NCBI RefSeq assembly: GCF_000016665.1 | Contig: NC_009523.1 | Span: 5,269,501-5,333,500 of the forward strand | Reading direction: 5' to 3' | DNA: 64,000 nucleotides | Source: Roseiflexus sp. RS-1 | Lineage (GTDB): Bacteria > Chloroflexota > Chloroflexia > Chloroflexales > Roseiflexaceae | Shown here: piece by piece, positions 1 to 64,000 of the stretch | Layout: every line of letters begins with the position of its first letter | How positions within the stretch are numbered: position 1 is the stretch's first letter | Program-made: the position numbers and the translations under genes | The notes under the pieces: model-generated | Database searches by the model: none | Seen by the model: only the letters and a program-made list of their open reading frames with translations | Told to the model about the DNA's origin: nothing

Positions 1-2
1 CG

Positions 3-1763
3 GTGGCCACAACATCGGTCGCGGTTACGCCGTCGGATGCCCCTCGCCGTTACCTGCTGCTGCTTCGCCCTGATCCGCTCGCGGGTGAGGCCTTCCACAT
101 CACGATTCGGAGTGATACATGGAAACCGCCCAACGACCGCCGCAATCTCGGCGTGCTTGTCTATCATGCTGGCGTGGCATCTTCCCGGTCGCTGGCGCTT
201 CCATCGGTGCAGCATATCCTCGCATTGCTGGCGATCGGTCTGAGCGTCAGTCTGGTTGGGCGCAATGCCATAAGCCTGATAGGGCGAACCACGGTTGCGC
301 TGACAGTCATTGGGGGGTGTGGCGTGCTATGGGTCTGGCTGCCGGCGCGCACCGTTCCGTTTTTCCCGTTCTATGCGGTGCTGTTGGGGAGTGTGGCGCT
401 CCTGTTTGCCTGGCTGGAACGTCGGGAACCGCGCCATGTGCCGACGGCGGATCTTCGACCTGCGCTCCTGGCAGCGTCCGGCGGCGTGGCGCTCGATGCG
501 CTCCTGGTGGCAGGCGTTGCGCGGGGGGAGTGGAGCGTGCCAGTGATTGCAGCGCAGGCGGCGTGCGTCGTGTGGGGCATGTGGCACAGTATCGGACGAA
601 CCCTGACGCTTTCCGGGGTGCTGCGGATCGCACTGGTCGTTCGTCTGACGGCGCTGACAACGCGGTTGCTCAGTGGGGAGATCGGCAGCGATCCGGATGT
701 TGAACTTTTCTACAACTACGGACGCGCGACACTGGAGTTGGGACTGCCGGTGGTCGAGTACCCTTCCGGCGCGTTGATCCCCTGGGCGATTCTGGCGCTG
801 CCCGCGAGCCGTGAACTGTTTGCCCTGGCACTGCCGCTCTGCAACACAATCGCCGACCTGGTTATCGTCTTGGCGATCTGGAGCATGAGTGAGCGGCGTT
901 CTTCAGCCAGCGGGAATACCGGGCTGGCATGTTTCTATGCGCTCTCGCCGCTGTTGCTCCCCTTCTGGCACGGCAAATATGATCCGTTGCCAACGGCGTT
1001 TCTGGCACTTGGGCTGATGGCATACACGTATGGTCGCATGGTGTGGAGCGGTGCGGCGCTCGGTATCGGCGGCGCGCTGAAGTGGACGCCCTGGCTGGCG
1101 GCGGCAACGCTGGCGCTGGGGATGCTCCGCTCGCGTTCTTCGCGCGCTCCTGCATCGTTGTGGGCATTTGCAGCGGGCGGTATGATGGCAGTGGCAGCGA
1201 CCTCGATCCCATTTGCGCTGATCGACTGGGATCGCTTTCTGGCGCCATACACCCTGCAAGGCGGGCGCGCCATTACCGGTGAAAGCGTATGGTTTCTGGC
1301 AGTGTTGATAACTGCACCAGATCATTGGGCGCGTCTTCCGGCGCCGTGGGGATCGGTGGAAACCGGCGGGACGATGATGGGGATCGCCATTGGCGTGCAG
1401 GGTATTGTCCTTGCGAGCCTGACCCTGAGCGCACTGCGTTTTCCATCATTGGCATGGCGTCCGGCAGCATTGGCGGCGCTGACACCAGCGGCATTCCTGC
1501 TGCTGAACCGGGTATTCAGTCCGCAATACATGGTGACCATCACGGCGGCGCTGCTGATCGCCTGTACCATCGTTGGTCAATCGCCACGCCACACGCGCGG
1601 AATTGTTGTGCTGTTGACCATTGCCCAGGCAGCCAATCTGCTGATCTGGCCCAACACGGTTCCGTGGTGGCCCCTGCCGTCGGCGGTGCTGTTTGCGGTT
1701 GCTCTGGCGGCGCTGGCGTGGCTTACGGTCATGACGGTGCGAAAGGGACGCGCCGCCGATTGA
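3..1763 (+). CDS. GT87-like polytopic membrane mannosyltransferase (5' end uncertain)
   Basis: This is a very hydrophobic protein of up to 586 residues with about ten or more predicted membrane segments. Family knowledge suggests a GT-C fold, GT87/DUF2029-like enzyme that moves a mannose-type sugar from a polyprenyl-phosphate donor on the outer face of the membrane. Supporting segments are an acidic loop (GSDPDVELFYNYG), a later proline-rich luminal loop (VVEYPSG), and a FWHGKYDPLP loop. The frame is open from the first bases of the window with a GTG at 3. The first ~65 residues are unusually hydrophilic for this family, so the real start is either upstream of the window or at an internal codon nearer the first membrane helix. 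The assignment rests on hydropathy and loop pattern; a generic membrane protein is the alternative. Confidence 0.6.
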   Translation: MATTSVAVTPSDAPRRYLLLLRPDPLAGEAFHITIRSDTWKPPNDRRNLGVLVYHAGVASSRSLALPSVQHILALLAIGLSVSLVGRNAISLIGRTTVALTVIGGCGVLWVWLPARTVPFFPFYAVLLGSVALLFAWLERREPRHVPTADLRPALLAASGGVALDALLVAGVARGEWSVPVIAAQAACVVWGMWHSIGRTLTLSGVLRIALVVRLTALTTRLLSGEIGSDPDVELFYNYGRATLELGLPVVEYPSGALIPWAILALPASRELFALALPLCNTIADLVIVLAIWSMSERRSSASGNTGLACFYALSPLLLPFWHGKYDPLPTAFLALGLMAYTYGRMVWSGAALGIGGALKWTPWLAAATLALGMLRSRSSRAPASLWAFAAGGMMAVAATSIPFALIDWDRFLAPYTLQGGRAITGESVWFLAVLITAPDHWARLPAPWGSVETGGTMMGIAIGVQGIVLASLTLSALRFPSLAWRPAALAALTPAAFLLLNRVFSPQYMVTITAALLIACTIVGQSPRHTRGIVVLLTIAQAANLLIWPNTVPWWPLPSAVLFAVALAALAWLTVMTVRKGRAAD

Positions 1764-1808
1764 AGCGGCGGCGCGCCGGGCAATAGAAAGGGAAGAACGA
1801 AAGCTGCC

Positions 1809-1857
1809 TTCCACCTGTCACCTTCCACCGACCACCTTCAGCGTCCAACCTCCAGCG
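1809..1857. repeat. Heptanucleotide array A, overlapping the SnoaL-like stop codon
   Basis: Seven consecutive 7-base units in register (TTCCACC, TGTCACC, TTCCACC, GACCACC, TTCAGCG, TCCAACC, TCCAGCG). Read on the minus strand, the sense of the gene it overlaps, the units become GGTGGAA and GGTTGGA-like. The array covers the stop codon of the minus-strand SnoaL-like gene and its last few codons. Confidence 0.6.
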
Positions 1858-2272
1858 CCATCGGAAATGCCCCAATCTGCAACATCATCGCCGAGCCATC
1901 GTAACTCCACCAGGCCTCGGCAATCTTGCCATTGGCAAATCGCTCAATCGTGATACCGTGCAGGGTGACGGCATTGTAGCTGGGAGGGATCGACCCGAAG
2001 AACCCGGTGTGCGTCCCCGTCCATTTCCAGCGAATCACAACCCGATCACCTTCAGCAATCAGGTCCTCGATCGTCATGTGCATATCCGGGAACGCGATGC
2101 GCAACCGCTCGATCCAGCGCTTGAGCGCTTTCGCGCTGCGCACCTGTTGCGCCGATGGATCGTGGTTGATGAAGTTGTGATCAAAAACGTCGTCGATGAC
2201 CTCCAGGCGTCCCTGATTCCACACCGCTTCGGCGGCATATCGCGCAATCGCGCGATGGGCTTCGACATACAT
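1838..2272 (-). CDS. SnoaL-like ester cyclase family protein
   Basis: A 144-residue protein with the look of the SnoaL-like cystatin/NTF2-fold family. It has an N-terminal helix with AEAVWNQGRLEVIDDVF, the FINHDPSAQQ segment, FPDMHMTIEDLIAEGDRVV, then RWKWTGTHTG and a C-terminal IERFANGKIAEAWWSYD. Family members are polyketide cyclases or, more often, small-molecule-binding proteins of unknown substrate. The frame is open further upstream, but the ATG at 2272 is preceded by a near-perfect Shine-Dalgarno sequence (AAAAAGGAGG, 2281-2290) eight bases away, so that start is chosen. The 3' end is overlapped by a heptanucleotide array, which supplies the last residues. It is divergent from the FAD monooxygenase at 2635. 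A functional link is possible but unproven. Confidence 0.8.
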   Translation of the reverse strand: MYVEAHRAIARYAAEAVWNQGRLEVIDDVFDHNFINHDPSAQQVRSAKALKRWIERLRIAFPDMHMTIEDLIAEGDRVVIRWKWTGTHTGFFGSIPPSYNAVTLHGITIERFANGKIAEAWWSYDGSAMMLQIGAFPMALEVGR

Positions 2273-2426
2273 TGGCAGGGCCTCCTTTTTGTGCTGACAT
2301 TGCACACCAGCGACGTTGCCGGTGCTCCGCAGGCGCGTCATTGCAACTCTGTCAACCGCCAGAGTATGGTGTTCTCTAACTCTGCGGCATCACCCATCTC
2401 GGGTTACGTCAGAGGCATATATGCGT

Positions 2427-2465
2427 GAGGGATGACTGGCCGCATTCTGGGCGGAGTCATCCCTC
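2427..2465. repeat. Perfect 11-bp inverted repeat in a divergent intergenic region
   Basis: GAGGGATGACT (2427-2437) pairs perfectly with AGTCATCCCTC (2455-2465) across a 17-base spacer. It lies between the divergent SnoaL-like gene and the FAD monooxygenase. There is no T-run, so it does not look like an intrinsic terminator. It could be a regulator site or a dispersed hairpin repeat. Apart from this, I see no clear element in 2273-2634. Confidence 0.6.
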
Positions 2466-2634
2466 TACCATTGTATGATACTGCATGATCGCGGGGCGTG
2501 GGTAGAGTTATGATGATAGAATGTAATCATTTCGTAACCATATTGAACCGGGAACGCAGCGCGTGCTGCCGTGGTGCAGAACGCGAGGCTCGCCAGAGAA
2601 CGACAGCGCGTGTGCTGTGAGGAGCGCCTGAAGC

Positions 2635-3783
2635 ATGAAAGTGATCATCATCGGCGGCGGCATCGGCGGGTTGTGTACCGCCCTGGCTATGAGAACCCAG
2701 GGCATAGATGCGGTCATCTACGAACGCGCCCCTGAGCCGGGCGACGTCGGCGCCGGATTGATGCTCTGGCCCAATGCAATGAAGGTCTTGTCTGCACTCG
2801 GCGCAGGCGCCGCAGTTATCGCAGCGGGAGCGCGACTGATCCACTCCCGGCTCTGTACGGCGAATGGCAAAACGCTCTACGAAGGGCGTCTCGACGAACT
2901 GGAGACCCGGGTTGGTACGCCGGTTGTCGCAATCCATCGCGCCGCCCTGCACCGCATCCTCGCAGAAGCATTGGAAACCGGCATGCTCAGGTTTGCGATG
3001 CCCTGTGTCAATGTCGTACAGCACGCCGATTCGGTCACCGTTCAGTTTGCAAACGGCGCATCCGACAGCGCAGATCTCCTTGTTGGCGCAGATGGGATTC
3101 GCTCGGCTGTGCGCAGGCAGATGTTTCCCCACATTCAGCTGCGTTATTCGGGATATACCGCCTGGCGCGGCGTTGTGGAGACAACCGATGAAGCCGCGCT
3201 GGGTGTGACAACTGAGATATGGGGAATGGGTGCGCGTTTTGGAATTGTGCGTGTCGACCGAAGCCGCGTCTACTGGTTTGCGACGTATAACCAGCCAGCT
3301 GGCGAAATCTCCTCTCCAGAAGAGCGCAAAGCAAAACTGCTCAGTATATTCAGAACCTGGTGCGCTCCTGTTCCACATCTGCTGGAAGCCACCCCTGCAG
3401 CAGCGATCCTGCACAACGATATCTACGATATCCGATCCTTTGCACCGTGGAGCCGGGAACAGGTTACGCTGCTGGGGGATGCTGCACATCCCACGACCCC
3501 CAATATGGGACAGGGTGCATGTATGGCAATTGAGTCGGCGTATGTACTGGCGCGCGCATTGGCGCAAGAACCCGGTCTCCCATCCGCTCTCCATCGTTAT
3601 GAAGCCGAACGCCGCGCTCGCACGAGGTGGGTGACGAACACATCGTGGTCCATCGGTAGAGGCGCACAAATAGATCATCCCGCCTTGTGTCTGTTGCGCA
3701 ACTGGCTGGTCAGGTCGCTGCCAGCCAGCATGTTCCAATCACTCCTGTGGCGTGCGGCTGGATACGATGTCACAGCGTCATAG
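2635..3783 (+). CDS. FAD-dependent aromatic-ring monooxygenase (group A flavoprotein)
   Basis: A 382-residue flavoprotein with all three diagnostic motifs of the p-hydroxybenzoate hydroxylase fold. These are the N-terminal dinucleotide-binding GGGIGG near residues 7-12 with the acidic YERAPEP end of the second strand, the middle LVGADGIRSAVR (DG motif), and the C-terminal LLGDAAHPTTPNMGQG (GD motif) that contacts the FAD ribityl chain. Such enzymes use NAD(P)H and O2 to hydroxylate or epoxidise small aromatic or isoprenoid compounds. Salicylate or 6-hydroxynicotinate hydroxylase-like and UbiH-like proteins are the nearest types, but the substrate cannot be read from sequence. The ATG is preceded by a GAGGAG-type ribosome site about 13 bases upstream. 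No other gene in the window is an evident pathway partner. Confidence 0.85.
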   Translation: MKVIIIGGGIGGLCTALAMRTQGIDAVIYERAPEPGDVGAGLMLWPNAMKVLSALGAGAAVIAAGARLIHSRLCTANGKTLYEGRLDELETRVGTPVVAIHRAALHRILAEALETGMLRFAMPCVNVVQHADSVTVQFANGASDSADLLVGADGIRSAVRRQMFPHIQLRYSGYTAWRGVVETTDEAALGVTTEIWGMGARFGIVRVDRSRVYWFATYNQPAGEISSPEERKAKLLSIFRTWCAPVPHLLEATPAAAILHNDIYDIRSFAPWSREQVTLLGDAAHPTTPNMGQGACMAIESAYVLARALAQEPGLPSALHRYEAERRARTRWVTNTSWSIGRGAQIDHPALCLLRNWLVRSLPASMFQSLLWRAAGYDVTAS

Positions 3784-3798
3784 AATGATCGGCGAGTG

Positions 3799-3807
3799 TG
3801 GTACAAT
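3799..3807 (+). promoter_or_regulatory. Candidate extended -10 promoter for the glycosidase-like lipoprotein
   Basis: TGgTACAAT matches an extended -10 (TGn plus TAnnnT). It lies after the monooxygenase stop (3783) and ahead of the heptamer array and the lipoprotein gene. No good -35 is visible, which is tolerated in extended -10 promoters. Confidence 0.4.
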
Positions 3808-3851
3808 GCCTGGAAACGAATCGCTCCTGTTGTTGTACCTGCAAAAACCCA

Positions 3852-3921
3852 GGTTCTCAGTTCTCGGTTCTCAGTTCTCGGTTCCTGGTTCTCGGTTCCT
3901 GGTTCTCGGTTCTCAGTTCTC
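3852..3921. repeat. Heptanucleotide array B, ten perfectly phased units
   Basis: Exactly ten 7-base units made only of GGTTCTC, AGTTCTC and GGTTCCT, with no insertion or phase break. It ends seven bases before the chosen GTG start at 3929 and begins 68 bases after the monooxygenase stop. It therefore occupies the 5' leader of the next gene and is also open in that gene's frame. Confidence 0.9.
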
Positions 3922-3928
3922 CACCACC

Positions 3929-6127
3929 GTGAAACATCATCTCTCGCTCCTCGTTGCGCTGCTTGTGGTCGCCGCCTGTTCCGCCGCACCCGTCGATCCG
4001 CCGACGCCATGGTCTCCATCGCCGATCCCTGCATCACCCACCGCCGATGTCTTCACCGACTACTGGACGCGCTCCGATGGCGCGGCTACCCTCGGTGAAC
4101 CCGTCAGTGCGCCGATTTTCCTCGACGGGACGCCGACAAGAGTATACCGTCGCGGCTTGATCGCAGTGCGTCCCGATGGATTGACTGCGCTTCCCCTGCC
4201 GTCTGGTTGGGCGCATGGTCCTCCCGCCGAACTCGGACAGTTGCCCGCCTCACCATGGCGCGCAACGCTGACGGCGCCAGCCGGTGCGCTACCGCTGACC
4301 CCTGTCGAGATTCGGATTGCAGCGCCGGGCTACCATGGTCGTGCGGTTCTGTATCTCTACGATGGACGGGCGCGCCGGATCGAACGCCGGGCGATCGACA
4401 TCGTCAACGGAGTTGGGACAGTTGCCGTACAGCCGGGCGGCGCAACCGGCGCACACAGCGCCCTGCTGATCATCGATGGCGCAATTGCAGGCGGTTCAAG
4501 CCATCTCTACACGCTCGATGCCGAAACGACGCTGATAACCGGTCAGGAGCGCTTTGATGCCCTCTACCCCATGATTCGTCGCTTCATGGAACAGTGTGTG
4601 CTCGAATACGACCTCGACGGCATACCGGTGCGCGGGTATCGGTCGCCCGACAACCCGTTGCTCTGGTTGCGCGATCACACCTACCAGGCGCGCGGATTTC
4701 GCTATTTCGAGAAGGATGTCACCAGCCTGATCGATGCCTTTCGTCGCGCTCAGCGACCCGATGGCAGTTTCCCGGATTTTCTTGCGCGCCCATCAATCGG
4801 CGTGCTGCATCCACTGCGCAAAGAGGTCGAGGCGGATGTTGAGTACCTGTTCATCCAGGCGGTGTACGAAGCCTGGCAGGCAACCGGCGATGACGCCTGG
4901 CTGCGAACCAATCTCGATGCTATGCGCCGGGCTGTGCGTTATACCATGAACGATCCGCTTCGATGGGACGTACAACACCGATTGGTCAGGCGCCCCTATA
5001 CCATTGACACCTGGGATTTCGCCTACGGTCCAACCACGACCGATCCAACCACCGGAAAACCGGCGCCGCGGCACTGGATCGACGATCAGACGATCTGGGG
5101 CATTTTCCATGGCGATAACACCGGTCTGGCGCACGCGCTTGAATTACTGGCGCGGATCGAAGCGCGGGTCGGCGACCCGGCGCTGGCGCACCAGTGGCGT
5201 GCCGAAGCGGATGGAATCATGGAGCGCCTGAACGCGCTGAGCTGGAACGGACGATTCTACACCCACTTTGTGCCGCTGGAACCGTTCGATGTGCCTGGCG
5301 TTGATGAAGCCGCTCAACTCAGCCTTTCAAATGCATATGCGCTAAACCGTCAGGTTCTGAGTCGCAACCAGGGGCGGGCGATTGTTGACGAATATTTCAG
5401 GCGCGGGTTGCGGCGCGGCGAGACGTTTGCCGAATGGTACAGCATCGATCCGCCGTTTCCGCCAGGCAGTTTCGGGCTTGCCGGGCGTCCTGGCGAGCGT
5501 CCCGGCGAATACGTCAACGGCGGATTGATGCCGCTGGTCGGCGGCGAACTGGCGCGCGGCGCGTTCCGCTATGGCGCGGAGCGCTACGCTTTCGAGATCC
5601 TGCACCGCTACTATTTTCTGATCAGCACCACCGGCGCGTCCTACCTCTGGTACTACCCCGCCGGTAATCCAGGCATCTCCGGCGAGGACACGCTGCCAAC
5701 CGATGGATGGGGCGCATCGGCGATGCTCGGCGCGTTGATCGAGGGTGCAGCAGGCATTGAAGACCGTGGCGCGCTGTATCGGGAGGTAACGCTCAGCCCG
5801 CGCTGGATCTTCACCGGTGACGTGGATCAGGCGCAGGTGACGGCGCGCTATGCCGCCTCCGACGGATATGTCGCCTACCGGTGGCGTCGGCTGGAGAGCG
5901 GCGTCGAGATCCACGTGACCGGGTCAGGCGAGCGCATCCATCTCCGTGTGCCGCTTCCCGAACACGTCACTGCGCCATCCCTGGTTATGTTGAACGCCGT
6001 GCCGCAGGACTACGCGATTGAAGATGCGAACGGCAGCCGCTACGTCGTGTTTGATCTGACGGCGCCGTTTGGGAAGGTACAGGTGTTGTGGGCAACCGGG
6101 AGCCTACAGCCTATCCGTCTCGGGTGA
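3929..6127 (+). CDS. Secreted lipoprotein with six-hairpin glycosidase-like domain
   Basis: The chosen GTG start gives a clean lipoprotein signal (VKHHLSLLVALLVVAAC, lipid-anchored Cys at residue 17). The frame stays open upstream through the heptamer array to 3752, but that extension is repeat-encoded and would bury the signal. After the signal comes a short module (FTDYW...LGEPVSAPI) resembling the YW...FG.P.S repeats common in secreted Chloroflexota proteins, then a beta-rich segment. The second half is an (alpha/alpha)6-barrel region with LWLRDHTYQARGFRYFEKD, RAQRPDGSFPDF, HWIDDQTIWG and LPTDGWGASAMLGAL. This pattern recalls GH15/GH63/amylo-1,6-glucosidase catalytic domains. It is likely a surface carbohydrate-active enzyme of unknown substrate. 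The 3' end overlaps the convergent TerC gene by 24 bases. Confidence 0.7.
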   Translation: MKHHLSLLVALLVVAACSAAPVDPPTPWSPSPIPASPTADVFTDYWTRSDGAATLGEPVSAPIFLDGTPTRVYRRGLIAVRPDGLTALPLPSGWAHGPPAELGQLPASPWRATLTAPAGALPLTPVEIRIAAPGYHGRAVLYLYDGRARRIERRAIDIVNGVGTVAVQPGGATGAHSALLIIDGAIAGGSSHLYTLDAETTLITGQERFDALYPMIRRFMEQCVLEYDLDGIPVRGYRSPDNPLLWLRDHTYQARGFRYFEKDVTSLIDAFRRAQRPDGSFPDFLARPSIGVLHPLRKEVEADVEYLFIQAVYEAWQATGDDAWLRTNLDAMRRAVRYTMNDPLRWDVQHRLVRRPYTIDTWDFAYGPTTTDPTTGKPAPRHWIDDQTIWGIFHGDNTGLAHALELLARIEARVGDPALAHQWRAEADGIMERLNALSWNGRFYTHFVPLEPFDVPGVDEAAQLSLSNAYALNRQVLSRNQGRAIVDEYFRRGLRRGETFAEWYSIDPPFPPGSFGLAGRPGERPGEYVNGGLMPLVGGELARGAFRYGAERYAFEILHRYYFLISTTGASYLWYYPAGNPGISGEDTLPTDGWGASAMLGALIEGAAGIEDRGALYREVTLSPRWIFTGDVDQAQVTARYAASDGYVAYRWRRLESGVEIHVTGSGERIHLRVPLPEHVTAPSLVMLNAVPQDYAIEDANGSRYVVFDLTAPFGKVQVLWATGSLQPIRLG

Positions 6128-6961
6128 GCGCTCTTTCCGGCGGAACGGACTGGTTACCACCGCAGTCGCCGCCTCGAGACGCAACTGAACCATTGCCGAC
6201 ATCCAGATAAACGGACGCGCCATCAGTTGCGCCGGACCGCGCAACGGTGTGCGCGCTACAATCACCGTCAGGATCAGAACCCCGGCGGAGATGGCGAACT
6301 GCGTCATCTCTTCGATGTGAATATGCCAGACCTCTTCCGCCAGCAACTCCGCGCCGATCGCCATGAGAAGCAGAAATGCGCCTGTCTGCAACGCCGGCTC
6401 CCACGAGATCATACGGGTAAAGATCGTGGCAGCGAACCGCATCACCAGAATACCGATCGCCACCCCCAGCATCACCACCCAGAACTCGTCCGACAGCGCC
6501 ACGGCTGCAATCACATTATCGATACTGAATGCCAGGTCGGCAAGTTCGATTGCCAGCACGGTCGACCAGAACCCGCCACGCACGCGAGACAGTTCCTCCT
6601 GCCCTGTTTCGGCGCGGTGTGCATGGTAAAGTTCGGCAAAATGGTGAATTGCCAGGTAGACCAGGTACGCCGCACCGATAATGCGCAACCAGGGCACATG
6701 GATAATGATGCTCGCCAGCGCCAGCATCAACCCGCGCCCGATATACGCGCCGAGCAGACCGACCTTGAGCGCTGCCTCCCGCTGATACCCCAATACATGC
6801 TGAGACCACTCTGTCAGAAAACGGAGCGGCTGGGGCCAGGGAATCGGCTCATCGTGGGGGAGGTGCGCCACCATTGCCCCCAGCACAGCAGCATTGTCGA
6901 TCGACAGAATGCCTTCCAGAAAGATGAGCTGAATGATAATCGTTACCGCAGCGATGTCCAT
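6104..6961 (-). CDS. TerC family integral membrane protein
   Basis: About 285 residues with seven to nine membrane helices. It carries two copies of the TerC signature: EGILSIDNAAVLGAMV in the first helix and ELADLAFSIDNVIAAVALS mid-protein. These place Glu and Asp-Asn pairs within the membrane. TerC proteins (also Alx/MeeF-like) are linked to tellurite resistance and to manganese or calcium export, often during metalation of secreted proteins. The ATG at 6961 follows AAGGTG at good spacing. A GTG two codons upstream (6967) is an equal frame alternative. The long loop between helices 2 and 3 is typical. The gene is convergent with the glycosidase-like lipoprotein, overlapping its 3' end by 24 bases, and divergent from purA. 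Confidence 0.88.
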   Translation of the reverse strand: MDIAAVTIIIQLIFLEGILSIDNAAVLGAMVAHLPHDEPIPWPQPLRFLTEWSQHVLGYQREAALKVGLLGAYIGRGLMLALASIIIHVPWLRIIGAAYLVYLAIHHFAELYHAHRAETGQEELSRVRGGFWSTVLAIELADLAFSIDNVIAAVALSDEFWVVMLGVAIGILVMRFAATIFTRMISWEPALQTGAFLLLMAIGAELLAEEVWHIHIEEMTQFAISAGVLILTVIVARTPLRGPAQLMARPFIWMSAMVQLRLEAATAVVTSPFRRKERSPETDRL

Positions 6962-7095
6962 GGTCACCTTGCGCTTTCTGTGTGTTCAGACGCGCCTGGC
7001 TGGTGCGGCGTCCGCTCATGAGCGTCCGTGGTATGGCGGTTGAATCTGTAAGGTAGCTTTTCGATGCAGAAATGCGCGCAGGATTGAAACTCGGC

Positions 7096-7101
7096 TATAA
7101 T
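7096..7101 (+). promoter_or_regulatory. Candidate -10 box for purA
   Basis: TATAAT lies 79 bases before the purA start in the divergent spacer between TerC and purA. A matching -35 at 17 bases is not obvious. Confidence 0.4.
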
Positions 7102-7180
7102 ACCACACGCAACGGAGAAAGATGCTTTCTCGCGTATCATATCACAGTTTTCGGGTTGCAGAGCAGAAGGGAGCCCGCAT

Positions 7181-8473
7181 ATGCCGGTCGTCGCAGTAAT
7201 TGGCGCCCAGTGGGGCGACGAAGGCAAGGGGCATATCGTAGACGTGCTCGCCGAACGGTCGCGGCTGGTCATTCGTTATGGCGGCGGCAACAACGCCGGT
7301 CATACCGTTGTCAATCGCCACGGGACGTTCAAACTCCATATTGTTCCGTCAGGAGTCTTCGATCCCGGGATTGTCAATATCATCGGCAGCGGTGTTGTTG
7401 TCGATCCTGCCGTGCTGTTGCAGGAGGTCGCCGATCTGGAAGCGCGTGGCATCACCACAGCCAAACTGTTCGTCAGCGACCGGGCGCACGTGATTATGCC
7501 GTACCACGTGCTTCAGGATCAGTTTGATGAGTCGCTCCGCGGCGATGCGAAGATTGGCACCACCGGACGCGGCATCGGACCGGCTTACGCCGACAAAATG
7601 ATGCGAATTGGCATTCGGATGGGAGATCTGCTGCACGAGGAAACGTTGCTACGTCGCCTCCGTCAGGCGCTGGAAGTCAAGAATAAAATGCTGACGGCGT
7701 GGTATGGCGCACAGCCGCTTTCACTGCACGAAACATTCCTGAAGTACCTGGAGTACGGCAACAAACTCGAGCGTCATGTAGCCGACGTGCATCCGATCAT
7801 TCAGCGCGCGTTGGATCGTGATTTGCCGATCCTGCTCGAAGGGGCGCAGGGAGCGCTGCTCGACATCGACCACGGCTCCTATCCGTATGTCACATCGTCG
7901 CCGCCCGGTGCAGCTGGCGCCTGTCAGGGGAGCGGGATCCCGCCTGCCCGCCTCTCTTCGGTTATCGGCGTCTGCAAGGCATACGCCACCCGTGTCGGTG
8001 AGGGTCCCTTCCCGACCGAAATCGAGGACGAAACGGCGACCGTCCTGCGTCAGCTCGGCACCCCGTGGGCTGAGGTCGGCACCACGACCGGTCGCCTGCG
8101 TCGGGTTGGCTGGTTCGATGCGGTGATGGTGCGGTATGCTGTGCGGGTGAACGGTATCGATACCCTGGCGATCACCAAACTCGATGTGCTCGATACACTG
8201 CCGCGTATCAAGGTATGCGTCGGCTACCGGCGTCACGACACCGAACTCGATTATCCGCCAGCCAACCCGTTCATTCTCGGGCAGGTCGAACCGATCTACG
8301 AGGAACTTCCCGGCTGGCAAACCTCAACGTCGGGCGTGCGCCATTTTGCGCAACTTCCTGCTGAAGCGCGCGCCTATGTCGCGCGACTGTGCGAGTTGGT
8401 CGGCGCGCGCCTGGGGATGGTATCGGTTGGACCAGGGCACGACCAGATCATCGAGGTGCACCGGGTGATGTGA
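7181..8473 (+). CDS. purA: Adenylosuccinate synthase
   Basis: At 430 residues it is the normal length for PurA. The enzyme joins IMP and aspartate using GTP to give adenylosuccinate, the first committed step from IMP to AMP. The N-terminus has the GTP-binding and catalytic loop GAQWGDEGKGHIVD with the catalytic Asp, followed by GGGNNAGHTVV with the catalytic His. Mid-protein are the IMP-contact segments TGRGIGPAYADK and EGAQGALLDIDHG, and near the C-terminus TTGRLRRVGW and ITKLDVLD. The ATG is preceded by AGAAGGGAG. It appears monocistronic. The next genes are on the other strand. Nothing in it looks unusual. Confidence 0.97.
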   Translation: MPVVAVIGAQWGDEGKGHIVDVLAERSRLVIRYGGGNNAGHTVVNRHGTFKLHIVPSGVFDPGIVNIIGSGVVVDPAVLLQEVADLEARGITTAKLFVSDRAHVIMPYHVLQDQFDESLRGDAKIGTTGRGIGPAYADKMMRIGIRMGDLLHEETLLRRLRQALEVKNKMLTAWYGAQPLSLHETFLKYLEYGNKLERHVADVHPIIQRALDRDLPILLEGAQGALLDIDHGSYPYVTSSPPGAAGACQGSGIPPARLSSVIGVCKAYATRVGEGPFPTEIEDETATVLRQLGTPWAEVGTTTGRLRRVGWFDAVMVRYAVRVNGIDTLAITKLDVLDTLPRIKVCVGYRRHDTELDYPPANPFILGQVEPIYEELPGWQTSTSGVRHFAQLPAEARAYVARLCELVGARLGMVSVGPGHDQIIEVHRVM

Positions 8474-8541
8474 TGCACTGTGCGTGAGTGACGGCTTTGC
8501 TCACCGGCATCTTCTACGGTCTCGCATCCTGAAAGTCTGTA

Positions 8542-8832
8542 TCATCTCCGGATGTCGCCGGGTCCCCACAGGGCGTTCCACAGGTCCTGAACGGTTGTCT
8601 GGACGGTAGCGATGGTCTGGCGGATAGGATCGGGCGAGAGACGCGCGTCGAGGCGTGTGCGCGCGTCTTCGATCACCTCTGTCAGCAGCGCATGGGCATG
8701 CCGCCCGTACAGCATTGTCAATTCGTCGGTGTACTGCGCGATCAGCACGTCGCGTTCATCGGTCTGCTGCGCGTCGGCAAGCATCCGCTCGAGCAGGCGG
8801 CGCGCTTCAGCGCGAAAATCATCGACTCCCAT
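8542..8832 (-). CDS. Small conserved-looking helical protein of unknown function
   Basis: A 96-residue, mostly alpha-helical, acidic and Arg-rich protein with no membrane segment or recognised domain. The gene looks real because AGGAG stands seven bases before the ATG and the codon pattern matches its neighbours. It lies downstream of, and in the same direction as, the ParA-like gene, 103 bases apart. That could mean a shared transcript, but no partner role can be asserted. It ends close to the 3' end of purA (convergent). Confidence 0.55.
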   Translation of the reverse strand: MGVDDFRAEARRLLERMLADAQQTDERDVLIAQYTDELTMLYGRHAHALLTEVIEDARTRLDARLSPDPIRQTIATVQTTVQDLWNALWGPGDIRR

Positions 8833-8935
8833 GGATCACTCCTGTTCACGTAACATTCCACATATGCCACTGAGCGGGTTCGGCGATTGGTTGCGCCTTC
8901 GCAAGGACGCAAAAACGACGGGTCATTCCCGGCGC

Positions 8936-9886
8936 TCATCGTCCCCGGATCAGTTCCTGTTTCTTATAGCGACACTGCACACAATAACTGATGCGATAAC
9001 CAGCCAGATGGGTATGGTGCAGCGTTTGCCCGCAGTGAGGGCAGGTCTCCGGTGCGTCAGACCGTGTCGGAACGGGCGGTGCAGCGGGCGGCGCCGGGTG
9101 TTGCGGCGCGACCGATGGCGGGCGAGCGGGTTGTGGACGCGCAGTAAAACCAAACGATCGACTGATGTGTTCAACCAGCATGGCATAATCGATCGCACCG
9201 CGTGAGCGCGGGTCGTACTCATAGATCGTTTTGCCCAGCGCAGGCGCCTCGGAGAGGCGCACATTCACGCGCACCGGCGGCGTCACCCGGTCGCCATAGC
9301 GGGTGCGGAGCTGCGCAAGCAACTCGCCGGACTGCCGCACCCGCGGGTCGTACATTGTCGGAATAATCATGCGCACCTGCCCGGCAGCGCCTTTGATCCG
9401 CCCGATCTGGAGCGTCAGCAATTCCAGGCTTTTGACCGAAAAATGCTCGACCGTGGTGGGGGCGATCACATCGTGGGCGCAGACCAGCGCATTGACATTC
9501 AAGGGCGTCAGCGAACCGGCGGAGTCGATCAGCACAAAATCATAGGCGCTGGCGACCGGCTGAAGCGCCTGCGCCAGTACGCGGCTCCAATCCGGTCGGC
9601 GGGCAATGATCGGTTGTGCGCCGAGCAGGGTTGCATCAGCCGGCAGAAGATCGAGTCCGGGACGGGCTTCGACGATGCAACGTTCAGCAGGGGCGCCATC
9701 AACCAGGACATCGTAGAGCGTGCGGCGGGGATGTATCCCCAAAGCCATTGCCAGGTTCCCCTGGGCATCAGTATCGACCAGCAGAACGCGCGCGCCCTTC
9801 AATGCCAGACCCGCACCCACATTGACCACCGTTGTGGTTTTGCCGATGCCGCCCTTGAGGTTTGCAACTGCAATGACCCGTGCCAC
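8936..9886 (-). CDS. ParA/Soj-type ATPase with C-terminal zinc ribbon
   Basis: This is a MinD/ParA superfamily ATPase of 316 residues. It has the deviant Walker A KGGIGKTT near the N-terminus, the Walker A' strand VLLVDTDAQGNLA, and the Walker B-like FVLIDSAGSL. After a Pro/Ala-rich linker (about residues 255-285) comes a zinc-ribbon-like tail with CPHCG and CVQC knuckles. Typical chromosomal Soj ends before such a tail. ParA proteins bind DNA non-specifically as ATP dimers and position chromosomes, plasmids or protein cargo. No ParB gene or parS-like cluster is seen next to it, so it may be an orphan positioning ATPase. The start is set at GTG 9886, because GGAGG (9892-9896) lies five bases upstream. 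The in-frame ATG at 9904 would place that site inside the gene. Confidence 0.88.
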   Translation of the reverse strand: MARVIAVANLKGGIGKTTTVVNVGAGLALKGARVLLVDTDAQGNLAMALGIHPRRTLYDVLVDGAPAERCIVEARPGLDLLPADATLLGAQPIIARRPDWSRVLAQALQPVASAYDFVLIDSAGSLTPLNVNALVCAHDVIAPTTVEHFSVKSLELLTLQIGRIKGAAGQVRMIIPTMYDPRVRQSGELLAQLRTRYGDRVTPPVRVNVRLSEAPALGKTIYEYDPRSRGAIDYAMLVEHISRSFGFTARPQPARPPSVAPQHPAPPAAPPVPTRSDAPETCPHCGQTLHHTHLAGYRISYCVQCRYKKQELIRGR

Positions 9887-10017
9887 ATCCCCCTCCGGAC
9901 CCATCTGCGATTTGTTTATTCAGTGTAGCACATCGGTGGATGGGCGACAAACGACCGGTTCGTAAGAAAAATGTCATAGTCGCTACTTCCTCAGTTTACC
10001 GCCGCTTCATTGCCGCG

Positions 10018-10026
10018 TGCTAGAGT
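10018..10026 (+). promoter_or_regulatory. Candidate extended -10 promoter of the heptose/glycan operon
   Basis: TGcTAGAGT lies 88 bases before the GHMP kinase ATG in the 228-base spacer downstream of the divergent ParA gene. The bases GCGTGCTA are shared with the stronger elements at 31381 and 43421. Confidence 0.35.
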
Positions 10027-10114
10027 AGCGTCAGCAGTGACAACGGCGGTGTTGTGCCGCCGTCATTCACGTTCACCGGCAGCGACCAGCGCCCTGTGCG
10101 TAAGGAGATGAAGC

Positions 10115-11158
10115 ATGCTTATTGCACGCTCACCGGTACGGATCAGTTTTGGGGGCGGCGGAACCGATCTCGCTGCATACTATGAGCGTTTTGGCGGCAT
10201 GGTCGTCAGCGCGTCGATCAACAAGTACATCTACGGCATCGTGACCAGGAATTTCGATACGACCTTCCAGGTCATTTCCGCCGATTATCGCAGCAGTATT
10301 CTTCAGGTGCCGGTGGATGGTCGGGTTGTGAACAGCAACCTGGAAATGCGCATGGGTCAGGTGATCTACGAACACTTCAACCTGCGTGTGCCGGTCAATA
10401 TCTTCATCGCATCGGAAGTGCCGCCCGGAACAGGGCTGGGATCATCGAGCGCCGTATCGGTGACCCTCTGCAATATTTGCAGCACGCTGGCGGGCAACGC
10501 GATGAACAAGCGCCAGCTGGCTGAGACGGCGTATGAAATCGAAACCAGGCGTCTCGAAGCGCCGATCGGCAAGCAGGATCAGTACGCCGCAGCGTTTGGC
10601 GGTCTCAACTGTTTCGAGTTCAGCGCCGACGGCGTGCGCGTGACGCCGCTCAATATGAGCGCGAGCAACGTCCGTGCGCTCGAACGTCGTTTGATGCTCT
10701 TCTACACCGGCGCCACGCGGCAGGCGCGCGATATCCTGAGCGAGCAGCGCGAACGCAGCGGGCAGGGTGCGGGCAAAACGGTCGAATCGTTGCACCGCAT
10801 CAAAGAACTGGGCTGGCAGATCAAGGCAGCGCTCGAAGATGGGCGACTCGATGACTTTGGCGCGCTGCTCGATGAAAGCTGGCGGCACAAGAAACAACTT
10901 GCGAGCGGCATTTCCAACAGTGCAATCGATGAAGCGTATGCCGCAGCGATCGCTGCTGGCGCTGGCGGTGGCAAGATTACCGGCGCTGGCGGCGGCGGTT
11001 TTCTCATGCTCTACTGCCGCGAAGATCGGCAGGAAGCGGTGCATGCCGCACTGACACGCCTGGGGCTGATCCAGATGCGCTTCGCCTTCGAGTTCGAGGG
11101 GGCGCGCATCCTGTTGCATACCAACCTGCTCGACTCGCCGTACAACTGGAACGAATGA
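10115..11158 (+). CDS. hddA: GHMP-family D-glycero-D-manno-heptose 7-phosphate kinase-like
   Basis: A 347-residue GHMP kinase with the three family motifs: N-terminal PVRISFGGGGTDLAAYYE, the ATP-binding EVPPGTGLGSSSAVSV (about residues 104-119), and C-terminal ITGAGGGGFLMLYC. The GGGTDL start and overall length fit the HddA subgroup, which phosphorylates heptose 7-phosphate at C1 for GDP- or ADP-heptose synthesis. Fucose or galactose kinases of the same fold are alternatives. The following gene encodes the matching heptose bisphosphate phosphatase, which strengthens the call. AAGGAG lies about 9 bases before the ATG. It is the first gene of the polysaccharide operon; an isomerase (GmhA) and a nucleotidyltransferase (HddC) are not seen in the window. 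Confidence 0.82.
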   Translation: MLIARSPVRISFGGGGTDLAAYYERFGGMVVSASINKYIYGIVTRNFDTTFQVISADYRSSILQVPVDGRVVNSNLEMRMGQVIYEHFNLRVPVNIFIASEVPPGTGLGSSSAVSVTLCNICSTLAGNAMNKRQLAETAYEIETRRLEAPIGKQDQYAAAFGGLNCFEFSADGVRVTPLNMSASNVRALERRLMLFYTGATRQARDILSEQRERSGQGAGKTVESLHRIKELGWQIKAALEDGRLDDFGALLDESWRHKKQLASGISNSAIDEAYAAAIAAGAGGGKITGAGGGGFLMLYCREDRQEAVHAALTRLGLIQMRFAFEFEGARILLHTNLLDSPYNWNE

Positions 11159-11227
11159 TCGTCCCCGCTGCGGTTGCAGCGCCGTAGTTCGCGTTTCCGA
11201 ACCTCGCTCAGATGGAAAGGTGCTCCG

Positions 11228-11851
11228 ATGCGGACGATATTTCTGGATCGCGACGGCGTGATCAACGAAAATCGTGTCGATCACGTCAAATCATGGCAGG
11301 AGTTCGTGTTCCTTCCGGGTACGCTGGCAGCGCTACGCTGGCTCAACCTTGCCGGGTTTCGCGTCTTCGTGGTCACCAATCAGGCGATCGTCGGCAGGGG
11401 CGTCGTTTCGGCGGATGTTGTCGAAGACATTCATGCGCGCATGCAGGTTCAGATAGCGCGGTATGGCGGACAGATCCACGATATTCGCTACTGCCCGCAC
11501 GACGACCATGTCAGGTGTGACTGTCGCAAGCCCCACCCCGGCATGCTGCGCGATCTTGCGCGCCGGTGGAACGTCGATCTCTCGCACGCCTACCTGGTTG
11601 GCGACGCCTGGACCGACATCGCCGCCGGGCATGCGATGGGAATACGTAGTATACTGGTACGTACCGGAAGAGGAGCGCACCATGCGCTGCTGCCGGAGAT
11701 CCAGAAATATCCGCCAGCGTATATTGCGAACGACCTCCTGGGCGCGGTCGCCTGGGTGATGCGCGAGGAAAACGTTGCGCTGGCGCGGCGCGAAGCGGAT
11801 CATCCGCTCTATGAACGCTACGCCGGGGCGTCATTGATCTCGTGGCAGTGA
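11228..11851 (+). CDS. gmhB: D,D-heptose 1,7-bisphosphate phosphatase (HAD-IIIA)
   Basis: About 207 residues with the HAD signature FLDRDGVIN (nucleophile Asp7, acid/base Asp9), VVTNQ as motif II, and the zinc-binding loop CPHDDHVRCDCRKPHPGM found in GmhB and histidinol-phosphate phosphatases. LVGDAWTDIAAG is motif IV. GmhB removes the C7 phosphate from heptose bisphosphate, just after the HddA kinase step, and the two genes are adjacent. The frame extends to 11174, but ATG 11228 has GGAAAGG about eight bases upstream and starts directly at the first strand of the fold. It might also act on a related sugar bisphosphate. Confidence 0.88.
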   Translation: MRTIFLDRDGVINENRVDHVKSWQEFVFLPGTLAALRWLNLAGFRVFVVTNQAIVGRGVVSADVVEDIHARMQVQIARYGGQIHDIRYCPHDDHVRCDCRKPHPGMLRDLARRWNVDLSHAYLVGDAWTDIAAGHAMGIRSILVRTGRGAHHALLPEIQKYPPAYIANDLLGAVAWVMREENVALARREADHPLYERYAGASLISWQ

Positions 11852-11987
11852 CAGGATCAACCGATTGACGTATCAGCCAGAAGACGCCATGTTGCTGTCC
11901 CACGGCTGCCGCGCCTTACGCGCCGGCAGTTCGATCCACGAATGAATGATGGTGATGTCGAACGGCTTGCAGGAGAAACCGCCAGTG

Positions 11988-14045
11988 ATGATTACCCTGA
12001 ATGAACTGATCCGCCTGACACGCCCGATTGTGCGCTGGTGGTGGATTATTCCTATTGCGGTTGCGCTCTCTTCCGGCGTCGCTTTCGCCATCAGTCGAAC
12101 CGAAACGCGCTATTACGTCGCGCGCGCAACCCTCATGATCGGCAACACGCTCGAAAGCCAGCGCCCCGATCCGATCCAGTTGCAGTTGGGATCGTCGCTT
12201 GGACGTTTCTATGGCGAACTGGCGAAGCGTGAGCGCATCCTTCGCCCGGTGCAGGAAAAACTGAATCTCCCCTTCTCCTGGGATGTGATCGCCACCTATA
12301 TGCTGCGGACATCGGTGGTGCCAAGTGCAAACCTGCTCGAAATCTACGTGACCGACTCGAACCCGGTGCGTGCCGCCGCTATCGCCAATGCCATCGCCGA
12401 TCAGTTGATCGCCTATAGTCCGACATCGCCTGACAAAATTGCTGCCGAGCAGATGACCATCGAACAGCAACTGCGCGAGAGTGAGGCGCGGTTGAACGAT
12501 CTGCGGGCGCGTATCGAGGAGACGACCTTTCGCCGTCAGCAGGTGGTGTCCGCCAGCGACCTTGCGGAGATCAACCAGACGCTGATGCAGCTCGAAGCGA
12601 GCCTGAGCAAGGAACAGGAGACGTACAATCGCCTGCTGTCATTCAAGAACAGCAGTGTTGTGAATGTCCTGACCCCCTTTGAGCCAGCGGAGCCGCCAGG
12701 CAGTCCGTTGCCATCGCGCCGTAATCTCACGATCCTCTTTGCCGGTCTCGGCGGGTTCGCCATCGCGGTAGCGGCGGCGTATGTGCTGGATCGGATCGAT
12801 CCACGGCTGCGCGGTCCGGGTGATATTCGTGATCGCCTCGATCTGTCGGTTCTTGGGAATATTCCGAAAGGTCCCCCGTTACGATTTGTGCCGGAAACCC
12901 TTGCGGAGCGCCGATTGGAGGCGATGCGGCAGGTGCAGACCAATCTGATGCTGGCGGCGCGTGAAGAAGGTGTGCGTGCGTTGCTGGTCACCGGAACGCA
13001 ACCAAACGAGGCACGCAGCGCAGTCAGCGTCGATCTTGCCGATCTGTTCGCCCGCTCCGGGCACCGGGTGTTGCTGGTGGATGCAGAGCCGACTCAACCG
13101 CACCTGACCCGCCTGTTCAGTGCTGAGCCTGATCCCGGTCGCCCGTGGACGAAGTTGGGCGCGGGGGATCGTCAGGAATTGCGAGCGCGTCTTCTTCCTT
13201 CCGCGATCCAGAATGTGGCGTTCCTCCCGGCAGCGCCGACGCTCGATGCGCAACCGGCGATGCTGAGTTCGCGTCGCTGGCACGAATTGACCCATCTGTT
13301 CGGCAGCGTCGCCGATGTCGTTATCTTTGATGGTCCGGCAGTGATGACGGGACCGGATGCGGCGTTACTGGCGCCGCACGTAGACGGGGTTGTCGTGGTG
13401 ATTGATCCGGCGGTTGACGAACAGGATATGATCGCGCAGAGCAGGCAGCGTCTCCAGAAGGATCAGCGCACGCATCTGATGGGTGCAGTGCTGCTCGAAC
13501 CGTCTGCTCTCGAGTCGCCTCGCCGCCCGTTGATCGGCGCGTGGCCCTGGCATCGTAAACCGGCTCTCCCCGACCTGTCGGAGAACGGCGCGGATGCGAC
13601 AGCGCACACCGGCGAGTCGCAAGGTGATGGCTGGTCGTCAGCGCCGCAGGCATCGGTGATTTCCGATATCGATACGTCGCAGATCCCGGAAGCCGAGCAC
13701 GTCATCATCACGCCGCCTCCCGATGATATGCCCCACAACGACGAGCGCCGCGTGATCGTACCGCCACCGCCAGATGCTGGTGCGCATGTGTCGGATGCGT
13801 CTGATGCAGCGCTGATCGGACAGGTCGATCAGCGCCAGGACGTTCGCGTTCCAGAAGAGAGCGTCAATGGCCAGGAGATGCCAGAATCTGGCGCACCACT
13901 GCACCCGGCGCAGGTATCTTCGGATCAGCAACCCGGCTCATCACAACGCTCCAATGTGCTCAGAGAAACAAGAACGCCTTCTTCGACTGCAAAAGCGCAT
14001 CGACCGGGGCGCACCAGAAACCGCAGACACAGCAAACAGCCATGA
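11988..14045 (+). CDS. Wzz-like polysaccharide co-polymerase with degenerate tyrosine-kinase domain
   Basis: A 685-residue protein. The N-terminus has a Wzz-type first TM helix ([19 protein letters not shown]) and an external domain with a coiled coil (about 140-210). A second TM (about 245-270, [20 protein letters not shown]) leads to a cytoplasmic P-loop domain like bacterial BY-kinases. The Walker A region reads [10 protein letters not shown]: the usual GEGKS is changed and the catalytic Lys is Arg343. Walker A' is [11 protein letters not shown] and Walker [11 protein letters not shown]. The C-terminal ~160 residues are acidic, proline-rich and probably disordered, rather than a Tyr cluster. 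Such proteins set polymer length with Wzx/Wzy. AGGAG stands twelve bases before ATG 11988, and a GTG codon lies directly before it. The stop overlaps the next start (ATGA). Confidence 0.8.
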
Positions 14046-14767
14046 TCGACCAGGTAAACCTCTATCTCTCGCGTCAGTCATCGTCGATACGCCGATATGT
14101 ATGGGAGCAGGTTGTCCAGGCGGCGGTCGGATGGATTCCGGGTATCGTCGGCATTGGCGTGCGCGCGGTTGCGTATCGCGCGATCCTGCACATGGAGGGC
14201 GTGGCAGCGATTGAGGACGGGGTGCGCATTCGTTTTGCCGATCATGTGCGTCTCGAACGGGGCGTGTACCTCGATCACGGCGTCTACCTCCATGCCTGTC
14301 CTGGCGGCATCTCCATCGGTCGCGAAAGTTATGTGATGAAGAACGCCATCCTGCACGTCTACAATTTCCGCAATCTGCCGCACGCTGGCATTCATATCGG
14401 CGCGCGGTCGCTGATCGGCGAAGCGTGTATTTTGCGGGGTCAGGGCGGCATCAGGATAGGTGATGACGTCTTTCTCGCGCCGATGGTGCAGATGCTGGCG
14501 GTGAACCATATCTATCACGATACGACCAGACCGATCAGTCTGCAGGGGATCACCTGTCAGGGCATCATCGTCGAGGACGGCGCATGGATTGGGGGCGGCG
14601 CGATTATCCTCGATGGAGTTCGCATCGGCAAAAATGCCGTCGTTGGCGCTGGCGCCGTCGTCACCCGTGATGTACCCGATTATTGCGTCGCCGTCGGCAA
14701 CCCGGCGCGCGTTGTGCGCAATCTGCGTGAGCAACCGATGGCACCGGTGAACCTGACCGTGTATTGA
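14042..14767 (+). CDS. Left-handed beta-helix (hexapeptide repeat) acyltransferase
   Basis: A 241-residue protein with a short amphipathic N-terminus followed by hexapeptide repeats. It ends in the classic sugar O-acetyltransferase closure ([27 protein letters not shown]). [14 protein letters not shown] carries the likely catalytic His loop, as in the maltose, galactoside and WbbJ-type acetyltransferases. It likely moves an acetyl group from acetyl-CoA to a sugar of the surface glycan. Its ATG overlaps the previous stop codon by four bases, suggesting translational coupling to the Wzz-like protein. The acceptor sugar is unknown. Confidence 0.85.
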
Positions 14768-14818
14768 TGTGATTCGTCGGATTGTAAAATGAGATGATTT
14801 ACTCCCATTATCGCTGAA

Positions 14819-16324
14819 ATGACGCTTCGTCTTCACATCTCATCGTATCGTTTCATCGCGCTGGTTGTTAGCGTACTGGCGATTGGATATCTTCTGTACG
14901 CTCATCAACCCCTGTATCCTCCCCCCTGGTTTGATGAAGGATTAAACGCAGGCACAGCCGCTACGCTGGCTCGTAGCGGCTTGTATGCATTGCCAGACCC
15001 CGAAAAGCCCCGAGTTCTCGATCCAGCGATCCAGACCGGTCCAACGGTCATTGTTCCGATTGCCCTTGCGTACCGCATATTCAGTCCAGGCGTCTGGCTG
15101 GCGCGGATGGTTGTCCTTCCATTTGCGGTGCTGGCGTGTGTTGGATTTATTCTCATAGCGCGACGGCTCATCGGAGATGGCGGCGCCGGTCTGGCGTTCC
15201 TCTTTTTGCTGGCAGGCACATATGATATCTATGCCAGTTTTGTGCCGATGGCACGCCAGGCATTGGGCGAAGTTCCTGCGCTCGCCTATCTGCTGATTGG
15301 TCTTTCGATCTGGTTCCGCTCGCTGGAACGCAAAACGTATGCTCCGGTCGCCTGGGTATTCAGCGGGATTGCCTGGGGCATTGCCATGGTCACCAAATCG
15401 CAGGTGCTCATTCTCGTGCCTGTCGCACTGGGGGTTATCCTGGTGTTGGACAGACTGTACTACCGTAAGGCCAGCTGGCTGGCAGTGATTGTTCCTGGCA
15501 TCTGCGCTATGGCATGTGTCGCTGGCTGGTATGCGGCTCAGATCGCTCTTGTCGGTAGTGATCGATTCCAGGACAATGCTTCGGTGTTGCGTGACGGATT
15601 CTGGCTCCATATCGCAGCGCTCGATCCAGAACGCTGGCGCAATGCCTTGAGCGTCCTCTGGCGAACCGGATGGTGGCTGTGGGGAGTCCTCGCAATCGTA
15701 TGGGGCGTCTATCAGGCGCGCCGGCCAACCTTTCACGGATTTATCCACGCCGTATTGCTGATCTTTCTGGGGGTCAACCTGGTATGGTTTGCTGCGCTGT
15801 CGATCGGGTGGGCGCGGTACGCTTTTTACTTTCTTGTTCTGACGACGATCCCGCTCGCAGGCGCTCTCATCGCGCTCTGGAACTACGCTGCGATCCCCTC
15901 TATCCCCCGGAAAGCAATAGTCGTTCTTTTATGTGGTACGTATGTGGTGTATCAGGGTCTGCCAGACAAAGTCTATAACGTCCTCCATCCTTCCGACAAC
16001 GGCTACCGGCACATGGTGACAGTTTTACAACGTATCGTTCCTGAAGATGCAATCGTTGCATCCTGGGAATGGGAGTTTAGCATCGAGTCTGATCGGCGCA
16101 TCACCTATCCGTCTACTCATGCGGCGAATGTCTATACTCGTCACCTTATGCTTCGCCAACGATTGCCTGACGATATGCGCGATGTCGTTCCTTCAGATCC
16201 GGATTATATCCTCATAGGCAGTTTTGGCTCGTGGACAAAGATATACGACAGATACATCACCTCTCGCAATCTTCAACTGGTCGCCAGGCATGGCGTCTAC
16301 AGCCTCTATCGGGTCGTGAAATAG
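14819..16324 (+). CDS. GT-C membrane glycosyltransferase (ArnT/PMT-like, GT39/83 type)
   Basis: A 501-residue polytopic protein with about eleven to twelve membrane segments. The first external loop holds PPWFDEGLNAG (Asp39-Glu40), the acidic pair that marks GT-C enzymes using polyprenyl-phosphate sugars. The soluble C-terminal ~110 residues contain the WEWEFSIESDRRITYPS stretch. It is a paralog of the protein at 46810, sharing the WFDEG loop, the TGPTVIVPIALAYR-like stretch and the TKSQ/TKNQ loop. It probably adds a sugar to a lipid carrier or secreted protein on the outer face of the membrane. It starts 51 bases after the acyltransferase. No strong ribosome site is visible before the ATG. 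Confidence 0.75.
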   Translation: MTLRLHISSYRFIALVVSVLAIGYLLYAHQPLYPPPWFDEGLNAGTAATLARSGLYALPDPEKPRVLDPAIQTGPTVIVPIALAYRIFSPGVWLARMVVLPFAVLACVGFILIARRLIGDGGAGLAFLFLLAGTYDIYASFVPMARQALGEVPALAYLLIGLSIWFRSLERKTYAPVAWVFSGIAWGIAMVTKSQVLILVPVALGVILVLDRLYYRKASWLAVIVPGICAMACVAGWYAAQIALVGSDRFQDNASVLRDGFWLHIAALDPERWRNALSVLWRTGWWLWGVLAIVWGVYQARRPTFHGFIHAVLLIFLGVNLVWFAALSIGWARYAFYFLVLTTIPLAGALIALWNYAAIPSIPRKAIVVLLCGTYVVYQGLPDKVYNVLHPSDNGYRHMVTVLQRIVPEDAIVASWEWEFSIESDRRITYPSTHAANVYTRHLMLRQRLPDDMRDVVPSDPDYILIGSFGSWTKIYDRYITSRNLQLVARHGVYSLYRVVK

Positions 16325-16487
16325 CCGACTCCTGACGCACCCCTCACCCTTGATTCCCCGTTACGTCATCCGATTGTCATATCTCCATGCCACGATCTCC
16401 AGCAGTGATATGGCGGATCCGTTCCTGCGTCGGGCGCCTGACGGGCGCTGCGCGACAGGTGCGTATGAGATGGAGGAATCAAGCGGT

Positions 16488-17732
16488 ATGACAACACTAT
16501 CGGTCGTGATCCCGGCGTACAACGAAGAAGATGGCATTGCAGCAATCGTGGAACGGGTGCTGGCTATCGAGTCTGAACTGCCGAAGTATGGCGTCGATAC
16601 GCTGGAATGTATCGTAGTCGATGATGGCTCACGCGACCGCACGGCGGAGATTGTGCGGCGCTATGTGCCACGGGTGCGCCTGATCCAGCAGCCGAACAAG
16701 GGGTATGGCGGGGCGCTCAAGACCGGGTTCCAGGCAGCGACGGGCGAACTGCTCGGATTCCTTGATGCGGATAGCACGTATCCGCCAGAATACTTCCCGC
16801 AGATGTGCAAAATTGCGCTCGACGGCGCCGATCTGGTGATCGGCAGTCGGATGGCGGGGGCAACCAGCGAGATGCCGCTGGTGCGACGTATCGGAAATTT
16901 CATTTTTGCCAGTTTGCTCTCGCTGGTGGCAGGAGTGCGCATCAGCGATAGCGCCAGCGGTCAGCGGGTCATCCGCCGCGAGGTGCTGCCAATCCTCTAC
17001 CCCCTCCCCGATACGCTCGATTTCACGCCGGCAATGAGCACACGCGCGCTGCACGAAAACCTGCGCATGGTCGAGATGCCGATCCCGTACAAGGAACGCT
17101 CGGGTCGCAGCAAACTCAGCGTCGTGCGCGATGGGCTGCGCTTCTTCAAGAGTATTGTGTGGACGGCGCTCACCTACAATCCGGTGCGGATCTTCGGCGG
17201 CATCGGCGCGCTCCTGCTGCTCGCCAGCGTGCTGGTGATGGCGCTGGCGTTCGGCATGCAGGCGTTCGGCGTCGATAGCGCCGTCGCTTTCCCACGCCTC
17301 TTCGGGGCGCTGGTGCTGGCGGTCGCCGGAGTGACGCTGTACACCACCGGTACATCGTTCAGTTATATCGTCGCCCTGTTCCACAAGCGCCCCATCCGGC
17401 AGGGAATGTTCGGTCCACGCGGCAATGGACGCAAGATCGAAAAACATTACTGGTGGCTGGGCATCCTGGCAATCGTGCTGGGAGTCGTTCTGTACATCGC
17501 CGCCGTCGCGTTTGACCTGACCAACCCTGCGTTGCAGATCTCGTGGTTTGCGCCGGTGGTCAGTGCGCTGATGGTGCTGACCGGGGTGCAGCTGGTGAGT
17601 GCGTGGAGCCTGGCGCGTGTTCTTGCGGAACTGAGCGTGCGCGAGGGGCTGGCGGCGCGTGACCTGAATGGCAATGCCATCCCATCAGCGGTGACGAACC
17701 CCGAAAGTGTGCATCCGGCGGTGGTGTCGTAA
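16488..17732 (+). CDS. DPM1-like GT2 polyprenyl-phosphate glycosyltransferase with C-terminal membrane helices
   Basis: A 414-residue GT2 enzyme. Its N-terminal GT-A domain (1-240) has VVIPAYNEEDGI, VVDDGSRDRTAEIV, the GYGGALKTGF substrate loop, the metal-binding LDADSTYPPEYF, and SGQRVIRREV. About four membrane helices follow (roughly residues 225-270, 320-345 and 350-375). This layout matches dolichol/polyprenyl-phosphate mannosyl- or glucosyl-transferases. They make the lipid-linked sugar used by GT-C enzymes, and several GT-C genes are encoded in this window. The frame extends upstream to 16350. The ATG at 16488 is chosen because GGAGG (16472-16476) lies eleven bases before it and the protein then starts at the first strand. 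Confidence 0.85.
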   Translation: MTTLSVVIPAYNEEDGIAAIVERVLAIESELPKYGVDTLECIVVDDGSRDRTAEIVRRYVPRVRLIQQPNKGYGGALKTGFQAATGELLGFLDADSTYPPEYFPQMCKIALDGADLVIGSRMAGATSEMPLVRRIGNFIFASLLSLVAGVRISDSASGQRVIRREVLPILYPLPDTLDFTPAMSTRALHENLRMVEMPIPYKERSGRSKLSVVRDGLRFFKSIVWTALTYNPVRIFGGIGALLLLASVLVMALAFGMQAFGVDSAVAFPRLFGALVLAVAGVTLYTTGTSFSYIVALFHKRPIRQGMFGPRGNGRKIEKHYWWLGILAIVLGVVLYIAAVAFDLTNPALQISWFAPVVSALMVLTGVQLVSAWSLARVLAELSVREGLAARDLNGNAIPSAVTNPESVHPAVVS

Positions 17733-17759
17733 GGTGCGATATTCATCAACTCTAAATGT

Positions 17760-19781
17760 ATGAAGCAGCCTGCACAGCGCCCAATCATCACTCGTCGCCG
17801 TTTCCTTCAGGCGTGTGCGTGCACCGTCGCAGCTGGCGCGCTTGGCGCAACCGGGTATGTTGCGGTCAATGCGCCGCTTCCGGCGCCGCAGCCAGAGTCG
17901 GCGGCGTTGCTGGCGCAGGCTACGGGTCGCCCGCAACCAGATGCGCCGATCCTGCTGGTCACCAATCAGCGGGCGATGCCGTCGTTTGGAGCGTATCTCG
18001 GCGCCATCTTGCGCGCTGAAGGGTTCGCCGCATTCCGTACAGCCCGGATCGATGATCTCGACAGCGCATTGATCGGTCGTTTCCCGCTGGTGATCCTGGC
18101 TGCTGGCAAGTTGACCTCGCCTGAAGCTGAGATGTTCAGATCATACGTTCTATCCGGCGGCAGGCTCATTGCGATGCGTCCCGATCCGCAACTGGCCGAT
18201 CTTATGGGTGTACGCCATACCGGGGGCGTGTTGGCGCGCGCGTACCTCTCCGCCGCCGATCATCCACTGGCGCGAGGTATTGACCGACACGCCTTCCAGA
18301 TTCACACGCCGGTGGAGCAGTATCAACTGGCTGGCGCTGAACCGATTGCCTGGGCCAGTCAGCCTTACGGAAGCGCCACACGTTATCCGGCTGCAGTGGT
18401 CAACCGCGCCGGTAAAGGTATTGCTGCTCTCTGGTCCTTCGATCTCCCACACAATATCGCCCTGATACGGCAGGGAAATCCCGGCGCCGCCAATCAGGAG
18501 CGCGACGGACTCGACGGGATTCGCACCATGGATCTGTTCGTCGACTGGATCGATCCGGAGGTGATAGACGTACCGCAGGCCGATGAACTGCAGCGCCTGC
18601 TCGCCAACATGATCCACGCCCTCACTGACGCGATGCCGCTCCCACGAATCTGGTACCTGCCGCAAGGGGCGACGGCGGTGCTTGTTGCGACAGGTGACGC
18701 GCACGGGATTCAGGTGGGACATATTACACCAGGGCTTGAAATTGTCGAACGCTATGGTGGAACGATCTCGGTCTATTACACGACCCCCAGGGTCAGCGCC
18801 GCACGGCGCACGGCACGGCGAATCCAGTGGTGGGCCGAAACCCTTCCAGTCGTCGGGCATGTTTTCGAAGAACATTCAGGCTACCCGACGCCCCGCCTTG
18901 TTGAAAGCTGGCGCGAACAGGGCCATGGGTTCGGCCTGCATCCATGGGTTGAGGAAGGTGTGGCATACGGCTATAACCGTGCCTGGAACGATTTTGTGAA
19001 ACATGGCTACGGTCCCGCAGCTCCGACGGTGCGTACCCACCGCGTGCTCTGGTCGGGTTGGGTTGATACCGCGAAAGTGCAGGCGCAGTACGGCATTCAT
19101 ATGAGCCTCGATTATTACCATGCCGGCCCGGCAATGCGCCGACCCGATGGTCGTTATGTCAATGGTTACCTGACCGGCAGCGGCCTGCCGTTGCCGTTTG
19201 TCGACGAACAGGGTCGCCTGCTGCGCGTCTACCAGCAGCACACACATATTGTTGATGAGCACCAGATTGCTGCATTCGACCATGGATATGAGATGAATCT
19301 GAGTGCGGCGGATGCTGTGGCGTTATCGCGACAACAGATCGATCAGGCGGTCGAACGGTTTCCATCGGCGCTCGGCCTCCAGAGCCACTTCGATCCATAT
19401 GCATTTTCGCCCGAAAAGGCTGCCCTGGAACGCGACTGGCTCGATGGTATCCTGCATCATGCCGCCAGTCGTGGTGTTGCCATCATGTCTGCTGAACAGT
19501 GGCTGGCGTTTACAGAGATGCGTCATGGCGCCGCGATGCGCGACCTGACCTGGAATGACGCCGAAGGGATGCTGACGTTCGAGGCAGAGACGGGAGGGAC
19601 AGCGCAGCATCATCTGCTGCTGTTACTGCCGGTGGAACACCGGCAACGCCCACTGCGCCAGGTGATGATCGATGGCATGCTAACGAGCGCCGTGCGCAGG
19701 CAGGTCGGTGGTGTGACCTATGGCGCAGTGCCGCTCGCTCGCGGGCAGCGTCGGGTACGGGCGTATTATGCCAAATCTTGA
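17760..19781 (+). CDS. Tat-exported protein with ThuA-like and polysaccharide-deacetylase-like domains
   Basis: A 673-residue protein. It begins with a twin-arginine signal (TRRRFLQACACTVAAGALG). Residues ~60-270 look like a class I glutamine-amidotransferase/ThuA-like flavodoxin fold (PILLVTNQRAMPSFGAYLG, FPLVILAAGKLTSPEAEM, LSGGRLIAMRPDP). The second half has features of NodB-type polysaccharide deacetylases: LVATGDAHG with a metal-Asp candidate, the external GFGLHPWVEEG, and QSHFDPYAF near the end. Complete deacetylase metal triads cannot be confirmed by eye. It lies 27 bases after the DPM1-like gene and so closes that operon. It probably trims or modifies an extracellular polymer; family-level function only. 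Confidence 0.65.
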   Translation: MKQPAQRPIITRRRFLQACACTVAAGALGATGYVAVNAPLPAPQPESAALLAQATGRPQPDAPILLVTNQRAMPSFGAYLGAILRAEGFAAFRTARIDDLDSALIGRFPLVILAAGKLTSPEAEMFRSYVLSGGRLIAMRPDPQLADLMGVRHTGGVLARAYLSAADHPLARGIDRHAFQIHTPVEQYQLAGAEPIAWASQPYGSATRYPAAVVNRAGKGIAALWSFDLPHNIALIRQGNPGAANQERDGLDGIRTMDLFVDWIDPEVIDVPQADELQRLLANMIHALTDAMPLPRIWYLPQGATAVLVATGDAHGIQVGHITPGLEIVERYGGTISVYYTTPRVSAARRTARRIQWWAETLPVVGHVFEEHSGYPTPRLVESWREQGHGFGLHPWVEEGVAYGYNRAWNDFVKHGYGPAAPTVRTHRVLWSGWVDTAKVQAQYGIHMSLDYYHAGPAMRRPDGRYVNGYLTGSGLPLPFVDEQGRLLRVYQQHTHIVDEHQIAAFDHGYEMNLSAADAVALSRQQIDQAVERFPSALGLQSHFDPYAFSPEKAALERDWLDGILHHAASRGVAIMSAEQWLAFTEMRHGAAMRDLTWNDAEGMLTFEAETGGTAQHHLLLLLPVEHRQRPLRQVMIDGMLTSAVRRQVGGVTYGAVPLARGQRRVRAYYAKS

Positions 19782-19854
19782 TTGATACGAAGCATTCCTT
19801 CCGGCGCGCCACTTGGTCGTTCCGGGATGTTCCTGGTGCGCTGGAACGGTGCGC

Positions 19855-20000
19855 GTCCCCGCATGCGTGGGCGTCGCGACGGCGGTCTGGCAAACCTGCA
19901 ATGGCGTCTGGGTGGGTCCCCGCATGCGCAGGCGTCGCGTGGAGATGTCCTGGGTGCGCGCGCCTCCGGCGGGCGCGTCTCCGCACGTGCGGGCGTCGCG
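19855..20000. repeat. Three copies of a 24-base GC-rich palindromic repeat, ~61-base spacing
   Basis: Copies at 19855-19878, 19916-19939 and 19977-20000 share the pattern GTCyCCGCAyGyG, ending in GGCGTCGCG. They contain the self-complementary GCATGC or GCACGTGC core. The spacers (about 37 bases each) differ, are too few, and are not CRISPR-like. Dispersed hairpin repeats are the best description. Confidence 0.7.
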
Positions 20001-20025
20001 CCCGCATGCAGCCGTGTGATCCATC

Positions 20026-20096
20026 ACGGGAGCGAGGGCATCTTGCCCTCAGTCGCCCTGCGAGAGCGGGACGCTCTCGCTCCGTGGCAAACCGCG
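20026..20096. repeat. Paired hairpin repeats (GAGGGCATCTTGCCCTC and GAGAGCGGGACGCTCTC)
   Basis: Two adjacent stem-loops, GAGGGCaTcttGCCCTC and CGAGAGCGggaCGCTCTCG, are flanked by GAGCG/CGCTC pairs. They resemble REP-type palindromes. The rest of 20097-20366 shows no gene; the ribosome site GGGAG for the next gene stands at its end. Confidence 0.6.
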
Positions 20097-20366
20097 CAGA
20101 TGGTAAACAAACACCAGTACACCGCGCATCGTGTTCTACCAGATTTGACATCAAACCAGAGAGCAACCGTGTATCGTTACGTTTAAGCCGTTTGAGTCGG
20201 TATCCTCACAGGGTATAGCGAATAAGAATACGCAGTTTCTATTCCCCGCACCAGCACCCACCTCGGCACAGGGCGTGCTGTGTGCATGCTGGACGTACAT
20301 CATTGCAGCCTCGGAAGGACAGAGACAGAGTTTCCGTGCACGAATAACTGAGAACAGGGAGTCATC

Positions 20367-22832
20367 ATGGCAGTCGTTCACGTCCACTCCTGGCGCAGGT
20401 ATGTCGGGCTGGCGCTGGTAACAGCAAGCATACTGGCGTTGCAGATCACGTTCACCCGCGTGTTTTCGATCATGATCTGGCACCATTTCACCTACCTGAT
20501 CATTGGTGTAGCGCTCCTGGGTGGCGGCGCATCCGGCACATTTCTGGCAGTGCGCGGCTGGAGCGCTGCAACGCTCGAACGTCGATTGGGCAGGCTTGTC
20601 ATTGGGTATAGCCTGATGGTCCTGCTCAACCTGGCGATCATCGGCGGCATCGCTATCGATCCGCTGCGGGGCAGTCAGATTGTTCAAACCCTCATCGGGC
20701 TGGCAATCTACTTTGTCGGGCTGTTCACGACCTTTTTTCTCGGCGGTGTGATCGTTTCCGGCGTTTTCACCATCTGGCACAAAGAAGCGCACCGCCTCTA
20801 CTTCGCCGATATGCTCGGCGCAGGCGCGGCGACGCTGGCAGTGGTGTGGGTGATCCAGGCGATTGGCGGTCCCGCGACGATTGCAGCAACGGCGCTGCTC
20901 ACGCTGGCAGGCAGTCTTCTGTTCGGCGTCGGTCTCACGCGCCCCTGGCGCATCGGCGCAGCGGCGCTCGGCGTCGGGCAGGGCGGGCTGATCCTGTGGT
21001 TGATCCTCGGTTCGCCGCTGCACCTGCCGGTTCCGGGATCGAAGGAACTCGGATGGGCGCAGCAACACTTCGACGCTCGCCCGGAGTACACCCGCTGGAA
21101 TCCGGTCGGGCGCGTGGATGTGCTGCCGACCATTCAGGTCAAAGAACCGATGATCGTTGGCGGCATCAGCCGGGTCTATCTGGAGAGCGACGCATTTCAG
21201 CAGGCGCCATTGTACGACCTGAAACTGGTCACGCTTGATGGGACCTCAATGACCGGCATGTACCGTTTTGATGGAACCGACCAGGATCTGCAACGCTTTC
21301 GCTTTCTCGACCACGCCATCATCAGCGCGCCGTACCATCTGGGGCTGAAACACGACACAACGCTGAAGATCGGTGTTGGGGGCGGGCTTGACATTCTGCT
21401 GGCGCGATTGTACGGCGCCAGGCAGATCACCGCTATCGAACTGAACGCCGATGTCGTGAAGTTGCTGGAAGGACCCTACCGCGAGTTCAGCGGCAATCTC
21501 GCAGGGCACCCCTCGACACGCATCATCGTTGCAGAAGGACGGAGTTTCCTGACCCGCGATACCAGCACCTATGACCTCATTCAGGGGATCGGTCTCGATA
21601 ATCTGGTTGCTCTTTCGGGTGGTGCGTATGTGCTTTCGGAGTCGTACCTCTATACTGTCGACTCGTTTGCTTTGGTGCTGAACCGGCTCAACCCGGAAGG
21701 GGTGTTTGCCTGGACACGCAACGTCGATCAGCCGCCGCGCGAAATGCTGCGGATCACCGGTCTGGCTGCGGAGGCGTTGCGACAGCGCGGCGTCGCCGAT
21801 CCTGCGGCGCACATTGCAATTGTTGCGAACGACACCAACACCCAGGCGACGCTGCTGGTCTCGCCGTCTCCGTTTTCGCCGCAGGCGATTGAGCGACTGC
21901 GGGCATGGGCGCGCACCAATGCGTTCATCATGCTGCACGATCCACTGGAACGTCTCGACACCACCTATGCAGCATACCTGCATGCGCCCGATCCGCGCGC
22001 TTTTGAAGCAGCGTATCAGTTCAACATCTTTCCGGTGACAGACGACAATCCGTTCTTTTACAACTACTTCAGATGGGATCATGTCGCCTTCAATCAGGCA
22101 TTCAGCGGCAAGATCAACCGTTTTCCGATCGGCAATCTCATTCTGATCACCATGGCTGGCTTTTCGCTGGCAAGCGCGGCTATTTTTATCATTGCACCTC
22201 TCTGGCGCCACAACCGGCGGGGTCTGCAACTGCCGCTGGCACGCCCGATGCTGGTGTATTTCAGTGCGCTGGGAGTCGGCTACATTTTTGTGCAGATTGT
22301 GCTGATCCAGCGTTTCACCCTGTTCATCGGCTATCCTACCAGCGCCATTACAACGACGATTTTCAGTATGCTGATCTTCTCTGCGGCAGGAAGCCTGCTC
22401 AGCCGCCGCCTGATCGATAGCGCGGCGCGGTTGCGCGCGGTGTTGATCGGTGTGGCGGTTGCAATCGGCATCTACATTGTGACGTTGCCGTCACTCTTTC
22501 AATCGTTCCTGCACCTGTCGGATGGTGTGCGCGTGGCGTTGAGCGTTCTGATGATCGCGCCGCTGGCGTTGATCATGGGGATGCCGTTCCCCACGGGACT
22601 GCGACAGCTTGGTATGCACGGCGCAACCCTGGTGCCATGGGCATGGGGGATGAACGGCGTGTTCTCGGTGGTTGGCTCAACCCTGGTGATTATTATCAGC
22701 ATGGCGAGCACATTTACGGTAGCAATGGCGTGCGCAGCACTGTTCTATGCGATATCAGCATTCGTTGCCGCCGGTCTCTACCGGCGCGAGGCGGTTCAGA
22801 CGGCGGCGGCGGTCAATATGTCACCTCTGTAA
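20367..22832 (+). CDS. Polytopic membrane protein with central spermidine-synthase-like (SAM-fold) domain
   Basis: An 821-residue protein in three parts. About six to seven membrane helices occupy the N-terminal 220 residues. A soluble domain at about 225-590 holds a Rossmann methyltransferase-like core (LKIGVGGGLDILLAR near 335, ITAIELNADVV as the acidic strand 2, and YDLIQGIGLDN). A second block of about seven helices follows (about 595-815). The SpeE-like core and GGALS/LSESYLYT loops resemble spermidine synthases, but the polyamine gate-keeping Asp motif of true SpeE is not clear (GIGLDN stands in its place). Such membrane-embedded SpeE-like proteins exist in several phyla and their reaction is unknown. 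GGGAG lies nine bases before the ATG. Confidence 0.75.
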   Translation: MAVVHVHSWRRYVGLALVTASILALQITFTRVFSIMIWHHFTYLIIGVALLGGGASGTFLAVRGWSAATLERRLGRLVIGYSLMVLLNLAIIGGIAIDPLRGSQIVQTLIGLAIYFVGLFTTFFLGGVIVSGVFTIWHKEAHRLYFADMLGAGAATLAVVWVIQAIGGPATIAATALLTLAGSLLFGVGLTRPWRIGAAALGVGQGGLILWLILGSPLHLPVPGSKELGWAQQHFDARPEYTRWNPVGRVDVLPTIQVKEPMIVGGISRVYLESDAFQQAPLYDLKLVTLDGTSMTGMYRFDGTDQDLQRFRFLDHAIISAPYHLGLKHDTTLKIGVGGGLDILLARLYGARQITAIELNADVVKLLEGPYREFSGNLAGHPSTRIIVAEGRSFLTRDTSTYDLIQGIGLDNLVALSGGAYVLSESYLYTVDSFALVLNRLNPEGVFAWTRNVDQPPREMLRITGLAAEALRQRGVADPAAHIAIVANDTNTQATLLVSPSPFSPQAIERLRAWARTNAFIMLHDPLERLDTTYAAYLHAPDPRAFEAAYQFNIFPVTDDNPFFYNYFRWDHVAFNQAFSGKINRFPIGNLILITMAGFSLASAAIFIIAPLWRHNRRGLQLPLARPMLVYFSALGVGYIFVQIVLIQRFTLFIGYPTSAITTTIFSMLIFSAAGSLLSRRLIDSAARLRAVLIGVAVAIGIYIVTLPSLFQSFLHLSDGVRVALSVLMIAPLALIMGMPFPTGLRQLGMHGATLVPWAWGMNGVFSVVGSTLVIIISMASTFTVAMACAALFYAISAFVAAGLYRREAVQTAAAVNMSPL

Positions 22833-22994
22833 CCTGGCTTCAACCCCTGGTTCAGCCGCCATTCACCCTGGAATGATACCGTAACGGTGTACTATCAGTC
22901 CAGCGCGCAGCGTGAGCAGGGGAACCTCGCGGCAGCAGACCCCGCGACCCCCGACGCCCGCAGCGTGTTGACCCACGTGGGAGGAAGAAGACAC

Positions 22995-24725
22995 ATGACG
23001 GATCACGAGACGAACGCAACGAATGGGAAGCATCTTGCCCCTGGCGACAAAAAGCAGGGCATCAAACTGGTCGCCCCCGCCCGCGCCGATGAGCGCGCTG
23101 GCGAAATCAAGTTCGTCGAGATGCCGCGCGAGAAGCAGCCGCGCCTCGACGTTCTGGTGCTCAACCCGCCATCACCTGACGGTGACCTGTTCCTGCGCGA
23201 CATTGCGCGTGTAGGACGCCGCACCCGTGATGGCATCATCTGGCCCCAGACGGCGCTGGCGCAGATCGGCGCCGTGGTCAAGGAGGCAGGCTACAGCGTC
23301 GATGTAGTCGATGCCATCGGTCTGGGCATGACCTGGGAAGAGTTCGAGCGCTACATGTACCGGCACAAGCCGCGCTACATGGTCATCCACGCCACCGCGC
23401 CGACGCTGACCAACGATATGCGCACCACCTTCCTCGGCAAGTCGGTTGGTACGATCACGATGGCAATCGGCACCCACGTCACGCCGATGAGCCGTGAGAC
23501 GCTCGAGTCATACCCGACGCTCGACATCGTGGTGCGCGGCGAACCGGAAATGACCATCCTGGATGTCATTCAGACCATCGACCGTCAGGTGGAACTGGAG
23601 AAAGCAACCGACACCGTGCCGGTCGGCAACCCCGACCTGACGGCGCCGTGGCGCAAACTTCCCTTCCCGGATGCGTCGTACCTGACGACCCGCGGACGCT
23701 TTCTGGGGGTCTATCCGCAGGTCATTGCCCGCGCTTTGCGCGAGACGCGCGGCGTTGCCTTTCGCAATGAGCACGGCGAGGTTCAGATCAACCCCGACCG
23801 CCCATTCATCGAGAACCTGGACAGCCTGCCGCTGCCGCTGCACCACATGCTCCCCTGGAAGAAGTACAAGGTGCCGATTGTCGGCGGACCATACACGTTT
23901 GTGCTGACGAGCCGCGGATGCCCGGCCGGATGCCGCTACTGCATCAAGCACGTCACCTATCAGGCGAGTGTGCGGCATCGCAGCCCGCAGCACGTGCTCG
24001 AAGAAATGTACATGCTCAAAGAGATGGGCATGCACCACATCCACTTCGAGGCAGACCTGTTCACCGTCAAGAAAGAGTTCGTCTACGACCTGTGCAACGC
24101 GATCATCAAGGACGGCATCAAACTGCAATGGTCGTGCAACAGCCGCGTGGATTTCGTCGACGAAGAAGAACTGGCGCTGATGAAGAAAGCCGGCTGTTTC
24201 ATGATCGCCTGGGGGTTGGAGAGCGGCAGCGAGGCGGTGCTGAAGCGCGCGCGCAAAGGCACGACGGTCAAGCGCATCGAAGAAACGATCCACGCCAGCC
24301 GCAAAGTCGGCATCAAGAACTGGGGGTACTTCATCATCGGTCTGCCCGGTGAGACGGTCGAGACCATCCAGCAGACGATTGCGTTGTCGAAGCGGTTGCC
24401 GCTGGACATTGCACTCTTCCATATCGCCACGCCCTATCCCGGCACGCCTTTCTACTACGAAGCGGTCGAGAACGGCTGGATTCAGATGGATCGCTGGGAA
24501 GACTACGACATGTACAACCACACCGTGCTGAACTACCCGCACCTGAGCTCGAAGGATCTGGAGTACTGGGCGAAGCGGGCCGCTCGCGAATGGTCGCTGC
24601 GCCCTGGTCCGATCATGACCTTCCTCAAAGCAGCCAGCAACCGCGAGACGCTCGGTCATCTGTGGAAGATCGGCACGAACCACATCCGCTGGATGAGCGG
24701 CAGCCTGACGGGAAGCGGCGCATAG
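22995..24725 (+). CDS. B12-binding-domain radical SAM protein
   Basis: A 576-residue protein. The N-terminal half resembles a cobalamin-binding Rossmann domain (VLVLNPPSPDGDLFLRD..., VVDAIGLGMTW, HVTPMSRETLESYP, VVRGEPEMTI). The classic DxHxxG cobalt-His motif is not evident, as in BchE-like members. The radical SAM cluster site is SRGCPAGCRYC (Cys309, Cys313, Cys316), followed by the GLESGSEAVLKRARKG and GLPGETVETI segments of the TIM-barrel. Family members carry out methylations, ring closures or lipid and pigment modification, and the substrate here is unknown. ATG 22995 has GGGAGGAAG about nine bases upstream. An upstream in-frame start at 22887 lacks such a site. Confidence 0.85.
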   Translation: MTDHETNATNGKHLAPGDKKQGIKLVAPARADERAGEIKFVEMPREKQPRLDVLVLNPPSPDGDLFLRDIARVGRRTRDGIIWPQTALAQIGAVVKEAGYSVDVVDAIGLGMTWEEFERYMYRHKPRYMVIHATAPTLTNDMRTTFLGKSVGTITMAIGTHVTPMSRETLESYPTLDIVVRGEPEMTILDVIQTIDRQVELEKATDTVPVGNPDLTAPWRKLPFPDASYLTTRGRFLGVYPQVIARALRETRGVAFRNEHGEVQINPDRPFIENLDSLPLPLHHMLPWKKYKVPIVGGPYTFVLTSRGCPAGCRYCIKHVTYQASVRHRSPQHVLEEMYMLKEMGMHHIHFEADLFTVKKEFVYDLCNAIIKDGIKLQWSCNSRVDFVDEEELALMKKAGCFMIAWGLESGSEAVLKRARKGTTVKRIEETIHASRKVGIKNWGYFIIGLPGETVETIQQTIALSKRLPLDIALFHIATPYPGTPFYYEAVENGWIQMDRWEDYDMYNHTVLNYPHLSSKDLEYWAKRAAREWSLRPGPIMTFLKAASNRETLGHLWKIGTNHIRWMSGSLTGSGA

Positions 24726-25100
24726 CGCTTCACACGAACATTGCAAGAAGGGCGCCGCCTGCACAATTGGCGCACGTGAAAGGCGGAGTAACCTTTCTGC
24801 GGGATCAATCCGGTGCGCCGGGACGCTGTACGTCCTGGCGCGCCTGTTTATCGGTGTGTCGTTGATCCGTATCCTGACGTTCAGCGAGAACAGGTTCTCA
24901 AAAAAGCCGCTCCACTTGCAGAATTGTCATCCCGGAGTGTTTCGCGGGTTCATCACTCCTTCATAGCGACAGGTGATGATGAGTGCAGTCATCCGGGCAA
25001 CGTTGAGGTCAGGCTTATGTGTTTCCCCATCGTTTGCCGGTATTGGCCTCCTGCATGTTCGCCGGTGCTGCACCGGTGTTGATCCAGGAAGTGAGAAAGA
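24726..25100. other. Intergenic spacer, no gene seen
   Basis: 375 bases between the radical SAM gene and the acyltransferase gene. It contains one short hairpin around 24812-24845 (GGGACG...CGTCC flanked by GGTGCGCC/GGCGCGCC) and a ribosome site (AGGAAG) just before 25101. I see no convincing coding region or RNA gene. Confidence 0.5.
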
Positions 25101-26270
25101 ATGGCGCTTCACAGTACTGCGGGTGTTCTGACGCAGACCGAAGTGACAATGCAGGTCGGCGCCGGTAGTCGCATCACCGCCATCGACGCGCTGCGCGGCG
25201 TGGCGCTGGCGCTCATGGCGCTGACCCACGCGGCGTTTTTCATCGGCGTCGGCATGCAGGCCGAGTCGTATGGCGGGCAGCGCGTGTATCTGCAAAGCCC
25301 GCCCTACTGGATCTCCGGCCTGCTCACCACCCTGGCATCGCCGATCTTTTTCTGCCTGGCGGGCGTCAGCCTGGCGCTGCTCGAACAGTCGCGGGTGCGC
25401 AAAAGCGCGTCACCGTGGGCAGTGAGCCGCTTCATTCTGGCGCGCGCTGGGGTCATCATGGCGCTCGATCTGACGATCTGCGCCTGGTTGTGGCTGGGGA
25501 AGATGCCGTACATCCACGTGCTGACTGCCATGGGGCTGGGGATGATCATCCTGTCCGGGTTGCGCCTGTTGCCGACCCGCGCGATTCTGGCGGTTGCGAT
25601 TGCAACATTGCTCGTTCACCAGGGCATGATCGAGGTCCTTCGTCCGCAACTCGAAGCGGGAGCGCCGCAGAGCCTGGCGCAGGCGCTCTTTCTGACCTAC
25701 AGTTATGAGACGCATCCGCCGGTCGGGTTCCCGGTGCTGGGATGGGGTCCGGTGATGTGGCTGGGATTTGTGCTGGGGCGGAATCTGAGCCAGCCGATGT
25801 TGCGTCAACCACGCACGTGGATCGTGATCGGGGGGGGACTGTTGCTGATCTGGGCGGCATTGCGGCTGATCGGCGGCTACGGTGATCTGGGAGCATACCG
25901 GGCTGGCGAACCGATCCAGTATGTTCTGGTGATGAGCAAGGCGCCGCCGAGCCTGAGCTATCTGGCGTTCAAACTGGGCATCGCGGCGCTGATCTTTGCG
26001 GCGCTGGTCGCCTTCCCAACCCTGATTGACGCCGGTCTGTTGCGCATATTGACGCTTATCGGGCAGACCTCGTTGTTCTTCTACGTGATGCACATCGTTA
26101 TCTATCACGCCCTGGCGCAGTGCTTCTTTCTGTTCGATCCGCCCGAATTGCCGGGCATTGTGTACGGATATGCGGTGTGGGCGCTGGGAATGATGGCGCT
26201 GGTTCCACTCTGCGAGCGCTACCGCGCGCTGCGGAAGCGATATCCGGAGAGTGTGCTCAGATATTTGTAG
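25101..26270 (+). CDS. HGSNAT/DUF1624-like membrane acyltransferase
   Basis: A 389-residue protein with about ten membrane helices. It begins with RITAIDALRGVALALMALTHAAFF, the hallmark start of the heparan-alpha-glucosaminide N-acetyltransferase/DUF1624 and acyltransferase-3-like families, in which the Arg and the His in the first helix are conserved. ASPIFFCLAGVSLALL and later VLGWGPVMWLGF fit the same family. Members use cytosolic acyl-CoA to acetylate sugars or lipids across the membrane. AGGAAG stands nine bases before ATG 25101, so this start is kept over Met17. Its place beside glycan genes suggests a role in surface sugar acylation. Confidence 0.75.
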   Translation: MALHSTAGVLTQTEVTMQVGAGSRITAIDALRGVALALMALTHAAFFIGVGMQAESYGGQRVYLQSPPYWISGLLTTLASPIFFCLAGVSLALLEQSRVRKSASPWAVSRFILARAGVIMALDLTICAWLWLGKMPYIHVLTAMGLGMIILSGLRLLPTRAILAVAIATLLVHQGMIEVLRPQLEAGAPQSLAQALFLTYSYETHPPVGFPVLGWGPVMWLGFVLGRNLSQPMLRQPRTWIVIGGGLLLIWAALRLIGGYGDLGAYRAGEPIQYVLVMSKAPPSLSYLAFKLGIAALIFAALVAFPTLIDAGLLRILTLIGQTSLFFYVMHIVIYHALAQCFFLFDPPELPGIVYGYAVWALGMMALVPLCERYRALRKRYPESVLRYL

Positions 26271-26354
26271 TGCCCGGCTGTGTTGCCTGTTGCGATTGCA
26301 GTGCGCAAGCCGTTGTGACACGACGATGCAAATCAGAGACGATGGAGCGCAGGA

Positions 26355-27476
26355 ATGCGCGTTCTAATAGTTGCAACCAACGCAACGCCGTCGGGACTCA
26401 ATGATGAGGTGCGCGCCGGGCGCCATCAGCGTGTCGATTATCTGGAACTGGCGCAGCGCTTCAGGACGGTGTACCACGACTATAACGCGCTGCCGTCACG
26501 CCGCCTGTGCCGCCGGGTCGAGGACATGTGTCGTCTTGACATTCGTCAGGCGCTGGCGGTGGCGCATCTGGCGAAACGTGGCGGATATGATGCAGTGATG
26601 AGTCTTTCGGAGCGGGTTGGCATCCCACTTGCGCGTCTGCTCGACCGGCGCATCCGTCACCTGGTGATCGTTCATCACGGTATGTCGCGGTTCAAGTTGG
26701 GGTTGATCAGGGCATTGCGTTTACAGGATCGCTGGGATATTGTCGCCGCCATCAGCCGCGCCGAAGCGGAAGGGATGCGGGTGGCGCTTGGGCTTCGAGC
26801 GTCGCAAGTGGTAGCGCTCCATACGCCGGTCGATGTCGATTTCTACAAGCCAGCGCAACCATCAACCGGGCGTGAGGCGTTCATCCAGAGCCTGGGGTTG
26901 TCGTACCGCAACTATCCAACACTCATTCGCGCCATGCGGCGCCTGCCGCACATTCCCTGTCACCTGCGGGTGGGCAGCACATGGGTTCAGCGGCGTGGCG
27001 GTCATGAGGATGAAACGTTGCCGCCAAATGTGACGCTCCAACCCTTCGTTCATCCCAACGAACTGCGGCGGTGCTACGCAGAGAGTCGCTTTATCGTTGT
27101 GCCGATTAAGGCATCGACGCAGTGGAGCGCAGGTTGTACGTCCGTCCAGGCAGCCCAGGCGATGGGCAAACCGGTCATTGCCACGCGCCGACCGGGTCTG
27201 AGCGAATATCTCGTCGATGGTGAGACCGGCATACTGGTCGAGCCGGGTGATGACCGGGGCATGGCAGAAGCAATTGACATGCTGTGGAACGACCCGCAGC
27301 GGGTGGTGCGTATGGGACGCAATGCACGCGAGTGGATCGCAAGTCGCCATTCGCTCGATCAGTGGCTGGATCGGGTCGTGACGCTGGTTAAACAGATGGT
27401 GCATCCTGAGCAGTCGGAATCTGGCAATCGATCCGCAAAAACGGCGCCTTCGCTGCACGAGCGATTGACGAAATAA
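26355..27476 (+). CDS. GT4-family glycosyltransferase
   Basis: A 373-residue GT-B fold protein. The C-terminal nucleotide-sugar half is clear: FVHPNELRRCYAESRFIVVPI, then QAMGKPVIATRRPGLSEYLVDGETGILVEPGD with the usual Glu of the E-x7-E region. The N-terminal acceptor domain is diverged (it lacks an obvious Gly-rich loop). It likely adds a sugar to a growing lipid-linked glycan in the cytosol. GGAG lies seven bases before the ATG. It starts a tight run of four genes (glycosyltransferase, flippase, two glycosyltransferases). Donor and linkage are unknown. Confidence 0.85.
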   Translation: MRVLIVATNATPSGLNDEVRAGRHQRVDYLELAQRFRTVYHDYNALPSRRLCRRVEDMCRLDIRQALAVAHLAKRGGYDAVMSLSERVGIPLARLLDRRIRHLVIVHHGMSRFKLGLIRALRLQDRWDIVAAISRAEAEGMRVALGLRASQVVALHTPVDVDFYKPAQPSTGREAFIQSLGLSYRNYPTLIRAMRRLPHIPCHLRVGSTWVQRRGGHEDETLPPNVTLQPFVHPNELRRCYAESRFIVVPIKASTQWSAGCTSVQAAQAMGKPVIATRRPGLSEYLVDGETGILVEPGDDRGMAEAIDMLWNDPQRVVRMGRNAREWIASRHSLDQWLDRVVTLVKQMVHPEQSESGNRSAKTAPSLHERLTK

Positions 27477-27505
27477 CCGAATTCTTGCCAGCAACACACA
27501 TTGCT

Positions 27506-28966
27506 ATGAACCAACTCGCAACCACTGTGCTCCGCAACTCGATCGTCGGTATGGCGGCGCATATCAGTATGAAACTTCTCTCGTTCGCGTTCTCGGTGCT
27601 GATCATCCGCAACCTGGGCGCGACCGATTTCGGACAGTATGCCGCCGTGCTCGGTTTTGGCAGCGTCTTCCTGTTCATTGCCGATCTTGGGTTAAGCCCG
27701 TACACGGTGCGCGAAGTGGCGCGCCTGCGCGACCAGCCCGACGGCAAAGAGCGCATTCAGGCGCTGTATGCCGATGTGCTGACCATGCGCCTGATCCTGT
27801 CGGTCATTGCGGGGATTCTGGTAGTCAGCGCTGCAATCCTGACTGGACGACCGCTTCTGATGATTGGAGCGATTGCGATCAACTCGTTCACCGTGCTGAT
27901 CTACGCCGTCCACGGCAGCAGCGAAGCAGTGCTCTCCGGGTATGAGCGCCTCGATCTGGTGTCAGGCATGCAGGTTGTCAATCAACTCGCGTTTGTGCTG
28001 ATCGGCGGGCTGGCGCTCTGGCTGGGGTTCGGCTACTACGGTCTGATCATCGCAACGATGATCGGGGTGACCCTTATGACAGCGCTGGTCGTTCGCGCAG
28101 TCTGGCGACTGGGGGTGCGTCCCGGTCGCGTGACCTGGCGACGCTGGCTGCCGCTGTTACGCGCTGCATTTCCGTTCGGCGTCATCGGTCTGACCCTGGG
28201 GATTTCATACCGCTTCGATACGGTGCTGCTCAACATTTACGAGGGCGATACGACGACCGGCTATTACAATGCTGCATACAATCTGATCTTCTCGCTGGTG
28301 ACGCTGTCGAATGTTCTCAACACCGCGCTCTACCCCTCGCTCTCGCGGCAGTCGGTAACGGCGCCGGAGACGTTGCCGCTGGTATACGAGCGTGTGTTGC
28401 GCTACCTGATGGTGGTGGCGCTGCCGATTGCAGTCGGTGGTTTCATCGTCGCCGGTCCGCTGGTAGAACTCTTGTTCGGTGCGGCTTACGCACCGTCCGC
28501 TCCGCTCTTCGCCATCCTGATCTGGGTGCTGCCGTTGATGTTCCTCTCCGAATTCCTCGGTTATGTGGTCGTCATTGCCGGGCGCGAGGCGCTGGTCGCG
28601 CGCTCGATCATTGTCAGCAGCAGCCTCAATGTCGTCGCCAACCTTCTGTTTATTCCGATGTTCGGTGTTGTGGCTGCGGCGACCGTCACAGTCGCAACCG
28701 AGGCAGTGCTGGTGCTCCAGTATATCTGGTTGACGCGCGACCTGCTGGGGCGAATGCAATGGAGCGCACTTCTGCGCTCAGCGCTGGCGGTCGTCGCAAT
28801 GGCGGCGCTGGTCTATCTGACGCGCAACCTGCCGGTGCTGGCGACAATTGCTGTCGGTGGGGCGCTCTACGGCGGGTTGCTGCTGGCAATGCGGGTTGTC
28901 GGTCCGGATGAAGCGGCATTTGTGCGGAGCATGCTGGCGGCGCGGCGGGCGGTCAAGCAAATATGA
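27506..28966 (+). CDS. wzx: Wzx-like polysaccharide flippase (MOP superfamily)
   Basis: A 486-residue protein with about fourteen membrane helices. Its N-terminus (IVGMAAHISMKLLSFAFSVLIIRNLGATDFGQYA) is typical of the polysaccharide-export branch of the MOP/MATE superfamily. The LGxxxFGxY pattern at the first-helix boundary and the DLGLSPYTVREVARLR segment support it. Wzx proteins flip undecaprenyl-linked oligosaccharides to the outer membrane face. It sits between glycosyltransferases, and a Wzy-like polymerase follows nearby. The frame opens with a TTG at 27485, but ATG 27506 is the more usual start. It lies 30 bases after the GT4 gene. Confidence 0.87.
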   Translation: MNQLATTVLRNSIVGMAAHISMKLLSFAFSVLIIRNLGATDFGQYAAVLGFGSVFLFIADLGLSPYTVREVARLRDQPDGKERIQALYADVLTMRLILSVIAGILVVSAAILTGRPLLMIGAIAINSFTVLIYAVHGSSEAVLSGYERLDLVSGMQVVNQLAFVLIGGLALWLGFGYYGLIIATMIGVTLMTALVVRAVWRLGVRPGRVTWRRWLPLLRAAFPFGVIGLTLGISYRFDTVLLNIYEGDTTTGYYNAAYNLIFSLVTLSNVLNTALYPSLSRQSVTAPETLPLVYERVLRYLMVVALPIAVGGFIVAGPLVELLFGAAYAPSAPLFAILIWVLPLMFLSEFLGYVVVIAGREALVARSIIVSSSLNVVANLLFIPMFGVVAAATVTVATEAVLVLQYIWLTRDLLGRMQWSALLRSALAVVAMAALVYLTRNLPVLATIAVGGALYGGLLLAMRVVGPDEAAFVRSMLAARRAVKQI

Positions 28967-28987
28967 TGCTAAAGGTTATGGTGAAAG

Positions 28988-30325
28988 ATGAAAATCGTTC
29001 TGCCAGTACACCACTTTTTGCCGAAACACGTTGGGGGGGCTGAACTCTATACCTTGAGGCTGTCCAACCTGTTTCGTGCTCGGGGGCATAGCGTCGAAAT
29101 CGTATGCGTCGAGTCGCTAGATGGAGATCACGCTATCCAGGTCGAGGCGGAAAGAGATTTCTACCATGATGTTCCCGTGTGGCGCCTCAGGTTGCCGCGT
29201 GACTGCGTCTCCGAGGGCTTGGGCATGCTCTATGACTATGCTCCGCTTGGAGCGTGGTTTGCCGACTATGTGCAGCGGGAGCATCCCGATGTTGTTCACT
29301 TTCAGGCGGGCTATCTGATCGGAGTAGCGCCACTCCGCGCTGCTGTCAGCGCGGGTATACCAACAGTGCTCACACTCCATGACCACTGGTTTCTTTGCCC
29401 GCGTATTATGCTACAACGTGGTGATGGCAGCATCTGCACCGCGATCCCTGACGATCCAGCCGGTTGCGCATGGTGTATGCTCCTTGAAAAACGACGCTAT
29501 CACATTGCCGATCACCTGACCGGTGGTCTTGCGGGTCGTCTTGCGCAGTTGTTAATGCTTATTCCCCAAAGGGAGGCTATTGCAGAGCGCCGTTCAACTC
29601 TAATGGAGTCCCTGAGTTTACCAGATATCGTGATTGCGCCATCAATGTATCTTGCCAGTCGCTTTGCCGAATATTTCCAGGCCGGGCGAATGATCGTTTT
29701 ACGCGGAGGGATCGATCTTGCTCCTTTCCAGAAAGTGCTATCAGCGCAGCATGATGGTATACTGCGTTTTGGATTTATTGGCCTGGTTGCTCCTCATAAA
29801 GGGGTGCATCTGCTTATTGAAGCGTTCCGCCTGTTGAATAACCGGGAAAGACCTGTTGAGTTACACATATACGGTAATACTGATGCGTATCCTGCTTATG
29901 TCAGAGAGTTACGCCAAAAAGCGCGAGGTGATGATCGCATTCACTTCCACGGTCGTTTCGAGCCATCCCGCGTTGCAGAAGTGTTCGCTGGCTTCGATGT
30001 CACCGTGCTACCATCGCTCTGCTACGAGAACAATCCACTTGTGATTTTGGAGTCTTACGCTGCTGGAAAACCGGTGATAACTGCGGCGATGGCAGGGATG
30101 AAGGAGTTGGTGAACCATGCGGAGAACGGGCTACACTTCAAGGCGGCAGACGCCAGAGATCTGGCACGACAGATGCAGTTGTTAATCGATGATACTGACC
30201 TTTTACCAAAGTTGCGCAGAGGCGTCCGACCGCCGCGGAGCATCGATCAAGAGGCAGAGGATCTGCTCGGTATCTATGAACGTCTCTGTCAGCAACGCAA
30301 CAGTCCGTCCAGCAAGGTGGTGTAA
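28988..30325 (+). CDS. GT4-family glycosyltransferase
   Basis: A 445-residue GT-B enzyme. The N-terminal HHFLPKHVGGAELYTLRLS carries the GG acceptor loop, and VLTLHDHWFLCPRIMLQRG is typical of glycan and PEP-CTERM-type GT4 proteins. The C-terminal half has RFGFIGLVAPHKGVHLLIEAF, the FAGFDVTVLPSLCYENNPLVILESYAAGKPVI block with the E-x7-E type donor-binding Glu pair, and GMKELVNHAENGLHF. It likely adds a sugar in the cytosol. Base composition is somewhat more AT-rich than neighbours. Its stop overlaps the next start by one base (TAATG), which implies coupling. Confidence 0.88.
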   Translation: MKIVLPVHHFLPKHVGGAELYTLRLSNLFRARGHSVEIVCVESLDGDHAIQVEAERDFYHDVPVWRLRLPRDCVSEGLGMLYDYAPLGAWFADYVQREHPDVVHFQAGYLIGVAPLRAAVSAGIPTVLTLHDHWFLCPRIMLQRGDGSICTAIPDDPAGCAWCMLLEKRRYHIADHLTGGLAGRLAQLLMLIPQREAIAERRSTLMESLSLPDIVIAPSMYLASRFAEYFQAGRMIVLRGGIDLAPFQKVLSAQHDGILRFGFIGLVAPHKGVHLLIEAFRLLNNRERPVELHIYGNTDAYPAYVRELRQKARGDDRIHFHGRFEPSRVAEVFAGFDVTVLPSLCYENNPLVILESYAAGKPVITAAMAGMKELVNHAENGLHFKAADARDLARQMQLLIDDTDLLPKLRRGVRPPRSIDQEAEDLLGIYERLCQQRNSPSSKVV

Positions 30326-31227
30326 TGTCTCCCGATGTTGTGATCATCATCCTCTGCTACAACGGAATCGCCGACACCCTGGCATGCCTGGAGTCGTTGC
30401 AGCGCGTGGAGTACCCGTCATTTGATCTGCTGGTCGTCGATAACGCTTCGAGCGATGGCACGCCGCAGGCGGTGCGCGCGCAGTTTCCACAGGTGACGGT
30501 GATAGAGAACGGCGCGAATCTGGGATTCGCCGCAGGAAATAACGTCGGTTTGCGCTATGCGCTCCGTCACGGGTACGACTATGCGCTGCTGCTCAACAAC
30601 GACACCGAAGTTGCGCCTGATTTCCTGACGCGCCTGATTGATGTCGCCGGGTCAGATCCGGACATCGGCGCGGCAGGACCGACGATCACCTACTATGAAC
30701 GTCCCGACCTGATCTGGTCGGCTGGCGGGATGATTGACTGGAGACATGGTATTGCGCGAATGCGCACGAATGAAGTCGATAGCGGACAGTACTGCGAGCC
30801 AGCCGACGTCGATTTCGTGACCGGATGCGCACTGCTGGTGAAACGCGCCGCGCTGCAACGCGCCGGATTACTCGATGAACGCTTCTTTATGTACTTCGAA
30901 GAAACGGAATGGTGTGTCCGCATCCGGCGCGCCGGTTTCCGGATCGTCCACGTCCCACAATCGCGCGTGCTGCATAAAATACCGCTCAATGCGCGTTTTG
31001 ACAAAGAGTATCTGGCGTACTATATGACCCGCAACCGGCTCCTGTTCCTGCGGGCAACCGGTGCGCCGCTCAGTGCATGGCTGCACGCGCTGTTCGTTCA
31101 GGATCTGCGCACCTACCTGAGCCTGGTGGTGCGCCCGAAATGGCGCACACGCCCCGGACGCGTCGGTATGCGCCATGCCTGGATGGACTTCTGGCGTGGA
31201 CGGTTTGGGAAGTGGGAGATGGTGTGA
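30325..31227 (+). CDS. GT2-family glycosyltransferase, rhamnosyltransferase-like
   Basis: A 300-residue GT-A enzyme. It has VVIIILCYNGIADTLACL, LLVVDNASSDGTPQAV, NLGFAAGNNVGLRYAL, the LLLNNDTEV metal/donor loop, and CALLVKRAALQRAGLLDERFFMYFEETEWCVR, where the ED(W) pair supplies the base. This set marks the WcaA/WbbL-type rhamnosyl- and related transferases. It is coupled to the previous GT4 by a one-base overlap. A heptanucleotide array begins five bases after its stop. The donor sugar cannot be told from sequence. Confidence 0.88.
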   Translation: MSPDVVIIILCYNGIADTLACLESLQRVEYPSFDLLVVDNASSDGTPQAVRAQFPQVTVIENGANLGFAAGNNVGLRYALRHGYDYALLLNNDTEVAPDFLTRLIDVAGSDPDIGAAGPTITYYERPDLIWSAGGMIDWRHGIARMRTNEVDSGQYCEPADVDFVTGCALLVKRAALQRAGLLDERFFMYFEETEWCVRIRRAGFRIVHVPQSRVLHKIPLNARFDKEYLAYYMTRNRLLFLRATGAPLSAWLHALFVQDLRTYLSLVVRPKWRTRPGRVGMRHAWMDFWRGRFGKWEMV

Positions 31228-31231
31228 GAGT

Positions 31232-31334
31232 GTTGAAGGTTGAAGGTTGGAAGGTTGAAGGTTGGAAGGTTGAAGGTTGAAGGTTGGAAGGTTGAAGGTT
31301 GGAACGTTCAACGTTCAACGTTTTAACGTTCAAC
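31232..31334. repeat. Heptanucleotide array C (GGTTGAA/GGTTGGAA, then CGTTCAA)
   Basis: About ten tandem GGTTGAA or GGTTGGAA units (7 or 8 bases), followed by about four CGTTCAA-type units that are near-reverse complements of the first set. The two halves could fold into a long hairpin. It begins five bases after the GT2 stop. Confidence 0.85.
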
Positions 31335-31380
31335 GCCTGACAATGACAATTTCGTTAGTCATCCTCCCCGCCCATTTAGT

Positions 31381-31406
31381 GCGCCGTCACCCCTGCGTGC
31401 TATAGT
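31381..31406 (+). promoter_or_regulatory. Candidate extended -10 promoter module of the HlyD-like gene
   Basis: The module ends in TGcTATAGT, a good extended -10, 59 bases before the ATG. Its 26 bases match the element at 43421-43446 in 22 positions, with the same distance to the start codon. Confidence 0.55.
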
Positions 31407-31465
31407 CTTTTCAGGTTCGCCTGTCGGGAATGCAGGCACGGCATCCGTGGAAGGAGAGCGCGGTT

Positions 31466-33010
31466 ATGCGGAAGATTATTGTTGGCTTAGCACTGATTGG
31501 GAGCATTGTCCTGGCTGCATGCGGCCCGCTGGCATCGGCGCCGGCAACCCCCGAGACCTGGACGCCTCCGGCGACGGCGACCCCTGTCCCCACTGCAATC
31601 CCGACGCCAACGCGCCCGGCGTTGACGACGTATACCGTTCAGCGCGGGACCATCGAGCGAAGCGTAGAGTTGCAGGGACGAGTTGCAGCCGTTGGTGAGC
31701 GTGAACTCTTCTTCGCCGTCGATGGCGTGGTCAAAGCGGTCTATGTGACGCCCGATACCGAAATCACCAGAGGTCAGGTGCTGGCGGAACTGGAGGCGGG
31801 TGAACTGGAGGATCGCCTGGCGCAGGCGAAGCAGCAATACACACTGGCGCAACAGCAACTCGACCGCGCGCTCGGTGAGATGCGCTTTCCGCTGCGACGC
31901 GCTGAGATCGACCTGGAAGTGGCGCGCACGGCGCTGGCGCAACTGCTCGCCCCGCCCGACGCCACCAAAATTGCCGCAGCCCGCGCCGCGCTTCAGCAGG
32001 CTGAGGCAGCGCGCGACCGTGCGCGCAACGATGCATCGGCAGTCAAAACGCGCGCCGAACTTGCTCTCCAGCAGGCGCAGAAACGCCTGATCGCCGCCCA
32101 GGCGGAGTTTAGCGCCGCTTCATACGCCGCAGAGCAGGACAAAACCGACAACAGGGCGCAGGAACGTCTCGCCAGAGCGGGTGATGCGCTGCGCGCGGCG
32201 GAAGAAGAAGTCGCGCGGCTCCAGATCGAGTACGATACTGCGCGCAACAACGAAATCGCTGCGGTGCAGGCAGCCGAAGCGCAGGTGATGCTGGCGCAAA
32301 CCACGCTCGATGAGTTGCTCAAAGGTCCTGACCCGCTCAAAGTCGCCGAAGCGCGGCGCGCCGTCGCCGTGGCGGAACTGGCGGTCGAGCAGGCACGCAG
32401 CAATATTCGTGTCGATCCCCAACTTGAGCGCGCAGTCGAAGAAGCGAAACAGGGGGTTGATGATATTCGGCGCCAGATCGAGGCGCTCAAACTGGTCGCC
32501 GGTTTCAATGGGCGCATTCTGGCAGTGAATGTTGCGCCCGGATCGGTCATTCGCGCCGGAGAACCGGCCTTCATCGCGCTGGATCCGTCGGTCGCATCCG
32601 ATGCACTGGAAGTGCTGGTCACGAGCAGTTCGGCGCCGCTGGTTGCCGGGCAACCGGTGTCGATCTCCTTCGCCCGCTATCCGGGTGTGACATACCAGGG
32701 TACGGTCACCAGCATTCCCGGCGGCAGCTCGAACAGCGCTGCGGCCCTGAGCGGCTACCACATCGCCTATGAGCCAGCCGACCTGCAACTCGAGACGGGA
32801 GACGCAGCAACGGTGACGGTCGTTCTGGCGCGGCGCGAAGGCGTGCTCTGGTTGCCGCCAAAAGCCATTCGCGCCGACTCGCGCAGTTACGTGCTGGTGC
32901 AGCGCGGGGATCGCCCGGAGCGGGTCGATATTCAAACAGGATTGACAACGGCGGATCAGGTGGAAATCCTCAGCGGTCTGAACGAAGGCGACGTTGTCAT
33001 CGGGCAGTAG
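31466..33010 (+). CDS. HlyD/RND-type periplasmic adaptor lipoprotein
   Basis: A 514-residue protein. It begins with a lipoprotein signal (MRKIIVGLALIGSIVLAAC), then a Pro/Thr-rich linker, a first half of a biotinyl-lipoyl domain (VDGVVKAVYVTPDTEITRGQ), and a long Ala/Gln/Glu-rich coiled-coil hairpin (about 120-345). The second lipoyl half (FNGRILAVNVAPGSVIRAGE) and a beta-barrel end follow. Adaptors of this kind join an inner-membrane MacB-type ABC or RND pump to outer channels or act with ABC exporters in monoderm-like cells. No ABC or RND gene is seen next to it, so the partner lies elsewhere. AAGGAGAG stands seven bases before ATG 31466. Confidence 0.87.
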   Translation: MRKIIVGLALIGSIVLAACGPLASAPATPETWTPPATATPVPTAIPTPTRPALTTYTVQRGTIERSVELQGRVAAVGERELFFAVDGVVKAVYVTPDTEITRGQVLAELEAGELEDRLAQAKQQYTLAQQQLDRALGEMRFPLRRAEIDLEVARTALAQLLAPPDATKIAAARAALQQAEAARDRARNDASAVKTRAELALQQAQKRLIAAQAEFSAASYAAEQDKTDNRAQERLARAGDALRAAEEEVARLQIEYDTARNNEIAAVQAAEAQVMLAQTTLDELLKGPDPLKVAEARRAVAVAELAVEQARSNIRVDPQLERAVEEAKQGVDDIRRQIEALKLVAGFNGRILAVNVAPGSVIRAGEPAFIALDPSVASDALEVLVTSSSAPLVAGQPVSISFARYPGVTYQGTVTSIPGGSSNSAAALSGYHIAYEPADLQLETGDAATVTVVLARREGVLWLPPKAIRADSRSYVLVQRGDRPERVDIQTGLTTADQVEILSGLNEGDVVIGQ

Positions 33011-33019
33011 GAGCGAGAT

Positions 33020-34192
33020 ATGCGGATCGGCATCGATGTGCGCTATCTGTCGCACGGTTTGGTTGGCGGCGTTCATACCTATATCAAACATTTCGTCGCA
33101 GAATTGTGCGCGATCGCTGCCGATCACCAGATCGTTCTCTACGCCGACACCAAGCGTCCTTTTGAACTGAACGATCTGCCGCCCCATGTGACGCTGCGAT
33201 TGCTCCCGTATCGAGGTCCGCAATCGAGCGTGTATCTGGACTACATTGGTCTGCGGCGCGCAATGGCGCGTGACCGCCTCGATGTGGTGCATTATCCGGC
33301 AAACTATGGTTTTCGCGTTCCCGGCGCGCGGGTGGTGGTGACGCTCCACGATGCGCTGACGATCATGCCGCTCCGGGAGACATTGTTCAGTTCCGGTTCG
33401 CGGCGCACACTCCGTTCAATGGCGATGACAGTCTATCTGTATGTCGGTTCGCGGTTGATGCTGCGTGATGCCGATATGATCCTGACCGTTTCGGAGCACG
33501 CGAAACAGGATATTCTGCGGTACTGCCGATTTGATCCGCAGCGCATCATCCCCATTCCGCACGCACCGACGCCGGATATGCGCCGGATGAGTGACGAAGC
33601 CGTCCTTACCGCTGTCCGCCAGCGTTATGGGATCGATCAGCCGTTCGTTCTCGCGGATGCGCTGAAGAATCCCGGTGTGCTGGTGCGCGCCTGGCGGCGA
33701 TTGCCAGCGTCGCTGCGCCAGAGCCATCGGATCGTCTTCTTTTCGCGCCATCCTGCGCCGCTGCCGGTGGTCTTCGAGGCGGTCGAACGTGATGGCGCAG
33801 CACTGCTGATCAACCCGCCGCGCCCCGACCTGATCGCCCTGTACAGCATGGCAGAAGTGTTCGTCTTCCCTTCGTGGTTTGAGGGTTTCGGCATTCCTGT
33901 GCTGGAAGCAATGATCTGCGGCGCGCCGGTGATTGTCTCGGATCGAGGACCACTGCCAGAGGTTTCCGGGGGAGCAGCGCTGGTGATGGATGCCGAGGAC
34001 GATACCACCCTTGCGGGATACCTGGAGCGATTGCTGACCAATCCGGCGGAAGCATCCCATTGGCGCGAACGTGGTTTCGCTCATGCGGCGCGGTTCAGCT
34101 GGCGCAAGACCGCACAGCGCATTCTGGAGAGTTATGAACAGGCGGCACAGATGGCGTATCGCGCTTCTGCCGCCGTGAAAGCGGGGCGTTGA
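33020..34192 (+). CDS. GT4-family glycosyltransferase
   Basis: A 390-residue GT-B enzyme that starts with MRIGIDVRYLSHGLVGGVHTY, a GT4 N-terminal acceptor loop. It continues with VVVTLHDALTI and ILTVSEHAKQDILRY. The C-terminal domain has LYSMAEVFVFPSWFEGFGIPVLEAMICGAPVI and SDRGPLPEVSGGAALVMD, with the canonical EGFGIPVLEA pair of donor-binding Glu residues. It resembles mannosyl- and rhamnosyl-type GT4 enzymes. AGGAG lies about six bases before the ATG. It begins nine bases after the HlyD-like gene and precedes a second GT4 by ten bases, so these form one operon. Confidence 0.9.
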   Translation: MRIGIDVRYLSHGLVGGVHTYIKHFVAELCAIAADHQIVLYADTKRPFELNDLPPHVTLRLLPYRGPQSSVYLDYIGLRRAMARDRLDVVHYPANYGFRVPGARVVVTLHDALTIMPLRETLFSSGSRRTLRSMAMTVYLYVGSRLMLRDADMILTVSEHAKQDILRYCRFDPQRIIPIPHAPTPDMRRMSDEAVLTAVRQRYGIDQPFVLADALKNPGVLVRAWRRLPASLRQSHRIVFFSRHPAPLPVVFEAVERDGAALLINPPRPDLIALYSMAEVFVFPSWFEGFGIPVLEAMICGAPVIVSDRGPLPEVSGGAALVMDAEDDTTLAGYLERLLTNPAEASHWRERGFAHAARFSWRKTAQRILESYEQAAQMAYRASAAVKAGR

Positions 34193-34202
34193 AGGAACAA
34201 CG

Positions 34203-35420
34203 ATGCGCATCCTTGCACTCACATCCTGGTGGCCCGAACCGGCAGACAACGGCTCGCGGCTGCGTATTGCCAGTTTACTGCGCGCAATGGCGCAGCGCCA
34301 CGATATTCACCTCATTTCGTTCTTTCAGGAGCCGGTTACCGAAGCGCAGATCCGAAGAATGCGCGAGATATGCACCGCAGTCGAGGCAATCCCTCAACCG
34401 GTATGGCGACCGCGTCCGGGAGAACAAATCCTGAGCCTGTGGCACCCGGAACCAAGTTCTTTTCGTGCCACCTGGAGCGCGGCATTCGATGCGTGTGTGC
34501 GACGTGCTGCAACCGATGCGCCTGATATGGTGATCGCCTTTCAAACCGGCGTCGCGCGGTATGCTCTAAGCGTACCGGGCGTTCCGCGGTTGCTCGAAGA
34601 ACTCGAAGTTGGAAATTTCTACACCCACGTGCATCTTCAGAAAATGCCGCACCATCGGTTGCGCGCATGGTTAACGTGGCGCAAACAGACGGCATACATC
34701 CGCCGTTTGCTTGGTCACTTCGATGCCTGTACTGTTGTTTCTGTGAATGAGCAACGATTGACCCATGCAATCGCGCCGGGTGCGACGGTTTACGTTCTGC
34801 CGAACGGAACCGATGTGAGTGTCGGTGATCAGGATTGGGGCGCGCCCCAACCGGATACGCTGATCTATCCCGGTGCACTAACATTCGACGCCAATTTTGA
34901 TGCCGTTGATTATTTTCTGCGTGATATTTTTCCACGCGTAAAGGCGCAGCGACCGGAAGTGCGATTTGTGGTGACCGGCAATGCCCCGCCGACGCTCAGA
35001 ACGGCGCTGCCACAGATAGAGGGCGTCGAGTTTACCGGCTACGTTCCTGATGTTCGCCCGGTTATCGCGCGTTCCTGGTGTGAAGTCGTGCCCCTGCGAT
35101 CAGGCGGCGGGACGCGACTCAAGGTGCTCGAAGCGCTCGCACTCGGCGTTCCGGTCGTTTCAACGCCAAAAGGCATCGAGGGTCTGGCGCTTGATGATGA
35201 TATTCATGTCCTGGTTGCGCCAACTACCGATGAATTTGTAGACGCAACGCTGCGCATTCTTGATCAACCGGAATTGCGCGCGCGTCTGGCGGAAGCCGGG
35301 CGTCGTCGCGTGGCAGAGTTGTACGACTGGCGAATCATCGGTCAACAGATGAATGAGTTAATCGAGGAAATCATTCGCCAGCATTCGGGTAGACGATCTG
35401 TTTATAGCACGCATGCCTGA
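34203..35420 (+). CDS. GT4-family glycosyltransferase
   Basis: A 405-residue GT-B enzyme. The N-terminus (MRILALTSWWPEPADNGSRLR) and VLPNGTDVSV are characteristic of PEP-CTERM/exosortase-associated and similar GT4 transferases. The C-terminal half has TLIYPGALTFDANFDAVDYF, VEFTGYVPDVRPVIARSWCEVVPLRSGGGTRLKVLEALALGVPVV and STPKGIEGL. A GAAGGA ribosome site lies about seven bases before the ATG. It follows the previous GT4 by ten bases. Donor sugar unknown. Confidence 0.88.
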   Translation: MRILALTSWWPEPADNGSRLRIASLLRAMAQRHDIHLISFFQEPVTEAQIRRMREICTAVEAIPQPVWRPRPGEQILSLWHPEPSSFRATWSAAFDACVRRAATDAPDMVIAFQTGVARYALSVPGVPRLLEELEVGNFYTHVHLQKMPHHRLRAWLTWRKQTAYIRRLLGHFDACTVVSVNEQRLTHAIAPGATVYVLPNGTDVSVGDQDWGAPQPDTLIYPGALTFDANFDAVDYFLRDIFPRVKAQRPEVRFVVTGNAPPTLRTALPQIEGVEFTGYVPDVRPVIARSWCEVVPLRSGGGTRLKVLEALALGVPVVSTPKGIEGLALDDDIHVLVAPTTDEFVDATLRILDQPELRARLAEAGRRRVAELYDWRIIGQQMNELIEEIIRQHSGRRSVYSTHA

Positions 35421-35453
35421 AAAGGTGTTGCGGATCATTGAGAGATAGTTTCT

Positions 35454-36386
35454 ATGAGTCATCAGACGGATGTATCGGTCATTCTTGTCAATTGGAACGG
35501 ATGCGCTCTGCTTGAGAGAGCGCTCAGCGCCTTATTTACAACGACGCATAAGGTGGCAATGCAGGTCATCGTTGTTGACAATGCCTCTTCGGATGGCAGT
35601 GTTGCAATGGTGCGCCAGCAGTTTCCTCAGACAACGCTGCTGGTCAATAGCAAAAATGTTGGCTTTGCACGGGCGAATAACCAGGCGCTGGAACTGGTCG
35701 AAGGACGCTATATTCTGCTCTTGAACACCGACGCATTTGTTCACGAAGGCACAGTCGATGGCATGGTCGCGTTTATGGATGCCCATCCGGATGCAGGGTC
35801 AGTTGGATGTCGTCTCTACTACGAAGATGGAACATTGCAGCGTTCATGCTTCGCGTTTCCCACGCTGGTAACAGAATTGTGGAGTGCTTTATTCCTCGAC
35901 CGACTCTTTTCGAGGAGTCGTTATTTTGGTAAATATCAGATGACCTATTGGGACATGAACGACACACGAGCTGTTGACTCGCTCATGGGTGCATGTCTGA
36001 TGGTAAGAAGCGATGTTGTCAGACGTATTGGACTTTTTGATGAGCAATTTTTTATGTATTCAGAGGAAATCGATCTTTGTTACCGTATTCAGAAAGAGGG
36101 ATTGAAAAACTATTATCTTCCTCATTTTTCGGCAATACATCTATGGGGCGGGAGTTCCCGAAGAATACGACGTGAGTCGTTCCTGAGACTTTATCAAAGT
36201 AGAGTAAAATTTTTTCGCAAACATTACGGAGAAGAGGTGGTAAAGAGATATAAGACCGTTTTACATTTCTCGGCTTTCATGCGTATTTCTCTGGGGATGA
36301 TTTTGTTTTTTCTTCAGCGTAGGGATGATATGCGAGATATTGTACGAGATTATGGTTCGCTGCTGTGTCTGGTAAGGGTATTCTAA
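35454..36386 (+). CDS. GT2-family glycosyltransferase, rhamnosyltransferase-like
   Basis: A 310-residue GT-A enzyme with VSVILVNWNGCALLERAL, IVVDNASSDGSVAMV, NVGFARANNQALEL, the LLLNTDAFV metal/donor loop, and ACLMVRSDVVRRIGLFDEQFFMYSEEIDLC with its acidic pair. The C-terminus is basic and Phe-rich, ending in a hydrophobic stretch. GC content drops in its 3' half (from about 35870), where codons such as TAT, TTT and AGA become frequent. The same trend continues into the next gene, which suggests local horizontal exchange. It likely adds a rhamnose-type sugar to the repeat unit. Confidence 0.88.
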   Translation: MSHQTDVSVILVNWNGCALLERALSALFTTTHKVAMQVIVVDNASSDGSVAMVRQQFPQTTLLVNSKNVGFARANNQALELVEGRYILLLNTDAFVHEGTVDGMVAFMDAHPDAGSVGCRLYYEDGTLQRSCFAFPTLVTELWSALFLDRLFSRSRYFGKYQMTYWDMNDTRAVDSLMGACLMVRSDVVRRIGLFDEQFFMYSEEIDLCYRIQKEGLKNYYLPHFSAIHLWGGSSRRIRRESFLRLYQSRVKFFRKHYGEEVVKRYKTVLHFSAFMRISLGMILFFLQRRDDMRDIVRDYGSLLCLVRVF

Positions 36387-36417
36387 GTTGTATAAGTATT
36401 GAATTTGCGTGTATTCC

Positions 36418-37833
36418 ATGATTACGCGGCTCACAACAACCATTTCACAACGCTCGATGGTGATCATTGGTATCACGATTACGATTGTGATGACCCTAAG
36501 CCTTGCGATAGGTGTTATGGCTGGATTGGGCCATAATTATCGTGTGCTCATAATTGGAAGCTTACCGATCATTGTAGCGGCAATAATCTTTGTGCTTCGG
36601 CGTTTCGATATAGCTGTCCTGTCGATTCCACTGACGGCATGGATTGCAGTTTATGATATACCTGCGGGCAACTATTCAAGAGTTCCCGTCTCTCTTATCG
36701 CTACCCTTGGTCTCTGCGCGATCTGGATAACGTCAATGATTATTCGTCATCAGTGGCGACTGGCATCGACGCCGCTCAATCGACCATTGATCGTTTTCGG
36801 GATCATCTGTATTGTCTCATTGGTGTGGGGTATTATCTGGCGCGATCCTATTCTGCTTATGGAACGTGTTGGCGGTGATCGATTTCTAATCGTTCAATTT
36901 GCATCTTTGCTTTCATTTCTAGGATCTATTGGATCAGCTCTGTTGATCGGTAACTTTGTCCAGACGAGCGGGCGTCTGAAGTTTATCTTGGGATTGTTTC
37001 TTGTCCTTGGTGGAATCTCGACGATGTTGTTAATATTCAAGATATCTCCTTTTCCCTTAAACCCACACGGCTTGGGTGGTTTATGGTCGACTATATCGGC
37101 TTATGCTCTGGCTCTATTCCACCCAAGACTTCGTTTACGGTGGCGAATTCTTCTGATTGGATTGGTTTTGATACAAATGTACTTAGCAATTGTCATTAAT
37201 ATAACCTGGAAGTCAGGATGGGTTCCGACAACTATTGGTTTATTCATCGTGACATGGTTGCGTTCAAGGCACGCATTTTTTATTCTACTAATGACTGTAA
37301 TTATTGCTCTCGTTCTCAACAGTGAACTGGTGATGCAGGTTGTTAATGATGAACTTGAAGAGGGTAGTGATGGGCGAATTAGCATGTGGGAGATAAATTT
37401 ACGTGTAGTTGGTGATCACTGGTTGTTCGGTACCGGTCCAGGGGGATATGCAGCATATTACATGACGTACTTTCCGCATGATGCTCGTTCCACTCATAAC
37501 AATCATTTAGATATTATCGCTCAGTTCGGTATTTTAGGTGCCATCGTGTGGTTTTGGTTGAGTTTGGCAGGTCTTCGCGAGGGTTGGCGTCTTATCAAAC
37601 AAACTCCTCCTGGATTGCTCCATGTTCTCGCAGTGACGATCACTACCGGGTGGATCTGCGCTCAGGTTGCGATGTTTTTCGGCGATTGGGTGCTGCCGTT
37701 CGTCTATAATCAAACCATTACAGGCTTCAAATACACAGTGTACACATGGATATGGTTAGGAATGTTGATCAGCATACGAACGATCCTGACCAGGCAGCAA
37801 GCACAGGAGAACGTCTCGAATACCCAGAGATGA
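36418..37833 (+). CDS. wzy: O-antigen ligase/Wzy-like polysaccharide polymerase
   Basis: About 471 residues, with ten to twelve membrane helices and a large external loop near the C-terminus. That loop holds GRISMWEINLRVVGDHWLFGTGPGGY and STHNNHLDIIAQFGILGAIV, the standard Wzy_C/O-antigen-ligase pattern with the catalytic His after the HN segment. It would polymerise lipid-linked repeat units or ligate a glycan to its acceptor. The frame also offers GTG 36409; neither start has a good ribosome site. Base composition is clearly more AT-rich than the rest of the window, as is usual for strain-specific polymerase genes. It sits just before the propeller gene at 37838. Confidence 0.85.
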   Translation: MITRLTTTISQRSMVIIGITITIVMTLSLAIGVMAGLGHNYRVLIIGSLPIIVAAIIFVLRRFDIAVLSIPLTAWIAVYDIPAGNYSRVPVSLIATLGLCAIWITSMIIRHQWRLASTPLNRPLIVFGIICIVSLVWGIIWRDPILLMERVGGDRFLIVQFASLLSFLGSIGSALLIGNFVQTSGRLKFILGLFLVLGGISTMLLIFKISPFPLNPHGLGGLWSTISAYALALFHPRLRLRWRILLIGLVLIQMYLAIVINITWKSGWVPTTIGLFIVTWLRSRHAFFILLMTVIIALVLNSELVMQVVNDELEEGSDGRISMWEINLRVVGDHWLFGTGPGGYAAYYMTYFPHDARSTHNNHLDIIAQFGILGAIVWFWLSLAGLREGWRLIKQTPPGLLHVLAVTITTGWICAQVAMFFGDWVLPFVYNQTITGFKYTVYTWIWLGMLISIRTILTRQQAQENVSNTQR

Positions 37834-37837
37834 TGGT

Positions 37838-39550
37838 ATGAATAGACATCACACTATCCGCTACTATCGTAAGTTTTTGATCGCTGCAACCCTGCTTATT
37901 GGGTTGATAGGCGCTTTTATCGGCTTGCACACAACTGTACATGGGCAGACGACACGTTGGTCACAACCGGTAGATCTTTCGGTTGGGGCGAGGTCCTCAT
38001 GGTTTCCAAGCCTGACTGTTGCGGCGGATGGCAGTGTGCATGTCGTGTGGGCTAGCGGTCGACCGCTCACCGAGGATAGTGGATTTAGTGCTGGTTCAAA
38101 TCTTGCCAATGTTATGGATCTGTTGATGTATGCCGTGTATCGAAATGGCAAGTGGTCGCCAGCAAATGATATTCTTTTTTCCGGTTTGGGCGGAGCGGCT
38201 GTCCGAAACAGTATTGTAACTGGTCATGATGGGAATCTCCACGTTGCTTTCCGGAGCAGCGAACGCATCTTTTTCAGCAGCGCGGATCCTGTGCAGGCAT
38301 TTCGCCCGTTTGCCTGGCGCGATCCGAGAAGGATAAATGGCTCGAGCGGACCGTACTATGTTGAACTGGCGGTTGATAGTAAAGGAACATTGCACGTGGT
38401 ATGGACGGAGGTCGTAGTTTCGGAAGAACGATCACGGTATACCTTGTGCCCGTACTGCGCTAACCTCTTCTATCGCAATTCGCAAGATGGCGGGCTGACC
38501 TGGTCGGCGCCTGTCAATCTGGCGGATTCGTTTGATGGAACGACCAAACCGCACATTGCTATTGATCTGCAGGATGGGATTCATGTCGTATGGGATATTG
38601 GCTTTGATAATATAACTGGCAAAGGCGCCCCTCTTGCTGGCGGGTATCGCTATTCAAGCGATGGCGGTATCACGTGGAATACTGTAGTGCGTTTTACACT
38701 CGCCGAAGGGCAATCTTCCCTTCAGCCGACCCTGCTTTCAACGTCAGTTGCGTTGCCAACCCAAACAGTCACTCCACCCTCTACAGAAACTCCCGCGAAT
38801 CCACTCATTGAATCGCTCAGCGATGCGCCGCAGCAAACGACGCTTGGACTTTTTCAGCACCGTGATCCGATTGTTGTGTACCGCAGCACACGAACTGATC
38901 GGATTTACTATCAGGTTTCACGTGACAATGGTATAACCTGGAGCAATCCGCGTATACTCCATGGCGTGCGCGCACGTGACCTTAGAGAAACACCATGGGA
39001 TGCATACACGATGGCTACCGATGGCTCGGGAAATGTCCATCTTATTCTCTCCGGTTTGCTGGATACAGGGAATGCTCCGACGAACCGCCAGAAGCCCTCA
39101 CTGCTGCATCTGGTCTGGAATGGCGCTTACTGGTCTCGTCCAGAAGTTGTTGTTGCGAATGACTTGTATCCCGAATGGCCACGCCTCGTCGTGCACGGAC
39201 AGCAGTTGCATCTCGTCTGGTTCACGCGTAGCGATGAAGACATTTTCAAGAGTGATAATGCGAACTATCGGGTGTGGTATAGCAGCGCGACTATCGATGC
39301 ACTGCCATTGCCGGCAGCGCCAACGTTTACTCCTGCGCCAACTGACGGACCAACCCCTACAATCATTCCATCGCCTGCGCCTTCGCCGACCCCGTTACCA
39401 TCAGCGATACAGCAAGTCCCGCCACCGAATGGATATCCAGCCTGGGAGTCGGTGGCACTGACCGTCATGAGCATTGCGTTACTGCCGGTGCTTGCCTTCG
39501 TAGCAATCGTAGCAATCGCTCACTCACGCGGTATGCGCTGGCGCATATAA
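37838..39550 (+). CDS. Membrane-anchored Asp-box (BNR) beta-propeller protein
   Basis: A 570-residue protein. The N-terminus is an uncleaved or signal-like helix (LIAATLLIGLIGAFIGLHTTV). Repeated Asp-box motifs of sialidase-type propellers follow: SQDGGLTWSAPVN, SSDGGITWNTV and SRDNGITWSNP, with VHVVW/LHLVW-like strand ends. A Pro/Thr-rich stretch (about 490-530) precedes a C-terminal TM helix and the short basic tail MRWRI. No sialidase arginine triad can be assigned by eye, so an enzymatic role is not claimed; carbohydrate or protein binding on the cell surface is possible. It starts four bases after the polymerase gene and so shares its transcript. GC is back to near normal. Confidence 0.75.
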   Translation: MNRHHTIRYYRKFLIAATLLIGLIGAFIGLHTTVHGQTTRWSQPVDLSVGARSSWFPSLTVAADGSVHVVWASGRPLTEDSGFSAGSNLANVMDLLMYAVYRNGKWSPANDILFSGLGGAAVRNSIVTGHDGNLHVAFRSSERIFFSSADPVQAFRPFAWRDPRRINGSSGPYYVELAVDSKGTLHVVWTEVVVSEERSRYTLCPYCANLFYRNSQDGGLTWSAPVNLADSFDGTTKPHIAIDLQDGIHVVWDIGFDNITGKGAPLAGGYRYSSDGGITWNTVVRFTLAEGQSSLQPTLLSTSVALPTQTVTPPSTETPANPLIESLSDAPQQTTLGLFQHRDPIVVYRSTRTDRIYYQVSRDNGITWSNPRILHGVRARDLRETPWDAYTMATDGSGNVHLILSGLLDTGNAPTNRQKPSLLHLVWNGAYWSRPEVVVANDLYPEWPRLVVHGQQLHLVWFTRSDEDIFKSDNANYRVWYSSATIDALPLPAAPTFTPAPTDGPTPTIIPSPAPSPTPLPSAIQQVPPPNGYPAWESVALTVMSIALLPVLAFVAIVAIAHSRGMRWRI

Positions 39551-39909
39551 GTTCTCAAAATAGGCTGGAATTGGACGAGGTTGAACACTTAACCGGAAGC
39601 GTGCAACTCGCGTGACGCGGTTCTGCCGTCCACAAATCGCCTGAAATCCGGTTGGGCAAGGTGCTGTTCCTCCCCTGATACATCGGTCGGGGAAAAATGA
39701 TTTGTCTAAACTCGAGTCTGAAATTCACATCGATTTAATTGCATCCGGTCCAGTAGTGTAGTATGATGGTCACGCTGCCAGGTTGGTGTGAGGGATAGAC
39801 GAACCAGGTTTTATAAGCATGTTTGCTTATCTGGCTCGTTTTGGAGAAGACGCAAGGATTGCGAGATTATGTCGTGGTTGTATGGACTTTAATTCGAGGA
39901 GTGGGATAT
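39551..39909. other. Intergenic spacer before a propeller lipoprotein
   Basis: About 360 bases. A possible -10 (TAGTAT or TATGAT) lies near 39757-39766. GAGGAG at 39896-39901 is the ribosome site for the ATG at 39910. The frame is open from 39823, but that part has no conserved look. I see no RNA gene. Confidence 0.4.
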
Positions 39910-41676
39910 ATGAGGAAATATCTTGCGAATCTGAGGTTTTCTGTATTTTTTAGTTCGATGATGGTGATTATTGTCATTATTTCATCGTGCTCAATACCCG
40001 GTCAATCTACAGCATATTCGTTGAGTCGCGTCGATTACGCCACTCCTTTTGCGGTTCCTGCAAGTACGCAGGTTGTCTATCTGCCACTGGTTCTGGGCGG
40101 TGGCACAGCGGCTCTTGAGTGGACTCAACTGGCAGGCAATCCGCAGCGTACTGCCTATGTGCCGGTAGATCTGCCCAAACCGTGGCGCGTGAAGTGGATC
40201 TGGAACGGACCTCCGAAAGGAAGAGATGGGACGCCGGCGCCGGGGCATCTGCGTTTACCACGCGGTGTGCAGCCCATTACCGGTGATGGCAAAGTGTATA
40301 TTGGACACTACGACGGCATTGTTCGGGCACTCTCCGAGGCGACCGGTGATGTGGTGTGGTCAACCAGCATTGGCGGGCAGATCCTGAATACTGCTGCGTA
40401 TGACCATGCGACACGCAGTGTTTATGTGGGTTCGACCAACGGGCGTTTGTATCGTCTGAATTCCGCCGATGGCGTAATTCTGGGCAATTTCAATGCTGGC
40501 GGGCAGATCCACATGGCGCCGCTTCTGGTCGATAATACGCTCTATGTTGGATCGACAAACGGAACCTTCTACGCCCTGGATAAAGTGTCGTTACAGCCAC
40601 GATGGTCGTACAATGCTGGTGGCGCCCTCTACGGTTCACCCGCATACTCGTCCAGGTATGGCGGTCTTGTGATTATTCTGGTCGAAGGAACTCCTCGTCC
40701 TTCTGTGCACGCGCTGCAGATCGGTGACGGATCGCGTCGCTGGCGGCAAAATGGCGTTCCGGGTTTCGATCCTGAGGATCGTGGCGACAATCTGGCTTTC
40801 CTGGACACCTACCCGGTGGTATCAGATGTGAATAACGTGGTTATCGTCCGTACCTATCGCTCGCAAGAGCGACAGTACATGAATGCTGGCTCTCCGAACA
40901 ATACTGCACCGCGCACGGTGGAAGAAATCCGCTCGCTGTTGACACAGCGACCGGATTTTGAGTCGTTCTATGTTCTGGATCTCGATACCGGCGCCAGGAA
41001 ATATGTTGCTCCGATTGCGGTGGGCGGAGTCGGCGACGGTATCTGGACCGTCGGACCGCAGGCGGTTGTCAAGAAGATGAGCGATGGTTCCGAAGTTGCG
41101 TATGTGCTGTGGCGCACATACCAGGCGTGCGAATCGTTGGGCGGTTCTGCGTGTGATGCGCGCGACGATACGACGTTGGGCGAGATGGATCTTGCGACCG
41201 GAAATATCCGGTTTGTACAGGATTGGCGGAATGAAGGGACGATGCGTATCCACAGCGACGAGCAAAGCCCATTATCTATGGCGGGAGATACGATCTTCCA
41301 TGCGCACTGGATGACGCTGGGCAGTCTTCGCATTACTGATCGTTCATCCAGGTATGGCAGCAGTTATACCAATCCCATCCGCACCGAAGAGGTCTATCCG
41401 GTTGTCAACGGCATTCGTGTCGGCACATGTCCGAGCCGGAGCAATTACTTCTGTCCTGAAGCGATGCTTCTGCCGAATAACGAGCCCAATCAGGATCCCG
41501 GTTTCTATATCTACTATACGAACCAACCCCAGTACGACCTTTGGTGGTCCTCTTCCACCGGTAATCCGAACAATCCCGATCTTCCTCCGGCAAGCCCGGT
41601 ACGTAGCGCCGCCATCAGTAACAAAACGATTTACTGGAAAACAGTGGACGGTGCGATTATCGCTGTGGGACCATAA
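39910..41676 (+). CDS. PQQ-like beta-propeller lipoprotein with YLPLV motif
   Basis: A 588-residue secreted protein. It has a lipoprotein signal (about 1-26, IISSC, lipid Cys27) followed by the short YLPLV motif (57-61). A PQQ/PQQ-like seven- to eight-bladed propeller follows, with blades such as GDGKVYIGHYDGIVRALSE, VYVGSTNGRLYRLN and LYVGSTNGTFYALD. There are several Asp/Gly-rich turns but no PQQ-dehydrogenase catalytic Asp or disulphide pair that I can assign. It is a clear paralog of the protein at 49723 (shared QPVTG/QPITG, YLPLV, TDEQ/SDEQ and MAGD segments). GAGGAG nine bases before the ATG fixes the start. The function is unknown. Confidence 0.8.
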   Translation: MRKYLANLRFSVFFSSMMVIIVIISSCSIPGQSTAYSLSRVDYATPFAVPASTQVVYLPLVLGGGTAALEWTQLAGNPQRTAYVPVDLPKPWRVKWIWNGPPKGRDGTPAPGHLRLPRGVQPITGDGKVYIGHYDGIVRALSEATGDVVWSTSIGGQILNTAAYDHATRSVYVGSTNGRLYRLNSADGVILGNFNAGGQIHMAPLLVDNTLYVGSTNGTFYALDKVSLQPRWSYNAGGALYGSPAYSSRYGGLVIILVEGTPRPSVHALQIGDGSRRWRQNGVPGFDPEDRGDNLAFLDTYPVVSDVNNVVIVRTYRSQERQYMNAGSPNNTAPRTVEEIRSLLTQRPDFESFYVLDLDTGARKYVAPIAVGGVGDGIWTVGPQAVVKKMSDGSEVAYVLWRTYQACESLGGSACDARDDTTLGEMDLATGNIRFVQDWRNEGTMRIHSDEQSPLSMAGDTIFHAHWMTLGSLRITDRSSRYGSSYTNPIRTEEVYPVVNGIRVGTCPSRSNYFCPEAMLLPNNEPNQDPGFYIYYTNQPQYDLWWSSSTGNPNNPDLPPASPVRSAAISNKTIYWKTVDGAIIAVGP

Positions 41677-41739
41677 TTGGTGTGCTTGGAGGGAGTGGAG
41701 GTGGCGCCTTCACCCCTCCCCTGACAAATTGCATACTAA

Positions 41740-41817
41740 GAGCCTATCCGAAAAACGGTAACCTTTTCGCCTGCGGCGTGATTGCCGTGCGCGCCGCCGG
41801 GTTATTCGGATAGGCTC
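41740..41817. mobile_element. MITE-like 78-bp element, copy 1
   Basis: Imperfect terminal inverted repeats GAGCCTATCCGAA/TTCGGATAGGCTC bound 78 bases. It is flanked on both sides by TAA (41737-41739 and 41818-41820), a target duplication of the TNA type used by parts of the IS5 family. There is no coding capacity, so it would be mobilised in trans. Confidence 0.7.
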
Positions 41818-41999
41818 TAAGACGTGGAAGTCCGACGGGCTGGTCTACGGGCGAGCGGGATGCGCCCCCTCACGCCCGCGCAGGCGGGCTTCCCGCCTGC
41901 CAGCCGCGACTTCAGTCGCCAGGCGGCGAGCGGAACCACCCTGTCGCACAAGGTTCGTCGTTCCGACACTCGAAACAGTCATGCGACCCGGTGTGCTGA

Positions 42000-42077
42000 G
42001 AGCCTATCCGCAAAACTGTAACCTTTTCGCCTGCGGCGTGATTGCCGTGCGTGCCGCCGGGTTATTCGGATAGGCTC
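42000..42077. mobile_element. MITE-like 78-bp element, copy 2
   Basis: Same terminal inverted repeats as copy 1, with a few substitutions (GCAAAACTG for GAAAAACGG). It is part of the tandem array. Confidence 0.65.
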
Positions 42078-42259
42078 TAAGACGTGGAAGTCCGACGGGC
42101 TGGTCTACGGGCGAGCGGGATGCGCCCCCTCACGCCCGCGCAGGCGGGCTTCCCGCCTGCCAGCCGCGACTTCAGTCGCCAGGCGGCGAGCGGAAACACC
42201 CTGTCGCACCAGGTTCGTCGTTCCGACGCTCGCAACCGTCATGCGACCCGGTGTGCTGA

Positions 42260-42337
42260 GAGCCTATCCGCAAAACTGTAACCTTTTCGCCTGCGGCGTG
42301 ATTGCCGTGCGCGCCGCCGGGCTATTCAGATAGGCTC
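42260..42337. mobile_element. MITE-like 78-bp element, copy 3
   Basis: Same as copy 2. One inverted-repeat position is changed near its right end (ATTCAGATAGG). Confidence 0.65.
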
Positions 42338-42519
42338 TAAGACGTGGAAGTCCGACGGGCTGGTCTACGGGCGAGCGGGATGCGCCCCCTCACGCCCGCG
42401 CAGGCGGGCTTCCCGCCTGCCAGCCGCGACTTCAGTCGCCAGGCGGCGAGCGGAAACACCCTGTCGCACCAGGTTCGTCGTTCCGACGCTCGAAACAGTC
42501 ATGCGTCCCGGTGTGCTGA

Positions 42520-42597
42520 GAGCCTATCCGAAAAACTGTAACCTTTTCGCCTGCGGCGTGATTGCCGTGCGCGCCGCCGGGTTATTCGGATAGGCTC
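42520..42597. mobile_element. MITE-like 78-bp element, copy 4
   Basis: Part of the tandem array. Its left end returns to the form of copy 1 (CCGAAAAACTG). Confidence 0.65.
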
Positions 42598-42779
42598 TAA
42601 GACGTGGAAGTCCGACGGGCTGGTCTACGGGCGAGCGGGATGCGCCCCCTCACGCCCGCGCAGGCGGGCTTCCCGCCTGCCAGCCGCGACTTCAGTCGCC
42701 AGGCGGCGAGCGGAAACACCCTGTCGCACCAGGTTCGTCGTTCCGCCACGCGAAACCGTCATGCGACCCGGTGTGCTGA

Positions 42780-42857
42780 GAGCCTATCCGCAAAACTGGA
42801 ACCTTTTCGCCTGCAGCGTGATTGCCGTGCGTGCCGCCAGGTTATTCGGATAGGCTC
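42780..42857. mobile_element. MITE-like 78-bp element, copy 5 (array end)
   Basis: The terminal, slightly diverged copy that ends the array. A TAA follows its right end. Confidence 0.65.
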
Positions 42858-42960
42858 TAAAAAGTGACCCGCTCAGCCCGTGCAGGCTGGCTTCGTGTCC
42901 AGGCGCCGTGCTTTCAGACGCCAGGCGAGCGATGTAGGTGAAACGTCTATCAATCGCCGC
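42858..42960. repeat. Diverged remnant of the array spacer
   Basis: Segments such as CAGCCCGTGCAGGCTGGCTTC and the later CAGACGCCAGGCGAGCG echo the 182-base spacer in order but with many changes. It looks like an older copy of the spacer, or a member of the same hairpin repeat family. Confidence 0.55.
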
Positions 42961-42971
42961 ATCTGAGACTG

Positions 42972-43235
42972 CTATCGCGACAGCAGCGGCAGGAACACTC
43001 TCGACCGCACCTCTACCGGCGCGCCCCAGGTCACAATGAGCGTGGGACGCGCTTCATTAGCGAAATCCCCAGCTTCCGAAGAATGTAAGTACTTGCTGGT
43101 ATGCATCGGCTCGGCTGCCGTGTAGAGTGCAATGTTGAGCGGCGTTCCGGCAGCGCATGCCTCAGCAACAGCGATCGTTGCAACAGCGATCGTTGCATCC
43201 CATGAGTAAGGAACGCCTGGGAAGAATAGTTTCAT
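42972..43235 (-). pseudogene. C-terminal fragment of a secreted protein, DNRLRE-like, ending in LPLLSR
   Basis: The 87-residue open frame begins abruptly and has no signal peptide. Its middle (CAAGTPLNIALYTAAEPMH, then HTSKYLHSSEAGD and RPTLIVTWG) reads like the last strands of a DNRLRE-type or similar secreted beta-domain. It ends VFLPLLSR, like the C-terminal motifs of other secreted proteins here. A 15-base duplication (CAACAGCGATCGTTG region, 43168-43200) gives the repeated TIAVATIAVA. The N-terminal part of the gene is absent, since the next gene's promoter begins about 185 bases beyond. It sits at the edge of the MITE array. It is probably a decayed gene remnant; a tiny intact gene is unlikely. 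Confidence 0.5.
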
Positions 43236-43420
43236 ACGAGATCCTCATCTGGCAATACGACTTACGCAAGGGAAATTCCACACGAAAGTCGAGACGGGTA
43301 ACAGGTCCCTCGCAGAAATACTAGCCGATCGATCCTGCGCACAACATGACAATGCGCATCACAGTTCCAACGACGGAAGAAAGTTACAGAATTATCACCC
43401 GGTATCCACCTCGATACAGG

Positions 43421-43446
43421 GCGCCGTCATCCCGGCGTGCTACGGT
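43421..43446 (+). promoter_or_regulatory. Candidate extended -10 promoter module for the GT-C gene block
   Basis: It ends in TGcTACGGT, 58 bases before the ATG at 43505. It matches the 26 bases at 31381-31406 in 22 positions with the same spacing to the start codon. Confidence 0.5.
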
Positions 43447-43504
43447 ATATCCGCTTGAATATCGCACAAACGCCACGAGCAGCACGCACGGAGAATACGA
43501 TCCT

Positions 43505-45172
43505 ATGGCGGTCACCACATCAGCGGCAGCGACAGACGTTGCAACATCAGCGACTCGTCTGCACGAGCGCTCGTTTATCGCACTGGTCGGCGCACTGGCG
43601 TTGATACTCAGCTCGCTGCCGATCCTCGCGGGGCATCTGTTTGCGACTCCAGAGCGCCAGTTTGCTGGCATTGTGTACAACATGCCGGATCACGCGCAAT
43701 ACTTCGCCTGGATGCGCGATCTGGCGCGCGCGCCGCTGGCGCCAAACCGACTGACACCAGAACCGAATGCACCGGCGTTCTTCAACCTGCTCTGGTGGAC
43801 GGTTGGGCGGATCGGGGCGCTGACCGGTCTGGAGTATGCTGCGCTCTGGTCGGGGCTGCGGATTGTGGCAGTGATGGCTGTGCTGGCGTCCGGGTATGCT
43901 TTCCTGAACCTGGCAGTTGCCGATGTGCGACAGCGTCGCCTGGCGTATCTCCTCTTTGTGTTCGGCGGCGGTCTGGGGTTCATCTGGGTGATTGTCAAGT
44001 ATATCTACAGATTGCCAGAAGCGCCGTTTCCATTCAACATCTATACCGCTGAAGCCAATACGTTCTGGATTTTGACAGCGTTCCCCCATTTCGGTATGGC
44101 GCTGGCGCTGATCGTGGCAATGATGGCGTTACTGCTTCAGGCGGTTCGCACCGGACAGTATCGCTATGCCGTCGTATGCGGCGTTCTGGGGGCGATCCTG
44201 GGGTTACAGCACGCCTATGACCTGATCACGATCTATGCCGTGATGGGATCGTTTGGCGTGCTCGTATGGGCGCGTGACCGGCGTTTTCCGGCGTTTTTGT
44301 TCCGTTGCGGGATCATCATCTTTGCGCTCTCGGCGCCGGCTGCGGCATACCTGTCGGCGCTGGTGCTGCTCGATCCGACGTGGGGTAAAAAACTGAGCCA
44401 GTTCGACAATGCCGGCGCCTGGACACCGCCGCCGTGGGAGTTGCCCATCCTGCTGGGTGTTCCGTTTCTGCTGGCGCTGATCAGTGTTCGCCTCCGCGCC
44501 TTGCAGAGCCGAAATGATGCCGAACTCCTGGTCGTTGTCTGGTTTCTGAGCCATTTTGTCCTGGCATACCTGCCGGTCAAGTTTCAGATCCACCTGCTTC
44601 TCGGCTGGCAGATGCCAATAGCGATCCTGGCGGCTGCGGCAGTTTTCACCCGTGTCGCGCCCTGGCTGCAACGCCGCCGTCCGGCGCTGCTGCGACCGAC
44701 GCTCGCGCTCCTCGCAGTGCTGGCTGTGGCGACGAATGTGTATCTCGTTGCATGGCGGTTTGTCGATTTTCGTCGCCTCGAAGCCCCATACTACCTGACC
44801 CATGGGGAAGTGGAGTCGCTCGCATGGCTGGAAGCGCACGTCACCGCCGATGATGTGGTGCTGGCGGATCTTGAGTATGGGCAGCATGTGCCGGTGCGCA
44901 CCGATGCGCGCGCATTCCTGGCGCATTGGGCGGGGACGCTCGATTTCCACGGGAAACGGGCAATGGTGCGCGACGTTTTCGATCCCGCTGTCTCCGATGC
45001 ACGGCGGCAGGAAATCCTGACAGCGTACCGGGTGACCTATCTCGTCGTTCGTGAGCGGGACAATGCTGATGAGGCACTGTCTGCGGCGGTCGGGCGCTAT
45101 CTGACGCTGGCTTTTTCTTCAGGCGATACGACGGTCTATCGGGTGACAGCAACACATCTGCCGAATGGGTGA
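43505..45172 (+). CDS. Polytopic membrane protein, probable GT-C-type glycosyltransferase
   Basis: About 555 residues, twelve or so membrane helices, and a soluble C-terminus of ~110 residues. External loops hold MPDHAQYFAWMRDLARAPLAPNRLTPE and FPFNIYTAEANTFW, with acidic residues where GT-C enzymes keep their donor site. It is not close to the WFDEG group, and the exact family is uncertain. ATG 43505 is chosen over the open frame from 43346. GGAGA lies ten bases upstream and the promoter module sits 58 bases away, inside the longer frame. It is the first gene of a three-gene GT-C block, the next starting three bases after its stop. Confidence 0.65.
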   Translation: MAVTTSAAATDVATSATRLHERSFIALVGALALILSSLPILAGHLFATPERQFAGIVYNMPDHAQYFAWMRDLARAPLAPNRLTPEPNAPAFFNLLWWTVGRIGALTGLEYAALWSGLRIVAVMAVLASGYAFLNLAVADVRQRRLAYLLFVFGGGLGFIWVIVKYIYRLPEAPFPFNIYTAEANTFWILTAFPHFGMALALIVAMMALLLQAVRTGQYRYAVVCGVLGAILGLQHAYDLITIYAVMGSFGVLVWARDRRFPAFLFRCGIIIFALSAPAAAYLSALVLLDPTWGKKLSQFDNAGAWTPPPWELPILLGVPFLLALISVRLRALQSRNDAELLVVVWFLSHFVLAYLPVKFQIHLLLGWQMPIAILAAAAVFTRVAPWLQRRRPALLRPTLALLAVLAVATNVYLVAWRFVDFRRLEAPYYLTHGEVESLAWLEAHVTADDVVLADLEYGQHVPVRTDARAFLAHWAGTLDFHGKRAMVRDVFDPAVSDARRQEILTAYRVTYLVVRERDNADEALSAAVGRYLTLAFSSGDTTVYRVTATHLPNG

Positions 45173-45175
45173 CCC

Positions 45176-46684
45176 ATGATAAGAATCGTTCGCCAATTCC
45201 GTGTCGAAATCCTGCTCTTCCTCATTTTGCTGGCATGCTACGCCTACTTCCCGCCGCGCTGGGCCGACTGGAACCAGAATTCGCGGCTGAACCTGACGCT
45301 GGCGATTGTCGATGACCGGTCATTCCAGATCGACCGGTTCGTTGCCAATACCGGCGACTACGCGAAGTATAACGGGCATTACTACAGCGACAAAGCGCCC
45401 GGCACGTCGTTTCTCGCAGTGCCGGTGTACGCCGCCGTTCGCCCGGTGTTGCAGACGGCGCCGGTTCAGCGTTTCATCGAACGTCTCGGTTCATCGGCGG
45501 CATTTGGGGAAACGCTGCGTCCCGGTGGCAGCGGGCTGGCGACAGAGAAGGTCTATTTCGCGCTGGTGTTGATGATTGTGTCGTTTGCGACGGTTGCGAT
45601 CCCGGCTGCGCTGTTGGGTGTCGTGCTGTACCGTTTCCTTGAACTGTTCGACCTGGGGATGGGGTGGCGCGCAACGATTGCGTTGATCTACGGTCTGGCG
45701 ACGCCAGCGTTCCCCTACTCAAATGCGTTTATGGGTCACCAGCAGGTCGCCGCTCTGCTCTTTGGGGCGTTCTGGCTGGTCTTCCTCATCGGGCGACAGC
45801 GCCTCTCACCGCGCTGGATGCTGGTGGTGGGCTTTCTGCTGGGATGGACGCTGATCACCGAATATCCGGCGGCGCTGATCGTTGCTGGCATTGGATTATA
45901 TGCGCTCATCGTTCTCCCTGATAGACGCTGGATTGTGGGCGCGGCGCTGGCGGGCATTCCGCCGCTTGCGCTCATGATGGCGTATAACTTTGCGATCTTT
46001 GGCACCGTGCTACCCGTTGGCTACAAATACTCGGAGTTGTGGCAGGCGGAGCATCAATCCGGTTTTATGAGCCTGGCAGGACCGAACCGCGAAGCGCTGT
46101 GGGGCATTACTTTCGGCGTCCATCGTGGTCTGTTTCTGCTGGCGCCGGTGTTGCTGACCGGGCTGGCAGGATTTGTCGCCTGGTGGCGCGCCGGAATCTA
46201 CCGCCGTGAACTGGCGGTCTGTATCTGGGCGGTTGCGAGTTTCCTGCTGTTCAACGGGTCATCGGTAATGTGGAGCGGCGGTTTTGGCGTCGGACCGCGC
46301 TACCTCGTGCCGATGCTGCCGTTTCTGGCGTTCGGTATGGGCGCGTTCCTTGCAATGTGGGGCGCGCGCTGGCAGGCGCGGGTGACGCTGGTCATCACAG
46401 GTGGCTGGTCGTTGCTGAATGTATGGGCGCAAACGATCGGCGGGCAGAGTTTTCCGCAGTATCAACCGAACCCATTGCTGGATTATTCGCTGCCGGAACT
46501 CGCCGCTGGCAATGTGGCGCGCAACCTGGGCATGGCGCTGAATCTCAGCGGCTGGTCGAGCCTGCTGCCGCTGGCGCTGTTTCTGGCGGTGAGCATCACC
46601 GTGCTCTTTTTCGTGATCCGTGGCTCTGGCATGACGGAACGCGCCGATCAGCCGGTTGTGAGAGCGCGGGGGGTTGCGGGTTGA
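45176..46684 (+). CDS. Polytopic membrane protein, GT-C-type glycosyltransferase-like
   Basis: A 502-residue protein with about eleven membrane helices. The first external loop, WADWNQNSRLNLTLAIVDDRSF, is long and acidic, and NGHYYSDKAPGTSFLAVPVYA follows. The NGHYYSDKAPG pattern is typical of a family of bacterial GT-C/DUF-type membrane proteins found beside glycan genes. It begins three bases after the previous stop, so the two are surely co-transcribed. The donor is most likely a polyprenyl-phosphate sugar, but no direct evidence for substrate is seen. Confidence 0.7.
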   Translation: MIRIVRQFRVEILLFLILLACYAYFPPRWADWNQNSRLNLTLAIVDDRSFQIDRFVANTGDYAKYNGHYYSDKAPGTSFLAVPVYAAVRPVLQTAPVQRFIERLGSSAAFGETLRPGGSGLATEKVYFALVLMIVSFATVAIPAALLGVVLYRFLELFDLGMGWRATIALIYGLATPAFPYSNAFMGHQQVAALLFGAFWLVFLIGRQRLSPRWMLVVGFLLGWTLITEYPAALIVAGIGLYALIVLPDRRWIVGAALAGIPPLALMMAYNFAIFGTVLPVGYKYSELWQAEHQSGFMSLAGPNREALWGITFGVHRGLFLLAPVLLTGLAGFVAWWRAGIYRRELAVCIWAVASFLLFNGSSVMWSGGFGVGPRYLVPMLPFLAFGMGAFLAMWGARWQARVTLVITGGWSLLNVWAQTIGGQSFPQYQPNPLLDYSLPELAAGNVARNLGMALNLSGWSSLLPLALFLAVSITVLFFVIRGSGMTERADQPVVRARGVAG

Positions 46685-46809
46685 AGGCTGTGCCTGACAG
46701 GCGAGTACAGCTGCAGGGAAAACCCCGGCAGTTGTGAGAAGTCCCGTCCCAGGGATGACAGTGGGGCGGGGCAGTGCAGATCTGACAGCATATGAGGAGC
46801 ACCAACGCA

Positions 46810-48369
46810 ATGATCCGTCCAGAGGCGCATCGTATGCCACATCTTCAAACGACGACGGCGACCGGATCGATGTACCGGATCGTTGTGATCATGCTGTTCG
46901 CAGCGGCGGCATTGCTGGCGACGATTAACCTGCCCTACGCGCCGCGCACCTGGTTCGATGAGGGATCGCATCTCCACGTACCTGAGACGCTGGTCCGATA
47001 CGGGAAGTATGCCGACATCAGCGCCACTCCTGATGGCGGCGTCGAGTTCCGCTACCACGGTCCCACGATCGGCATCGGTCCGACGATTATGCTGCCGGTT
47101 GCGGCGGTCTATCAGGCGTTCGGCATCGGTCTGACGCAGGCGCGACTGGTGATCGTGATCTATTTTGCTATTGCAGTTGTTGCCGGGTATGCGCTTGCGC
47201 AGCGTCTCTATGGCGGGTGGCCCGCGCTCATCGCCCTGGCATTGCTGCTGGCGTCGCGCACGGTCAACTATGAGGGGTTGATCGAGTATGGGCGGCAGGT
47301 GCTCGGCGAGGCGCCGGGGGTCGCATTCGTTTTTCTGGGAATGCTGGCATGGCTGACTGCGTTGAAGACGGCGACAGAGCTGTCGGCGCAGCGGACGCAT
47401 CTCATCTGGAGCGTGCTGGCAGGATTGGGGTTCGGGATGGCGCTGGTCACGAAGAATCAGTTCGTGCTGATTGTACCCCTGGCGCTCCTGTTGACCGCGC
47501 TGCTCGACTGGCGCTACTACCGGGCTGGCAGTTGGGTGCTGCGTCTGGTTCCTCTTGTCGTGTCGGTCGCGTGCTTTGGCGTCTGGACGTTGACGCAGTT
47601 TGCGCTGCTCGGTCCCGGAACTTTCTTCGAGAACATTCAGCAGACACGTCAGGCAGCTGGAGGCGCGATTTTCGTCTTTAATATCCGATCAACGCTGCGC
47701 GCCGGATATTACCTGTTGCGCCCGGATCTGTACGGCGGGTTGATCGTTCCGGCGATGGCGTACACCATCTGGCGCGCGCGCAGCCGCACGTCGCAGGGGT
47801 TGAGCGAAGCGCTGCTGGCACTGTTGATCGGTCTGTGGCTGGCATGGTTCGTCGGCGCTTCGCTGGGCTGGCCCCGCTATGCATTCCCGGCAGTCGCCCT
47901 GAGCGCGCTGACCGTCGCCCGTCTGGCATTCGACACGGTAGCCTGGTTGCGCCGTCTGCTGCCGGTTGCCGCGACAGTTGCGGTTGTCTACCTGATTGCG
48001 ATCATTGCGTTGCCGCTCGCTCTGACGGCGCGCGTTGTGTTCACTCCCGACGACAGTGCACAGCGGTTTGCGGCGTATCTGAATGCCACCGTGCCGGAAA
48101 CGGCAATCATCGCAACATGGGAGCCAGAACTCGGCGTATTGACCGACCACAACTATCGCTACCCGCCGCAACCGACGCTCGATCAGGCAGTGCGTTCCAC
48201 CTGGCTGGGGGGTGCGCCGGTTCAGTACAACTGGTATGCGGAGCGCCCGACGTATGTCGTGGTTGGCGGTTTCGGCAGTTATACTGGCGTGTACAATACG
48301 CCGGAACTGGAACGCCACTATATTCAGGTGGCGCAGATCGGAACCTATGCGCTCTTTATGCACCGTTAA
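46810..48369 (+). CDS. GT-C membrane glycosyltransferase (ArnT/PMT-like), paralog of the 14819 gene
   Basis: A 519-residue protein with a short soluble N-terminus, eleven to twelve membrane helices and a soluble C-terminus. The acidic loop reads [16 protein letters not shown] (Asp50-Glu51). [20 protein letters not shown] and [15 protein letters not shown] align with the paralog at 14819. The C-terminal part has [18 protein letters not shown], again matching. It probably moves a sugar from a lipid carrier to an acceptor outside the cell. ATG 46810 is chosen because GAGGAGC (46794-46800) lies ten bases upstream. An ATG at 46792 would overlap that ribosome site. Confidence 0.78.
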
Positions 48370-48391
48370 CACGTTTCACTCATCAACATCC

Positions 48392-49312
48392 GTGCTGAAC
48401 CGTCGTATCCGTGTCGATCCGTGTTCTCTCTCGGTTCTCCGGCTCGCATCTGGATGGATGCTGCTGGTTCTGTTGCTGACCTCATGTGCGCCATCAGTCA
48501 CGGATCGCGCAGCCCAACCAACGCCGCTCCTTACCGATGCGCTGCCGACGCCGCGATTGGAAGGCATCGCCGCCGAGCGGCGGGAGGTGCGCTTCGTCAG
48601 CGGCGACGTGGAACTGGCTGGCGAACTCGATCTGCCGATGGGTTCCGGTCCGCACCCACTGGTGTTCATCATTCACCACTCCGGTCCTGTTCCCCGCGAC
48701 GCATACGGGTATCTGGCAGAGATTCTGCTGCGCGCTGGATATGCCGTCTTCCGTTTCGACAAACGCGGCACTGGCGCGAGCGGCGGGGTGTACGGGTGTT
48801 GCGAGCGTGACGATGCACTGGCCGCCTATCGCGCAGCCGTAGCGCAGGCCGGGATTGACCGCTGTCGCGTCTTCATTGTGGCGCAGAGCATAGGGACGCA
48901 ACACCTTGCTGCGCAGTATCAGGCATACCTTCAGGTACAGCGTCCACGCGGCGTGGCGCTCCTCTCGAATCTGCTGCGTGCCGACGATATTGTGCGCATC
49001 GCGGCGCCGATCATCATCATTGTGGCTGATAGCGAACCAGATCTGAACGCCATCGGTCCGGAAGCGGCAGCAGCGCACAATGCGCGCTACGCAGCGGGTT
49101 CGACATTGTACATCGCCGACGGCGCTGAACATACCCTCTTCGACATCCGTGATGGTCCGATTGATTGGACTGATCCTGCATGGGTCGACCGCTATCACCG
49201 TGGAGCAATGCAAGCGCTTGTGCAGCAACTCGATGCGTGGAGCGCTGTGCACGTGTCGGGATCATGCTCATCCCTGCGATCAAGGAATGTGATAGCGAAC
49301 CCCAACCGATAG
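48392..49312 (+). CDS. Alpha/beta-hydrolase lipoprotein
   Basis: About 306 residues from a GTG at 48392. The start is uncertain, because the frame runs back into the preceding gene. After a lipoprotein signal ([11 protein letters not shown]) the fold of a dienelactone-hydrolase-like serine hydrolase is visible: FIIHHSG oxyanion segment, [11 protein letters not shown], nucleophile elbow AQSIGTQ (Ser in the usual GxSxG place but with Ala first), acid near VADSEPD, and His in GAEHTLF. The substrate is unknown; an ester or acyl-sugar outside the cell is a fair guess. It begins 22 bases after the GT-C stop and likely shares its transcript. The last ~15 residues are poorly conserved in style. Confidence 0.75.
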
Positions 49313-49453
49313 CATTGGACTGATGAAGCCTGCCACTGAAGTCTCAGGCGCCGGATGCTGCCAGTTCAGGCGTCTTTGAGGGTGTCTGCTGTGATCAAAG
49401 TGTCATCCAGCGACGCGACACGCTCTATGCACAATCTGTACGATAGGGTTGGT

Positions 49454-49545
49454 AAAAGTTCTATGTCGGGGCGGCGCTGTCGGGGCGCCGCTTGCCGCAC
49501 CGGGGCGCACCTGTCGGGGCGCGGCATGCCGCGCCCCCGACGGGC
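49454..49545. repeat. GTCGGGGC repeats with a 22-bp perfect palindrome
   Basis: Repeated TCGGGGCG units include the perfect palindrome GGGGCGCGGCA/TGCCGCGCCCC at 49516-49537. They lie in the 400-base spacer between the hydrolase and the propeller gene. They are probably dispersed hairpin repeats. No gene is seen in the spacer, and no T-run follows the palindrome. Confidence 0.65.
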
Positions 49546-49722
49546 AATGACGGGATGTGCGTCGTCTCGTCATTGCGACAGCACATGAGACACGCTAACG
49601 CGCAGTGACGCCTATCGCGCTGCCGAACGCCTGCGTCATCTCAGTCGTCTCCCAGGAACGGGAGCGGATTGAGGGAGATGTCTCAAACGTATTTGGAATG
49701 ACGATAACTCGTGGAGGCAGTT

Positions 49723-51864
49723 ATGAGGAGCGGATGTTTCGGGTGGTTGCAGATCGTGGCAATCTTAACAGTCATAGGCATCCTCCTGCCGCTCGCAGGT
49801 ACGACGCAGGTAACACCGGCCAGAGGTGAGCATCTGGTGCAACCTTCGAGCGCACCCAGGGTGCAGACAACCTGGCAGACGGCACGCGCCGTATCTGTGA
49901 CTGCCACCTCTGTACCGGCGCCGGCAAATGCAGCCTCGCTGTATCTGCCGCTTGTGGTCAGTGATCAGCCAGTCAGTGGGCCGCCGGAGGAGTGGAGCCA
50001 GCACGCGCACGATGCGCAGCGCACTGGCTACACCCCGCAGACCGTCCCGTACCCCTGGCGCTGGCGCTGGTCCTGGAACGGTCCTAACACCAGCGGCGGC
50101 ATCGCCAAGGTCACCACCGGCGGCTCGCTGCCGCGCAACGTTCAGCCGGTCACCGGAGGAGGCCGCGTGTACATCGCCGCTGGCGTGGACGGCGTCTTCG
50201 CTCTGAGCGAAGCCACCGGTCGGCAACTCTGGCAACGCAGCGGCATCGGCGCCATCCGCTCGACCGTCGCCTACGACCGCGACACCAGCGCCGTGTTCGC
50301 CGTCTCCGCCAATGGGCGGCTCTACAAATTGCGCGCCCAGGACGGCGCCATCCTCGCCGACTTCAACGCCGGACAGACCAGCGACCTGCCGCTGCCGCCC
50401 GCTGTCCTTAGCGACCGTGTGATTTTCTCGATGGGGAACGCCGTCTTCGCTGTGCACAAGCAAACTATGCACCAACTCTGGCGGTACAACGCTGGCGCAA
50501 CCGTCGCCACTCCGCCATCCTATTCCCCCTCGCGCAACGTCGTCATCGTCGCCACCGAGCCAGACCTCTTCGTCCACGCCATCAACAACGCCAGCGGCGC
50601 CCGCCAATGGCGCGTGCGCCCGGTCCACGCCAGTCGCACCTTTGGCGACCCGACCGAGTTCCGCTACGGCTGGCCCGTGATTGCGGACGGCGCCGGGTAT
50701 GTGCTGGTCAAGGTCCGTTTGGATTGGGAAACCACGTGGCGTGACTGGCCCCAAACCAACAGCGAGATGCGCCAGTTTCTGATCCAGAATCCCGGTTATC
50801 AGGCGCTGTTCGTGCTCGACCTCGACGACGGGAGCAGGCCGTTCATCGCCAATGTCGGGCACGGCGGCTACGGCGACGGCGGCTATATGCCGATGGGACC
50901 GCAACCGGTCGTCAAGCGGCTCGCCAACGGGCGCGAGGTGGTCTACACCATCATTCGCGCCAGACACGCCTACGATTCGCGCTGGGATTCGCACTTCGGC
51001 GAGATGATGCTCGACAGTGAGACGGTCAGCGGGCTGCAAGGCGGCGATGTGCGCTTCATCGCCTACGACTATCCGCCGGGCAGCGCCGATCCCTACCTGC
51101 TGACCGACGAACAGCCGAATGTGTCAATGGCGGGCGACTATCTGTTCGGCGCGCACTGGGAGGCGGGTTTTGCGATGCGCATCCTGGACCGCTCGGCGGC
51201 GCGCGGCAGTTTCAGCAACAAGATTACAACCCAGCGCCTGGCGACGATTGCGACCTCGCAGGATAACGCTGACGCGTGCCCGTTCAACGCATCGCACTAC
51301 TGCGCGAGCGGACTGGAAAACACGCGCTTCTATGATGCCGGGTTTTACATTTACTATCGGCAGGGGAAGGTGTACGACAAGTACTGGCGCGAATATGCCT
51401 CGTGGACGGTGAGCAACGAGAATGTCTACTTTGTCAGCACCGACGGCGCGGTGGTGGCGCTGACGAGCGGCAATCCGCAGGCGAGCGAAGTCTCATCCCT
51501 CCCGCTGGTTGAGGCGCCGCCGCCGCCGCCCGACCCGCAACCGGTGGCGACCATTCCGTACACCGAGGCGCGCGCCTGGGAAGGGCGAATGGTGACTGTG
51601 ACCGGCACGCTGCGCTATATCTTCAACAATGGCAAATATGTGTTGCTGGGGTTCAGCAACCCACACCAGGGGAGTTTCAAGGCGCTCATTCGGAAGGCGG
51701 ATTGGGAGCGCTTCGGCGGGCGACCGGAGGCGCGCTATCAGGTCGGGCAGGAGGTGCGGGTGCGCGGGGTCATCGCGTGGTATCAGGGAGACCCGGCGAT
51801 CTTTGTGACGACGCCAGAGCAGATTGAGGTGTTGGAGCAGGTGCTGGCGCAGGAGGCGCAGTAA
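49723..51864 (+). CDS. Secreted PQQ-like propeller protein with YLPLV motif and C-terminal OB-fold domain
   Basis: A 713-residue protein. A signal peptide (about 1-27) is followed by a low-complexity linker, YLPLV at 74-78, then a PQQ-like propeller (blades such as GGRVYIAAGVDGVFALSE and AVFAVSANGRLYKLR) and a Pro-rich hinge at about 590-610. The C-terminal domain (about 620-710) looks like an OB-fold: GRMVTVTGTLRYIFNNGKYVLLGF and VGQEVRVRGVIAWYQG. It is a paralog of the 39910 lipoprotein but lacks its lipid Cys and adds the OB domain. GGAGG five bases before ATG 49723 sets the start. The function is unknown; structural or ligand-binding roles are likely. Confidence 0.8.
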   Translation: MRSGCFGWLQIVAILTVIGILLPLAGTTQVTPARGEHLVQPSSAPRVQTTWQTARAVSVTATSVPAPANAASLYLPLVVSDQPVSGPPEEWSQHAHDAQRTGYTPQTVPYPWRWRWSWNGPNTSGGIAKVTTGGSLPRNVQPVTGGGRVYIAAGVDGVFALSEATGRQLWQRSGIGAIRSTVAYDRDTSAVFAVSANGRLYKLRAQDGAILADFNAGQTSDLPLPPAVLSDRVIFSMGNAVFAVHKQTMHQLWRYNAGATVATPPSYSPSRNVVIVATEPDLFVHAINNASGARQWRVRPVHASRTFGDPTEFRYGWPVIADGAGYVLVKVRLDWETTWRDWPQTNSEMRQFLIQNPGYQALFVLDLDDGSRPFIANVGHGGYGDGGYMPMGPQPVVKRLANGREVVYTIIRARHAYDSRWDSHFGEMMLDSETVSGLQGGDVRFIAYDYPPGSADPYLLTDEQPNVSMAGDYLFGAHWEAGFAMRILDRSAARGSFSNKITTQRLATIATSQDNADACPFNASHYCASGLENTRFYDAGFYIYYRQGKVYDKYWREYASWTVSNENVYFVSTDGAVVALTSGNPQASEVSSLPLVEAPPPPPDPQPVATIPYTEARAWEGRMVTVTGTLRYIFNNGKYVLLGFSNPHQGSFKALIRKADWERFGGRPEARYQVGQEVRVRGVIAWYQGDPAIFVTTPEQIEVLEQVLAQEAQ

Positions 51865-52575
51865 CCCGAACGGCAAAGCACACTGACCAGTGCGCCGTGC
51901 ACGTCTCTTTCTCGACAGATAGTCGCCACTTTGATACGGAGGCGTCGTTAGCGGTTCTCAGATACGTTGACCCTTGTTTGGACCTGCCGTGTCGCACGAG
52001 GTATCGCTTTCAGCGGAGTGTAGACCGAAATGATGGAGATTGAGAATTTATTCCGCTATACCGCGCTAGCCGTGGGGCTGAAGCCCTCGGCTAGCCAAGG
52101 CGAAGCCCGCCTGCGCGGGCTGTAGCGGATTATTTGATCAAAGACCATTATTTCGGTCATCGCGTGGGGTGCGCCATTCCCAGGAGTGGTCAACCTTGTC
52201 CATCAGGTTCAACCTTTGTGAGAACTGCTAACGGAGGGGGCGCACGGTCGTGCGCACCCACGATTCCACACCGGGAGGGGTGGTTCGCAAACTGCCCCTC
52301 CCGATTCTTCACGGAACCTCGCACCCCTTCAAGGGTCGCACACACGTGATGGCTGGAGCGCATACTACATTGTTACACCAGATGTGTGTGATACAACTTG
52401 TAACGAGAAGTTCGCCCCAAACAAACCGCGCTTCACGCACCCTGTATCTCGTTCGCCGGTATCAGCGCCTCCTCTGTGATAGACACGCTGCGCAAGAGTG
52501 TCATCTTTTTTTCATAGACCATCATTATCATAGCGCTACTCAATACGCTTAAGCTCTGCCAGTGAGGTTACAGGT
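51865..52575. other. Intergenic region with one copy of the 68-base hairpin repeat
   Basis: About 711 bases. 52045-52150 matches the repeat block at 58300-58490 (GCTAGCC...GAAGCCCGCCTGCGCGGGC...TTATTT...AAAGACCAT). A GTTACA...TGTAAC pair lies near 52372-52402, possibly a regulator site. I see no gene: the short ORFs there have no conserved look. The ribosome site GAGGTTACAGGT precedes the start at 52576. Confidence 0.6.
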
Positions 52576-55500
52576 ATGCGTCGCGGTATGGTCTGGCTCT
52601 GGCTATCCGGTCTGATCGGCGGTCTGATAATGTTCATTCCCACAACAGGGCAAACGCCGGTTGCGCGTGCAACGGTTCCAAACAATCAAAACTGGATATT
52701 CACGCCAGGAACGTGTGATCCGGCGTTCCAGGGCGCCGTGTTTGCGAACTGGAATCCGGCGACCGGAGCGCCCAACTGCGGCGTTTTCACCTCTGGGGCG
52801 CCATCAGTGAATCAGTTCGATACCGGTCAGGTCTTCCCGCCCAACGTTCTCAGAGATGAAGCGAGTGTCACCGCACCATGCGAAAACGGTCGCATAAGCG
52901 GTCTGTGTTATCGGATGTGGTACGTCGGCACGCGTCCCGGCGAGCCGTATCGCCGGATCGGGTATGCCGTCTCACCGGACGGCGTTTCCTGGTATCGCGT
53001 TCAGGGGACGCATACCGGCGGCAGCGTCTTCGAAGGGTCTGGAACGTCTGGACATTCTTTTGATCAGAACGGCGTGACAACATTTCATGTGATCAAGGAC
53101 GGCGGACAGTATCACATGTGGTACACCGGCGTCAGTAGCGACTGGCGCTGGGTAGGGTTCGGTTACGCAACTTCGACCAACGGCATTACCTGGGTCCGAC
53201 AGAACGGCGGAGCGCCGGTCCTGACGTCGCGTCCTGGTTCGGGTTTGTTCGACGATGATCGCATTATCGGACCGTTTGTGCTGATTGATGAAGCCAGCGC
53301 TATCGCACCGTGCGAAGGCGGGCGCACCAGCGGGCGTTGCTTCCGCATGTGGTATGAAGGGTTCCGTGCGAATAACACCTTCTATGTAGGACACGCGCTT
53401 TCTTCCGATGGGATATCCTGGTCAATCGTCAACGGACCGGCGCCTCTCGGATCAGTGCTGGCTGGAGATCCGAATGGTCCGCTCGGCTTTGCTGCGTTTG
53501 ACTCAAACAATGTCGGTTTGACGGCAGTCATCAAGGATGGCGCTATCTATCGGATGTGGTACCAGGCCAAAAGCTACCAGAATCCACCAGAGCACCCCTT
53601 TGGCGATTGGTTCACCATCGGACATGTCACCTCAGTGGATGGAGTGAACTGGGTGCGCCCCAATCCTAATCTGCTTGCGTTCAGCGGTGATATGGACACG
53701 ATCAGTGTCAATCCCCCTGGAACCAACGACGATGTGTGGGTCGTGCGGCTGTTGAAGGAAGACCTGACCTATCGGATGTGGTATGCCACCGCCGGAACGC
53801 CGAACAGTACGCGCTTCGGTCTGGCTGAGATGACGCAGGGATCGCCGATCACGCCAACCGTGCTGCGCAACGGTGATGAGTTTACGATCACCATGACCAC
53901 GCAACAAACAATCCCGCCCGATGGCAGTGTCTTGATCACCCTGCCGCCAGACGTTGCGCTCGATCAGTTTGCTGCGGTCGAACTGCAAGGTTTTGAACCC
54001 GGCGCTTCGCTCCTCCGTGAACGCGCGGCGGTCACCGATGCGTACAGCGGGTTCGCCGCGCGGGATGCGATCCTGATCCGGTTGCCGAACGGCGCCGTCC
54101 TCGGACCGAAAACAATCCGGTTTAATCTCGGCGCTGGCGCACCCAACCCGTCCACCTTCCTGATCCAGACATTCGACACCCACAAGGTGCTCGAACGCGC
54201 GCGCGTCGTTCCCGGCGATCTCCGGGTGACCCAGAGTGTGGCTTCGGTCGTTGCTGGCGAACCGGCAGTGTACACCGTTACGGTCAGCAACGTGGGTCCG
54301 AATGCGGTCACCGGGGCGGTGCTGAACAGCACATTCCCGGCGCAACTGAGCGGCACGACCTGGACGTGTGTTCCGTCGGGCGGGGCTTCCTGCGCGCCAA
54401 CCAGCGGCAGTGGCAACTGGATCAACAAGACCCTCAATCTGCCGGTTGGGAGCAGCGTCACATTTACCGTCACCGGTGATCTGGTAAGCACGGCAACCGG
54501 CAATCTGGTCAGTACCGTCGGTGTGGCGACTCCTGACGGCATCAATGAACTGACGCCGACCGATAATACGTCCACACTCTCGACGCCGATCAGTGTTCGC
54601 GGCGACCTGGCAATAACGCGAATGAGCAACCCGGCCGTTCCGCAGGCAGGTCAGCCGATCACCTACACGCTGACGGTAACGAACGCCGGACCGAGCACCG
54701 TGGTCGGTGCGACCGTGGTGAACATCTTCCCGATCAGCGTCACGAATGTCATCTGGAATTGCGGCGCGACGTCCGGCTCGGCGTGCCCCTCGTCAGGAAG
54801 CGGAAGCATCAATGCGCCGGTCACGCTTGCGCCGGGCGGGAATGCGGTTTTCACCGCCACCGGCGTGGTGTCGCCAGCGGCGCTGACGATGCCGCCGCAT
54901 TCGGCTATCGTGACAGTGCCGGGGAATGTGACCGATCCTGATCCGGACAACAACGTGTTCACCGACGGTGGCGGCCTGGGGCGACCTGCCGATCTGACGA
55001 TCAGCAAGACGGTGGCGCCAGCGGTTGTGGTTCCCGGACTGCCGGTGACCTATACGATTACGGTGACGAACACCGGCAGCGCAGATGCCGATGGCGCGAC
55101 CGTGCTCGACCTGTTCCCGCCGACGATCAGCGGAGTGGCGTGGACATGCAGCGGCGCGAATGGCGCAACATGCGCGCAGTCAAGCGGCAGCGACAACCTG
55201 ACGCTGAGCCTGCCGTCGTTCCCGGTCGGCGGAGCGGCGACGATCACCATAACAGGCGTCGTGGCGGCAGACGCAACCGGCAACCTGGTGAATACGGCGC
55301 AGGTCTTGCCGCCGGTCGGCGTGGACGACCCGACGTTCGCCAATAATACGTCCACACTCTCGACGCCGATCAGTGTCCGCGGCGACCTGGCAATAACACG
55401 AACGAGCAACCCGGCGGTTCCGCAGGCAGGTCAGCCAATCACCTATACGCTGACGGTAACGAATGCCGGACCGAGCACCGTGGTCGGTGCGACGGTGGTG

Positions 55501-56574
55501 AACATCTTTCCGATCAGCGTCACGAATGTCATCTGGAATTGCGGCGCGACGTCCGGGTCGGCATGCCCCTCGTCGGGAAGCGGAAGCATCAATGCGCCGG
55601 TCACGCTTGCGCCGGGCGGGAATGCGGTTTTCACCGCCACCGGCGTGGTGTCGCCAGCAGCGCTGACGATGCCGCCGCATTCGGCAATCGTGACAGTGCC
55701 GGGGAATGTGACCGATCCTGATCCGGACAACAACGTGTTCACCGACGGTGGCGGCCTGGGGCGACCTGCCGATCTGACGATCAGCAAGACGGTGGCGCCA
55801 GCGGTTGTGGTTCCTGGTCTGCCGGTGACCTATACGATTATGGTGACGAACACCGGCAGCGCAAATGCTGATGGCGCAACCGTGCTCGACCTGTTCCCGC
55901 CGACGATCAGCGGGGTGGTGTGGACATGCAGCGGCGCGAATGGCGCAACATGCGCGCAGTCAAGCGGCAGCGGCAACCTGACGCTGAGCCTGCCGTCGTT
56001 CCCGGTCGGCGGAGCGGCGACGATCACCATAGCAGGCGTCGTGGCGGCAGACGCAACCGGCAACCTGGTGAATACGGCGCAGGTCTTGCCGCCGGTCGGC
56101 GTGGACGACCCGACGTTCGCCAACAACAGCGTCACGATTTCGAGTACGCTTCAACCGCACACCGATCTGGTGGTGACACAGAGTCTCCCTGTGCACGCAT
56201 TTGTAGGACAAACCATAGTGTACACGGTCACGGTACAAAACAACGGTCCGAGTGTTGCTGCCAGCGCGCGGGTGAGCAACACGCCACCGGCGCTCGTGAC
56301 GGTGACCGGTTGGGCGTGTGCAGCGTCGAGCGGGTCGTCCTGCGGTGCAGCAAGCGGCAGCGCACCCGTCGATGATATGGTGACGCTGGCGCCGGGCGGA
56401 ACCGTGACCTACACAGTGACCGGGGTTGTCTTCCGGCGGGCAGTAGGGGCGTTGCCCTTCTCCAGTACGGTTGCCGCACCGACAGGCGCGGAAGACCCCG
56501 TGCCATCGAACAACCGGGCGGAGGGTTCAACACAGGCGTTGTATGTGGTGAACCTGCCGGTCATTGCGCGATGA
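52576..56574 (+). CDS. Large secreted protein: five-bladed propeller plus six DUF11 domains
   Basis: A 1332-residue protein with a signal peptide (about 1-33). Residues ~35-430 hold five blades, each marked by a Y[RH]MWY-type motif (CYRMWYVG, YHMWYTG, CFRMWYEG, IYRMWYQA, TYRMWYAT). This is a GH32/GH43-like five-bladed propeller pattern, but without a clear catalytic triad. A linker beta-domain (about 435-545) follows. Six DUF11 domains begin near 548, 677, 806, 937, 1066 and 1197. Domains 2-3 and 4-5 are an almost identical 260-residue duplication. The protein ends VVNLPVIAR, an LP[LV][VI]-type tail. DUF11 domains form stalks or adhesive surface fibres. It is probably a surface adhesin or matrix protein. 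Confidence 0.85.
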   Translation: MRRGMVWLWLSGLIGGLIMFIPTTGQTPVARATVPNNQNWIFTPGTCDPAFQGAVFANWNPATGAPNCGVFTSGAPSVNQFDTGQVFPPNVLRDEASVTAPCENGRISGLCYRMWYVGTRPGEPYRRIGYAVSPDGVSWYRVQGTHTGGSVFEGSGTSGHSFDQNGVTTFHVIKDGGQYHMWYTGVSSDWRWVGFGYATSTNGITWVRQNGGAPVLTSRPGSGLFDDDRIIGPFVLIDEASAIAPCEGGRTSGRCFRMWYEGFRANNTFYVGHALSSDGISWSIVNGPAPLGSVLAGDPNGPLGFAAFDSNNVGLTAVIKDGAIYRMWYQAKSYQNPPEHPFGDWFTIGHVTSVDGVNWVRPNPNLLAFSGDMDTISVNPPGTNDDVWVVRLLKEDLTYRMWYATAGTPNSTRFGLAEMTQGSPITPTVLRNGDEFTITMTTQQTIPPDGSVLITLPPDVALDQFAAVELQGFEPGASLLRERAAVTDAYSGFAARDAILIRLPNGAVLGPKTIRFNLGAGAPNPSTFLIQTFDTHKVLERARVVPGDLRVTQSVASVVAGEPAVYTVTVSNVGPNAVTGAVLNSTFPAQLSGTTWTCVPSGGASCAPTSGSGNWINKTLNLPVGSSVTFTVTGDLVSTATGNLVSTVGVATPDGINELTPTDNTSTLSTPISVRGDLAITRMSNPAVPQAGQPITYTLTVTNAGPSTVVGATVVNIFPISVTNVIWNCGATSGSACPSSGSGSINAPVTLAPGGNAVFTATGVVSPAALTMPPHSAIVTVPGNVTDPDPDNNVFTDGGGLGRPADLTISKTVAPAVVVPGLPVTYTITVTNTGSADADGATVLDLFPPTISGVAWTCSGANGATCAQSSGSDNLTLSLPSFPVGGAATITITGVVAADATGNLVNTAQVLPPVGVDDPTFANNTSTLSTPISVRGDLAITRTSNPAVPQAGQPITYTLTVTNAGPSTVVGATVVNIFPISVTNVIWNCGATSGSACPSSGSGSINAPVTLAPGGNAVFTATGVVSPAALTMPPHSAIVTVPGNVTDPDPDNNVFTDGGGLGRPADLTISKTVAPAVVVPGLPVTYTIMVTNTGSANADGATVLDLFPPTISGVVWTCSGANGATCAQSSGSGNLTLSLPSFPVGGAATITIAGVVAADATGNLVNTAQVLPPVGVDDPTFANNSVTISSTLQPHTDLVVTQSLPVHAFVGQTIVYTVTVQNNGPSVAASARVSNTPPALVTVTGWACAASSGSSCGAASGSAPVDDMVTLAPGGTVTYTVTGVVFRRAVGALPFSSTVAAPTGAEDPVPSNNRAEGSTQALYVVNLPVIAR
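54561..56120 (+). repeat. 780-bp in-frame tandem duplication inside the DUF11 gene
   Basis: Unit 1 is about 54561-55340 and unit 2 about 55341-56120, each coding for two DUF11 domains. Only about half a dozen of roughly 250 amino acids differ (for example MSNPAV/TSNPAV and ITVTN/IMVTN). The high nucleotide identity implies a recent event, or ongoing gene conversion. Confidence 0.9.
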
Positions 56575-56814
56575 GCGCGAACGGCGCGTCCGTCTCAATC
56601 AGGGCTTCGGGGGAGCGTGAACCCGCTCCCCCGATCTCTTTTGAGACGGGAAGTGACAGCGATCAGTGCGCTTTTCAGGATTGATTGCACATCTGAAAAC
56701 AAATCGCACGCATACTGCAATCGCAATCGACGACGACGTATCGTACAGTGGGCATCGAGAGGGTGTGCAGATTGCAACCCCGGTGAAGTTTCTTGAGATC
56801 AACGTACTCAGCCT

Positions 56815-57921
56815 ATGTCTCGTCGTCGTTCACGTCACTCGCCCGATGCCGGGTCTGCCATCGGCGCTCTTTTCCTGCTCGGATTGATCGGATTTCGTCC
56901 TTTCTGGCAAACCGTAACGAACCTTGCCCTCCCCTGGCAGATCGCTGCTGCGGTGCTGATCCTCTCGGTTGCGTTTGTGATCCTGTGGTTTGTGCGTCTT
57001 TTGATACGTCATGCGCGCCAGCGGAGCCTGGTGCGTAAGGAACTGTACGCGCTCACGCCGACCGAATTTGAAGAACGGGTGCTGCTCTTGTTGAAAGACC
57101 TGGGCTGGAGTCATCTCAGATTGCGCGGCGGCAGTGGAGATCGCGGCGTTGATCTGGAAGGCGAGTTTCAGGGTACACGGTATGTCGTCCAGTGTAAGCG
57201 CTACCATCACAATAAGTCGGTTTCTCCCTCAGCGGTGCGCGATCTCGTCGGAGCGTTGCACATTCAGAAAGCCGACCGCGCATTGCTGGTGACGACAAGT
57301 TCGTTTACGCCGCAGGGGTATGCCGAGGCGCGCGATCAGGCAGTGGAACTGTGGGATGGCGCTATTCTGGAGCAGAAGATAAGCGAAGCTGCCAGGTTGC
57401 GTGAAGACCCGACACGTAGACAGGCGGTGCAACGGCGACGCCTTGCAACATTCATTACACTGGTGGTGATCAACGGGTTAAGCGTTCTGTCAGCATTTGC
57501 GATTGCAGGTCCGCCATCGTCTGCGCCACCAACTATTCGCACAGCGCCGACGCCCTCTCCTGAAAGTATTGCCGGATCACCTCTGGGAAGAACCGCATCT
57601 TCTCTTCCCTTGCCTACCCAGACTCCTTCTTCGGAAGAACCTCAACCGACAGCGCTGCCGACACCGACGGTGGCGCCGACAGAACCCCCCGTCCCGACCA
57701 CAACCGTTTTCAATGGCGGGAATGTGCGCGCTGCGCCGAATATGCGGGGCACGGTGCTCGATCAGGTGCACGCTGGCGAGATTGTCGAACTGCTCGGTCG
57801 TTCGGCGGACGGAAACTGGCTCTATATCCGCAATCCGCGCGGTCAGGTTGGCTGGACGCACCGCACCCTGCTGACTCTCGAAGCAGACATCAGTGAGCGT
57901 CTGGAGGTGGTAGCGCCGTGA
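56815..57921 (+). CDS. Membrane-anchored Mrr-like nuclease with external SH3b domain
   Basis: A 368-residue protein. Two N-terminal TM helices lie at about 13-30 and 40-63, followed by a basic RHARQRSLVRK stretch. A restriction-endonuclease (Mrr_cat) domain covers about 80-190 with EFEERVLLLLKDLGW, GDRGVDLEG (catalytic Asp113) and VVQCKRY (Gln126, Lys128). A basic TRRQAVQRRRL stretch and a third TM at about 211-231 come next, then a Pro/Thr linker and an SH3b domain (about 300-362, NVRAAPNMRGTVLDQV...GNWLYIR..GQVGW). Positive charges put the nuclease in the cytosol and SH3b outside. Mrr-type domains cut foreign or modified DNA, and SH3b domains usually bind cell-wall peptide. It likely stands alone, with no methylase or helicase nearby. 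No strong ribosome site is visible. Confidence 0.8.
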   Translation: MSRRRSRHSPDAGSAIGALFLLGLIGFRPFWQTVTNLALPWQIAAAVLILSVAFVILWFVRLLIRHARQRSLVRKELYALTPTEFEERVLLLLKDLGWSHLRLRGGSGDRGVDLEGEFQGTRYVVQCKRYHHNKSVSPSAVRDLVGALHIQKADRALLVTTSSFTPQGYAEARDQAVELWDGAILEQKISEAARLREDPTRRQAVQRRRLATFITLVVINGLSVLSAFAIAGPPSSAPPTIRTAPTPSPESIAGSPLGRTASSLPLPTQTPSSEEPQPTALPTPTVAPTEPPVPTTTVFNGGNVRAAPNMRGTVLDQVHAGEIVELLGRSADGNWLYIRNPRGQVGWTHRTLLTLEADISERLEVVAP

Positions 57922-58065
57922 ACAACGGAACCGGGAGGTCGCGCCAGGTCGCCCTGGACGGTTACAGGGGCAGGTTTTTTGGAAGCCCCTGCGTGCCATC
58001 TCCCGTTTCAGGCATCAGGACGCCCAACCTCCCCCTTCTCCCCGTGTGGGAGAAGGGGGCAGGGG

Positions 58066-58332
58066 GGGATGAGGGGCAAAGGCGCCCTGGAATGCAGAAA
58101 ATCACTCATCTCTCCCAAGAAATCTACCCTTGAGAGGCAGAGGTGATGAGGGGCAAAGGCGCCCGGCGCGAAGCCTCTGACTGCCGTTCCCGGCTGTAAA
58201 CCGAATTGATGAAGAATAAGAATATCAACCGGTATTCGCCCTCGTGCCGTCGGGCTGATGGAGATTGAGCATTTAATCCGATATGTGCCTCGTGCCGTCG
58301 GGCTAATGGAGATTGAGAAATAAATCCGCTAT
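58066..58332. repeat. Short duplicated segments upstream of the 68-base array
   Basis: GATGAGGGGCAAAGGCGCC occurs twice (about 58068 and 58146). A second pair, near 58243-58285 and 58289-58330, shares CCTCGTGCCGTCGGGCT and ATGGAGATTGAG. The latter phrase also occurs at 52031, before the single 68-base copy there. No gene is seen in 57922-58919. Confidence 0.65.
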
Positions 58333-58353
58333 CTCGCGCTAGCCGTGGGGCTG

Positions 58354-58580
58354 AAGCCCTCGGCTAGCCAGGGCGAAGCCCGCCTGCGCGGGCTATACCG
58401 GAATAATTATTCAAAGACCATAAGCCCTCGGCTAGCCAGGGCGAAGCCCGCCTGCGCGGGCTGTAGCGGATTATTTACTCAAAGGCCATAAGCCCTCGGC
58501 TAGCCAGGGCGAAGCCCGCCTGCGCGGGCTATACCGGAATAATTATTCAAAGACCATAAGCCCTCGGCTATGCAAGGCGA
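58354..58580. repeat. Tandem 68-base hairpin repeat (three units plus partial)
   Basis: Units begin at 58354, 58422, 58490 and 58558 (partial), exactly 68 bases apart. Each has AAGCCCTCGGCTAGCC, then GCCCGCCTGCGCGGGC (hairpin), then an AT-rich tail. A single relative lies at about 52082-52150. The regular length and identical content argue against CRISPR, because the unit has no variable spacer. Confidence 0.85.
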
Positions 58581-58622
58581 CGCCCGCCGGCGCGGAACGC
58601 GAACCCCAACGGTGACCCTATC

Positions 58623-58882
58623 GACCATCGGCTATCAATTATCGGCTATCGACCATCGGCTATCGGCTATCGGCTATCGGCTATCGGCTATCGACCATCG
58701 GCTATCGGCTATCGATTATCGCCTATCGGCTATCGAATGCAAAACCCGTCTGTGCGTCACGCGAACTCCAACGGCGACCCTATCGACCATCGGCTATCGA
58801 TTATCGGCTATCGATTATCGCCTATCGGCTATCGATTATCGCCTATCGCCTATCGGCTATCGATTATCGCCTATCGGCTATC
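58623..58882. repeat. Heptanucleotide array D: 16 and 14 phased units
   Basis: 58623-58734 is sixteen perfect-phase 7-mers, and 58785-58882 is fourteen. All end in ATC (GGCTATC, GACCATC, GATTATC, GCCTATC, AATTATC). Both blocks share flanks (ACGCGAACyCCAACGGyGACC before and GAATGCAAAACCC after), so the whole unit is duplicated. It sits 37 bases beyond the stop of the minus-strand gene at 58920. Confidence 0.9.
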
Positions 58883-58919
58883 GAATGCAAAACCCGCCTG
58901 CACAGACCAGACCGAATAC

Positions 58920-60155
58920 CTACCCCTGCGCACGAAGCGCCTGTCCCACCCAATCAAGATGATGCAGGCGCATCAAGCCATAGTGGTACACGTCCATGCT
59001 GGCAACGCCGCGTTCGCGCAGGAGAGCGACTTTTGCCGTCATCTCTCCGGCGTCATAGCAATCCGGCGGCATCGGGCGCACGCCAACGGTAAGGTGGACG
59101 CCGTCCGGCAGCAGGTTCGTGTAAGCGTCGAGATCGGCGCGCACGCGGTTCACATCGCGGGCGTAGGCTAACACGGCAATGCCGTGACACGCCGATGCAA
59201 CCGCTGGAAGGTCGAGACCATCCTCCCAGGCGCGCAACGGCGCCGGATCGCCAACAGGCATGCCGGTCGCATATCCTACCTCTGCTCCCGACATGTCCAT
59301 CGCAATGACCTGTGTCGAACCGACGGCGCTGACCGCTTCGGTGATCTCTGTTACAAGAGATGTTACAACTGCGCATCTCTGTTCGAGCATGTTGCCGAGT
59401 TCGCCATCTGCCAGCGCTGCCAGCGTAGAGCGCTCGACCGGCATGTGTTCGACTGCGCTGGTCTCACCGTTGAAAACACGTTCCACCTCACCCTGCACAA
59501 AGCGTTGCACACGTTCCATATCGACGCCACGAGCCGTCAACTGTGCAGTGCAGTGGGGGCAGAAGCAGAGACCGAGGAGGAAACGAATAATGGGTGACAG
59601 CGGCACAAAACTCCGTTCGTGGTGATACCCGTGATCGAATGAGTGGTACCCGATCGATTCGAGCAGAATCGCCTGCACGCCACGACTGGCAAGATCGGCG
59701 CTGAGCGCGCACAGGTAGGCGCGGGCGTGCGGGTTCGCCGGGCAGAGGCAGGTGATATACGGATCGCCGAATGCATTCTGGAGCGCGCAGTCGGGGTATT
59801 GCGAGCCGAGACCGGTGTTGTGCAGGTTGGTCGTCCAGGCGCGCACCGCCATACCCCGACGTTCGGCTTCCTCGATACAGTGACTCAGCGGATCGTGGTC
59901 GTCGGTCAGGCGGCTACGGATCGGCTGAATCTTGAGACCGGCGTAGCGCGCCGGGTCGGGGCGGAAGAAGCAGGCGCCGCCTTCGAGGAACCGCACCTTA
60001 CGTCGGGGATTATGTGGGAATACATCGCGGGCGTGATGATAACTGCACGCCAGGTTGACCGCTGTGGCGCCAGCGCGGTTGCGAATCGTGTCGAGGACAT
60101 GACCGTAGCCTTCATCCACCAGATCATACGCGAACACAAAGACGGACGTCTGCAT
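58920..60155 (-). CDS. Putative glycosidase-like TIM-barrel protein
   Basis: A 411-residue protein with no signal peptide. It begins MQTSVFVFAYDLVDEGYGHVL, with NLACSYHHARDVF as a strand-end His pair. Later come MAVRAWTTNLHNTGLG, VQAILLESIGYHSFDHGYHHE and DMSGAEVGYATGM, and near the end VHLTVGVRPMPPDCYDAGEM. The pattern of beta-strand-end Asp/Glu/His residues and overall length fit GHL-type or alpha-galactosidase-like TIM-barrel glycosidases, but I do not recognise an exact family. CFCPHCTAQLTARG shows a CPHC knuckle. AGGAGA seven bases before the ATG fixes the start. It is divergent from the ROK gene, so shared control is possible. Confidence 0.6.
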   Translation of the reverse strand: MQTSVFVFAYDLVDEGYGHVLDTIRNRAGATAVNLACSYHHARDVFPHNPRRKVRFLEGGACFFRPDPARYAGLKIQPIRSRLTDDHDPLSHCIEEAERRGMAVRAWTTNLHNTGLGSQYPDCALQNAFGDPYITCLCPANPHARAYLCALSADLASRGVQAILLESIGYHSFDHGYHHERSFVPLSPIIRFLLGLCFCPHCTAQLTARGVDMERVQRFVQGEVERVFNGETSAVEHMPVERSTLAALADGELGNMLEQRCAVVTSLVTEITEAVSAVGSTQVIAMDMSGAEVGYATGMPVGDPAPLRAWEDGLDLPAVASACHGIAVLAYARDVNRVRADLDAYTNLLPDGVHLTVGVRPMPPDCYDAGEMTAKVALLRERGVASMDVYHYGLMRLHHLDWVGQALRAQG

Positions 60156-60277
60156 ACTGGCTCTCCTGTCGTGCTATGCAACGGGAATGCGCCCTTCTCC
60201 GGGAAAGATCATGATGCTCCATGCAACCAGCGCACGAAGCGCTCATGGTTTTGCTCCACGACGTTCTTAATGAAGTA

Positions 60278-60330
60278 TTGACAAACGCCATGGGGTATGA
60301 TACAGTACCTTTGTCAGTTCACTGAACTAA
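60278..60330 (+). promoter_or_regulatory. ROK promoter (TTGACA/TACAGT) and palindromic operator
   Basis: TTGACA at 60278-60283 and TACAGT at 60301-60306 are 17 bases apart. A near-perfect palindrome, TCAGTTCA-C-TGAACTAA (60314-60330), lies across the predicted transcription start. TTAGTT/AACTAA half-sites resemble those I recall for XylR-type ROK repressors, and the site fits self-repression of the ROK gene. It may also control the divergent glycosidase-like gene. Confidence 0.6.
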
Positions 60331-60436
60331 TGAAATCGTCTGCAGCCATTGTAACGCATCTCAGGCGTTTTTGTCGATAGTGGACGGGTTGGTCTCAGCA
60401 ATCCTGCTGAAGACGCCGGTCGTTTTCAGGGCATCC

Positions 60437-61663
60437 ATGAGAAGTCTGCTGGCAAAAGCCACGCGGCAACACACGAGAAACCACAACAGTCGGCTGGTGC
60501 TGCGTGTCATTTATGAAGACGAAGCGATCAGTCGCGCGGATATTGCGCGGAAGACCGGGTTGACCCGCACAACCGTCTCGGCAGTCGTGAACGAACTGAT
60601 CGAACAGGGGTTGATTGAGGAGACCGGCGCCGGTCAATCGTCGGGAGGGCGACTGCCCATTCTGCTGCGCGTGGTACACGAGTCGCACTGTGTGGCGGCG
60701 TTGAGTTTCGAGGATACGCAGATCGTCGGGGCGCTCGTTGATATGCGCGGCGGTATTCAGCGACGGGTCAGCGTCCCGTTGCAGGGGTATCGTCCTGAAG
60801 ATCTGCCTGGCTATCTGACGCAGTTGCTCGACGATCTGACGGCAGACCCGGCGCCGCACATCCTGGGGATCGGTTTGAGCATGCCGGGGATTGTGGACCC
60901 CGTGCGCGGCATGGTGCGGCGCGCGGTCAATTTTGGTCTCGTCGATACCCCTTTGCGGCAGTTGCTTCAGGATCAGTACCGTTTGCCGGTGTATCTCGAC
61001 AATGCTGCGCGTCTGACGGCGCTGGCTGAGTACATGTTCGGCGATGGCGCCGCCAGCGGTAACCTGGTGGTGATCAGTATCGGGGTTGGCGTGGGGGCTG
61101 GCATTGTACTCAACGGCGCCCTGTTTTCAGGTGACGGGTTTGGCGCTGGCGAAATCGGTCACGTCGTCGTTGCTGACAATGGCATCCGCTGCAACTGCGG
61201 CAATGTCGGCTGTCTGGAAACGGTTGCCAGCGTTACGGCAATCGTTCGCGCTGCGCGCAGGCTTGCCACCGATCCGTCGTCACGTCTGCGCTCACTGGCG
61301 TCGGCAGCTGCGGCGATCGACTTCAATACCTTTTGCCGGGCGCTCGAAGAGGGTGATGATGGTGTTGCCGGGATCGTCACAGAGGTCGGGCGCTACCTCG
61401 GAATCGCAGTGGCGCATATCGTCGGATTGCTCAATGTCGAGCGCATCGTGCTGACCGGCGCGATTGCCGCGCTTGGTCCACCACTGCTGGAAGCGGTCAA
61501 AACCTCGCTTGCACGTCACGCGCTCGCTCCGCTGGCAGCGATGACGAGGGTCGATCTGGTTCCCGAACGACATGACGCGGTGCTGCTGGGTATCGCCGCA
61601 ATGGTGCTCGATCATGAGTTTGGGTTGCTGCGCTTGGATAGTCAGGCGCACATGCAGCACTGA
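60437..61663 (+). CDS. ROK-family sugar-responsive transcriptional repressor
   Basis: About 408 residues. An N-terminal winged-helix domain (ISRADIARKTGLTRTTVSAVVNELIEQGLIEE) is followed by the ROK sugar-binding/kinase-like fold with NLVVISIGVGVGAGIVLNG and the zinc signature CNCGNVGCLE (matches CxCGxxGCxE). ROK repressors lose DNA binding when a sugar or sugar phosphate binds; the catalytic Asp region of true kinases (GIVDP) is not conclusive here. The frame opens at a TTG (60371), but ATG 60437 starts just before the DNA-binding region and is preferred. A palindrome stands upstream. The downstream ABC sugar transporter is the natural target. Confidence 0.88.
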   Translation: MRSLLAKATRQHTRNHNSRLVLRVIYEDEAISRADIARKTGLTRTTVSAVVNELIEQGLIEETGAGQSSGGRLPILLRVVHESHCVAALSFEDTQIVGALVDMRGGIQRRVSVPLQGYRPEDLPGYLTQLLDDLTADPAPHILGIGLSMPGIVDPVRGMVRRAVNFGLVDTPLRQLLQDQYRLPVYLDNAARLTALAEYMFGDGAASGNLVVISIGVGVGAGIVLNGALFSGDGFGAGEIGHVVVADNGIRCNCGNVGCLETVASVTAIVRAARRLATDPSSRLRSLASAAAAIDFNTFCRALEEGDDGVAGIVTEVGRYLGIAVAHIVGLLNVERIVLTGAIAALGPPLLEAVKTSLARHALAPLAAMTRVDLVPERHDAVLLGIAAMVLDHEFGLLRLDSQAHMQH

Positions 61664-61858
61664 GTTGCCGGTTTGACGATGGTAGCGGCGCGCCCGCCCG
61701 CGCTCGCTACGTTCTTGCGCTGCTATTTCCCAACATAGTCGCCCGTGGCATCTTCCAGGGCGCATCTGCTCAATGCAGCATGCCGGTGAGCAATCAAGAC
61801 GGTCAGGCGTCTTGTTGCCGATTCGACGTAGGTCACGTTTATCGGAAGGAGGCGTCGC

Positions 61859-63244
61859 ATGAAGATTCCCGAACGATCAGACACGCAGGTACACGGATCC
61901 CGTTCAACCCTCACCCGCCGCCAGATGTTGCGGCTGCTGGCAACCGGTGCGGTCACTGCCGCCGGTGGCGCGCTGCTTGCCGCCTGTGGCGGAACAGCGC
62001 CGACTACCCCGCCGGGGAGCGCGCCCGCGCAAACATCGACACGACCGCTGACGCCAACGTTCTACCAATGGATCGTCGATCTCCATCCATCTATTCCACA
62101 GGTCAACAGCACATTCGAGGGGTTGAACTTCCAGATCGCGCCGGTGCAGGGTTTTGGCATCGAACGCTTTGTCGCCGAGGCGAAGAACCAGGAAAGCACG
62201 TGGGATGTCTATGTCGGTATGACACCGTTCGTCGAAATGAGCCAGTTGATCAAGGCGGATGTGATCGAACCGTGGGACGACTATATTCCCAAAGATGTGC
62301 TTGACGACATTCTTCCGCCGATCCGCGAAGAGTGCACCGTGAATGGCAAACTCTACAGCTGGCCCTTCCTGCTCGACGTGATCGGCATGGCCTGGAACAG
62401 CAATCTGACGGACAAGGCAGGCATTACGACCGTTCCGACGACCTGGGACGAATACCTGGCGAACGCGAAGCAGGTGGTCGACTCCGGCGCGGCGCCGTAT
62501 GGCGCGACGTACGACGCGCGCGGGTGGCGCTCGCTGGCGCCATTCACCCATAGCCTGAGCACAAACGTCTACACGCCCGAAGGTTTGTTCGACTTTACCA
62601 GCGAGCCAGCCGTCGAAGCGCTGATCCTGATGAAGAAGATCAAAGACCTGGCGAACCCCGATATTCTCAATGAAGGGACAACCGACGGCGGCGTGAACAA
62701 CACCCCCGACGAAGGAGCATTTGCGGCGCAACAGGTTGCCTACTACACGAAGTATTTCAACGCACCGCTCCGTTTCGCCCAGACCGGCGGGTTCTCCGAC
62801 AAGTTGCAAATGGCGGGTCTGCCGCGCTTTGCGAACAGTCAGGGTGGCACCGTCTTCTGGACGACCGGCGCATGTCTGTTCAAGTACGGCAAGAATAAGG
62901 AAAAGGCGGTCGAGTATATGCGTGCGCTGACGTACAATCAGCAGATCTGGAAGGACTCGATCGCCGGATCGCCGACTGCGCATCCAGGTCAGTTGCCGCC
63001 GTATAAATCGATCTATGCTGAATGGGAGGCGAACAAGCCTGACTGGATGCAGCCGTTCGTGGCGCTGGTGCGGGAACAGTTCGAGCGTGCGCGCGCTATC
63101 ACGAACCATCCCTTTGGGTTGACGCAGTTCGTTATCGGGAAGCCGTTCTGGGAAGAATACCTCACCGGCAAGGAATCGGATCCGCGAGCGGCGTTGCAGA
63201 AGGCAAAGGACGCAGTGGCGGCGGAGATTGCGAAAGCCGGGTAG
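61859..63244 (+). CDS. ABC transporter sugar-binding lipoprotein (family 1)
   Basis: A 461-residue extracellular solute-binding protein. It begins with a twin-arginine and lipobox signal (TRRQMLRLLATGAV...LLAAC). The mature part has SBP family 1 features: WDVYVGMTPFVEM, IPKDVLDDILPPIREEC, YSWPFLLDVIGMAWNSN with the typical WPF..D/G..YN-like loop, and ENKPDWMQPFV-like C-terminal helices. It would feed a sugar or oligosaccharide to the permease that follows. GGAAGGAGG eight bases before the ATG is a very strong ribosome site. It lies 196 bases after the ROK gene. Confidence 0.9.
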   Translation: MKIPERSDTQVHGSRSTLTRRQMLRLLATGAVTAAGGALLAACGGTAPTTPPGSAPAQTSTRPLTPTFYQWIVDLHPSIPQVNSTFEGLNFQIAPVQGFGIERFVAEAKNQESTWDVYVGMTPFVEMSQLIKADVIEPWDDYIPKDVLDDILPPIREECTVNGKLYSWPFLLDVIGMAWNSNLTDKAGITTVPTTWDEYLANAKQVVDSGAAPYGATYDARGWRSLAPFTHSLSTNVYTPEGLFDFTSEPAVEALILMKKIKDLANPDILNEGTTDGGVNNTPDEGAFAAQQVAYYTKYFNAPLRFAQTGGFSDKLQMAGLPRFANSQGGTVFWTTGACLFKYGKNKEKAVEYMRALTYNQQIWKDSIAGSPTAHPGQLPPYKSIYAEWEANKPDWMQPFVALVREQFERARAITNHPFGLTQFVIGKPFWEEYLTGKESDPRAALQKAKDAVAAEIAKAG

Positions 63245-63249
63245 GAGCA

Positions 63250-63270
63250 GGTTGCAGGTTGCAGGTTGCA
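63250..63270. repeat. Heptanucleotide array E (three GGTTGCA units)
   Basis: Three identical GGTTGCA units follow the binding-protein stop codon by five bases. It is the shortest of the five heptamer loci. Confidence 0.7.
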
Positions 63271-63286
63271 GGCGGGCATAACGCGC

Positions 63287-63327
63287 AGAGACGTTGCAGT
63301 GGAGGAACGTTGCATTGCAACGTCTCT
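63287..63327. repeat. 12-bp perfect hairpin between binding protein and permease genes
   Basis: AGAGACGTTGCA (63287-63298) pairs perfectly with TGCAACGTCTCT (63316-63327). An inner ACGTTGCA/TGCAACGT pair offers an alternative 8-bp stem. It could act as an mRNA stabiliser or attenuator that keeps the binding-protein level above the permease level. It also resembles GTAGAGACGTT-type dispersed repeats. Confidence 0.65.
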
Positions 63328-63368
63328 ACGATCTCAAGGACGGATGGACGATCGTGGAAGAGGCGAGT

Positions 63369-64000
63369 ATGGCGACGGTAACTTCCAGGGTGGCAAGTGC
63401 AGCGCGCACGTGGCGTTCGACCTACCGGATGGCTGATTACGCCAACCTGCTGTTTCTTGTGCCGGCAACCTTCTTCTTTGTCGGCTGGCAGATCTATCCG
63501 ATCATCCGCGTCTTTGTTCTGAGTTTCACCGATTACAAGTATCTGGAACGCAATCCGCCGAACTTCGTTGGATTGCAGAACTATATCAACGCGCTCAATG
63601 ATCCGCTCTTTCATGTTGGCCTCCTGCGCGCGTTTGCATTTACCGCAGCGTTCGTTCCACTCACCATCCTGATCCCGCTGGTGCTGGCAGTGCTGATCGA
63701 CCGGGTGACCACGCCGTGGCTCTCGTCATTCTACCGGATTGTACTGCTCATTCCCGCTGTCATTCCCGGTCCGCTGGTGTTCGTGCTCTGGAAGTGGCTC
63801 TTCGATTTCCAGATCGGTCCGGTTAATACCATCCTGGTCGAGTGGCTGGGCATCTTCACCCGCCAGACGGCGCCGCAGTGGCTGGGCGGCACACCCCTGT
63901 CACTGCCAGCCGTGATCATCATGGAAGTCTGGTGGGGGCTTGGATACCACACTATGTTCTTTCTTGCCGGTCTTGCTGCCGTACCCAAAGACCTTTCCGA
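63369..64000 (+). CDS. ABC sugar transporter permease (MalF-like), cut by window end
   Basis: The visible 210 residues are the N-terminal part of an inner-membrane permease. A first TM helix (NLLFLVPATFFFVGWQIYPI) and FVLSFTDYKYLERN-FVGLQNYINAL are followed by further helices. MEVWWGLGYHTMFFLAGLAAVPKDLS is the start of the EAA loop that contacts the ATPase. It is typical of carbohydrate-uptake transporters of the CUT1 group, with the binding protein encoded just upstream. The frame continues past 64000. The second permease should lie beyond the window. ATG 63369 is the best start (a GAAGAGG site stands seven or so bases upstream). Confidence 0.9.
   Translation, partial: MATVTSRVASAARTWRSTYRMADYANLLFLVPATFFFVGWQIYPIIRVFVLSFTDYKYLERNPPNFVGLQNYINALNDPLFHVGLLRAFAFTAAFVPLTILIPLVLAVLIDRVTTPWLSSFYRIVLLIPAVIPGPLVFVLWKWLFDFQIGPVNTILVEWLGIFTRQTAPQWLGGTPLSLPAVIIMEVWWGLGYHTMFFLAGLAAVPKDLS

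Follow-up and report, generated by a model that had tools for sequence, protein, structure and literature searches.

What a nuclease of the Mrr type could be doing at the cell membrane, with a further domain carried into the wall space, is the question raised by a gene of Roseiflexus sp. RS-1, whose genome is a single sequence of 5,801,598 bases. The gene lies in the 64,000-nucleotide stretch of DNA analyzed here (the window), and the original prediction made for it was that a cytosolic nuclease tethered to an outward SH3b domain could act near the point where phage or transforming DNA enters. The explanation we consider best, to which we assign a probability of about 0.42, is a membrane-anchored single-chain DNase whose targets would be chosen by location rather than by DNA sequence, as judged from sequence, a structural model and analogy with known systems. 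The features of the gene are listed in Table 1.

Table 1. Features of the gene, with their positions in the window and the evidence for each.
Feature	Position	Strand	Evidence
Whole gene, 368 aa, TM-TM-Mrr-TM-linker-SH3b	56815..57921	+	ORF; same order and similar length in orthologues of 12 genomes (one copy cut by a contig end)
TM helix 1, about aa 13-35	56851..56919	+	Hydropathy; model helix 13-35
TM helix 2, about aa 43-65	56941..57009	+	Hydropathy; model helix 40-79; positive-inside count
Mrr_cat nuclease domain, aa 78-186	57046..57372	+	Pfam PF04471; fold matches
E86, predicted active-site acidic residue	57070..57072	+	Invariant in 15 homologues
D113, predicted metal-binding Asp, motif GGSGDRGVD	57151..57153	+	Invariant in 15 homologues
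Q126-C127-K128, QxK half of the PD-QxK site	57190..57198	+	Invariant in 15 homologues
TM helix 3, about aa 210-231	57442..57507	+	Hydropathy; model helix 199-231
Pro/Thr/Ser-rich linker, aa 232-296, predicted disordered	57508..57702	+	pLDDT <50 over 231-290
Bacterial SH3 (SH3_3) domain, about aa 297-355	57703..57879	+	Pfam PF08239; SH3 fold matches

The reading frame coincides exactly with the one originally delimited, and the domains proposed for it were recovered. The Mrr_cat profile matched with an E-value of 6.7e-25 (87.9 bits against a Pfam gathering cut-off of 21), and the C-terminal SH3b domain was confirmed by an SH3_3 match over aa 301-351 (E 9.7e-11, 42.1 bits against a cut-off of 27). 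Hydrophobic segments at aa 12-30, 46-64 and 213-231, together with the helices of the model, correspond to the two N-terminal TM helices and the third one; TM1 is weak in the window protein (mean Kyte-Doolittle hydropathy 1.55) and stronger in most orthologues (up to 2.56). A basic N-terminus, MSRRRSRH, precedes TM1, the basic stretch RHARQR follows TM2, and RRQAVQRRR precedes TM3. By Pfam, hydropathy and the model, residues 1-77 are made up of the basic tail and the TM helices, and no Pfam match to a winged-helix (Mrr_N) or SRA-like recognition domain was obtained in the window protein at E<=1.

The profile match above the cut-off, combined with an E...D-x12-QxK site, places the nuclease part in the Mrr_cat family. 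The Asp113 and Gln126-x-Lys128 positions originally singled out were invariant amongst the homologues, with E86 as a further acidic residue, and the site is intact. Its spacing, E---D-x(12)-QxK, is the one that Mrr-like sites have been reported to show (PMC4926085), and EcoKMrr and MspJI have been described as PD-QxK enzymes (PMC12707154). An AlphaFold2 model of modest confidence (five input sequences, mean pLDDT 60, pTM 0.37) contained the three helices given in Table 1, an Mrr-like alpha/beta core, a low-confidence linker over 231-290 and SH3-like strands. In comparisons by Foldseek and VIA-align, the modeled nuclease fold matches that of the modification-dependent nucleases AspBHI (Z 11.4) and MspJI (Z 11.3), as well as AF1548 (Z 12.3); most other rows scored lower. 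SH3 domains were matched by the C-terminal part of the model. A single-sequence search found no relatives of solved structure, and a profile search found only AF1548 (E 0.013).

We infer that the window protein would cut DNA. The alternative, a protein that would bind DNA or serve as a structural tether and cut little or not at all, can appeal to the existence of Mrr-fold domains without a catalytic site, including a 4-TM relative in the same genome, and is very unlikely given that the catalytic positions are all strictly invariant in 15 homologues. That relative (L008:1492-2424, genome about 1.21 Mb) is a 4-TM protein with an Mrr-like domain in which QxK is lost (HLRLSV). Several genera of the family have relatives of it, and we read it as a conserved, probably inactive membrane Mrr. 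Separately, at window positions 57196-57243, a two-residue insertion was observed beside the catalytic Lys (HHNKSVSPSA vs TKPVQPSM in a 92% relative), and the nuclease part had a dS of 0.39 vs 0.10-0.19 in the other domains; together, these observations hint at local gene conversion.

The orientation of the protein was predicted from the distribution of charges. Across 15 homologues, the N-terminal segment and the segments that follow TM2 and precede TM3 are for the most part basic, and the loop between TM1 and TM2 carries almost no charge. The basic stretches that had been noted on both membrane boundaries of the nuclease are thus a feature of the homologues, and by the positive-inside rule the N-terminus and the nuclease are predicted to lie inside and the SH3 domain outside. 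A membrane-anchored cytosolic nuclease is predicted from hydropathy, charge bias and the model. The outward placement of the SH3 module is also suggested by its occurrence in other proteins of the same genome. Its nearest relatives there are a 517-aa triple-SH3 membrane protein (54% identity over the best SH3) and a 283-aa protein with a lipobox (LTGCAG), which we read as a lipoprotein, and a more distant match is a 563-aa protein whose C-terminus we read as NlpC/P60. A reversed topology, with the nuclease outside and degrading extracellular DNA for nutrition, is extremely improbable; in its favor, only two of the three TM segments exceed the hydropathy cut-off in some homologues, but the basic stretches to either side of the nuclease, the near-uncharged TM1-TM2 loop and the same SH3 module in a lipoprotein all speak against it.

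No description of a protein with the TM-TM-Mrr-TM-SH3b order was found in a literature search, in agreement with the original prediction, and the domain combination seems undescribed. The window protein is outside SNIPE, Zorya and the classical type IV enzymes; the kind to which it belongs, the membrane-anchored nuclease, is known. Taken as analogies, SNIPE and Zorya are the closest working systems. SNIPE is membrane-bound and cleaves phage DNA during injection, sparing the chromosome by location, and loss of its TM makes it toxic to the host (PMC13190303). As predicted for the window protein, it combines a membrane anchor and a cytosolic nuclease in a single polypeptide; for the window protein, a location-based specificity is proposed here by analogy. 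SNIPE differs in its GIY-YIG fold, its DUF4041, its one N-terminal TM and the lack of a wall-facing domain after the nuclease, and neither GIY-YIG nor DUF4041 gave a Pfam match in the window protein at E<=1.

In Zorya, a wall-binding membrane part is needed for the nuclease-based defence (PMC11890865). The likeness lies in an extracytoplasmic domain (wall-binding in Zorya and putatively so here) combined with a cytosolic nuclease at the membrane, which in ZorD is Mrr-like; the PADLOC model of ZorD (helicase + Mrr-like nuclease) matches the nuclease part of the window protein with an E-value of 6.8e-8. Zorya (the ZorAB motor with ZorC/ZorD, and ZorE in type II) is, in contrast, a multi-protein rotary motor with a Pal-like wall-binding domain and a helicase-nuclease effector, whereas the window system would consist of one protein with no motor, and no ZorA/ZorB match was found among the neighbours of the window gene or related loci. 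A one-protein Zorya counterpart, in which SH3b would sense or mark an envelope breach and position or switch on the attached Mrr nuclease to cut entering DNA, is unlikely.

Three other groups share parts of the architecture. The type IV enzymes of the Mrr/MspJI family have the same Mrr_cat domain, PD-QxK site and fold, but are soluble and carry a winged-helix or SRA-like recognition domain where the window protein has TM helices. Plasmids and other Chloroflexota encode TM-Mrr proteins, annotated as 'restriction endonuclease', with N-terminal TMs directly before the Mrr domain, as here, and the plasmid relatives match the window protein from TM2 through the Mrr domain; no C-terminal TM-linker-SH3 module was found in those examined. 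The COG4741 (YraN-like) nucleases, proposed in a 2005 survey to be a 'membrane-associated guardian against foreign DNA' (PMC1189080), similarly join an N-terminal membrane helix to a predicted cytosolic PD-(D/E)XK nuclease, but belong to another nuclease subfamily, with one TM and no SH3.

In the location-based reading that we prefer, the two N-terminal TM helices would hold a PD-QxK (Mrr-type) nuclease on the cytosolic side of the membrane, and TM3 and the flexible linker would carry SH3b into the wall space, as predicted from sequence and model. SH3b would putatively bind peptidoglycan or another wall component, fixing the protein in place, so positioned that the nuclease may reach DNA at or crossing the membrane (i.e., phage genomes and transforming or conjugating DNA) and would seldom reach the nucleoid. 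The membrane and wall anchor would stand in place of the winged-helix domain of Mrr or the SRA-like domain of MspJI; with no recognition domain, an unrestrained enzyme would threaten the chromosome, and tethering offers a restraint. Both an accessible wall and pressure from phages are plausible in Roseiflexus: the wall of R. castenholzii appears in cryo-ET to be thin and exposed, with no outer membrane (PMC7332563), and viral contigs that match CRISPR spacers of Roseiflexus have been reported (PMC5017753).

Homologues with the same domain order were collected from 12 genomes of two genera. The full order was found in 5/6 Roseiflexus genomes, the sixth of which, without the gene, is 82% complete, and in 7/7 genomes of a second genus (g16), which we take to be Chloroflexus, with two of its genomes presumably C. 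aurantiacus and C. aggregans. The survey covered 400 Chloroflexota genomes, plasmid and phage collections, and one contig scan reaching close relatives only, and a search with the orthologue profile gave no full-length match in any other Chloroflexota genome of this 400-genome sample. Relatives elsewhere in the phylum combine the Mrr domain with one to three TM helices and lack SH3. Amongst 59 Mrr reading frames from the loci collected, the Roseiflexus orthologues being part of that set, a check for SH3 was positive only in the three Roseiflexus orthologues. In a tree of the Mrr core, the Roseiflexus sequences formed one group and those of g16 another, and all Chloroflexales rows of this type fell together (support 84/78). 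Proteins of two sister lineages (L043 and L045) keep TM3 and lack SH3, so that SH3 is dispensable in those lineages; no SH3 remnant was seen downstream of the L043 gene in three forward frames, and in a member of the same family (L044) the SH3_3 match fell short of the threshold (24.2 bits vs 27). Based on these SH3-less relatives and on the tree grouping, the TM-Mrr core is probably older, with the SH3 module joined within Chloroflexales.

The gene looks vertically inherited, near-fixed in the two genera, whose members live in hot springs, and under purifying selection. Comparisons of the window gene with relatives at 60-92% identity gave dN/dS values of about 0.07-0.13 for the nuclease, 0.04-0.08 for SH3 and 0.35-0.6 for the linker, although dS is near saturation in the distant pairs and those ratios are rough. 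The low values at nuclease and SH3 and the high value in the linker suggest that both ends matter and that the linker is a spacer. A mobile or phage origin was rejected: in tblastn searches of phages and plasmids, every match was below 60% identity and none extended over 80% of the protein.

This mode of inheritance bears directly on the main rival, a Chloroflexales housekeeping membrane nuclease. Such an enzyme would act at the membrane, processing or clearing DNA that is the cell's own or has been imported, and SH3b would position it in the wall or septum. Septum-trapped DNA, competence intermediates and recombination structures are the substrates proposed. Housekeeping has a real, if limited, chance of being the correct explanation. 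Its support comes from near-fixed, vertical presence in two genera, low dN/dS, the widespread second membrane Mrr-fold protein (the 4-TM relative without QxK) in the same family, and the contrast with other Mrr_cat genes, which are patchy in g16 (4/6 genomes); such patchy spread is usually the look of a defence gene. Against this, no operon partner from DNA metabolism was found and most Chloroflexota are without the full protein.

The genomic surroundings also provide information on this point. The Roseiflexus gene has a DUF11 repeat protein on one side and a ROK/sugar-transport region on the other. In 6/7 g16 loci, a conserved series of genes runs divergently from it, comprising lspA (in two copies where scanned), an RluA-family (rluD-type) synthase, malate dehydrogenase (mdh), a sensor kinase and rsmA. 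These genus-specific conserved flanks of core genes fit a housekeeping role. In several g16 genomes the gene is also tail to tail with what we read as a Tad pilus cluster, in which TadA-type ATPases, an AAA_31/ParA-like ATPase and also a SAF-domain protein are encoded; this neighbourhood, which would favor housekeeping, is absent in Roseiflexus. No partner gene was common to the Roseiflexus and g16 loci, so the gene looks standalone, as had been proposed. The DUF11 neighbour itself (window 52576-56574) is a surface-type protein of 1332 aa that contains six DUF11 repeats and two long near-identical blocks.

Enrichment of defence genes around the homologues, put forward originally as a check on the defence role, was not observed. 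In a PADLOC scan (E<=1e-10), the neighbours of eight loci (68 proteins) yielded five families with one member each, and nine control loci drawn at random from genomes of the same set (85 proteins) yielded eight families with 1-4 members each; membership of a defence island was rejected for lack of any excess over these random loci. One g16 genome has, at L036:3707-8904, genes for a CHAT protease, an N-acetylmuramoyl amidase, an FtsZ/tubulin-like GTPase and a gasdermin in a row, tail to tail with the Mrr-SH3 gene (PADLOC E-values of 4.6e-108 for CHAT and 5.4e-76 for bacterial gasdermin). The amidase and FtsZ-like members beside gasdermin look unusual. As it occurs at a single locus, this operon was set aside.

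The same operon is amongst the arguments for an envelope-stress-gated suicide nuclease, in which SH3b would sense wall damage (phage lysis, antibiotics), TM3 would pass the signal, and the nuclease, released or re-oligomerised, would cut the cell's own chromosome. E. coli Mrr, which is switched through its oligomeric state, attacks the DNA of its host when pressure stress is applied (PMC12707154), and GTPase conflict systems, with Chloroflexi among the taxa named, have SH3 beyond a C-terminal TM (PMC7159879). We nevertheless regard this explanation as decidedly unlikely, since a long disordered linker is a poor signal transmitter, the sequence of TM3 is poorly conserved and the gasdermin operon adjoins the gene in one genome only.

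Of the three outcomes originally named as counting against the prediction, a missing Mrr site and an outside nuclease are not borne out by the structural model and the predicted topology; the third, homologues that are conserved housekeeping genes, applies by half, in that the gene is vertical and near-fixed, with flanks of core or sugar-transport genes. Most defence genes differ from it both in inheritance, which is vertical and near-fixed here, and in surroundings, which are of the housekeeping kind here, and for these reasons defence near the point of DNA entry is not strongly favored; it is possible, and one of the two leading explanations. The missing excess of defence genes and the vertical, near-fixed inheritance weaken the case for a mobile defence system and are still compatible with a constitutive guard, which such inheritance suggests rather than an exchangeable defence cassette. 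If incoming DNA is cut, the protein would be a minimal constitutive entry guard that uses nothing but position to tell self from non-self, found in phototrophs that branch deeply and are known to be under phage pressure, and the SNIPE/Zorya idea would extend to a wall-tethered Mrr enzyme. If the role is housekeeping, core cell biology would have taken over an Mrr nuclease, a rare event.

The DNA next to the gene, on its downstream side, is repeat-rich, as originally noted, with a dispersed palindromic repeat and a 14/21-bp array, and nothing ties these repeats to the gene. They were ruled out as part of the system since the G+C-rich palindrome, GGCTAGCCAGGGCGAAGCCCGCCTGCGCGGGCT, is dispersed in 265 copies genome-wide at <=3 mismatches. 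It is held in a 68-bp unit repeated 3.6 times at window positions 58354-58595, and positions 58617-58884 consist of the simple 14/21-bp array of CTATCGACTATCGG-like units.
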